Source: an uncultured Bacilli bacterium (GTDB taxonomy: Bacteria; Bacillota_I; Bacilli_A; RF39; UBA660). From it: a DNA stretch of 36,602 bases. The DNA lies in NCBI GenBank assembly GCA_944363935.1, contig CALVVT010000095.1:1-36602 (forward strand), read 5' to 3'. Positions 1 to 36,602 of the stretch are shown one piece after another. Below the pieces are notes generated by a model. It was not told the origin of the DNA. It saw only the letters and a program-made list of their open reading frames with translations, and did not search any database. Numbering within the stretch: the first letter of the stretch is position 1; the number at the start of each line of letters is the position of its first letter. Both the position numbers and the translations under genes were made by a program.

Positions 1-266
1 GCTTCTTTTTTACTAACTACCCCTGAAGCAAGGGGCCGGTGTTTTTTTACTTCATGAAGTTTATCTTTTTCAATATCACAAATATCGTTAAAAACATAGA
101 CAATTGAAGTTGTTAAAGAAAATAAAACAAAGCCTAACAGACAAATAAATATATTATTAACATCTTTATATAAACCACTAAAAAACAAAGGTAAAAAGAT
201 AAGGCCATTTTTAATATAATGAGTAACTCTTATTAATTTTAAATAGTTTTTTATTTTTTCAAACAT
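1..266 (-). CDS. UbiA-family prenyltransferase, N-terminal part (cut by window edge)
   Basis: The minus-strand reading frame starts at ATG 264-266 behind a GGGGG ribosome site and runs off the left edge, giving 88 residues. Two hydrophobic segments are visible (about 20-32 and 39-58), then NDICDIEKD at 60-68 and KHRPLASG at 75-82. These match the first Asp-rich, Mg-pyrophosphate-binding motif of UbiA prenyltransferases (NDxxDxxxD) and the following K-x-RP-x-ASG. The wording is closest to decaprenyl-phosphate phosphoribosyltransferase-like members, which move a sugar phosphate onto a polyprenyl phosphate in the membrane. That substrate is inference; other UbiA enzymes remain possible. It starts 10 bases after the prepilin gene ends and is probably in the same transcript. 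Confidence 0.75.
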   Translation of the reverse strand, partial: MFEKIKNYLKLIRVTHYIKNGLIFLPLFFSGLYKDVNNIFICLLGFVLFSLTTSIVYVFNDICDIEKDKLHEVKKHRPLASGVVSKKE

Positions 267-276
267 TTAAATCCCC

Positions 277-888
277 CTACACTACTTTAATTAATCTTTT
301 TCTAACTGTTTTATTACCTGATTTATCGGTTGCTGTATACGTTATAATATAATCCCCAACTTTTTCTTTTAAAGTATTATCGTATTTTAAATCATATTCG
401 CCAGAATTATCAGTAACTTTAACTCCTGATTGTAAATCGTAATTACTTACCTCATTTACCGAAATAGTTTGTGTTGTTGGTAAAGTTATTTTAGGGCCTT
501 CTGTGTCAATTATTTTAACTACTCTACTTACAGATGTTATTTTACCTTTATAACTTACACTATAAAAAACACGGTAAGTTGTAAATTTACTAGTATCGAT
601 TTCACTTCTTAATCTATTTTCTTCATAAATAAAAGTTTCAAGTTTATTCGATATATTTTTTCCATCTTTAGTAAATGCTTTAGCGCCTAATTCTTCATAT
701 TCTTTATTCATTTCAGTATAAACGACATAACCACCATTTAATATTATTTCAGGTTTATCACTTTTTTCATAAACGACATAATTAGGTTTTTCTTCAGGAA
801 GTAAATTTATAATAAAGATAATTATTAAACTGCCTATTAAAATAAGGAAAATAAGCGCTATTACCTGTGGTAAAGTAAAACCTTTCAT
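277..888 (-). CDS. Prepilin-like protein with two Ig-like (DUF5011-type) domains
   Basis: 203 residues. The N-terminus MKG-FTLPQVIAL is a type IV prepilin leader: short, cleavage expected after Gly3, followed by a transmembrane helix to about residue 30. The position-5 residue of the mature protein is Gln instead of the nearly invariant Glu. Two beta-rich Ig-like domains follow (about 46-128 and 129-203). The second reads like DUF5011, with VTDNSGEYDL and YTATDKSGNKTV. It overlaps the upstream prepilin stop by one base (TAATG), so translation is probably coupled. A minor or tip pilin that presents adhesive domains is the likely role (inference). Confidence 0.7.
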   Translation of the reverse strand: MKGFTLPQVIALIFLILIGSLIIIFIINLLPEEKPNYVVYEKSDKPEIILNGGYVVYTEMNKEYEELGAKAFTKDGKNISNKLETFIYEENRLRSEIDTSKFTTYRVFYSVSYKGKITSVSRVVKIIDTEGPKITLPTTQTISVNEVSNYDLQSGVKVTDNSGEYDLKYDNTLKEKVGDYIITYTATDKSGNKTVRKRLIKVV

Positions 889-1292
889 TAATTTTCAGAC
901 CCATTTTCTTCAGATTTATCTACTACTTTATATTCGAAATGCTGGCCAATTTTGGTCACTAGGACAACAATTTCATTAGGCTTAAACGTTTCTCCAGTTT
1001 TCGGATTGTCAACTTCAGTTGGTAAATAGCCGCCTTTTTGTAAAGCTCCTAAAGTAACGCAGCAATCAGAATTACATTCATCGTTGCAGGTCTCACCAAC
1101 ACTATTTAATTTTTCCAAATTTTCGGCATAATAATTTTTCGCCGCTTTTAATATTTGATTCATTTGAGTATTATATAAATCTTCGTCACTCTCATTAATA
1201 CTTCTATCAATAAGCGGTACTGCAATCATCGATATAACAGCTAAAATAACAATAACTCCTAGTAACTCTACTAATGTAAATCCTTTTTTCAT
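888..1292 (-). CDS. Type IV prepilin / pseudopilin
   Basis: 134 residues from ATG 1290-1292, chosen because AGGTG lies 7 bases upstream; an in-frame GTG three codons earlier overlaps that site. MKKG-FTLVELLGVIVILAV is a classic class III prepilin signal with Glu5 after cleavage, followed by a hydrophobic helix. The C-terminal domain has a cysteine cluster at CNDECNSDCC and ends acidic. It would be processed by a prepilin peptidase and assembled into a pilus or pseudopilus at the membrane; no assembly ATPase or peptidase is in the window. It is transcribed from its own promoter inside the xseB terminator. Confidence 0.85.
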   Translation of the reverse strand: MKKGFTLVELLGVIVILAVISMIAVPLIDRSINESDEDLYNTQMNQILKAAKNYYAENLEKLNSVGETCNDECNSDCCVTLGALQKGGYLPTEVDNPKTGETFKPNEIVVLVTKIGQHFEYKVVDKSEENGSEN

Positions 1293-1310
1293 ATCATTCA
1301 CCTATTTATA

Positions 1311-1339
1311 ATTATAAAGATAAAAACTAACTACGTCAA
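1311..1339 (-). promoter_or_regulatory. Promoter of prepilin operon
   Basis: On the minus strand, TTGACG (1334-1339), a 17-base spacer and TATAAT (1311-1316). The -35 box lies in the loop of the xseB terminator hairpin. The predicted start is only a few bases before the AGGTG ribosome site, so the leader is very short. Confidence 0.65.
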
Positions 1340-1350
1340 GAGTTAGTTTT
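1317..1350 (-). terminator. Intrinsic terminator of nusB-xseA-xseB
   Basis: Perfect 10-bp stem (1323-1332 with 1341-1350), 8-base loop, and a TTTTTATCTTT tail on the minus strand. The xseB stop codon (1343-1345) is inside the stem. Confidence 0.8.
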
Positions 1351-1561
1351 CAGGTTCGAAATCTTCTAAAGAGCCATCTTCTGTTACAATTTTATTTACT
1401 TTTTCTTCTATATTTTTAAGTTCACTATCACATTCTTTAACAAGTTTCATGGCTTTAGTATACTTTTCAATCGATTCGTCTAAAGATACTTCACCATTTT
1501 CAAGTTCTGAAATAATTGTTTCAAGTTCTTTTACTTTATCTTCAAATTTTTTTTCCATCAT
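1343..1561 (-). CDS. xseB: Exodeoxyribonuclease VII small subunit
   Basis: 72 residues, the normal length for XseB. The FEDKVKELETIISELENGEV segment and YTKAMKLVKECDSEL are the characteristic helical hairpin that binds the large subunit. Exonuclease VII degrades single-stranded DNA in both directions to oligonucleotides. Its ATG overlaps the xseA stop (ATGA). A second ATG directly follows, so the start could be one codon later. Confidence 0.93.
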   Translation of the reverse strand: MMEKKFEDKVKELETIISELENGEVSLDESIEKYTKAMKLVKECDSELKNIEEKVNKIVTEDGSLEDFEPEN

Positions 1562-2964
1562 TTATCCTCCTTCATTTCTAATACTTTTGTTTCAATAAAA
1601 CCATCGGTTACTTTAATATTCAAAGCATCACCAATTTTTATTTCTTTTAAACTTTTAACTATTTTATCATTTTTATAAGTAACACTATATCCTCTACTGA
1701 TTATTTTTAAAGGATTTAAAAGCTCTAACTTATCAATAATTCCAGCCAATTTTATTTGCTGTTTTTCATATAATTTTTCTGGACTTTTTAAAATATAATT
1801 ATTTTTTAAGTAATCTAGTTTTAACTGTTTAACTTTTAAATTATTATAAAAAAGTTCAGTTATTCTTTTTGCTATCGATGCGATACTTTCTTTTTTTGTT
1901 TGATAAAGTATTTCCGGATTATTTAATATATAATGACGACGTAAACTAGTTAATTTTTCTTTTTCTCTAGTTACTTTATTCATAATTAAAGTATTTAATT
2001 TTTCTGCCATAAGAGAAATTGTTTGTTTTTTATTTTCATACATCACCATTGGAGTTTTTAAAACATAAGAATTTTTAATGGTTTCTAAATAAAGTTTTTC
2101 ATATTTTATTTTTTTATTAACAGCTTCATTTAGTCTAATCGCTAGTTGTTTAATGTATTTAGTAAGATCAAGCATATTAGGAACAGCCATTTCCGCAGCG
2201 GCTGTTGGGGTTGGAGCTCTTAAATCGGCTACAAAATCACTAATTGTAAAATCTATTTCGTGGCCAACTGCACTAATAACTGGAATTTCACAGTTATAAA
2301 TAGCTCGCGCAACTACTTCTTCATTAAAAGGCCATAAATCTTCAATTGAGCCGCCACCTCTACCAACTATTAAAACATCTAAATCATAATTTTTAGCTCT
2401 TTCGATATTTCGGACAATATCGTCTTTAGCATTTTCCCCTTGTACTAAAGTCGGAAATAAAATTGTTTCACAAATAGGAAATCTTCTCTTTATCGTTGTT
2501 ATTATATCTCTAACAGCGGCCCCCGTACTAGCGGTAATAATTCCTACTCTTTTAGGAATTTTAGGAATCTTTTTTTTATGTTCAGGAGCGAATAAACCTT
2601 CTTTAGCTAATTCTTTTTTTAATTTTTCAAAAGCTACATGTAAATTTCCCATTCCATCTTCAAGCATTTCTTCGACATAAATTTGATAACCACCTGTTGC
2701 TTCATAAACACTTATTCTACCAGCTACTAAAACTTTAGAACCATCAGCTGGCATAAAATTTAATTTACTAGCATTACTTCTAAACATTATCGCATTAATT
2801 TTACTATTTTCGTCTTTTAAAGAAAAATACATATGACCAGTTGTATGAGCTTTAAAATTAGATATTTCAACTTTTAAAAAAACCATTCTTAAATTATCGT
2901 CACTATCAAATTTAGCTTTTAAATATCTAGTAATAGCTGTTATTGTTAAATATTTATTCTGCAT
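1558..2964 (-). CDS. xseA: Exodeoxyribonuclease VII large subunit
   Basis: 468 residues. An N-terminal OB-fold (to about 100) is followed by the catalytic domain with GRGGGSIEDLWPFNEE and SAVGHEIDFTISDFVADLRA. A long coiled-coil has at least three repeats of the form YxLxxPxxLYExKK (about 285-420), and the C-terminus carries ISRGYSV. It is the nuclease subunit of exonuclease VII. ATG at 2962-2964 is preferred because GAGG precedes it; the longer GTG start has no ribosome site. It overlaps nusB by 11 bases and xseB by 4, so the three are translated together. Confidence 0.95.
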   Translation of the reverse strand: MQNKYLTITAITRYLKAKFDSDDNLRMVFLKVEISNFKAHTTGHMYFSLKDENSKINAIMFRSNASKLNFMPADGSKVLVAGRISVYEATGGYQIYVEEMLEDGMGNLHVAFEKLKKELAKEGLFAPEHKKKIPKIPKRVGIITASTGAAVRDIITTIKRRFPICETILFPTLVQGENAKDDIVRNIERAKNYDLDVLIVGRGGGSIEDLWPFNEEVVARAIYNCEIPVISAVGHEIDFTISDFVADLRAPTPTAAAEMAVPNMLDLTKYIKQLAIRLNEAVNKKIKYEKLYLETIKNSYVLKTPMVMYENKKQTISLMAEKLNTLIMNKVTREKEKLTSLRRHYILNNPEILYQTKKESIASIAKRITELFYNNLKVKQLKLDYLKNNYILKSPEKLYEKQQIKLAGIIDKLELLNPLKIISRGYSVTYKNDKIVKSLKEIKIGDALNIKVTDGFIETKVLEMKEDK

Positions 2965-3361
2965 AATCCTCACTATGATATATTTTATCTAAAACTCCAT
3001 TAATCATTTTTCTTACTTTATCGTCACTATAAGATTTAGCTAGTTCAATAGCTTCATTAATAACAACAATTTCTGGGGTTTTGGTATAAAGTAGTTCAAA
3101 TATTGCCATTCGTAAAATTGCTTTATCGGTATTACCTAGTCTATCAATTGTCCAACCATCTAAATACTTATTAGCAATTTCGTCGATGTTTTTTTGATAA
3201 GTTAAAACACCATATACAACATCTTTAATAAACTCATTATCGATTACTGATACTTCTTTAATAATATCGTCTACTTCATAAGGAATATGGTTATTACCAT
3301 AAACTTCAATCTGATATAAAATAGTCATACATTGTTTGCGAAGTTCACTTCTATTTTGCAT
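2954..3361 (-). CDS. nusB: Transcription antitermination factor NusB
   Basis: 135 residues, all-helical, with SELRKQCMTILYQIEVYG at the N-terminus and YGVLTYQKNIDEIANKYLDGW and LAKSYSDDKVRKMINGVLDKI later; these are standard NusB landmarks. NusB binds boxA RNA with NusE and supports rRNA antitermination. Start at ATG 3359-3361 behind GGTG. A possible promoter (TTACTA-17-TAAAAT) begins inside the preceding terminator hairpin. The nusB-xseA-xseB order is common in Firmicutes. Confidence 0.93.
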   Translation of the reverse strand: MQNRSELRKQCMTILYQIEVYGNNHIPYEVDDIIKEVSVIDNEFIKDVVYGVLTYQKNIDEIANKYLDGWTIDRLGNTDKAILRMAIFELLYTKTPEIVVINEAIELAKSYSDDKVRKMINGVLDKIYHSEDYAE

Positions 3362-3390
3362 TTTAATCACCACATAAATAATTTTACCAT

Positions 3391-3415
3391 AAAAAAAGAA
3401 AAATAGTAACTATTT
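3391..3415 (-). terminator. Intrinsic terminator after the 129-residue membrane protein gene
   Basis: Stem 3401-3406 with 3410-3415, 3-base loop, minus-strand tail TTCTTTTTTT. The stop codon of the upstream gene (3410-3412) is part of the stem. Confidence 0.65.
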
Positions 3416-3799
3416 TATGTATTTTTCTCCTTTACCTTGATATAATTTAACTAAACTCCAAATATGAACATAGATTAATAAAATAATTAAAAAAGCCCAA
3501 CCTATTACCGGTATAATTATCGAAAGAATCCAAACATATGGATAAGCGTATAGTTCTGTTCCCGGAACATTTAATTTTTTACAAACACTAACTAAAGTTT
3601 GTAAGTAAAATATTACTAACATAATACTAGCTGGAAAGAAAAATAAAATAATACCTAAAACCCAGTAATACCATTTAGTATACCAAGCATTTTTTTGATA
3701 AACATTAAGTAAAGCACCTAAAAAGAAAACTGAAACGCCAGCTGTTCCAAGATAAAATAATATCCATAACCACCAGTTTGATTTTTTTAGTAAACTCAT
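3410..3799 (-). CDS. Small polytopic membrane protein, function unknown
   Basis: 129 residues with three clear hydrophobic segments (about 11-33, 43-65 and 88-112), rich in Trp and aromatic residues, with a basic tail ending GKGEKYIK. I do not recognise a family. The start has a good GGAGG ribosome site. It lies between the Flp-type pilin gene and nusB, 24 bases after the pilin gene, and probably shares the pilin promoter. A role in pilus assembly is possible from position only. Confidence 0.7.
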   Translation of the reverse strand: MSLLKKSNWWLWILFYLGTAGVSVFFLGALLNVYQKNAWYTKWYYWVLGIILFFFPASIMLVIFYLQTLVSVCKKLNVPGTELYAYPYVWILSIIIPVIGWAFLIILLIYVHIWSLVKLYQGKGEKYIK

Positions 3800-3823
3800 A
3801 AACCCTCCTTAAAAAAAGCTAAT

Positions 3824-4018
3824 TTATTCGCATCTTCCCTCACCAGGATTTTCACCTTCAACATATTCTTTATCAACTAACTCACAAGAAGTTTTAGTCA
3901 TCGAATCCCGAAGATAGCCACCAAATATTTTAACAATACTAACTACGATAACACTAATAACAGCAATAATTAACAAATATTCGACAAGAGCTTGTCCCTT
4001 ACTATTTAATCTACTCAT
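3824..4018 (-). CDS. Flp/TadE-type small pilin
   Basis: 64 residues. The N-terminal SKGQALVEYLLIIAVISVIV is the typical Flp/Tad pattern: a short basic leader, Gly before the cleavage point, Glu5 and Tyr6 of the mature form, then one hydrophobic helix. The short polar C-terminus holds two cysteines (about 44 and 63) that could form a disulfide. No tad ATPase or secretin is in view. GGAGG lies just upstream of the start. Confidence 0.75.
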   Translation of the reverse strand: MSRLNSKGQALVEYLLIIAVISVIVVSIVKIFGGYLRDSMTKTSCELVDKEYVEGENPGEGRCE

Positions 4019-4050
4019 TTTTTCCTCCTAAAACCACTTATATTTATTAC

Positions 4051-4079
4051 ATTATAAAATATTTTTAATTAAAAAGCAA
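4051..4079 (-). promoter_or_regulatory. Promoter of Flp-type pilin gene
   Basis: Minus strand TTGCTT (4074-4079), 17-base spacer, TATAAT (4051-4056), about 30 bases upstream of the ATG. It lies in the divergent region shared with DUF192. Confidence 0.65.
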
Positions 4080-4125
4080 GTTATGAACTTTTACTTTCTT
4101 TTTTCATATTTTCACCTACTATATA

Positions 4126-4153
4126 TTGATTATAACATACTTTTTATTATAAA
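4126..4153 (+). promoter_or_regulatory. Promoter of DUF192 gene
   Basis: TTGATT (4126-4131), 16-base spacer, TATAAA (4148-4153), 25 bases before the ATG. Confidence 0.5.
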
Positions 4154-4177
4154 ATAAAGTATGAAAGGAAAAGAAAA

Positions 4178-4465
4178 ATGAAAATAATTGAAATTAATGG
4201 TTTTTGGAATAATTTTAAAGGATTAATGTTTAAAAAAAATATAAATTATGGAATAAGACTTAAATGTAATGGTATTCATACCTTTTTTATGCGAATGCCA
4301 ATTGACGTTGTTTTAACTGATAAAAACAACAATATTCTTAAAATTATTTATAATTTAAAACCTTGGAAAATAGTTTTACCACAAAAAAATGTTTATTATA
4401 CTTACGAATTTCCAATTAATAAAATCAAATATCAAGTTGGTGACAATATAAAAAGAAGCAATTAA
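4178..4465 (+). CDS. DUF192 family protein
   Basis: 95 residues. The segment [19 protein letters not shown] followed by [15 protein letters not shown] and a late YTYEFP strand is the DUF192 signature. Many DUF192 proteins carry a signal peptide; this one has none and begins directly with the domain. The biochemical role is unknown; family members occur near secretion and pilus genes, and here the divergent neighbour is a Flp-type pilin. Its stop codon overlaps the end of convergent rpmA in the loop of one shared hairpin. Confidence 0.85.
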
Positions 4466-4473
4466 GCTTCTTT
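4447..4473 (-). terminator. Terminator of the rplU-prp-rpmA operon
   Basis: 8-bp stem (4452-4459 with 4466-4473) and 6-base loop, with a TTTTT tail on the minus strand. The rpmA stop (4462-4464) and the DUF192 stop (4463-4465) both lie in or at the loop. The plus strand has only TTT, so it works mainly leftward. Confidence 0.8.
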
Positions 4474-4752
4474 AGGATATACACTAACTTGTTTTTTGCT
4501 ACGACCAACACGTTCAAATTTAACAACTCCAGATACTTTCGCAAACACTGTATCGTCTTTACCAATACCAACGTTTACGCCTGGGTAAATTTTAGTTCCG
4601 CGCTGACGATATAAAATACTTCCGCCAGTTACAAACTCTCCGTCTGCGGCTTTCGCACCTAATCTTTTTGACTCGCTATCACGACCATTTTTAGTTGAAC
4701 CTTGTCCTTTTTTATGAGCAAAAAGCTGAATATCTAATTCCATAAATGACAT
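4462..4752 (-). CDS. rpmA: 50S ribosomal protein L27 with cleavable N-terminal extension
   Basis: 96 residues. [36 protein letters not shown] and [11 protein letters not shown] are L27 hallmarks; L27 sits at the peptidyl-transferase centre. Residues 1-11 ([11 protein letters not shown]) precede the mature Ala12 and match the Firmicutes extension that the Prp protease removes between Phe and Ala. The first ATG is chosen because GGAGG is 9 bases upstream. It is third in the rplU-prp-rpmA operon. Confidence 0.97.
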
Positions 4753-4756
4753 TAGA

Positions 4757-5053
4757 CTACACCTCCTCGTTTACTATAATATTTTTTTTATATTTTTGTG
4801 CGAGTTCCCTTAATAACTCTAACATATTTAAAATAACTGTTTTTGTAATTTTATCCTCACTTAAAATATCTATAACAAGTCCATCTTTTTGTTTTGTATA
4901 TTTTAACGCTTTAGCATTAAATTTTAAAGCTAAATTAACACTTGTTATAACAATACTACTAACCGATGCACAGACAATATCCTTACCATAATCGTCATAC
5001 ATCGCATGGCCAGTTATTTTAATCTGTTTATCACTAATTATTACTTTAATCAT
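4757..5053 (-). CDS. prp: Ribosomal-processing cysteine protease Prp (YsxB)
   Basis: 98 residues. The catalytic pair of the family is visible: His16 in [10 protein letters not shown] and Cys28 in DIVCASVS. Prp cuts the N-terminal extension of L27, a step needed for ribosome assembly in Firmicutes. Its gene lies between rplU and rpmA, the universal position for this family, and starts 7 bases after rplU ends. Confidence 0.93.
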
Positions 5054-5060
5054 TTTAAAC

Positions 5061-5360
5061 TTAAGCGTTAACGGTAGTAATTTCTATTTTAGTATAAGGT
5101 TGACGGTGTCCTTGAGTTCGGCGATATTTTTTCTTTGCCCGATATTTAAAGACAACTATTTTTTTAGCTTTACCTTGTTTTAGAACTTTACCTTCTACTT
5201 TAGCTCCACTTACATAAGGTGTTCCGCTTTTACCATCAATCATTAAAACCTTATCAAACTTAATTGTATCTCCTTCGGCAGCATCAAGTTTTTCAACATA
5301 TAATATTGTTCCCTTTTCAATATAATATTGTTTACCACCGGTTTCAATAACTGCTTTCAT
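5061..5360 (-). CDS. rplU: 50S ribosomal protein L21
   Basis: 99 residues, normal length. [18 protein letters not shown], a central [12 protein letters not shown] and the basic [15 protein letters not shown] segment identify L21, an rRNA-binding protein of the large subunit. AGGAGGTACGAAA precedes the ATG. It is first in the operon and follows a structured leader. Confidence 0.97.
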
Positions 5361-5453
5361 TTTCGTACCTCCTTTAAAATCTAAGACTCGCCATTAAGGT
5401 AGTTATCACTTTAAAACCTTTTTTGTGCGGTTGTAGAGTGAGGCTCTACACAA
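5361..5453 (-). ncRNA. L21-type ribosomal protein leader RNA
   Basis: The 5' untranslated RNA between the predicted start (about 5453) and rplU is structured. A perfect 7-bp hairpin lies at 5432-5450 near the 5' end, and AAGGT/ACCTT pairs at 5396-5420. Position and style match the L21 leader of low-GC Gram-positives, which is thought to mediate autoregulation. I recognise it by location and helices, not by a covariance search. Confidence 0.6.
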
Positions 5454-5459
5454 TTAAAG

Positions 5460-5488
5460 ATTTTATCACAATTTACTTTTAAAGTCAA
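5460..5488 (-). promoter_or_regulatory. Promoter of the rplU operon
   Basis: Minus strand TTGACT (5483-5488), exactly 17 bases, TAAAAT (5460-5465). It overlaps the 3' end of spoIVFB and would start transcription at the first leader hairpin. Confidence 0.7.
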
Positions 5489-6164
5489 ATCTTTTTTTCA
5501 AAGCATTTTTTTCAGTAATATATTTATTTTTTTCTTTAAATACATGTTTATAATCTTTTTTCATTTTATTATAATTTAACCCTTTTATATATTTATGTTT
5601 TTTAAAATCAAAATTACCAGTATATCTTTCTAATAAGAACAAATTAAATATATCTTCATGTTCTTTATACTCTAAATATACTTTTATTCCTATAAAAAGA
5701 ATAATTAAAAACATTAATAAATTATATTTAACTTTAAAAATTAATAAAATAATAGTTAAAAAAGATATATATATAGTTATTAAATGACTTTTTTTAAAAC
5801 TAATTAATTTATTTAAAATAATATTTAACAATTTTGAACCATCTAATGGATAAATTGGTAATAAATTAAAACTTAAAATAGCTAAACTATAATTATAAGC
5901 ATCAGGATAAAATTTAACTAAAAAATAAGTTCCAATTAGCTGAAATATAGGTCCCATAATTAAAATAACAAACTCTTCTTTTAACGGCTTATTTATTTTT
6001 TCGTGAAAGATAGTTAAAGCTCCAAAGGGTAAAAGCAAAACTCTTTCGATGTGCCATTTATAGTATAAAGCCATTAAAATATGACCTAGTTCGTGAATAA
6101 TTATAATTACAGTAAATAATATAAAACCTTTAATATTACCTGTTATCATGGCAATAAAGGTCAT
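5466..6164 (-). CDS. spoIVFB: SpoIVFB-like site-2 metalloprotease (M50)
   Basis: 232 residues, polytopic. The zinc motif HELGH is at 24-28 in the first membrane helix and the third ligand is in LLPIYPLDG (Asp108). This is the family that cleaves pro-sigma-K in the mother cell during sporulation. The pairing with SpoIVFA directly upstream, and rplU-prp-rpmA downstream, is the Bacillus order. Unlike Bacillus SpoIVFB it lacks a recognisable C-terminal CBS domain and ends in a Lys-rich tail of about 65 residues. The ribosome site is poor, so translation may depend on coupling to spoIVFA. Confidence 0.85.
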   Translation of the reverse strand: MTFIAMITGNIKGFILFTVIIIIHELGHILMALYYKWHIERVLLLPFGALTIFHEKINKPLKEEFVILIMGPIFQLIGTYFLVKFYPDAYNYSLAILSFNLLPIYPLDGSKLLNIILNKLISFKKSHLITIYISFLTIILLIFKVKYNLLMFLIILFIGIKVYLEYKEHEDIFNLFLLERYTGNFDFKKHKYIKGLNYNKMKKDYKHVFKEKNKYITEKNALKKRFDFKSKL

Positions 6165-6186
6165 TATATAATAAAAAGGATGAATT

Positions 6187-6744
6187 TTAAATATAGTCTT
6201 TATAATTTAAAAAGTCACCTTCTTTTTGAAAATACATATTTAAAGTATTATCTTTAGCTTCTCCAATTATATCGCCTGCTTTGAGGTAATCATATAAACT
6301 AGTACCTATTGTATCTAAATTACTATACCAAACTAAAACATTATCAGGTCTTTGTAAAATAACGGTATTACCATAGCCTTCTTTTTCGCCGGCAAATATA
6401 ATAATTCCCCTTGAAGTAGCTGGAATCGCATAATTATCTTTAAAAGTTAAAGCTACTCCATTTTTAATCTTTGTTTGCTTTTCATACTCAAGTTTGATAT
6501 TAGAGACAACTTCTACTTCTTCTTTTTTCAAAAATGGCAAAGAAGAACCAAAATATTTTTCATATAAATCATTTATCCAAGCAAAACTAAAGTTATTTTG
6601 AAAAACAGTTTTATAAACTTTTTCTTGTAAATTAGGGTTTCCTTTTAAAACTATTAAACTAATTAAACAAATAACAATTAAAATTAACAAACGATTTAAA
6701 TATTTTATATATTTAGGTTTTTCTTTATTTTTATTTTTTACCAT
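6187..6744 (-). CDS. spoIVFA: SpoIVFA-like membrane protein with degenerate M23 domain
   Basis: 185 residues: a basic N-terminus, one transmembrane helix (about 19-38), and a C-terminal LytM-like beta domain (SRGIIIFAGEKEGYGNTVIL, VLVWYSNLD). The metal-binding histidines of true M23 peptidases are missing, as in SpoIVFA. In Bacillus, SpoIVFA holds SpoIVFB and BofA together in the outer forespore membrane and inhibits SpoIVFB until signalled. AAGGTGAG precedes the ATG. It is 22 bases upstream of spoIVFB. Confidence 0.78.
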   Translation of the reverse strand: MVKNKNKEKPKYIKYLNRLLILIVICLISLIVLKGNPNLQEKVYKTVFQNNFSFAWINDLYEKYFGSSLPFLKKEEVEVVSNIKLEYEKQTKIKNGVALTFKDNYAIPATSRGIIIFAGEKEGYGNTVILQRPDNVLVWYSNLDTIGTSLYDYLKAGDIIGEAKDNTLNMYFQKEGDFLNYKDYI

Positions 6745-6790
6745 GTTCTCACCTTATTACAGTTTATTTAAAATAAGGCTTTTTTATTAC

Positions 6791-6815
6791 TTTAAAAATG
6801 CAGAAATGCTGCATT
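6791..6815 (-). terminator. Terminator after the DUF6273 fragment
   Basis: 7-bp stem (6797-6803 with 6809-6815), 5-base loop, minus-strand tail TTTAAAG. It begins 3 bases after the fragment's stop codon. Confidence 0.65.
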
Positions 6816-6817
6816 TA

Positions 6818-7372
6818 TCATGATAAAACAAAAGCATCAGTACTTGTCCCTGTACCGCCAGTTATTACAGCGTTAGAAGACAAAGTAACAACTGGTCTTA
6901 TACCTCTTTCGTTACTAACACCGGTTTCCATTAATCGTCCAGTATCTTGAATTCGCCAAATATAACCAGAGTTATCATAAGAAAAAGGGGTAATTGTAAA
7001 TAAATCAAAATCAGAAAGATGTAAATAATTATTTGGAGAATTATAACATTCTTCGGTACTATAATAATCATAAGCCCGAATGCATAAAGAATTAACACTT
7101 GCTCTCACATATTCTGTGGCGTCGATTAAACCAACTTTACCATTCCAAATTAAATTATTAACTTCCTGAAATTCTGTTTCTAAAGTGTTCCCTGAAGTTC
7201 TTCTTAAAACCCCTATTCTATAATTAGAATTAGTTATTAAAGCTTTAGCTTCTGCTGGTAAACTATTATAATAAGTATCGTTTAAATATGTATTTAATGC
7301 AGCTTCCGTGTTTGGTAAGTCAAAAGGTGTTTTATCAGTAATATCGTAAACTGTTTCCGTTACTGGGTTCAT
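6818..7372 (-). pseudogene. DUF6273-type protein, 5'-truncated remnant
   Basis: The open frame encodes a C-terminal region ending GIRPVVTLSSNAVITGGTGT and DAFVLS, the typical tail of DUF6273 proteins common in gut Firmicutes. Upstream segments such as LNTYLNDTYYNSLPAEAKAL also fit. The usual N-terminal part (signal or pilin-like helix and first half of the domain) is absent. The only longer start lies in the RNase J terminator, and the internal ATG at 7370-7372 has no ribosome site. The stop and terminator are intact, so the 5' end was probably lost by deletion. Confidence 0.6.
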
Positions 7373-7389
7373 ATTATCACTGCTAAAAA

Positions 7390-7414
7390 TTAAAAAAAGA
7401 AGCCTAAACTTCTT
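7390..7414 (-). terminator. Terminator of RNase J gene
   Basis: 6-bp stem (7397-7402 with 7409-7414), 6-base loop holding the stop codon (7404-7406), and a seven-T tail on the minus strand. Confidence 0.75.
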
Positions 7415-9050
7415 CAATAACGATTAAAATCATTGGTTTACATTCAGTTTCTTTATATAAATATTTACCAACTTTATCACGCACTTCGTTTTTTATTTTA
7501 GCAAAATCTATTTGACTAGATTTAGTATGCTCTTTAATTAAATCTAACGATATTTTAGCGGTTTCTCTAATTAATTCGGTATTTTCTTTAACAAAGATAA
7601 ATCCTCTAGTAAGAACTTCAGGCCCTGAAAGTAATTTTTTAGTTACTTTATCAAGGGTAGCCGTTATAATAACAATTCCATTGTCACTTAAAAGCTCACG
7701 GTCTTTTAAAACTAGTTCTCCAACATCACCAGCTGAAAGTCCATCAATTAAAATATCGTCAATTGGTACTTTCATATTTTTAGGAATTAATTTACCATTT
7801 TCAAAATAAGCAACTTCGCCATTTAAATTAAGTAAAATATTTTCATCTCTCATCCCTATCGCTTTAGCCACATCAGCATTAGCTACTTGATGGCGATATT
7901 CACCAATAACAGGAAAATAATATTTTGGTTTCATTAAATCAAGCATTAACATTAAATCTTCGCTTGAAGCATGATGGGATAAGTATTTTTTTTCTGGTAA
8001 AGTTACCACATTAGCGCCTATTTTAGCTAGTCTATCCATAAGTTTAGTAGCACTACTTTCCATCCCATCTAATATTGGTGAGGCAAAAACAATGGTATCT
8101 TCTTCGTTAATAGTAACAAATTTATCATAGCCTCTAGCAATTCGCCAAAGATTAGAAAAAGGTCTTTCCATTTCGTCTGAAATGATAACTACAACTTTTT
8201 CGTCATTAACATGATGGATAGAAGCTATTTTTTTACGGTCAAAATCTAAATATTTTAAATCAATAGCTTTTAAAATCATTGTTTCTAATCTTTTACCCAT
8301 AATAACAACTTTTCTATCAGTAAGTTTTATTTCGTTAAAAAGTTCTTGAATTCTATAAAGCTGGGCCTGATAAATGTTATATAAAATACGGCCTTCATTT
8401 TTATTTAAAGTTTCACTAATTACCGCCCTTGTCCGGTGATTAGGTGAAGTAAAACCTTTTTTATCGGCATATAATGATTCACTTAATAAACATAAAACAC
8501 CTTGTTTACCAATATAAGCTAGTTTACCAATATCTGTCTTATAAGGTCCATGAACAGCCATGTCAAAGACAAAATTACCCGTATAAAAAATTACCCCGTC
8601 ACTTGTATAAAGTGCATAACCAACAGTATCTGGAACTGTATGAGTTAAAGAAACTGGAAAAATAGCATTTTCTCCAAACTCTAATTTTCGGTGAGGCTTA
8701 ATTAATATTAAATTATCTAAAGAAAGTCCTTCAGCTAAAAAATCTTCCTTAATAATTTCTAAAGTAAAAGCCGTTGCATATATTTTGATATTTGGAAGTT
8801 CTTTGACAATATTAGTCAAAGCTCCTAAATGTTCGTCATGTCCGTGCGTAATAAATATCCCTTTTATTCTTCTTATATTTTTCTTTAAATATTCAAATGA
8901 TGGAATAATATAATCTACTCCAAGCATTTTATCGTCTGCATACTTTAGACCGGCATCAAAAATAAAAATATCACGGTTAACTTCAACAACATACATATTT
9001 TTTCCGTTTTCATTTAAACCGCCTAAAGCAAAAATCTTAATTTTACTCAT
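7404..9050 (-). CDS. rnj: Ribonuclease J
   Basis: 548 residues, close to the 555 of Bacillus RNase J1. The metallo-beta-lactamase motif THGHDEHLG is at 68-76, followed by the beta-CASP region (HHASSEDLMLMLDLMKPKYY) and the RNase J C-terminal domain. The enzyme is a 5'-3' exoribonuclease and endonuclease for mRNA decay and rRNA maturation. AAAGGAG precedes the ATG. It is a single-gene unit with its own promoter inside the dagK terminator. J1 and J2 cannot be told apart from sequence alone. Confidence 0.93.
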   Translation of the reverse strand: MSKIKIFALGGLNENGKNMYVVEVNRDIFIFDAGLKYADDKMLGVDYIIPSFEYLKKNIRRIKGIFITHGHDEHLGALTNIVKELPNIKIYATAFTLEIIKEDFLAEGLSLDNLILIKPHRKLEFGENAIFPVSLTHTVPDTVGYALYTSDGVIFYTGNFVFDMAVHGPYKTDIGKLAYIGKQGVLCLLSESLYADKKGFTSPNHRTRAVISETLNKNEGRILYNIYQAQLYRIQELFNEIKLTDRKVVIMGKRLETMILKAIDLKYLDFDRKKIASIHHVNDEKVVVIISDEMERPFSNLWRIARGYDKFVTINEEDTIVFASPILDGMESSATKLMDRLAKIGANVVTLPEKKYLSHHASSEDLMLMLDLMKPKYYFPVIGEYRHQVANADVAKAIGMRDENILLNLNGEVAYFENGKLIPKNMKVPIDDILIDGLSAGDVGELVLKDRELLSDNGIVIITATLDKVTKKLLSGPEVLTRGFIFVKENTELIRETAKISLDLIKEHTKSSQIDFAKIKNEVRDKVGKYLYKETECKPMILIVIEEV

Positions 9051-9086
9051 TTTTTCTCCTTTCTTTTTTTATATAAATCTTAAACA

Positions 9087-9115
9087 ATTATATCAAATGA
9101 AAGAAAAAAAAGCAA
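9087..9115 (-). promoter_or_regulatory. Promoter of RNase J gene
   Basis: Minus strand TTGCTT (9110-9115), 17-base spacer, TATAAT (9087-9092). The -35 box is the 3' arm of the dagK terminator. Confidence 0.65.
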
Positions 9116-9130
9116 ACTAGTCATTTGCTT
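9102..9130 (-). terminator. Terminator of dagK
   Basis: 7-bp stem (9110-9116 with 9124-9130); the 7-base loop contains the dagK stop codon (9117-9119); eight-T tail. Confidence 0.75.
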
Positions 9131-10043
9131 CGTCAATAAATATATTTTTAACTTCACTTTTAGGAAGGAGCATTTTTATACCTCCAGCTACTTTAATATC
9201 AAAGACTTTTGATTTATCTTTATATTTTTCACCATCAATACACCAATATTTTCTTGGTTCTTCAGCTAATGTAATTTTTAAATGATTAGTTCTAAAAAAG
9301 TAAAAACCTGGTACTTTTCTAATATCTGTAGTTTTCATATAATATAAACTCTTTATAATATCTTTTTTGGTCGCAATATTAGAAAAAAGTACTTCAACTA
9401 ATCCATCATTCATTTTAACATCTTTAAAAAAATCAAAACCGCCCATTCTACTAGCATTACAAATTAAAATAAACGAATATAGTCCTTTACAAACTTCCCC
9501 ATTAGTTTCATAAGTAACTTCAAATAAACTAGTTTTTTGAAAAAATGATTTTACACCATTTATTAAATACGCTAGATAACCATAACGTTTTTTTAAATTT
9601 CTAGGTGTATCGTAAGCAACGTTAATAAATTTACCAAGTCCTGCAACATAGACAAATGGTTGGCCATTTATTGTACATATATCAAGAGTTCTCTCTACTC
9701 CATTTAAAATTAATTTTAAATTATTAACAGGATCTTTACCCATTCCAAACATTGCTCCTAAATCATTAGCTGTACCAAGCGGAATATGGGAAAGAAGAAG
9801 TTTTTCTTCTCTTTGCATATTACCTGCTACAACCTCGTTAAAAGTTCCATCACCACCTAAAGAAATAAGTAAATCCGTATTTTTTAAATCTTTAACTATT
9901 TCTTTAGCATGACCACTATATTTGGTATAAATAACATTAGCTTCATAGTTATTTTCTTTTAATAACTTGGTAAAATCATTAATTATTTTATCTTTATTAT
10001 TAGAGCCACTATTAGGATTACATAAAATTGTACATTTTTTCAT
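9117..10043 (-). CDS. dagK: Diacylglycerol kinase-type lipid kinase (DagK/YegS family)
   Basis: 309 residues. NPNSGSNN near the start, GGDGTFNEVV at 63-72 and PLGTANDLG later form the nucleotide-binding site of the DAGK catalytic family. The C-terminal domain ends with a WCIDGEKY segment. The enzyme phosphorylates diacylglycerol, recycling lipid made by lipoteichoic-acid synthesis (role from DgkB). ATG at 10041-10043 is chosen because GGTG lies 6 bases upstream; an in-frame GTG three codons earlier overlaps that site. Confidence 0.88.
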   Translation of the reverse strand: MKKCTILCNPNSGSNNKDKIINDFTKLLKENNYEANVIYTKYSGHAKEIVKDLKNTDLLISLGGDGTFNEVVAGNMQREEKLLLSHIPLGTANDLGAMFGMGKDPVNNLKLILNGVERTLDICTINGQPFVYVAGLGKFINVAYDTPRNLKKRYGYLAYLINGVKSFFQKTSLFEVTYETNGEVCKGLYSFILICNASRMGGFDFFKDVKMNDGLVEVLFSNIATKKDIIKSLYYMKTTDIRKVPGFYFFRTNHLKITLAEEPRKYWCIDGEKYKDKSKVFDIKVAGGIKMLLPKSEVKNIFIDEAND

Positions 10044-10059
10044 TTCGTTCACCAGCTTA

Positions 10060-10088
10060 ATTATATATTATTTTTTTTATTTGTTCAA
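10060..10088 (-). promoter_or_regulatory. Promoter of dagK
   Basis: Minus strand TTGAAC (10083-10088), 17-base spacer, TATAAT (10060-10065); it begins 3 bases after the sufS stop. Confidence 0.6.
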
Positions 10089-10090
10089 GT

Positions 10091-11281
10091 TTAAAAGAGT
10101 TCATTTTTAATATTAGGATTACTTAAAACTTTAATTAAATAATCGATTTCTTCTTTGGTATTATAAAAATATAAACTAATTCGGCAAGTATTTTTTATTG
10201 CTAATTCTTCTTTTAACATTTTCGCGCAGTGACTTCCAGCTCTTACACAAATATTATATTTATCTAAATAAATAGCTAAATCCTGCGGAAATATATCTAA
10301 ATAATTAAAAGCAATTATCGCACTTTCACTATTTTCATTATAAATTTTTATCTGCGGTAATTTTTGTAAACTTTTAATCAAATAATCACGTAATTCTTTT
10401 TCTTTTCGCATAATATTATCCATACCAATATTGTTTAAATAATCGATAATATAACCAAAAGCAATAACTCCTGCAACATTAGGTGTTCCTGCTTCTAATA
10501 AATCAGGTATCTCTTTATATATTCGGCGGCCATCAGTTGTAAATTCACTATTCATTCCCCCACCAAAAATTATTGGTCTCGTTTCTTTTAAAAGTTTTTC
10601 TTTACCATATAAAACACCAACTCCAGTTGGCCCACACATTTTATGTGCAGAAAAAGTTAAAAAATCAGCATCTATTTCTTTAACATTTACTTTAATATGA
10701 GGAATACTTTGAGCTCCATCAATGACCACTAAAATATTATGTTTATGGGCGAAATCACATATTTCTTTTACTGGCCTTACATCGCCAACAACATTAGTTA
10801 TATGCGCTAGAGAAATAACTTTTGTTTTTTCTGTAATACTATTTTTAACATTTTCAATTGTTACTTTATGATTATTATCAAGCGGAATATATTTTATTAC
10901 TAAATCAAGTTCACTAGCTAATTCAAACCAAGGTAAAATATTTGAAGCATGTTCACTTTTAGTAAGCAAAATTTCGTCGCCTTTATGTAAATGATATTTA
11001 AAATAGCCAAAAACTATTTTATTTAAACTATCCGTACATCCACTTGTAAACACTATTTCTTTTTCATAAGTAGCGCCAATAAAGTCTTTAACTTTTTTTC
11101 TTGTATTTTCATACATTGTACTAGCTTTAAGACTAATACTATAGTCACCTCTATGAGCGTTAGAACTATAAAAATTATAATAATCACTTAAAGCTTCTGA
11201 TAAAACAATTGGTTTTAAAGTCGTAGCTCCATTATCAAAATAGATAAGACCAGTTTGTAAAAGTTTAAAATCTTCTCTCAT
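10091..11281 (-). CDS. sufS: SufS/CsdA-type cysteine desulfurase
   Basis: 396 residues, the usual length for class II desulfurases. The PLP lysine is Lys214 in FSAHKMCGPTGVGVLYG; DGAQSIPH at 188-195 binds the cofactor; the catalytic Cys is Cys352 in RAGSHCA. It converts cysteine to alanine and enzyme-bound persulfide for Fe-S or thio-modification. No sufC, sufU, sufB or tRNA-thiolation gene is adjacent, so the sulfur acceptor is not evident. AGGAGG precedes the ATG. A TATAAT box at about 11300 fits its promoter. Confidence 0.9.
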   Translation of the reverse strand: MREDFKLLQTGLIYFDNGATTLKPIVLSEALSDYYNFYSSNAHRGDYSISLKASTMYENTRKKVKDFIGATYEKEIVFTSGCTDSLNKIVFGYFKYHLHKGDEILLTKSEHASNILPWFELASELDLVIKYIPLDNNHKVTIENVKNSITEKTKVISLAHITNVVGDVRPVKEICDFAHKHNILVVIDGAQSIPHIKVNVKEIDADFLTFSAHKMCGPTGVGVLYGKEKLLKETRPIIFGGGMNSEFTTDGRRIYKEIPDLLEAGTPNVAGVIAFGYIIDYLNNIGMDNIMRKEKELRDYLIKSLQKLPQIKIYNENSESAIIAFNYLDIFPQDLAIYLDKYNICVRAGSHCAKMLKEELAIKNTCRISLYFYNTKEEIDYLIKVLSNPNIKNELF

Positions 11282-11435
11282 TAGTTATACCTCCTAACAA
11301 TATTATATTAAATCAATTAAATTTGATAATAACAAAGTTCTAGTAAATTTAATTTCTAATTATATTTTATCATTTTTTTGCATATTTTCCAAAAAAAGGT
11401 CTCAATATATATTAGAATATTCGCAGATATTCACA

Positions 11436-11453
11436 AAAGAGCAATTGCTCTTT
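11436..11453. repeat. 18-bp palindrome over the HIT promoter
   Basis: AAAGAGCAATTGCTCTTT is a perfect 18-bp palindrome that overlaps the -35 box of the HIT promoter. It could be an operator, or a hairpin terminator (GAGC/GCTC then TTTTTC) insulating the gene. Confidence 0.5.
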
Positions 11454-11473
11454 TTCTTTATATGGAGTATAAT
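11445..11473 (+). promoter_or_regulatory. Promoter of HIT gene
   Basis: TTGCTC (11445-11450), 17-base spacer, TATAAT (11468-11473), 21 bases before the ATG. Confidence 0.6.
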
Positions 11474-11494
11474 ACTTTTGAAAGGTGTGATAGA

Positions 11495-11857
11495 ATGGAT
11501 ATTTTTTGTAAAATAATAAACGGTGAAATTCCTAGTTATACGATTTATGAAGACGAGGTTGTTAAAGTATTTTTAGATGTTAATCCTGATGTTAACGGTC
11601 ATACTTTAATTGTTCCTAAAAAACATATTTTAGATATTTATGATATGGATAAAGAAACTTTAAATCATATATTTGAAATAACTAAAAAAATTGATAAATT
11701 ATTAAGAGAAAAATTAAAGGCCGAAGGTCTTACTTTAGTCCAAAATAATGGTTTACTTCAGGAAGTTAAACATTTCCATTTACATTTAAAACCACAATAT
11801 AGTCAAAAACAAACGTTAAAAAAAGTAGAAGATGTTTATAAGGAACTAACAAATTAG
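11495..11857 (+). CDS. HIT-family nucleotide-binding protein
   Basis: 121 codons including the stop (120 residues), normal for HIT proteins. CKIINGEIPSYTIYED at the start, GHTLIVPKKH at 35-44 and the histidine triad HFHLHL at 93-98 identify the family, which hydrolyses nucleoside phosphoramidates or dinucleotides. ATG 11495 is chosen for its AAAGGTG site and the promoter just upstream; the longer open frame covers the promoter and is not coding. The stop codon sits in its terminator. Confidence 0.92.
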   Translation: MDIFCKIINGEIPSYTIYEDEVVKVFLDVNPDVNGHTLIVPKKHILDIYDMDKETLNHIFEITKKIDKLLREKLKAEGLTLVQNNGLLQEVKHFHLHLKPQYSQKQTLKKVEDVYKELTN

Positions 11858-11868
11858 TTCTTTTCTTC
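11843..11868 (+). terminator. Terminator of HIT gene
   Basis: 7-bp stem (11843-11849 with 11854-11860), 4-base loop, TTTTCTTC tail; the stop codon (11855-11857) is in the 3' arm. Confidence 0.7.
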
Positions 11869-11908
11869 TACGATAAATTCCTTAATACCTGTGACAGATA
11901 GCTTACTT

Positions 11909-11933
11909 ACTTTTTTTACATAGTCATATGATA
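11909..11933 (+). promoter_or_regulatory. Possible sigma-K-type promoter of the CotD-like gene
   Basis: CATATGATA (11925-11933) fits the sigma-K -10 consensus CATANNNTA, with an AC dinucleotide at 11909-11910 in place of a -35. No good TATAAT is present. The start point would be about 15 bases before the ATG. The motif is short and AT-rich, so chance is possible. Confidence 0.35.
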
Positions 11934-11954
11934 GTGTAGATAGGGGGAAAAGAA

Positions 11955-12206
11955 ATGTTTAAGAAAAACTGTATGTGTCAAAATAACTGTGAACCAAACT
12001 GTCCAGTTATTGAACCAGCAATTAATAAATGTGTAGAAAGACAGTTCTGTCACGAAGTTAATCATATTTGCCCAATTCATACTCATGTAATTAACAAACA
12101 CATTTATAATCACACTTATACTCCGCAGTATACTTGTTCTGAAGAAAATCAAGTTATAAACAATGATCCAGGATGCTGCGGTGGTTTTAACAACAATGGT
12201 TTTTAA
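11955..12206 (+). CDS. CotD-like Cys/His-rich spore coat protein
   Basis: 83 residues with 11 cysteines and 7 histidines. The order CPVIEPAINKCV, then a His-rich core (HTHVINKHIYNHTY) and a C-terminal PGCCGG resembles the CotD inner-coat family, in which a His-rich centre is flanked by Cys motifs. AGGGGGAAA gives a strong ribosome site. With spoIVFA and spoIVFB in the same window and a sigma-K-like box upstream, a spore-coat role is plausible. A metal-binding protein of another kind cannot be excluded. Confidence 0.65.
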   Translation: MFKKNCMCQNNCEPNCPVIEPAINKCVERQFCHEVNHICPIHTHVINKHIYNHTYTPQYTCSEENQVINNDPGCCGGFNNNGF

Positions 12207-12222
12207 GCCATTGTTTTAAAAT
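12192..12222 (+). terminator. Terminator between the CotD-like gene and ffh
   Basis: Perfect 8-bp stem (12192-12199 with 12208-12215); the 8-base loop holds the CotD-like stop codon (12204-12206). The plus-strand tail is TTTAAAA; the minus-strand tail is weaker but the hairpin directly follows the ffh stop. Confidence 0.6.
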
Positions 12223-13523
12223 GGCATTTTAAAATTTCCGTTTTTAAACTGTTTCATCATTGTTTTCATTTGTTCAAACTGTTTTAATAATCTATTTACT
12301 TCTTCAACACTTCGGCCACTACCAGCAGCGATTCTTCTTTTCCGACTAGCTTTTAAAATATCAGGATTTCTTCTTTCTTTTGGAGTCATTGATAGGATAA
12401 TTGCTTCGATATGAGCCATTTGTTTAGGATCAATATTTACATTATTAAGTCCCATTTTTTTAGCTCCAGGTAACATTTTTAAAATATTTTCCAGTGGCCC
12501 TAGTTTTTTTATTTGATTTAATTGAGTTAAAAAATCTTCTAAATCGAATTTTCCTTTTTGCATTTTTTCGGCCGCTTTTAAAGCTTCTTTATCGTCCATC
12601 AAACCTTCAGCTTTTTCAATCATACCCATTAAATCGCCCATATCTAAAATTCTATTAGCCATTCTTTCTGGATAAAAAGCTTCTAATCCATCCATTTTTT
12701 CACTAACACCAATAAATTTAATAGGAATATTAGTTAAATGTCTAATTGATAAAGCCGCTCCACCTTTGGTATCACCATCAAGTTTAGTTAGCACGGCTCC
12801 CGTTAAAGGTAACTTTTCGTTAAAACCTGTAATTACATTAACAGCATCTTGACCAGTCATACTATCGACAACTAATAATATTTCATTAGGATTAACTATT
12901 TCATTTATTTTTTGAAGTTCTTCCATTAAAGGTTCGTCAATATGTAATCTTCCAGCAGTATCGATTAAAACATAATTATAGCCTTTTTCTTTAGCATAAT
13001 TAACAGCATTTTTCGCAATTTCAACTGGATTACCTTTACCTTCACTATAAACCTCAATATTAAGTTCTTTTCCTAATTGTTTTAACTGGTCGATAGCGGC
13101 TGGACGGTAAACATCACAAGCAACAAGCAATGGTTTTAAACCATATTTTTTTCTAACTAATCTAGCAAGTTTCCCCGCCGTAGTTGTTTTACCACTACCT
13201 TGAAGACCCGCCATCATTACAATAGTCATTGGTTTTACTACTATTAAAGGCTCATCTTCTTTACCTAGTAAATCAACTAGTTCATCTTTAACAATTTTAA
13301 CAAAAACTTCGCCCGGTTTTAAACTTTTAGCAACTTCTTCACCCAATGCTTTTTCTTTTACATTGTTAATAAATTCTTTAACTACTTTATAGTTAACATC
13401 AGCTTCTAATAAAGCAAGCCTTATTTCTCTTGTAACTTCACCAATATTATCTTCAGTTATTTTTCCATAACCTTTTATTTTATTTAAAGCACTTTGTAGT
13501 CTATCCCCTAAATTTTCAAACAT
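12216..13523 (-). CDS. ffh: Signal recognition particle GTPase Ffh
   Basis: 435 residues. The N domain is followed by the G domain with GLQGSGKTTTAGKLA (about 106-120), DTAGR and TKLDGDTKGGAAL, then the methionine-rich M domain (about 325-435) with SRKRRIAAGSGRSVEEVNRL, which binds SRP RNA. Ffh targets nascent membrane proteins to FtsY and the translocon. ATG 13521-13523 is chosen for GAGGTG 7 bases upstream; the longer frame starts ten codons earlier inside the promoter region. A TATAAT box at 13555-13560 is likely its -10. Confidence 0.96.
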   Translation of the reverse strand: MFENLGDRLQSALNKIKGYGKITEDNIGEVTREIRLALLEADVNYKVVKEFINNVKEKALGEEVAKSLKPGEVFVKIVKDELVDLLGKEDEPLIVVKPMTIVMMAGLQGSGKTTTAGKLARLVRKKYGLKPLLVACDVYRPAAIDQLKQLGKELNIEVYSEGKGNPVEIAKNAVNYAKEKGYNYVLIDTAGRLHIDEPLMEELQKINEIVNPNEILLVVDSMTGQDAVNVITGFNEKLPLTGAVLTKLDGDTKGGAALSIRHLTNIPIKFIGVSEKMDGLEAFYPERMANRILDMGDLMGMIEKAEGLMDDKEALKAAEKMQKGKFDLEDFLTQLNQIKKLGPLENILKMLPGAKKMGLNNVNIDPKQMAHIEAIILSMTPKERRNPDILKASRKRRIAAGSGRSVEEVNRLLKQFEQMKTMMKQFKNGNFKMPF

Positions 13524-13607
13524 TACAATCACCTCAATATGTTTTAATGACATAATTATATCATGGATTTATTTTTTTTTAAAGAAATTTATGACTTTCC
13601 TATTGTA

Positions 13608-13635
13608 TAAAAAACACAGTTTCAAATAAACTGTG
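13608..13635 (-). terminator. Terminator of ftsA-ftsZ
   Basis: 8-bp stem (13615-13622 with 13628-13635), 5-base loop, TTTTTT tail on the minus strand, about 60 bases after the ftsZ stop. Confidence 0.85.
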
Positions 13636-13693
13636 CTATAGAAAGTACCTTCTTAATAGAATATACTATATTTCATATAAATTAATATTTATA

Positions 13694-14740
13694 TTAAAGT
13701 CCTCTTTTTCGCAAGAATAAAGGAATAGCAGAATCATCGTTATCTTCTAAAATAGAATTTACATCGCTGCTAGCATGCGCTAATTCCTTGGTGTCGTCTT
13801 CAAAACCAGTAGCAATAACAGTTACAATAATTTCGTCAGTGAAATTTTCGTTAATAACTGCTCCAAAAATAGTATTCAAATCGCCTCCAGCAGATTTTCT
13901 AATAGCTTCAGCCGCTTCTTCTACTTCAAATAAAGTTAAATTAGGTCCACCAGTTACATTAATAATAGCGTCAGTAGCTCCATCAATACTAGTTTCTAAA
14001 AGCGGAGAAAGAACAGCTTGATTAGCTGCTTCAACAGCTCTATCTTCACCTACTCCAGCTCCAATACCAATTAAAGCGTTACCTCTTTTTTCCATAACGG
14101 CTTTAACATCAGCGAAGTCTAGATTAATAAGTCCAGCTACAGCAATTAAATCTGAAATAGATTGAACACCTCTTCTTAAAACATTGTCTACTTCTTTAAA
14201 AGAATCTAATAATGGAGTTGATTTATCAATAATTTCTCTTAAGCGGTCATTTGGAACAACAATTAAAGTATCTACATGTTTCTTTAATTCGTCAATACCT
14301 TCTAATGCTTGTTGCATTCTTTTTTTACCTTCAAATGAAAATGGTTTAGTAACAATACCAACAGTTAAAGCACCTTTACTTTGGGCGATATCAGCAATAA
14401 CTGGCGCTGCACCAGTTCCAGTACCACCACCCATTCCGCAAGTAATAAATACCATATCTGTATCTTTTAAAGCTTCCTCTAATTCATTTTTAGATTCTAA
14501 AGCTGCTTCTTTACCTATTTTAGGGTTAGCTCCGGCTCCAAGTCCATTAGTAAGTTCTGAACCTATTTGTATTTTTGTTTCTGCTAAAGAGTTATTTAAA
14601 ACCTGTAAATCTGTGTTTGCAGCAATAAAATCAACACCTTGTACACCTGATTCAATCATTCTATTAACGGCATTACCACCGCCACCACCAATTCCAATTA
14701 CTTTAATTCTTGCTAATTGATCCATTTCTAATCCAAACAT
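13694..14740 (-). CDS. ftsZ: Cell division protein FtsZ
   Basis: 348 residues. [17 protein letters not shown] (about 16-32) and the tubulin signature [10 protein letters not shown] (102-111) bind GTP. The linker is short and the C-terminus [10 protein letters not shown] is the conserved peptide that binds FtsA. FtsZ polymerises into the division ring. GGAGG precedes the ATG, and it lies 12 bases after ftsA in one operon. Confidence 0.98.
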
Positions 14741-14752
14741 TTATAATTCCTC

Positions 14753-15988
14753 CTATTCCCCGAAAAAGTACCCAAATACTTTACCGAGCATTGTATCATT
14801 AGATGTGCTTACCAAATGTTTATTTGGGGTTGATAGCACTTCCATATCATCACGACTTATCATAGTATATTCATGACTTTTTAATTTTAAATTTCCAATA
14901 AAATAAATGATATTACCAATTGCTGTACTATATTTATTATCTCTTGCCCCAATTAATTTAATCTTTCCAATACTAACTTTGTCACCTAATACTTTATGAC
15001 ATAAATATTCGATATTTTCTAAATTACTTAAGCCACCAGTGATAATAATATACTGCAATGGTTTATTAGTCAAATTACTCATTTCTTCTTTAACAATTTC
15101 TAATAATTCAGTTAATTCATTTTCTACTAATCTCGAAACTTCTAATTGACTAATTCTAATTTTTCTTTTGTCGTCAGTAATAATTTCATATAAATTATTA
15201 ACATCAGCATTATGAGAATATGCTAGTGCGAACCGTTCTTTTATTCTTTTAGCTTCGTCAAGGTTTACTTTAAATTTATAAGCAATTTCCTTGTCAATGT
15301 CAAAACCACCCATATCGATAACCCGGCTATTAATAGCAAGACCCCGGTTATATAAACTAATACTGGTAGTTTCAGCCCCCATGTTTATTACCATACCAAT
15401 ATTATTTAGTTTACTATTTTTATAAGCAATTAAATCCGTAATACTGCCTGTTGCAATATCGACAAGCTCAATTCCTAATCCTTCTAAAATACTGGCTACC
15501 GAATAAACATTTTTCTTTGGTACCGTAACCATAATTGCTCTGGTATCTAAAGTTTTACCACTTTTTCCTTTCGGATCCTCTACTATATTACCATCAACTT
15601 TAAAATCAATTGGTAACATATTAACAAATTCATGGTCAGGTAAAATGTTTTTGCGAATACCTTTACGATAAGCTTCCATTATATCTTTAGCTGTAACCAT
15701 TTCACCATTAATTGGTACCTGACTGTTTACCACTGTATATTCCGCAAAATAAGTTGGTACAGAAGCAATAACTTTTTTTATTTCAATGCCAAGCATATCT
15801 TCGATTTCCGCAAATGCTTTAGAAATACTAGCACTAGCTTTTTTGGGGTCAACAATTAACCCTCTTTTTATGCCCATAGCTTTAGTACTAGTAGTTGCTA
15901 GTAAATTTAAGCGATTTTTGGTAAGTTCACAAACAACAACCTTTATCGCATCACTACCGATATCTATGCTGGTGTAAACATGCTCCAT
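14753..15988 (-). CDS. ftsA: Cell division protein FtsA
   Basis: 411 residues, actin fold. SIDIGSDAIKVVV at the start (phosphate 1), NMGAETTSISLY (phosphate 2) and YIIITGGLSNLENIEYL (adenosine motif) are visible, as is the 1C domain region around AFAEIEDMLGIEIKKVIASV. The C-terminal GKVFGYFFGE is an amphipathic membrane-anchoring helix. FtsA tethers FtsZ to the membrane. GGAG precedes the ATG. Confidence 0.95.
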   Translation of the reverse strand: MEHVYTSIDIGSDAIKVVVCELTKNRLNLLATTSTKAMGIKRGLIVDPKKASASISKAFAEIEDMLGIEIKKVIASVPTYFAEYTVVNSQVPINGEMVTAKDIMEAYRKGIRKNILPDHEFVNMLPIDFKVDGNIVEDPKGKSGKTLDTRAIMVTVPKKNVYSVASILEGLGIELVDIATGSITDLIAYKNSKLNNIGMVINMGAETTSISLYNRGLAINSRVIDMGGFDIDKEIAYKFKVNLDEAKRIKERFALAYSHNADVNNLYEIITDDKRKIRISQLEVSRLVENELTELLEIVKEEMSNLTNKPLQYIIITGGLSNLENIEYLCHKVLGDKVSIGKIKLIGARDNKYSTAIGNIIYFIGNLKLKSHEYTMISRDDMEVLSTPNKHLVSTSNDTMLGKVFGYFFGE

Positions 15989-16015
15989 ACCATCATCTCC
16001 TACAGTCTACAACTA

Positions 16016-16044
16016 ATTATACTATATTTTTTTGTAAATGAAAA
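16016..16044 (-). promoter_or_regulatory. Promoter of ftsA-ftsZ
   Basis: Minus strand TTTTCA (16039-16044), 17-base spacer, TATAAT (16016-16021), 27 bases upstream of the ftsA start. Confidence 0.55.
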
Positions 16045-16049
16045 GTAAA

Positions 16050-16084
16050 TGTAAAAATTTATCGAAAAAAATCGCTTAAATTTT
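16050..16084 (-). terminator. Weak terminator of thyX
   Basis: 8-bp AT-only stem (16054-16061 with 16077-16084), short inner CGA/TCG pairing, modest T tail. The thyX stop (16076-16078) is in the stem. Confidence 0.4.
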
Positions 16085-17236
16085 GCGAATTAACTTTTTC
16101 CCTGGCAAATAATGGCAATCATTAGTACATTCATAACCTGGAAAAGTACATCTAGCTCCATGTGTATATTTTTCTAAATCTTCTTTTAAAGGACTATTTT
16201 CGGCTAAAGAATCATAATATTTATCTAACGTATCTTTAGTCCGAAGTAAAACTTCAAGCTGGGAGTCAGTACATAATCTTTCATAAGCTTTCAAAATAAA
16301 ATTCTCATAAGAACCTTTTTCAGCAATTAAAACACACTGTCCCTGCGGCACTTTATGCCTAACTAACTTAAAATCACTTTCCCATAAACTTTGAAGTTTA
16401 TCATTTTCAGCAACAATTACCGGAACATAAAACTTTAAACTACTTGGCATAATCATTTGATAATCTAAAGTCCGGTGTCTTTGAGCCTGCGCTAAATAAG
16501 CTAAACTTGCTTCGTAGTTAGTACTATAAGTATCGCCAAAATGCTCCTCAATTTTTCGTTCACCAAAAAGCGATAACTTTCTATTTTTATTATTTTTCAT
16601 TAATCTTTCGTCTAAAACGCCAAGCCAGTCTAAATGAATAATAAATTCCTGCATACTACTTTCAAGTTTTTCGTCAAAATCAGTTTTATTTTCTTTTTCC
16701 ATATATTTTTTCATCATCGCTACTAACTGATTTAACTGTCTTAAAGATGTCGTATAAACCATATTTTTAGGTGTAAAAACGCTAATAAAATAACGAGCAT
16801 TTTCTAAAGCTAATTTTTCAATTTTACGTTCAGAAAAAACATTTCCGTATTTTTTAGCTATTTCTGCTTTTAACAATTCTACCCATTTAAAATATAATCT
16901 TACATCAATTTCGTCACTATTACTGTGTTTAACATATCTTTCTGATTTCTCACTAGTTGTATACATTTTTTCATTGTTAATAACCATAGCCAAAATTTTA
17001 GGAATATCTTCAATATAAAGGCTAATCACTTCGTGGTCATAAATACTATGATGTCCACTATCTAAAGTTAAATTAACTCTATTTAAAGTTTTTTCAGGTT
17101 TTTCATTTCTAGCTGTTTCAAGGCCGTTTTTACTATAACAAATACTAGCAATCTTTCCACATTTTTTTAAAGCCTCTTTTTTATCATAGGTTTCTATTTT
17201 ACCATCTAAATAACTATTTAAAAAACTAATTTTCAT
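16076..17236 (-). CDS. thyX: Long, two-half ThyX-like flavin-dependent thymidylate synthase
   Basis: 386 residues, far longer than ordinary ThyX (about 220-260). The first half has SGHHSIYDHE (60-69), TSEKSERYV (94-102) and a later SLRQLNQLV, which follow the ThyX pattern, but NNEK stands where RHR is expected. A second, partial ThyX-like half (about 236-330) has AQRHRTLDYQM (251-261), which restores RHR but lacks the SxxxSxR follow-up. A Cys-rich tail (RCTFPGYECTNDCHYLPG) is unusual. Canonical ThyX makes dTMP from dUMP with FAD and methylene-folate; activity here is not assured. Start chosen for GGAGG 9 bases before ATG 17234-17236. Confidence 0.72.
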   Translation of the reverse strand: MKISFLNSYLDGKIETYDKKEALKKCGKIASICYSKNGLETARNEKPEKTLNRVNLTLDSGHHSIYDHEVISLYIEDIPKILAMVINNEKMYTTSEKSERYVKHSNSDEIDVRLYFKWVELLKAEIAKKYGNVFSERKIEKLALENARYFISVFTPKNMVYTTSLRQLNQLVAMMKKYMEKENKTDFDEKLESSMQEFIIHLDWLGVLDERLMKNNKNRKLSLFGERKIEEHFGDTYSTNYEASLAYLAQAQRHRTLDYQMIMPSSLKFYVPVIVAENDKLQSLWESDFKLVRHKVPQGQCVLIAEKGSYENFILKAYERLCTDSQLEVLLRTKDTLDKYYDSLAENSPLKEDLEKYTHGARCTFPGYECTNDCHYLPGKKLIRKI

Positions 17237-17295
17237 AACCAAATACCTCCATCCTAAAACCATTATAACAGATTTCGAAAAAATTAAAAAGAAAA

Positions 17296-17314
17296 ACTTA
17301 CTATAAAAGTAAGC
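17296..17314. repeat. Left copy of 19-bp target-site duplication
   Basis: ACTTACTATAAAAGTAAGC directly outside the left end of the insertion sequence; identical to 18972-18990. The repeat is itself a hairpin (CTTACT/AGTAAG). Confidence 0.85.
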
Positions 17315-17335
17315 CAGACTGTTGACAAATTAGGT
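17315..17335 (+). repeat. Left terminal inverted repeat of the IS1182-family element
   Basis: CAGACTGTTGACAAATTAGG plus one T; matches the right end in inverted orientation with one inserted base. Confidence 0.85.
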
Positions 17336-17347
17336 CAACAGTCTTTT
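17316..17347 (+). terminator. Terminator-like hairpin in the left end of the IS
   Basis: Perfect 11-bp stem (17316-17326 with 17334-17344), 7-base loop, TTTTC tail. It would stop outside transcription before the transposase gene. Confidence 0.6.
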
Positions 17348-17378
17348 CAAAAAGAGGAAAAAATGATATAATGAATAT

Positions 17379-17432
17379 GCGAGAAAAATGCCTTATTATA
17401 ACCAAAAAGTCATTGTCAATTCTCGCTTTTTT
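17379..17432 (+). promoter_or_regulatory. Second hairpin in the transposase leader
   Basis: GCGAGAA (17379-17385) pairs with TTCTCGC (17420-17426), followed by TTTTTTAAT. It looks like a second terminator or attenuator upstream of the transposase; a TATAAT box (17446-17451) lies beyond it. Confidence 0.45.
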
Positions 17433-17481
17433 AATGAAAAAATGGTATAATATAAGTGGTTATAGTAAGGAGTTGATAAAT

Positions 17482-18873
17482 ATGGCAATGACCAAAAGAC
17501 CAAAAAGACAATATTCAAGTGAAATAGTAAATTTAGAAGAAATGGTGCCACAAGATCATTTCTTAAGAGTAATAGAAAAATATTTTGATTGGAACTTTGT
17601 ATATGAAGAAGTAGAAAAACTATATTCAAAAGTTGGACGAAAAAGTATCGATCCAGTAGTTTTAGTGAAGATTCATATATTAAAGTTCCTTTTTAATGAA
17701 GATAGTTTAAGAAGAACATATGAAAATTTAAAATATAATACTTTATACCGTTGGTTTATAGGTTATAATTTAAATGAAAAAGTTCCAGATCATTCTACGT
17801 ATTCTCAAAATTATAAAAGAAAGTTTTGTAAATTAGAAAAGGATTTATTACAAACTGTATTTGATAAAGTAATAGAATTATTAATAGACTGGAATTGTTT
17901 AGATATGACAGCTGTATATATAGATTCAACGCATACCAAAGCTTATGCTAATAAAAAGAAAAATCATAAAGAAATAGTAAAAATAGAAGCCAAAAAATAT
18001 CAAAAAGAACTTGATTTAGAAATAGCTTTAAAAGGATTAAAAGACGAAGAATTAACTGATAATGAGTATTTAGAAGAAGTTCAAAAAATCGTTAACTGTA
18101 ATGAAGAAGTAGATACTAAAGAAGTTATTGGAGAAAAAGAAATAATTGTAAGTGATGTTGATAAAGATGCTGGAATGCTTTATAAAAGTGATAAAGAAAA
18201 AATGTTTGGATATAATACAAGTGTCATATGTGATAACCATAATTACATTTTAACAGTAGACACAAATGGAAGTAATGTACATGATTCAGTATCATTTTAT
18301 CAATCATTTGATAATTTAAGCAGACATTTTGATTTGTTAGAAATTGATTATTTTGTTGGAGATGCTGCATATTTAACATCACATATTTGTAAAACAATAA
18401 TAGATTTAGAAATGATACCCGCTTTTCCATATACAAGAAAAGGATATCGGAAAGGATATTTTAAAAAATATGAGTTTGTATATGATGAATATAATGATAT
18501 TTATATATGCCCAAATGGGAAAGATTTAATACCAACTGGAAAAATAAGTAAAGAAGGCTACCTTTCATACAAAGCTAATAGTAAAGACTGTAAAAATTGT
18601 CCTTTTAAAGAAAAATGTACAAAAGGGAAAAATAAACAAGTATTAAGACATGTATGGGAGGAGTATAAAGAAATGGCTAATGAATATAGACATCATTTAG
18701 ATGTAAAAGAAATATATAAGCAAAGGCCCCAACATATAGAACGGGTTTTTGCTGATGGCAAAATGAAGTATGGTTTACGGAAAACCTACTTTAGAACAAA
18801 AGAAAGAGTCCACCGTGAGTTGACTCTCCTTTATGCGTGTATGAATTTAAAGAAGTTCGCCTTTCATCATTAA
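17482..18873 (+). CDS. IS1182-family transposase
   Basis: 463 residues from ATG 17482 (AAGGAG 7 bases upstream). The DUF772-type N-terminus is visible (VPQDHFLRVIEKYFDW, LRRTYENLKYNTLYRWFIGY). The DDE core follows: YIDSTHTKAYA (first Asp), FVGDAAYLTS (second Asp) and ERVFADGKMKYGLRKTYFR (Glu). A zinc-ribbon-like CKNCPFKEKC lies between. The protein is full length without frameshift, so the element may be active. The upstream in-frame extension covers leader hairpins and is not used. Confidence 0.93.
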   Translation: MAMTKRPKRQYSSEIVNLEEMVPQDHFLRVIEKYFDWNFVYEEVEKLYSKVGRKSIDPVVLVKIHILKFLFNEDSLRRTYENLKYNTLYRWFIGYNLNEKVPDHSTYSQNYKRKFCKLEKDLLQTVFDKVIELLIDWNCLDMTAVYIDSTHTKAYANKKKNHKEIVKIEAKKYQKELDLEIALKGLKDEELTDNEYLEEVQKIVNCNEEVDTKEVIGEKEIIVSDVDKDAGMLYKSDKEKMFGYNTSVICDNHNYILTVDTNGSNVHDSVSFYQSFDNLSRHFDLLEIDYFVGDAAYLTSHICKTIIDLEMIPAFPYTRKGYRKGYFKKYEFVYDEYNDIYICPNGKDLIPTGKISKEGYLSYKANSKDCKNCPFKEKCTKGKNKQVLRHVWEEYKEMANEYRHHLDVKEIYKQRPQHIERVFADGKMKYGLRKTYFRTKERVHRELTLLYACMNLKKFAFHH

Positions 18874-18951
18874 ACATATAACAGAAACTATGTGTTTATA
18901 TTGAAATTTTATTATAATATTACAAAAAAAGACAAATAAGTAATTTCATTT

Positions 18952-18971
18952 ACCTATTTGTCAACAGTCTG
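18952..18971 (-). repeat. Right terminal inverted repeat of the IS
   Basis: Read on the minus strand it is CAGACTGTTGACAAATAGGT, matching the left end. Confidence 0.85.
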
Positions 18972-18990
18972 ACTTACTATAAAAGTAAGC
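18972..18990. repeat. Right copy of 19-bp target-site duplication; XRE terminator hairpin
   Basis: Identical to 17296-17314. On the minus strand the hairpin directly follows the XRE stop codon. Its T-rich tail (TTTTTCTTTTT) is now on the far side of the IS, after the left copy. Confidence 0.85.
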
Positions 18991-19248
18991 TTAATTTTTA
19001 TCTGGATCTTTAAAAAAGTTATCAATAGGTTGTCCAAGAACCACCGCAATACGATATAATGTTTCAATAGAACACCCAACTTTACCTTTTTTAAATTCCA
19101 GCCGACGCATAAAGTCATATGAACGTTCAACATCAAGCGCTAATTGTTCTTGTGTAATTCCCGCTTCTTTACGGTACTTTTTAATATTAGCTGATATTTT
19201 TTCCATATAATCTTTATCAAACTTAAATTTGCGTTTAAATGCTGTCAT
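18991..19248 (-). CDS. XRE-family DNA-binding protein
   Basis: 85 residues. ISANIKKYRKEAGITQEQLA, then SYDFMRRLEFKKG and CSIETLYRIAVVLGQPIDNFF, is a full HTH-XRE (Cro/CI) domain with a basic N-terminal arm and no partner domain. ATG 19246-19248 is preferred because GGGTG lies 6 bases upstream; a GTG three codons earlier overlaps that site. It is transcribed away from the tRNA gene. The target is unknown. Its terminator was split from its T tail by the insertion sequence. Confidence 0.85.
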   Translation of the reverse strand: MTAFKRKFKFDKDYMEKISANIKKYRKEAGITQEQLALDVERSYDFMRRLEFKKGKVGCSIETLYRIAVVLGQPIDNFFKDPDKN

Positions 19249-19350
19249 ATATATCACCCACTTAATATAATGACATATTTGGAAGAAAATGTCCGGTAAT
19301 TAATAGTTACCTTTATTAAAAGTTTTAAAAGAAAAATTAATGAAAATTTA

Positions 19351-19379
19351 TTTACTTCTAACTTTTTTTCTGATATAAT
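19351..19379 (+). promoter_or_regulatory. Promoter of tRNA-Thr
   Basis: TTTACT (19351-19356), 17-base spacer, TATAAT (19374-19379), 11 bases before the tRNA. Confidence 0.7.
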
Positions 19380-19390
19380 TACCTTGTATT

Positions 19391-19464
19391 GCCACAATAG
19401 TATAATGGTATTACGAGGCAATGGTAATGCCTTAACGTAGGTCCGATTCCTACTTGTGGCACCA
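19391..19464 (+). tRNA. tRNA-Thr (anticodon GGT)
   Basis: 74 bases fold as a cloverleaf: acceptor GCCACAA/TTGTGGC, anticodon stem AGGCA/TGCCT with loop ATGGTAA (anticodon GGT), T stem GTAGG/CCTAC, and encoded CCA. The D stem has three pairs plus a T-T mismatch. The T loop reads TCCGATT, so position 55 is C instead of the nearly universal U. Confidence 0.88.
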
Positions 19465-19477
19465 TATTTGTTCATTT

Positions 19478-19505
19478 AGTCTTGGCTTACAAGACTTTTT
19501 CTTTA
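19478..19505 (+). terminator. Terminator of tRNA-Thr
   Basis: 7-bp stem AGTCTTG/CAAGACT (19478-19484 with 19490-19496), 5-base loop, TTTTTC tail beginning in the stem. Confidence 0.8.
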
Positions 19506-19524
19506 CAAAAATAATTAATTTTTA

Positions 19525-19553
19525 TTAACATTCTAATATATATGTGATACAAT
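19525..19553 (+). promoter_or_regulatory. Promoter of pyrG
   Basis: TTAACA (19525-19530), 17-base spacer, TACAAT (19548-19553) with an extended -10 TG. The start is expected near 19560. Confidence 0.65.
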
Positions 19554-19565
19554 TAAAAAGAGCCG

Positions 19566-19600
19566 AATGTTCTCTCATGAGAATATTTTTTTGTTTTTTA
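19566..19600 (+). terminator. Attenuator in the pyrG leader
   Basis: 9-bp stem with one G-U pair (19566-19574 with 19579-19587), 4-base loop, then TTTTTTGTTTTTT. It lies between promoter and ribosome site, so only readthrough makes pyrG mRNA. The 5' arm is pyrimidine-rich (TTCTCTC), as in the CTP-responsive pyrG attenuator of Bacillus. Confidence 0.75.
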
Positions 19601-19601
19601 G

Positions 19602-21205
<1,604 letters not shown>

Positions 21206-21206
<1 letters not shown>

Positions 21207-21236
21207 AACTACTGAAATTTAATCAGTAGTTTTTGT
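21206..21236. terminator. Bidirectional terminator between pyrG and phosphohexomutase
   Basis: 10-bp stem (21206-21215 with 21223-21232), 7-base loop with the stop codon of the convergent gene (21219-21221). TTTTTG follows on the plus strand and TTTTAATTAA on the minus strand. The pyrG stop ends at the first base of the stem. Confidence 0.85.
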
Positions 21237-22598
21237 TATCTCATTTATTTTATCCATAAATTCTTTTTCGAGTTTTTTCAATTCTTTTTCAGTACTAGCT
21301 TCAAACCTAACCGTTAAATTATGTCCTGTATTACTAGCTCTAATTAAAGCCCAGGCATTAGGAAATTCCACTCTAATACCATCGATATTTTCATAGTTAT
21401 AACCTTTTTGGGTTACATAATCTTTTAACTTTTCAACTATTTGAAATTTATTATCTTCTCTAACTTTGACCTTTATTTCACCAGTCGAATAGTATTTTGA
21501 AATACCTTCTATTAATTCACTTATTTTTTTATCGGTTTTTGATAGTATTTCAATTATTCTTAAAGCCGCATATATGCCATCGTCAAAACCTTGATAACGG
21601 TCTCTAAAGAATAAATGACCAGAATATTCACCACCAAAATCAAAATTACCATCCTGCATTTTTTTATTACAGTAACTATTACCTGTTCTATTCATAACCG
21701 GTTCAAGGCCTAATTTTTTTACTTCGTCAATTAAGGTTCTTGAACATTTAACATCAAACAAAGCTTTTTTAGTTTTCATCGTCCTTACTAAATTTCGATA
21801 TATAAGTAACATAATTATATCGGCACTAATAAATTTACCATTTTCTAAAACTACGCCAACTCTATCAGCATCGCCATCGATTCCAATGCCAAGATCAAAC
21901 TTAAGTTCCCCTACTTTTTTACCTAAATCTTCCATATATTCACTTACCGAAGGATCAGGAATATGATTTGGGAAATCAGGATCACTATCACAATAGATAT
22001 ACTCGGCTGTAACATTAAATTCTTTAAAAATATCTTTTATAAAAGTACTAGCAGTCCCATTACCACAATCAATAACTACTTTTACTTTTTTTGGTCCTAA
22101 AGAAATATGTTCTTTTAAATTTTTAATATAAGCCTCTTTAATATCCGCTTTTATTTCTTTTCCTTCACCAGTATCAAACTCTAAATTATTCGTAAACAAT
22201 TTAAAACTTTCAATATATTCACCATAAGCATTGCCAAAATCGTCAAAAGCAAGCTTAAATCCATTATATTCTTTAGGATTATGACTAGCAGTTATCATTA
22301 TTCCAGGATTTATATTATAGTATTTTCTCGCAAAATAATACATTGGTGTAGTAACAAGGCCAAGGTCAATAACATTCATTCCACTATCGGTTATTCCTTT
22401 AATTAATGCCTCTGCAAGAACTGGTGAAGAAGTTCTATTATCATGACCAACTAATACTTTAACTTCTTCTCTTCCTTTAATATAAGTACCAAAGCTTCTG
22501 CCAATTGTATAAGCTACATCTTCGTCTAAATCCTCACCATAAATACCACGAATATCATACTCTCTAAAAATATGTTCTTTTACTTTTTTTAATTTCAT
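21219..22598 (-). CDS. manB: Phosphomannomutase/phosphoglucomutase family enzyme
   Basis: 459 residues. FREYDIRGIYGEDL at the start, the phosphoserine loop TASHNPKEYNGFKL, the metal loop GIGIDGDADRVGVV, the sugar loop GGEYSGHLFFRD and a late RASNTGHNLTVRFEA are the four hallmarks of alpha-D-phosphohexomutases. It interconverts sugar 1- and 6-phosphates for cell-wall or glycan precursors. Mannose or glucose specificity cannot be set from the sequence. It is a single gene convergent to pyrG. Confidence 0.92.
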   Translation of the reverse strand: MKLKKVKEHIFREYDIRGIYGEDLDEDVAYTIGRSFGTYIKGREEVKVLVGHDNRTSSPVLAEALIKGITDSGMNVIDLGLVTTPMYYFARKYYNINPGIMITASHNPKEYNGFKLAFDDFGNAYGEYIESFKLFTNNLEFDTGEGKEIKADIKEAYIKNLKEHISLGPKKVKVVIDCGNGTASTFIKDIFKEFNVTAEYIYCDSDPDFPNHIPDPSVSEYMEDLGKKVGELKFDLGIGIDGDADRVGVVLENGKFISADIIMLLIYRNLVRTMKTKKALFDVKCSRTLIDEVKKLGLEPVMNRTGNSYCNKKMQDGNFDFGGEYSGHLFFRDRYQGFDDGIYAALRIIEILSKTDKKISELIEGISKYYSTGEIKVKVREDNKFQIVEKLKDYVTQKGYNYENIDGIRVEFPNAWALIRASNTGHNLTVRFEASTEKELKKLEKEFMDKINEITKTTD

Positions 22599-22683
22599 AT
22601 TATCACCAATATTATTATCGCATTTTTTTTAAATAAAATCTAGTATTATTGAATAAATTTGTTATAATATTGTTGGTGGTTAG

Positions 22684-23262
22684 ATGGTAATAAAAATAGA
22701 TAATGACAAAGATATTATAAAATTTAAAAAGAGAATTCCTTTATACCGAACTTTTATTTTTCGATTTACTAAATTTAAATTAAATAAAGATAATAAAGAA
22801 CTTAATGAAATTATTACAGCTTTAAACATTAAAAAAAGAAAAAACAGAATTACTTATATATATCAAACCCTATGTCAAAAGCTTGATAACTATTATCAAA
22901 ATAAAAACATGTGCGAATTTATTGACGGGAAATGTTTAGCTCAAAGATTAAGTAAATCTGATAAAATTAATGGTTGTTGTCGTATTTGTAAATATCAAAC
23001 AAATGGTCTTTGCCCAACTAAAAATTTAGCTTGTAAATTATTTTACTGTGACGCTGTTTACAAAAAACACAAAGTAATCACTTATAAAGATTTAGACCTT
23101 TTTAAATGTTTTTCTCCGCTTCAAAGATTTATGGTAAAATCTGATTTTTTCACCAGTGAAAAAGATGTTATAAATGATTTATATTTAGGAATTTTTATCG
23201 CAACGATTAGAGTTAGTTTTAGATTTATTAAAACTTTAATTAGACATCGAAAAAACATTTGA
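22684..23262 (+). CDS. Cysteine-rich protein, function unknown
   Basis: 192 residues. A basic N-terminus is followed by a Cys-rich centre (about 75-122) with C-x6-C, then CCRIC, LCPTKNLACKLFYC: nine cysteines in under 50 residues. A C-terminal helical region has moderate hydrophobicity and ends in basic residues. The spacing suggests a metal or Fe-S site. I do not recognise a named family. A TATAAT box lies at 22663-22668 and GGTGG just before the ATG. It is the last intact chromosomal gene before the integrated element. Confidence 0.75.
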   Translation: MVIKIDNDKDIIKFKKRIPLYRTFIFRFTKFKLNKDNKELNEIITALNIKKRKNRITYIYQTLCQKLDNYYQNKNMCEFIDGKCLAQRLSKSDKINGCCRICKYQTNGLCPTKNLACKLFYCDAVYKKHKVITYKDLDLFKCFSPLQRFMVKSDFFTSEKDVINDLYLGIFIATIRVSFRFIKTLIRHRKNI

Positions 23263-23265
23263 TTC

Positions 23266-23294
23266 TTGTCACAAAATAGGCATTTTTACATATT
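23266..23294 (+). promoter_or_regulatory. Possible promoter of interrupted amidase gene
   Basis: TTGTCA (23266-23271), 17-base spacer, CATATT (23289-23294), 19 bases before the ATG. The -10 is weak. Confidence 0.4.
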
Positions 23295-23313
23295 TTAATG
23301 TAGAGGTGAGGAA

Positions 23314-23385
23314 ATGAATAATTTACAAGTTGTTATAGATGCAGGTCATGGTGGCCCCAGCGTATCCCGAATATTATTTTATTAA
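23314..23385 (+). pseudogene. N-acetylmuramoyl-L-alanine amidase (Amidase_3), 5' fragment split by the element
   Basis: Behind a GAGGTGAGG ribosome site, ATG 23314 opens MNNLQVVIDAGHGG, the first strand and zinc-binding GHGG motif of Amidase_3 (CwlD/AmiC-type) amidases. The frame then continues as PSVSRILFY and stops at 23383-23385, three bases into the convergent recombinase gene. The remaining roughly 170 or more residues are missing. The break coincides with the edge of the conjugative element, so the 3' part is expected beyond the right end of this window. Confidence 0.8.
23350..23372. other. Probable attachment-site junction of the element
   Basis: Homology to the amidase ends after GGTGGCCCC (about 23350-23358), and the recombinase gene ends at 23382. 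Large serine recombinases usually lie next to one attachment site. The exact crossover dinucleotide cannot be set without the other junction. Confidence 0.55.
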
Positions 23386-24980
23386 TTTAAAAAATTCCAT
23401 ACTATATTTATATTTCTTGTATTTGTTTCTTTATCATAAGAACCAATATAAATTTTATCAATAAATTCATCAACTATAACTTTATTTAGTTTCGTAATTT
23501 TATTATATTTTTTTAACACTTCAGATGTTTGCTTTTTATTATCTTCAGTTTGCTTATAATGTATAATTTCTTCATCTAATTTTTTTTCTCTATTTATCAT
23601 TGTATCAATTTCTTTTAAATAATCAGAAGATAACATTTTAAACATATCATCAGTTATTATTCCTTTTACTTTATCCTCATATAATTTTCTATAATAACTT
23701 TTATTTTCTTCTATTTTTTTATTAATATTATTTTTTTCATTTTCTAATATTTTTATTTGTTCAAGATTAATATTATTAATTTTTAGCTTTTTATATTGTT
23801 CTTGTAACAGCTCTTTATCATAATATTTCTTTAACAAATCATTGATAGCATCTAGTAATATTTTTTCCATATCTTGCAATTTTATTGATTTTTTATTTTG
23901 ACATGTATGTGTTTGTTTTGCTCCTTTACATTGTAAATATATTCTTCTTCCATTAGGAGAACTTTTAACTTTATATGTATTTCTTATAAAAGCTTTTTGG
24001 CATTCACTACAATATACTTTTCTACTCAAATAATGAATTTCTCCGCATCTTGTTGGACATTCATGAGAATTCAGTCTTTTTTGTACAGTATTCCACACTT
24101 CTTTGGTAATAATTGGCTCGTGAGCATTTTCAGTTCTACACCATAGTTGTTTAGGTACTTTTTTAGATTTATGAACTTTATAACTTAAGGAAGTCTTTTT
24201 TCCTTGTACTAAATTCCCAATATAAACTTCATTTTTTAATATAGTTGCGACGGTATCCTTTGTCCACACAACTTTATCATAATCACATGTTCCACAAACA
24301 AAATTACTACCACACTGCTTTTTATATTGAGCAGGAGTTGGAATGTTTAAGTTATTTAAATGTTCACAAATTTTATAATAGCCAAGACCACTTACATATA
24401 ATTCAAATATTTTTTTTACTACTTCAGCCGCTACTGGATCAATTACCAATTTATGTTTATCATTTTCACTTCTTTGATAACCATAAGGAGCAAAACTTCC
24501 CATAAACAAACCATCATCACGTTTGTTTTTCAAAGATTTTTTTATATTTTGCGATAAATCTTCTAAATACCATTCATTTATAAGCCCATTAATCTGTCTT
24601 GATTTTTTATTGGCTTCATTATTTGTATCAGCATTATCAATAATACTAACAAATCTTACGCCCCACTCTATAAACTTATTATGTAAATATCTTTCTATAA
24701 CTTCCATATCTCTTGAAAATCTTGATTGACTTTTACATAATACCAAGTTAATTCTACCTTTTTCACAATCTTTCATAAGACGTTCAAACTCTGGCCTATA
24801 AGTACCGGCTCCTGAAAAATCATCATCAGAATATATATCTACTACATTCCAACCATTTTGAGCAGCATACTTTACACACATACTTTTTTGATTTACTATA
24901 CTATTACTATCATCATTTTTATTTGCTTTAAATCTATCCTCATCAGATAGTCTTGTATATACACCCACCTTCGTTATCAT
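23382..24980 (-). CDS. Large serine recombinase (integrase/excisionase)
   Basis: 532 residues. The resolvase domain begins VGVYTRLSDEDR with the catalytic Ser in YxRxS, and continues with YSDDDFSGAGTYRPEFERL and SQSRFSRDMEVIERY. The Recombinase domain (about 160-300; GSFAPYGYQ) is followed by a zinc ribbon starting CSECQKAF and a long coiled-coil (about 395-480). This is the architecture of Tn5397/TndX-type integrases. It lies at the element's end and converges on the split amidase. ATG 24978-24980 is preferred: GGAGG is 7 bases before it but only 1 base before the upstream ATG. Confidence 0.93.
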   Translation of the reverse strand: MITKVGVYTRLSDEDRFKANKNDDSNSIVNQKSMCVKYAAQNGWNVVDIYSDDDFSGAGTYRPEFERLMKDCEKGRINLVLCKSQSRFSRDMEVIERYLHNKFIEWGVRFVSIIDNADTNNEANKKSRQINGLINEWYLEDLSQNIKKSLKNKRDDGLFMGSFAPYGYQRSENDKHKLVIDPVAAEVVKKIFELYVSGLGYYKICEHLNNLNIPTPAQYKKQCGSNFVCGTCDYDKVVWTKDTVATILKNEVYIGNLVQGKKTSLSYKVHKSKKVPKQLWCRTENAHEPIITKEVWNTVQKRLNSHECPTRCGEIHYLSRKVYCSECQKAFIRNTYKVKSSPNGRRIYLQCKGAKQTHTCQNKKSIKLQDMEKILLDAINDLLKKYYDKELLQEQYKKLKINNINLEQIKILENEKNNINKKIEENKSYYRKLYEDKVKGIITDDMFKMLSSDYLKEIDTMINREKKLDEEIIHYKQTEDNKKQTSEVLKKYNKITKLNKVIVDEFIDKIYIGSYDKETNTRNINIVWNFLN

Positions 24981-25046
24981 AGCCATTCCTCCAATCGTAA
25001 TGAATGACTATAGAATTTATTAAATACAAATTTATTATACATTAAT

Positions 25047-25193
25047 TCACTCTTTTTTTAAACCTATGATAGCAGTATTTTCTAAAGTTAATATAATATT
25101 TAACAACTTTTTGTTAAATATATCTTTAACCTTTTCTACTGACTCATTTTCATTATTTTTAATAACACTTTCTATATTATATTTAATTTCCAT
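25047..25193 (-). CDS. Small protein upstream of the recombinase
   Basis: 48 residues, starting MEIKYNIESVIKNNENESVE and ending NTAIIGLKKE, highly charged and probably helical. The ribosome site AAAGGGGG is excellent. It lies 66 bases before the recombinase, with a strong inverted repeat upstream. Small ORFs in this position often affect recombination direction or expression, but I recognise no family. Confidence 0.55.
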   Translation of the reverse strand: MEIKYNIESVIKNNENESVEKVKDIFNKKLLNIILTLENTAIIGLKKE

Positions 25194-25247
25194 TTGTCTA
25201 CCCCCTTTTACTTTTATTTTTTAATGGCATTTAAAGTGAGTGTTATA

Positions 25248-25278
25248 ATAAACTTTATTTACAATTAATAAAGTTTAT
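25248..25278. repeat. 12-bp inverted repeat upstream of the small gene
   Basis: ATAAACTTTATT (25248-25259) and AATAAAGTTTAT (25267-25278), perfect, 7-base gap. There is no T-run after it, so an operator is more likely than a terminator. Confidence 0.55.
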
Positions 25279-25344
25279 CACTTAATTTTATTCCAATTAT
25301 GAAAGCAACTTTACATTTAACATTTTAAACATTTATAGTAATTT

Positions 25345-27321
25345 TTACATGCCAAATCCTTTTGTATGAATTTCTACTATTTTGTTATCATCATTTATTT
25401 GTAAATGAAATTTATTGTCAGAAATTATTTTTTTTAAGAAAAAAACATCACTGTTTTTTAGTAATGTTTTAAACTTTATTATCATATATGTTTTATTATT
25501 ACATTCATCATATTCAACTTTTTCTATATTATTATCAAATTTATTTATAATTAATCTTTTTATATCATTAAATATATTTTGTTCTTGTGATTGTTTTTGT
25601 TTAATTAAATCTTTTTGACCTCTATTCAATCTATTTTTATTAAAATTTAACAAAGTATTTTTTGACGTAAAATCAATATCTTCAACTGTAAAATAGTTAT
25701 AACTTAAATCTAATAAACTTTTTTCCTCTCTATCTATTTTACCTTCTTTATAACATTTGAATTTTTTATATAATATTGTATCTCTTATTATTGGATAACC
25801 TACTGTTGGAAATATAATCATTTTATAATGAAGCTGTTTAACTTCATCTGGCGTAAGTAAATCACGTGCCATCAACGAAGTTGAATTATTCCCACTATAA
25901 TTCATAATACTAAGTGATTGAGATATAGAAGAAGATTCAATTGTTTTTTTACCTAATCTTTTACTTATTGCCTCTGCTGTATCTTGAGTATTTGTTTTTA
26001 AATAGACAAGCCCACAGTTATCTAAAATTATTTGAGCAACTTCTTTTCCATAAACATTATCAAGTTGACTAAAAGATTGTATAAAAAAATGAAATCTCAT
26101 TCCTCTACTTCTAGCAACTGAAACCAATGCCTCTATATCGGCAAGTGGCGGACAATTAGCAAATTCATCTAAAATAAAATCTATTTGAACAGGTAATTTT
26201 TTATCTTCGTGTTTATTAGCTAATTTTACCAACTCTTTGTACAAAAGACCAACAATAATTGAAACTAAGGTATAATATGTTTTATCCTCATCCGGAACTA
26301 TTATATAAAATGCAACCGGTTCCTTACCTAATATATCAAATTCAAAATCACTACTACTAGTAACATTAGCCACGTTTATATCACCAAATATAGACATTTT
26401 CTCGCCAAAAACAGCGGTTATACTTTTATATGTATTTTCACTTGCTGAAAGAATTGAAATTAAACTATCCTTTGATTTTAATCCATATTCTTTTGATTCA
26501 ATATAGCCTTTAAATTTATCAAAATTTTTATCAGCCATTGATGAGTTTTGAAATTGTTTAATGTTTGACATTGTTATTTGCTCACGTTTTATTTTTTTAT
26601 CTTTATATTCTTCCAAAAACAAACCAATTAATCCTTCTAGTAGTTGCCTTGCTGAATTATTCCAAAAAGGATCTTTTGGTGTTTCTTTTTCTTTCATTAC
26701 CATTTCAGATAAAGAAACTATTAATCTATTTGTTTCTGCATAATGACTCATTGCCATATTTTTATAATGTTTTTTTAAATTGTTATCTATTTCATTTTTA
26801 TATTTTTCGACATTATTAAGGTAATTTTCATATTCTAAGATTATAGGTTCTAAAATATTAATTCTATTTGACTTTTCTGGATTCCTAAAATCTATTGTTA
26901 TCACTTTATAGCCTCTATCTTGAAACATCTCACTTGTACAAGAAAATATTTCTCCCTTAGGATCTGTTATGAAAACACTTCTTTTATTTATCGACGAAGA
27001 TATGAATGCACACAAAGGAATTACTTGAGTAACAGATTTTCCAGAACCCGTTGAACCTAAATAAACCCAATGTGGTGTTTCATTATCAAACCAACCATGA
27101 TTTAATTTTTTATCAAAATATATTGGAAATCCAACTTTGCGAATGTTAGAAATTTTTTCTTTAGTAAAATATTTATTTATTTCTGATTTAGTTGCAAATC
27201 TTGCACTACCATATTCGTTGCTATTTTTTATTTTATGTTTAAATATAATTGGTTCTATATACATAAAAACAATAATAAATAAAATAATTAAAAGCAATAA
27301 AACAAAAAGCGATAAACTCAT
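25345..27321 (-). CDS. VirD4/TraG-type type IV coupling protein
   Basis: 658 residues. One N-terminal membrane helix (about 4-24), Walker A GSTGSGKS at 89-96, and Walker B in DFILDEFANCPPL (about 378-390), followed by ARSRGMRFHFFIQSFSQL. This is the VirD4 family, hexameric ATPases that bring the relaxase-DNA complex to the secretion channel. The length matches Gram-positive members. The C-terminal 130 residues are Lys/Asn-rich and not conserved. It is transcribed toward the recombinase module. Confidence 0.93.
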   Translation of the reverse strand: MSLSLFVLLLLIILFIIVFMYIEPIIFKHKIKNSNEYGSARFATKSEINKYFTKEKISNIRKVGFPIYFDKKLNHGWFDNETPHWVYLGSTGSGKSVTQVIPLCAFISSSINKRSVFITDPKGEIFSCTSEMFQDRGYKVITIDFRNPEKSNRINILEPIILEYENYLNNVEKYKNEIDNNLKKHYKNMAMSHYAETNRLIVSLSEMVMKEKETPKDPFWNNSARQLLEGLIGLFLEEYKDKKIKREQITMSNIKQFQNSSMADKNFDKFKGYIESKEYGLKSKDSLISILSASENTYKSITAVFGEKMSIFGDINVANVTSSSDFEFDILGKEPVAFYIIVPDEDKTYYTLVSIIVGLLYKELVKLANKHEDKKLPVQIDFILDEFANCPPLADIEALVSVARSRGMRFHFFIQSFSQLDNVYGKEVAQIILDNCGLVYLKTNTQDTAEAISKRLGKKTIESSSISQSLSIMNYSGNNSTSLMARDLLTPDEVKQLHYKMIIFPTVGYPIIRDTILYKKFKCYKEGKIDREEKSLLDLSYNYFTVEDIDFTSKNTLLNFNKNRLNRGQKDLIKQKQSQEQNIFNDIKRLIINKFDNNIEKVEYDECNNKTYMIIKFKTLLKNSDVFFLKKIISDNKFHLQINDDNKIVEIHTKGFGM

Positions 27322-27345
27322 AATTTATCCTCCATTACTTTATCA

Positions 27346-27798
27346 CTACAATTCATAATCGTCATCATAATTATTTCCTAAAACTTTTTTTATAGCAATT
27401 TCTAACCCATGTTTTAAAGCAGAATTATTTTCAATATCTTCTATAGTAAGTTCTAAAGCATCCAAAGTATCATCCAACTCATAAGTATAAGCATATTCAT
27501 GATTTTCAAGTTCACTAACAAACATATCTTTAATATAACCCTCACCTGTTTTATCAGCTTTTATTAATTCATTATGTTCTTTTCTAATATCATTCCATAA
27601 CTTATTATATGCTTCAAGATCAGCTTTTCTTATAACACCACCGCCACCAATAGAATAAATCTTGTCAGTATCATTTGGCTCTAGCCCCCATTTTTTCATT
27701 CCATTTTCAAATTGTTCTTGATTAAAAGCAAACATTAAGGGAAATTCGTTAACCCTTTTTTGATGTTTTTCTTTTATTTCGTCATATTTATTTTTCAT
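27346..27798 (-). CDS. DUF7659-like acidic protein
   Basis: 150 residues. The N-terminus KYDEIKEKHQKRVNEFPLMF, then AFNQEQFENGMKKWGLEPND and a GGGGVIRK stretch, resembles a small family seen in phages and conjugative elements (DUF7659; recalled from memory). The protein is acidic at both ends. ATG 27796-27798 is chosen because GGTGG lies 5 bases before it. It ends 24 bases before the coupling-protein gene and may be cotranscribed. Function unknown. Confidence 0.55.
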   Translation of the reverse strand: MKNKYDEIKEKHQKRVNEFPLMFAFNQEQFENGMKKWGLEPNDTDKIYSIGGGGVIRKADLEAYNKLWNDIRKEHNELIKADKTGEGYIKDMFVSELENHEYAYTYELDDTLDALELTIEDIENNSALKHGLEIAIKKVLGNNYDDDYEL

Positions 27799-27922
27799 TA
27801 ATACCACCATCCTTTGAAATATATATTTTTTAATAAATTTATATCTATCGTTCCTAAAACCGTATATGTCTCTGTCATGAATTATTAAGTATTCTATTTA
27901 CTCGCATTAAAACGATTTTCTC

Positions 27923-27959
27923 AGACAAAAAAAGCAGGAAGAATATCCCACTTTTGTCT
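27923..27959 (-). terminator. Large hairpin, probable terminator of the mobilisation operon
   Basis: On the minus strand AGACAAAA pairs with TTTTGTCT. An inner pairing of AAAG/CTTT and GGGA/TTCC is followed by a seven-T run. Confidence 0.6.
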
Positions 27960-28089
27960 ATTTTAATAAATATAATCTATATTTAATATATTATACTTAA
28001 TCTATATATAAAAGATTATATTCTTAATAATCACAACAATAGATTAACACTCACAAATTAGTAAATACTATATCATGTCAATTTTTTCA

Positions 28090-28116
28090 AAATAAAAACA
28101 TCACTATAACTAGTGA
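28090..28116 (-). terminator. Hairpin downstream of the relaxase gene
   Basis: Perfect 6-bp stem TCACTA/TAGTGA (28101-28116) followed on the minus strand by TGTTTTTATTTTG. Confidence 0.5.
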
Positions 28117-28128
28117 CTGTCTTTATTA

Positions 28129-28171
28129 TTACCGTCGTACTACTTTACTGTAGGAATATGTATGTCGGTAA
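28129..28171. other. Candidate oriT inverted repeat
   Basis: TTACCGTCGTAC (28129-28140) and GTATGTCGGTAA (28160-28171) are inverted with two mismatches and enclose a smaller CTAC/GTAG hairpin. It is one of the few GC-containing stretches here and lies 138 bases from the relaxase gene. No nick site is proven. Confidence 0.35.
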
Positions 28172-28308
28172 AGTTAAATGGTTCAAATTTGATAAATAAA
28201 CAAATATTTATCACACTCACATAATAACATAATACGACAAAATATGCAATTTATTTTACGGTCTTTGATGAATAATTTAAAAACACAATTTAATAATCTA
28301 ATAAGTAA

Positions 28309-29598
28309 TTACTTATTTTTCTCATCATAATTAAATAATTTACTAAATTCTTGTGACGCTTCTTCCATTTCATAATTTATATTCTTTATTGCTTTTTGTA
28401 TATTATAAATATTTTTATAATTCTTATTATTTGAAGATAACGCTGTTCTAATAATATCCTTTTTTGAAAATTTTTTATTTTGTTTGTAATTATTTAAAAT
28501 TATTTCTTTAAAAACATCATCTCCTTTTATTTTTAGCTGTTTTACTTGCCCACTATAATATTTTTGAGTAGTATTAACAATCGCGTTTAAAATATAGTTG
28601 TCTAAATATTTTTTCTTCATTTCAGTATATGAAAAATCTAAATTCGAACTTTTTATTTTATTATTTTTACCTAGATCTATAATATAGCTATTAAGTATTT
28701 TTATACTTTCATTAAAATTCTTTTTAGAAATTTTTAAATTGAAATCAATTTTAAACAAATCATTTTTGATTTCTTTTGTTAATTTTTTTATTTCATCTTC
28801 ATTAATAGAATTATATTTTATTTTAGCTCTCATTCCATATTCGTTTTCGTATAACATTTTGCCTAAAGTTAAAATTTTTTCTTCCAAAATGATATTGTTT
28901 TTATTTTTCAAAATAAAATTATAAGAATTTGAATCAAAATATTTTTTAAACTCTTCAATATCTTTATTAATGTTTATAGACATTGGTTTGAATTTTGAAT
29001 TTCTCTCAATAGAAAGACAAGTTTCTTGTTTTAGAAAATTAATAACATTTTGCGAGATTTTGGCCTGCCTTCTATACTTTAACTTTCCGTCTTTTGCTCT
29101 AGTGTTTGGACAACGTTCCATAAATGCAATATGAAAGTGAGGGTGTTTAGTATTAGTATGTAATGAAAAAACATAAAACATTTTTTTTACATCTTCAAAC
29201 CCCATTTTTTTAAACACTTTAGGAAGAATCTCTTTTGCTAATTTTGTTTCTAACTCATCATAAGAAATATTACTATCTATATACTTTTTATCAAACGATA
29301 AAACAATTTGCCATAAATTAGAATTATTGAATTGTTTGCTTATATATTTTTTGATTCTTGTTTTTTCTTCTGAAGTTGCTTTTTTACCATTTTCCATTAC
29401 TAAATTTATATCATCATGTTTATTAATTTTCCCAGTAAAATAGTCGACTAAATTTAATGCTCGTTTTTTATCATCAGAAAAATAATCAATTATATGTTCG
29501 TTATATTTTTTATCTTTATCAATATTTTTCTTTATTCTATCAGGATTATTTATTGCAAGTTTATAATTAGTTCTAACAATAACTTTTGGCTTATTCAT
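28309..29598 (-). CDS. MOBP-like relaxase
   Basis: 429 residues. The triple-His metal site is in TKHPHFHIAFMER (about 148-160), preceded by WQIVLSFDKKYI, in the order typical of MobA/MobL (MOBP) relaxases. The catalytic Tyr is not obvious; candidates are Tyr residues in the first 45 residues. The C-terminal half is Lys/Asn-rich and helical. The enzyme would nick oriT and pilot the strand into the recipient. Its start overlaps the upstream gene by 8 bases. GGTAAATATTTTA precedes the ATG, a long spacing. Confidence 0.82.
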   Translation of the reverse strand: MNKPKVIVRTNYKLAINNPDRIKKNIDKDKKYNEHIIDYFSDDKKRALNLVDYFTGKINKHDDINLVMENGKKATSEEKTRIKKYISKQFNNSNLWQIVLSFDKKYIDSNISYDELETKLAKEILPKVFKKMGFEDVKKMFYVFSLHTNTKHPHFHIAFMERCPNTRAKDGKLKYRRQAKISQNVINFLKQETCLSIERNSKFKPMSININKDIEEFKKYFDSNSYNFILKNKNNIILEEKILTLGKMLYENEYGMRAKIKYNSINEDEIKKLTKEIKNDLFKIDFNLKISKKNFNESIKILNSYIIDLGKNNKIKSSNLDFSYTEMKKKYLDNYILNAIVNTTQKYYSGQVKQLKIKGDDVFKEIILNNYKQNKKFSKKDIIRTALSSNNKNYKNIYNIQKAIKNINYEMEEASQEFSKLFNYDEKNK

Positions 29599-29902
29599 TA
29601 AAATATTTACCTTTCATTTTTTTATAAAAACATTTTAAATTAGGACTGTTATTAACATCTGTAACACTTAACCCTATATCTGAATATGTTTGTTCTAACA
29701 ATCTTTTTATAATATAACAATTTTTATCTACATTATTAATTACTTTAAATATATCATTAAGATATAACAATAGTTTTTCCGAAGTCAAACTAAGTTCTAA
29801 TAATCTATTGCATTCTTTATTAAAACTTGTATTATTCTGTTTCACTTTATCCTTTATTTGTTTATACACTATTTCATTAATTCTTATATGTGTGTCTACC
29901 AT
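29591..29902 (-). CDS. MobC-like relaxosome accessory protein
   Basis: 103 residues. An N-terminal strand (VDTHIRINEIVYKQIKDKV) and helices (SFNKECNRLLELSLTSEKLL) look like ribbon-helix-helix or MobC proteins, which bind oriT and assist the relaxase. The call rests on size, the N-terminal pattern and direct coupling to the relaxase gene; sequence similarity is weak. GAGGAAAAAT precedes the ATG. Confidence 0.55.
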   Translation of the reverse strand: MVDTHIRINEIVYKQIKDKVKQNNTSFNKECNRLLELSLTSEKLLLYLNDIFKVINNVDKNCYIIKRLLEQTYSDIGLSVTDVNNSPNLKCFYKKMKGKYFNE

Positions 29903-30293
29903 ATTTTTCCTCTAAAACATTTAACACTTCTTTATAAATAGATAGTTTAATTTCAGAATTATTTTTACAATTCCATTTACTATCAATTAGTTCATTTTTG
30001 ATTTTACAATAACTATTTTTGTCAACAAAATAACTATAACCAAACCTATAGAAAACATTTTCCCAATCTTTTATCCTCGATTGTGGTAATTTTGGATTCA
30101 TTATAGTTACATTAAATCCTGCAATTGCAAAAATTTCCTTACAAGTTAACTCAGGATGTTTTTGTCTTTGAATAACACACCAAAGTTTAAACAAAGGATC
30201 ATATTTAATAAATCTAGAATTATCTACGCTTAACACAAATGGATTAACTTTCAACATTTCGATTTCTTTTTTAGTATAAATTTTACTTTTCAT
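29877..30293 (-). CDS. HTH-domain protein
   Basis: 138 residues. NPFVLSVDNSRFIKYDPLFK, then HPELTCKEIFAIAGFN and LPQSRIKDWENVFYRFG, follows a recurrent Firmicutes helix-turn-helix family related to the OrfA region of IS3-like transposases. No transposase partner is present; here it is part of the mobilisation operon, overlapping its neighbours by 11 and 26 bases. It may regulate the operon or bind near oriT. GGGGGAT gives a strong ribosome site. Confidence 0.6.
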   Translation of the reverse strand: MKSKIYTKKEIEMLKVNPFVLSVDNSRFIKYDPLFKLWCVIQRQKHPELTCKEIFAIAGFNVTIMNPKLPQSRIKDWENVFYRFGYSYFVDKNSYCKIKNELIDSKWNCKNNSEIKLSIYKEVLNVLEEKYGRHTYKN

Positions 30294-30453
30294 TTTTAAT
30301 ATCCCCCCTATTTATAATTTCTTTTTCCCTAACTAAATAACCAATTTGAGAAAGTTCTAAAATCATAGAATTTAAAGAAACGCCAAAATACTTTGCCATA
30401 ATTTTAAATTTCTCATATGTATAAACATCTATTCTAAATGTAAACCTTTTCAT
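30283..30453 (-). CDS. Small ribbon-helix-helix (CopG/Arc-like) protein
   Basis: 56 residues from ATG 30451-30453 (AGAGG upstream). MKRFTFRIDVYTYEKFKIMA is an RHH beta-strand and first helix; SLNSMILELSQIGYLVRE is the second helix. It is first in the mobilisation operon and is probably an autoregulator or relaxosome component. The longer upstream frame crosses the ribosome site and is rejected. Confidence 0.72.
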   Translation of the reverse strand: MKRFTFRIDVYTYEKFKIMAKYFGVSLNSMILELSQIGYLVREKEIINRGDIKNEK

Positions 30454-30487
30454 TATTTCCTCTTTTCTATTGTCCCAAATATAACAA

Positions 30488-30516
30488 AAAAACACCTAAT
30501 TTTTTTAAGTGTTTTT
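30488..30516 (-). terminator. Terminator-like hairpin upstream of the mobilisation operon
   Basis: AAAAACAC (30488-30495) pairs with GTGTTTTT (30509-30516); the T tail on the minus strand suits transcripts arriving from the HEPN gene. Confidence 0.6.
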
Positions 30517-30534
30517 ATATCAGGATAAGTGGAT

Positions 30535-30702
30535 GACACCATATTCATTATTTTTCTTTGAAAAACAACGAATTTTAATGGTGTCAAACTTATTTTGCAC
30601 TTGCAAAATTAATCCCATATATTAATGTAAAATTAAATTAATCTTTATATTTAAATATAAATTATAGTCCCACATTTTGAATAAAATAAATTTTAATGGG
30701 AT
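30535..30702. repeat. Two related inverted repeats in the mobilisation promoter region
   Basis: IR1: GACACCAT (30535-30542) with ATGGTGTC (30578-30585). IR2: ATCCCAT (30612-30618) with ATGGGAT (30696-30702). The right arms share AATTTTAATGG (30571-30581, 30689-30699). A third hairpin, TTTTGC/GCAAAA, lies at 30592-30609. The region fits an oriT or operator cluster. Otherwise the 255 bases between the HEPN and RHH genes are non-coding. Confidence 0.6.
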
Positions 30703-30708
30703 ATACAT

Positions 30709-31923
30709 TTATTCATTGTTCTTTTTATTTTCTACTTCTTTTTCTATTGAAATATCATTTTGTAAAAAAGTAGTTATATCTTCATTTATATCATTATATA
30801 AACTATTTTGTAGTATTTTTTTTAAATTATCATTGCTTATAATATCTTGTAAAGTTTCTTTAAGATTATCCATAGAATTGTAAATTATATTAACAGCTTC
30901 ATATTGTATATTTTTTAATTTGTTTAATGAATCATAAAATTCATCAAATGCTATTTCAATTTGTTCCTGATTTATCTTTTGAAAATCTTCTGTTTCCGTT
31001 ACATTAATTGCTTTATCAATATTACTAATTGCAGAATCCAAAAGTTTTTTTAATTGGTTATATTGGCTTTTATTAAATAATTTACTATGAGCTACCCTAT
31101 TTCTTAATTTTGCTATATCACTTATTATTTCACCGAACTCTAATGGCAATTGCTTGTTTGTGAAAAATCTTTCCCAATCATTTTTAGGATGAATATTTGT
31201 TATAAAGTTGCGAATTTTTTCATCATCTAATTTTGTTAAATCTTCATTTCTTGATAAAAATCTTTTAATTTGTGTTTCGTCATAATAATTCCAAGTTTTC
31301 TCAAAAAGAATTTTTTTAATAGCACTAAAATCCAATGAATAAATTGATTCTTGCAGTTTTACTTCTCTATGAGCATTATTAATAATTTTTTTGCTATTCT
31401 TTTGAACTTCATTTGGAATTGTCGTTTCAAAAAATTTTTCTTTGAATCGTGATGTATATAAAGTAAAAAACAGCTTTTTTAATTTTCTTTCAAACTGATT
31501 TAATTTTGGATAAATTTTATTACAATAATATTCTGAAATACTATCATAAGACAAAATTATTATAAAATATTTTTTTAATTCATTATTCCTTTTTAACAAT
31601 TTATTATTAAATTCTTCCAAAATTTTAATAATATTATCTTCAGTATCTTTTTTATCAATTTTAATATCAAAATAAGTTACTGAATTAACTTTTACAGTTT
31701 CAAAATCAAGTGTATTTTCCTTTCCATCAAAATTAAAAATAATATTTCCATTTATTTTATCAATATAGTTTTTTCTCTTTTCTTTTTTACTAGTCTTCTT
31801 AATATTTTGTATTTCAAAGCTTTGTTTCAAAGTTTTAATAAAATCAACTTCATATTCTAGTGAATTCTTATTTTTCTTATTTGTTTCTTTTAATAAAAAT
31901 ATATAACTATTCATTTTTATCAT
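30709..31923 (-). CDS. HEPN-domain protein, candidate defence or abortive-infection cargo
   Basis: 404 residues, no membrane segment. The HEPN catalytic motif RxxxxH is RNRVAH at 274-279, in IAKLRNRVAHSK, with preceding helices that fit Apea/Swt1-like HEPN domains. The N-terminal 130 residues (TLDFETVKVNSVTYFDIKID) form an unrecognised beta-rich domain, and the C-terminal 110 are coiled-coil-like and Asn/Lys-rich. HEPN proteins are often metal-independent RNases in phage defence. No antitoxin-like partner adjoins it; it lies between the M23 gene and the mobilisation operon. GGGTG precedes the ATG. Confidence 0.65.
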   Translation of the reverse strand: MIKMNSYIFLLKETNKKNKNSLEYEVDFIKTLKQSFEIQNIKKTSKKEKRKNYIDKINGNIIFNFDGKENTLDFETVKVNSVTYFDIKIDKKDTEDNIIKILEEFNNKLLKRNNELKKYFIIILSYDSISEYYCNKIYPKLNQFERKLKKLFFTLYTSRFKEKFFETTIPNEVQKNSKKIINNAHREVKLQESIYSLDFSAIKKILFEKTWNYYDETQIKRFLSRNEDLTKLDDEKIRNFITNIHPKNDWERFFTNKQLPLEFGEIISDIAKLRNRVAHSKLFNKSQYNQLKKLLDSAISNIDKAINVTETEDFQKINQEQIEIAFDEFYDSLNKLKNIQYEAVNIIYNSMDNLKETLQDIISNDNLKKILQNSLYNDINEDITTFLQNDISIEKEVENKKNNE

Positions 31924-31978
31924 TTATATCACCCTCTAAACATTTATTGTATCATAATATTTAAAAAGGTAAAGGTTA

Positions 31979-32824
31979 TTATGTGTTAAAATTAATTAAA
32001 TTCATTCCATCTACTTTTTTCTTATCATTTGTCTGTACTTCAAAATGTAAATGAGGACCTGTAGAATAACCTGTAGTACCTACACTAGCAATTTGTTTTC
32101 CTTGACTAACATTCATACCTTTTTTTACTTTTGAAGAATTTGGATATAAATGCCCATAAATAACATAGTAAGTTGCACTCGGTACATCGCATCTTAGTTT
32201 TATATAATTACCATAACCCCCATTTTTATCAATCGAATTTGATAAGTATTTAAAACTAGAGACTTCTATAATACCATCACAAACAGCATATACCGGAGTA
32301 CCATTACTTGCTGCTAAATCCCACGCTCCATGAACATCAGATTTCCCATATACAATTCTTTCTTGCATAAAATAACTAGTTACTGTTACCTTACTAAAAT
32401 CAATAGGCTTTGAAAATGGTTTTGAACTTAAATTATTATCTTGCTCATTAATATTATTACAAAGTGATATATTATTGTATTTTTTCATATCACAAACTTC
32501 ATCTAATGGTTTCATTTGTTTATTTATTTTATCTAAATTATCACTATAAATTTCAGCAAATGAAAAAGAAGTGTTTTCATTGTAAAGCTTTACTATTCTA
32601 GATAAAGTTACATAACCATCATTATTTTTTATATTTTTAGAAACAACAGGTAAATATAAATTAGAATATTTTGAATTATTTTTTACGTATTCATCTTCTA
32701 TATCACTATTAGTCGTATCAGTATTAAAAAAATTTAAAACACTTAAACAGGCAGTTAAAATTACAAAAAATATACAAATACAAGCACCACCAATTCCAGC
32801 GCCTATAGCCACTACTTTATTCAA
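31979..32824 (-). CDS. Membrane-anchored M23 peptidoglycan hydrolase
   Basis: 281 residues. One N-terminal helix (about 7-30), a linker region, and a LytM/M23 domain from about 150. Zinc ligands are visible in VHGAWDLAA (HxxxD) and GPHLHFEV (HxH). It would cut peptide bridges locally so the secretion channel can cross the wall, a usual part of Gram-positive T4SS elements. The start is TTG (32822-32824) in a TTGA overlap with the upstream stop, with AAGGA before it; no nearby ATG fits. Confidence 0.88.
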   Translation of the reverse strand: MNKVVAIGAGIGGACICIFFVILTACLSVLNFFNTDTTNSDIEDEYVKNNSKYSNLYLPVVSKNIKNNDGYVTLSRIVKLYNENTSFSFAEIYSDNLDKINKQMKPLDEVCDMKKYNNISLCNNINEQDNNLSSKPFSKPIDFSKVTVTSYFMQERIVYGKSDVHGAWDLAASNGTPVYAVCDGIIEVSSFKYLSNSIDKNGGYGNYIKLRCDVPSATYYVIYGHLYPNSSKVKKGMNVSQGKQIASVGTTGYSTGPHLHFEVQTNDKKKVDGMNLINFNT

Positions 32825-33114
32825 ATTTCTACATCCTTATTTTTTGAAAACGAAAATTCATTTATCAATCTAGACATATTAAGCGAATGAAATAATTGAT
32901 TTAAATTATCATCATAGTTTAAATCTTTATTCACCACTAAATCATAAAGATCTTGTGCAACTTCTTCTAATAAATTTCTAGGATTACTTTTCAACATTCG
33001 CATTATATCTTGATACGCCTCATCTTTATCTTGATATATTTCACCAATAAAATTCTTTCTATATTGTCCAAAATAATCACATACATTATTTGCAAGTTCA
33101 GTTATTTTCATCAT
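32821..33114 (-). CDS. Small helical protein between virB4 and the M23 gene
   Basis: 97 residues, acidic and helical, beginning MMKITELANNVCDYFGQYR. No membrane segment or known motif. It overlaps virB4 by 17 bases and the M23 gene by 4, so it is translated with them and is probably a T4SS accessory protein (inference). GGGAG precedes the first ATG. Confidence 0.65.
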   Translation of the reverse strand: MMKITELANNVCDYFGQYRKNFIGEIYQDKDEAYQDIMRMLKSNPRNLLEEVAQDLYDLVVNKDLNYDDNLNQLFHSLNMSRLINEFSFSKNKDVEI

Positions 33115-35551
33115 ATACTTCTCCCATCATTTTTCTTTCTAAATTAGTTGCTTGAATTAAAATTCTAAGTCTTTTTTTAGTATCAATATTTAGTAAAAAT
33201 TCGCCTCTTTTAGCAAGTCCTAAAAAATGTTTTTGGGTATCAGTTAAAGGATTTTGTTTAAATAGTTCCAAATAAGCAAGTAAATCATCTTCTTTAAGCA
33301 TTCCTACCATTTGATACTGACAATTATTAAATATAGCAGTAGAATGTCTTAATATCTGATTAGAACCAACAAAGTCTTTGATTGATTGTGTGGCCACCAC
33401 TAAAGAACCATAATATTTTCTTAATCTACGAGCGAGTTGTCCAAAATTTCTTAACACTTCAAAATTGTTTTCGTCAATAAATAAATGAAATTCATCAGCA
33501 ACAATCATTATTCTTTTTCTATCTTCAAACTTCAATTTATCATTATTAATTTTATTAGCGACTATATTATTATTTAAATATGTTAATAGATTTAATGTTT
33601 GGGTATTAATTAATCTTCTATTTTCACTATACAAAAGTTCCTGAAGATTAAAGGCAATTAAATCATTATCTAAATTTATATTTGTATAACCATCAAACAA
33701 ATATGAATCAGTTCCAGTTAAAAATCTTGAAAGTAGTATATCTAATTGTTCAACGATTCTTCTTTTTTCTTTACTTTCCAACTCTTTTTTATATTCCGGT
33801 AAATAGTTATATAAATCCGTAAAAATTGGATAGTCTTCTGGTCTTAATGATTGTAAAGTGTTAATAGAAGTATTTTTATAAATACCTTTTTTATTATATA
33901 ATTTTTCTACTATTGCCAATAACATTATTAATTCTTTTTCCGTTATATCTTCAAAAGCAGATTTAAAAAAAGCCTCTAGAAAGCCTAAATGTTTTGCTAG
34001 TGGGCAATCTGTTTCTCTAACGTCTGAATCCGATTCATCTTCATCACCTGAAATATATCTAATTTGTAGTGGATTTATAATACCACCTTTTTTAGAATAC
34101 AGGTCAATATATTCTCCACCATTGGCTTTAACTAATTTTTTGTATTCATTTTCTGCGTCAAAAATAAAGATTTTAGTTCCTCTAGCAAATTCATTAACAA
34201 TTATTTTTTTCATTGTATAAGACTTACCACCACCAGTTGACGCTACTATCGCAATATTATGTGATGTTCTAGAATCATTAATAATAAATGGGTCAAAAAA
34301 AGTTGGCAAAGATGTATGAATATCAACACCTAACATATAACCACTTGAGTCATTGTAACAATTTTTAGTAAAAGGAAAACCTGCACTTAAAGTAAGCGTT
34401 GGTAAATAGATAGAATAATCATCTAAAGTTCTAGTAGTCAAGTCATAGCATTGCCATGTTTCCATTTGCCTTAATCTAGGTACATCTAATTTAATTTGAA
34501 AAGAATCAGCAATTCTTCTAAGCTCTCTTATCGTATTTTCCCTTGTTTTTTTATCTCCAATCACAATTAAAATTAAAGAAACTTCTTTTATTTTTTCATC
34601 ACCATTTTTTATTTCATTCATTAAAACCTGAAAATTTTCTTGTTGTCTATCTAACTCAGTTGCATCTGATAATTTTCTAGTAGTATTTCTATCACTTAAT
34701 AAAAATTGATATTGTGAATTAACCCATTTAATTAGTTCATCTTGTGAAATAGTATCTTTAATAGTAAGACAAGCCCTTACTTTTGGAACATTAAATATAT
34801 CTTCAAAAAACATCTCATCAACAAATGGTGGAATGTTTTTTATAGTTATCATTTGTAATTCTTTCTCATCAAATCTTAAATTACTAGTTTTCTCACTTAA
34901 ACTCATTGGACATATTAAATTAGGTAAATCACACCAAATCAATTGATCTAGAGAATTAGAAGTTAGATATAAGTTCGACAAAAATTTGTATATTTCTAAT
35001 TTATTATGAATAATTTGAATAATTAATTTAGGAGTAATGCTATTTAATATTTCTTCTACCTCATCTAAAATCTTTTCAAGTTCTTCTACATTTTTAGAAA
35101 TTATAACCCAATAATAAATACTAGATACTGTAAAGTCATTTTCTTCTAAATGTTCTATTAAGTTTCTATTTTCTAATAACAACATTTTTTTATGTTCCAC
35201 ATCTTTAAATTTTTCTAGTTGTTTGTCTAAAGATATTTTATTGTTATTAAGATTAATTTTATCATCTAATTTATAACACTTTAAATTAAGATTTTTTATT
35301 TGATACAAATCTTTTAAAATATAAAAAAAGTTGTTTTTTTCTTGTTTACTTGCAAGAGATAAATCAATCGCATTTACTTCAAGAAGTGATGCAACCTCAC
35401 CAGTCTTTAAAACAATAAGTCCATCTTCATCAACTTCTTTAACATTAGTAAATATTTGTGAATTTTTTATTCTTTTTTTCATTCTTCCTTTTGTATTATA
35501 TTTGTTTTTATTGTATTTTTTTAAACTATCATTTAATTCTTCTTTTTTCAT
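33098..35551 (-). CDS. VirB4/TraC-type conjugation ATPase
   Basis: 817 residues. Walker A ASTGGGKSYT is at about 435-444 and Walker B in RIMIVADEFHLFIDE at about 679-692, followed by RKYYGSLVVATQSIKDF. The N-terminal half is the VirB4 regulatory domain. VirB4 powers assembly and function of the secretion channel. The length fits Gram-positive VirB4 (about 800). GAGG lies 11 bases before the ATG. Confidence 0.93.
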   Translation of the reverse strand: MKKEELNDSLKKYNKNKYNTKGRMKKRIKNSQIFTNVKEVDEDGLIVLKTGEVASLLEVNAIDLSLASKQEKNNFFYILKDLYQIKNLNLKCYKLDDKINLNNNKISLDKQLEKFKDVEHKKMLLLENRNLIEHLEENDFTVSSIYYWVIISKNVEELEKILDEVEEILNSITPKLIIQIIHNKLEIYKFLSNLYLTSNSLDQLIWCDLPNLICPMSLSEKTSNLRFDEKELQMITIKNIPPFVDEMFFEDIFNVPKVRACLTIKDTISQDELIKWVNSQYQFLLSDRNTTRKLSDATELDRQQENFQVLMNEIKNGDEKIKEVSLILIVIGDKKTRENTIRELRRIADSFQIKLDVPRLRQMETWQCYDLTTRTLDDYSIYLPTLTLSAGFPFTKNCYNDSSGYMLGVDIHTSLPTFFDPFIINDSRTSHNIAIVASTGGGKSYTMKKIIVNEFARGTKIFIFDAENEYKKLVKANGGEYIDLYSKKGGIINPLQIRYISGDEDESDSDVRETDCPLAKHLGFLEAFFKSAFEDITEKELIMLLAIVEKLYNKKGIYKNTSINTLQSLRPEDYPIFTDLYNYLPEYKKELESKEKRRIVEQLDILLSRFLTGTDSYLFDGYTNINLDNDLIAFNLQELLYSENRRLINTQTLNLLTYLNNNIVANKINNDKLKFEDRKRIMIVADEFHLFIDENNFEVLRNFGQLARRLRKYYGSLVVATQSIKDFVGSNQILRHSTAIFNNCQYQMVGMLKEDDLLAYLELFKQNPLTDTQKHFLGLAKRGEFLLNIDTKKRLRILIQATNLERKMMGEVYDENN

Positions 35552-35741
35552 TAATTTGACAACCTCAATTTTTTTTTAATAAAATAATATACGAGAAAGA
35601 GAAGATAATCTCTTATCTCTAGTGTTGAGTAGATTTAACTATCTTTATTTTAAAGAATGTTAATTCTACTTTTATTTTACTAAGAGAATTGATAATTGTA
35701 TTTTCTCATCTCACTTTCTTTTTTATAAAATAAAAAAACAA
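35552..35741. promoter_or_regulatory. Regulatory region upstream of virB4 with three inverted repeats
   Basis: AGATAA/TTATCT (35603-35618), an 11-bp pair with one mismatch (35629-35639 with 35659-35669), and GAGAA/TTCTC-type pairing near 35682-35707. It probably holds the promoter and operators of the virB4 operon; no -35/-10 pair stands out. Confidence 0.45.
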
Positions 35742-35756
35742 CTATGAAGTCGTTTT
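35731..35756 (-). terminator. Terminator of the DUF2441-like gene
   Basis: 8-bp stem with one G-U pair (35735-35742 with 35749-35756), a 6-base loop overlapping the stop codon (35742-35744), and a seven-T tail. Confidence 0.7.
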
Positions 35757-36398
35757 ACAAATAACATTTAAAAATTTATCTGGTGAAATTTCTTTTATTA
35801 CTTTGATTTTTCCAACATATAGATATTCATCTTTCTCATCTTCTTCTTTTGCGTTATAAGCCCAATATTTTTGTGCCATTTCTTTCATATGATTATAAGA
35901 ATCGCTGGGGCCAACTAACAAATTATTATTTGATTTAAATGGCTTTCCAAAAACTTTAACCATAAATATCTTGCAATTACGCCCCTTAAATTGTTTCAAC
36001 CAAAATTTTAATTGTTTTTCTTTACATAGCCAAATACAAGATGTTCTACTAGGTAAATGATTAAAAAATTCTTTTCTTATTTCTTCATAAGCATTTTCAC
36101 GTAACAACATTTGATATTCACTAATTATATGATTAGCAGACTCAAGCAATCCATATGCTTTATCAAAGTTTAACATATTGTTACTTAAAAGATATTTATA
36201 AACTTTTTGCCAAGGAACATTATTCACAGGCTCGTTATCTTTATCATAGTATGTTGAATATTTTGCTTCAAATTCAGTACAAAATTTGTAGAAAAAATTA
36301 TATTCATTTCCAATATTTATAATAGCACCTTCATACCATTGTTTATCATTAAAACATTCTCCGACCTTATGAATATGATAAAATATATTTTCTTCCAT
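35742..36398 (-). CDS. DUF2441-like protein, possible cargo
   Basis: 218 residues, soluble. FYHIHKVGE at the start, LPSRTSCIWLCKE (about 114-126), FMVKVFGKP, MAQKYWAY and EYLYVGKIKVIKEI form a pattern I associate with DUF2441. The arrangement resembles small ADP-ribosyltransferase-fold proteins, but that is a guess. AAAGGAATATT precedes the ATG, and a TATAAT box lies near 36458. It forms its own unit upstream of the T4SS operon, so it may be cargo rather than transfer machinery. Confidence 0.55.
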   Translation of the reverse strand: MEENIFYHIHKVGECFNDKQWYEGAIINIGNEYNFFYKFCTEFEAKYSTYYDKDNEPVNNVPWQKVYKYLLSNNMLNFDKAYGLLESANHIISEYQMLLRENAYEEIRKEFFNHLPSRTSCIWLCKEKQLKFWLKQFKGRNCKIFMVKVFGKPFKSNNNLLVGPSDSYNHMKEMAQKYWAYNAKEEDEKDEYLYVGKIKVIKEISPDKFLNVICKTTS

Positions 36399-36602
36399 AA
36401 TATTCCTTTCTACAATTAAATAAATTATTATTTAATAATTTTCTTTCTAGTGAATATTATACAGTTTTTTATAAATTATTTCCAGTATATATATTCCTTA
36501 CACTTAAACAAATATTTAAATATTAAGTGCATAACTTTATATATTCGATTTTTTTGTGATAAATTAATTGGTAGCATTAGAAATTTTATTAACGTAATAA
36601 AA
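36399..36602. other. Non-coding right edge with an inverted repeat
   Basis: The 204 bases before the DUF2441-like gene hold its likely promoter (minus-strand TATAAT near 36458) and an inverted repeat CACTTAA/TTAAGTG (36501-36507 with 36523-36529) around an AT palindrome, possibly an operator. Nothing else is recognisable before the window ends. Confidence 0.4.

Follow-up and report, generated by a model that had tools for sequence, protein, structure and literature searches.

Split amidase gene and its second half

The window (the whole stretch analysed, 36,602 nt) is the entire contig C95 of a draft genome of an uncultured Bacilli bacterium (G000; 1.27 Mb in 95 contigs). The ATG of an Amidase_3 gene lies at 23,314, with a good ribosome-binding site ahead of it (AGAGGTGAGG, 23,302-23,311), and the gene opens with MNNLQVVIDAGHGG. 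Its first 11 codons (MNNLQVVIDAG; 23,314-23,346) are those of a LysM-type amidase; homology ends at the His codon of the zinc-binding GHGG motif, and the frame continues as PSVSRILFY and then meets a stop. Aligning the junctions with intact relatives places the attachment core CATGG, which includes this His codon and is common to the left and right junctions, at 23,347-23,351. The element-derived arm of attL that follows (TGGTGGCCCCAGCGTATCCC..., 23,349-23,381) is also found beside the corresponding gene half in a sister species (G020). A gene for a 534-aa serine recombinase (23,382-24,986, reverse strand) converges on the break and ends 34 bp from the CA at 23,347-23,348; this CA is probably the crossover dinucleotide, since in a third type of element the base after CA tracks the host's wobble position. 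A phosphomannomutase gene (21,219-22,598, reverse strand) is, by synteny, a neighbour that the LysM amidase has kept in relatives. The original prediction had reported an Amidase_3 gene split at GHGG, with ribosome site, start codon and MNNLQVVIDAGHGG intact and a recombinase gene converging on the break; all of this reads as described, and the split is confirmed by intact orthologues and by the 3′ half found elsewhere.

The 3′ part of the gene, which the same prediction had expected in frame at a right junction beyond the window, is on contig C28 of the same genome, from base 12,858 onward (first bases CATGGAGG), where it directly abuts the end of an element (...TTTCTTCGGTACTAGGA). Window positions 23,314-23,346 joined to C28 from 12,858 give an ORF of 483 aa without a stop, whose product shares 78% identity, along its full length, with the intact G010 orthologue; excision would thus rebuild an amidase gene, as had been proposed. 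The suggested comparison with related genomes that lack the element yielded eight intact orthologues (in G010, G042, G009, G034, G021, G015, G006, and G005), which start with MNNL(Q/K/E)VV(I/V)DAGHGG(T/S)D and continue with Amidase_3 and LysM domains; in five of the eight loci retrieved, a phosphomannomutase gene lies nearby. The restored attB is predicted as GATGCAGGT-CATGGAGGCACTGATCC and the attP joint as GGTACTAGGA-CATGGTGGCCCC. As in skin-type elements, a host coding sequence is split with its halves in frame, and a site-specific recombinase is encoded beside the junction. We rejected the idea that the element supplies a new amidase N-terminus: the 3′ halves that were read have no start codon before the GHGG codons.

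G020 has the same left and right junctions in the same gene. Its recombinase is 99% identical to that of G000 and its host gene half only about 79-80% identical, which argues that the element moved horizontally, and recently.

The window-type amidase combines an Amidase_3 domain with C-terminal LysM repeats, and no signal peptide was seen. CwlD, of which the original prediction was reminded, has a membrane-anchored N-terminus, and its model (TIGR02883) a curated score of 221.55 bits; the first 245 aa of an intact window-type orthologue score 85.4 bits against it, and the protein starts without a membrane segment. G000 does have a cwlD-like gene, on contig C80: this contig opens with the last part of a second recombinase (72% identity across 29 aa), after which comes the 3′ half of a cwlD-like gene, interrupted at this same His codon. 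That the window gene is itself cwlD, with its 3′ part in C80, could appeal to this shared codon and to the open frame that joining the C80 half to the window half also leaves. But intact cwlD genes of relatives encode an N-terminal membrane segment and KVIYLDPGHGG (KVIYLDPGHGGKDSG), not MNNLQVVIDAGHGG; the window half and the neighbouring phosphomannomutase gene match the LysM amidase locus; and C80 ends in a different recombinase and a different attachment arm. We regard this reading as extremely improbable and, on synteny and N-terminal sequence, already refuted; the same two observations and the different recombinase rule out C80 as the right junction. By these comparisons the window gene is a LysM amidase separate from cwlD, probably a mother-cell gene like cwlC and cwlH. 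The only two Amidase_3 genes of G000 are both split, by two sister elements that face opposite ways relative to their amidase genes, so no further amidase copy makes up for the loss. The cwlD gene is cut at the same codon in G006, G031, G005, G039, and G047 as well (two element types), and in G049, where the recombinase adjoins the 5′ half.

Conjugative element and its integrase clade

The gene content from 23,349 to the end of the window (36,602) is that of the left part of an integrated conjugative element, within which the contig ends. All of its assigned genes are on the reverse strand. The large serine recombinase next to the junction contains Resolvase, Recombinase, Zn_ribbon_recom, and DUF4368 domains, and belongs to an amidase-targeting clade (see below); in order of coordinates it is followed by a 48-aa ORF (25,047-25,193), a VirD4-type coupling protein of the CD1115 family (25,345-27,321; NF045973, 295.7 bits, above the cut-off of 250), a MobP2/MobL-like relaxase (28,309-29,598), an M23 peptidase of the transfer region (31,979-32,824), and a VirB4-type conjugation ATPase (33,098-35,551; NF045975, 493.7 bits, below the cut-off of 590). 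Integrase, relaxase, VirD4, and VirB4 are all present, and the predicted gene set makes this an integrative conjugative element (ICE) in anatomy. The window contains about 13 kb of the element, and C28 at most 12.8 kb more; the middle is missing from the assembly, and it is possible that two elements lie in tandem between C95 and C28. A motif, TTTGTATTTAATAA..TCTA(T/C)AGTCATT, precedes the recombinase start codon (window about 24,987-25,035, reverse strand) and also adjoins the right attachment arm of the element (L040, 12,800-12,857).

We scanned the GTDB species genomes with four members of the recombinase clade and retained the best 80 of the 455 relatives obtained; the close relatives are the 66 loci (L203-L268) above a drop to about 50% identity. 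Among these best 80 of 455, 51 of the 66 close relatives have an amidase half directly beside the recombinase, interrupted at this very codon: in 50 of them, CA(T/C)GGNGG and an amidase 3′ half lie 24-58 bp past the recombinase stop, and the remaining one (L203, in G020) has the 5′ half instead. The halves are from about 40 LysM amidases and about 10 cwlD-like genes, and they come from other gut Bacilli genomes, representing dozens of uncultured species; more distant relatives (L269-L282) lie outside amidases. Judged from these loci, the clade is specialised for the GHGG amidase site, and a multi-targeting integrase that strikes amidases by chance was rejected, given such a share at one codon. 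Since, in addition, G020 shares both junctions, the sequences exclude chance as the cause of the split. Of the 49 genomes in which an amidase is interrupted, 44 contain Spo0A_C; among the other five are two bins, named Phocaeicola and Methanobrevibacter, to which the contig was probably assigned in error.

Further insertions in amidase, sporulation, and other genes

Many LysM amidase halves are cut again immediately after SNH(I/L)NAGG, the second conserved His motif, with several unrelated adjoining sequences, and two halves end in the LysM GDT motif (L207, L249). This third insertion site, inside a LysM motif (GDT/GDS), was also seen at G044:C17:593-6780 (L123), where an element of about 6 kb has a recombinase at its end. 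In G134, a LysM amidase in three pieces, with two elements at GHGG and NHINAGG, lies on one contig (C1, L308-L311): exon 1 at 35,408, element 1 of 14.0 kb, exon 2 at 49,480-49,709, element 2 of 12.8 kb, and exon 3 from 62,524. The same layout was found in G154 (C48, L312-L313; elements of 11.1 and 12.8 kb) and G137 (C51, L318-L319; 10.6 and 7.4 kb), and each element in these three genomes has its own serine recombinase. The two G134 elements are different carriers: the first has a Mob_Pre relaxase, the second an Eco57I-type restriction-modification gene. The joined amidase frames are open in G000, G134, G154, and G137; the G137 frame stops early within the LysM region, where the G154 contig also runs out.

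Other serine-recombinase elements interrupt spoIVA within this bacterial family, at about residue 121 and about residue 399. The halves of the G015 gene, split at about residue 121, are about 44 kb apart on one contig with a serine recombinase between them (L114/L115, G015:C9:17805-61828); G064, G024, and G045 likely have this split as well (L116, L120, L121, L118, L119), the halves in G024 and G045 being on separate contigs. In G031:C2 (L174) and G040:C39 (L182), the last 90 or so spoIVA codons (from about 399) adjoin another serine recombinase.

Serine recombinases also border other genes. In G042:C53 (L172) and G008:C3 (L177), they run convergently toward an Asn-rich gene, coming to within about 90 bp of its 3′ end; that gene may be CotJ-like and has a sigma-K-type promoter. 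Another group adjoins fragments of an ABC-transporter substrate-binding protein gene, which is not a sporulation gene (G000:C21, L006; G006:C33, L168; G058:C21, L075), and a third adjoins a surface-protein gene fragment starting DYVAYAAF (G000:C3:1-110, L129; G006:C74, L128). Five large serine recombinase genes lie in tandem at G001:C56:19700-27900 (L176).

Predicted mother-cell expression, possible excision, and explanations of the split

Upstream of the split amidase gene is a conserved motif, AC-N16-CATAnnnTA (23,271-23,297), which we take to be a sigma-K-type promoter. It is found 43-49 nt from the start codon in 19 of 22 upstream regions of orthologous LysM amidases, and neither strand of the window contains another match; the 1.38 Mb of scanned strand contain 42 other matches, a conservative background count that includes a few amidase copies the script failed to recognise. 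The published sigma-K consensus has two blocks with a gap of 14-16 nt; in the B. subtilis mother cell, cwlD and spoIVA are sigma-E genes, and cwlC and cwlH are mother-cell lysis genes (PMC517825). Because the promoter motif is conserved, the split amidase is probably expressed in the late mother cell only. The spore-former background assumed by the original prediction holds up: G000 carries Spo0A, SpoIVA, sigK-like, and sigE-like genes, all uninterrupted, and the order RF39, to which this lineage probably belongs, has been predicted to include spore-formers (PMC10868615); sporulation of this uncultured lineage is itself a prediction. The analogy to skin that was drawn at the outset is strengthened by the putative sigma-K-type promoter on the split gene.

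The excised products, for which a search had been suggested, did not turn up: in 119 genomes and viral contigs, the search for the circular form (attP) returned nothing but the attR of G020, and no excised circle or restored attB was found in the assemblies searched. The upstream regions of the recombinases look sigma-A-like. In 66 of them, neither sigma-K sites (2, versus 1.9 in shuffles) nor sigma-E sites (2, versus 5.8) were enriched, and a sporulation-type promoter on the recombinase was rejected on these counts. This matches skin of C. difficile, whose recombinase is constitutive (sigma-A promoter) and whose excision is timed by a directionality factor restricted to the mother cell (PMC5025042). 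A candidate for an accessory or directionality factor is the 48-aa ORF, which matches no family: in each of the 25 clade loci listed, a similar short ORF closely precedes the recombinase gene, and across the clade such relatives sit 57-72 bp upstream of it. We found no convincing sigma-E or sigma-K promoter before a plausible directionality factor in the assembled part of the element.

We propose, with a probability of roughly 0.7, that an ICE has been inserted by its own serine integrase in a LysM Amidase_3 gene, probably used by the late mother cell only, and that excision rebuilds this gene exactly; the element is best read as a skin-like, conjugative intervening element of a sporulation gene. 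Crossover by the large serine integrase would take place at the CA within the GHGG His codon. With the element in place, the host would make just a 23-residue amidase stub, a loss that vegetative cells would tolerate; the same integrase, together with a directionality factor, would excise the element and restore the amidase gene exactly. As for skin and comparable elements, the place where excision would count is the terminal mother cell, which would not pass on its altered chromosome. Mother-cell expression of the amidase and mobility of the element are both inferred here, and timing of excision to the mother cell is speculative.

A serious competitor, to which we give a little under even odds, is that this is an ordinary element whose integrase targets a conserved coding motif, with an incidental link to sporulation and an excision that serves only transfer, rare and untimed. 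It would explain why the clade targets two kinds of Amidase_3 genes at the same motif, why the recombinase promoter looks vegetative, and why same-genus serine-recombinase elements also occur in genes for an ABC transporter and a surface protein. It sits less easily with main targets that are predicted mother-cell genes, with host genomes that nearly all have spo0A, and with different recombinases that, in the same family, cut the same amidase at other sites and spoIVA too. We consider it unlikely that the insertion is a dead end, the amidase being permanently inactive in a lineage that is losing sporulation or mother-cell lysis by this enzyme: sporulation has been lost repeatedly in small genomes of this kind (PMC10868615), and the failure to see an excised form points the same way, but the amidase halves, promoter, ribosome site, and recombinase of G000 are intact, the joined ORFs of all four genomes are open, and G000 has kept its sporulation genes.

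Like skin in sigK of B. subtilis and C. difficile, the proposed element has a serine recombinase and lies in a gene, here a probable mother-cell sporulation gene, that excision would rebuild, and, as in C. difficile, the recombinase has a sigma-A-like promoter; unlike skin, it carries conjugation genes, its target is a predicted mother-cell lysis amidase (sigK is intact in G000), and its excision is predicted from sequence. Intervening elements are known in sigK, spsM, spoVFB, spoVR, gerE, and yabG (PMC4191935, PMC5595907, PMC10747680). Among them, gin in gerE (B. cereus), yin in yabG (C. botulinum), vfbin, vrin, and SPbeta in spsM interrupt genes of the sigma-K period or further genes of the mother cell and each encode a serine recombinase of their own, but they are single cases per gene and mostly phage-derived, whereas here a whole integrase clade serves one amidase motif and two elements per gene are possible. 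The heterocyst elements (in nifD, fdxN, and hupL) share development-linked excision from functional genes, and XisF is the closest NCBIfam model to the window recombinase (below its cut-off); development, hosts, and element content are different. DUF4368 also occurs in multi-targeting large serine recombinases (PMC10083194), but the clade here is not scattered, with about three quarters of the close relatives at the same amidase codon. A mother-cell lysis amidase of the CwlC/CwlH kind would be expected to be a signal-less Amidase_3 protein that has C-terminal wall-binding repeats and is expressed late in the mother cell; the window-type amidase shows an Amidase_3 domain, no signal peptide, a predicted sigma-K-type promoter, and repeats that are LysM rather than SPOR. 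In the literature searched, mostly open-access papers, we found no such element described for cwlD, for spoIVA, or for an amidase resembling cwlC; the targets, the conjugative carrier, the integrase clade devoted to one catalytic motif, and the double interruption would on this basis be new.

Previously, only a few sporulation genes, in Bacillus, Geobacillus, and Clostridium, were known to harbour intervening elements. An integrase clade that is spread over dozens of uncultured gut species and aims at one catalytic motif of probable mother-cell amidases, often with a second element in the same gene and others in cwlD and spoIVA, suggests that terminally used genes may be a general refuge for mobile DNA. 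A broader view, which we hold tentatively and at less than even odds, is that mother-cell genes in a large group of uncultured gut Bacilli are bacterial split genes: the lysis amidase would be kept in two to three pieces, with different mobile elements lying precisely in its catalytic motifs, and would be reassembled in the mother cell at each sporulation, each element needing a serine recombinase of its own. If true, conjugative elements would hide in genes that are used only by a cell without descendants.
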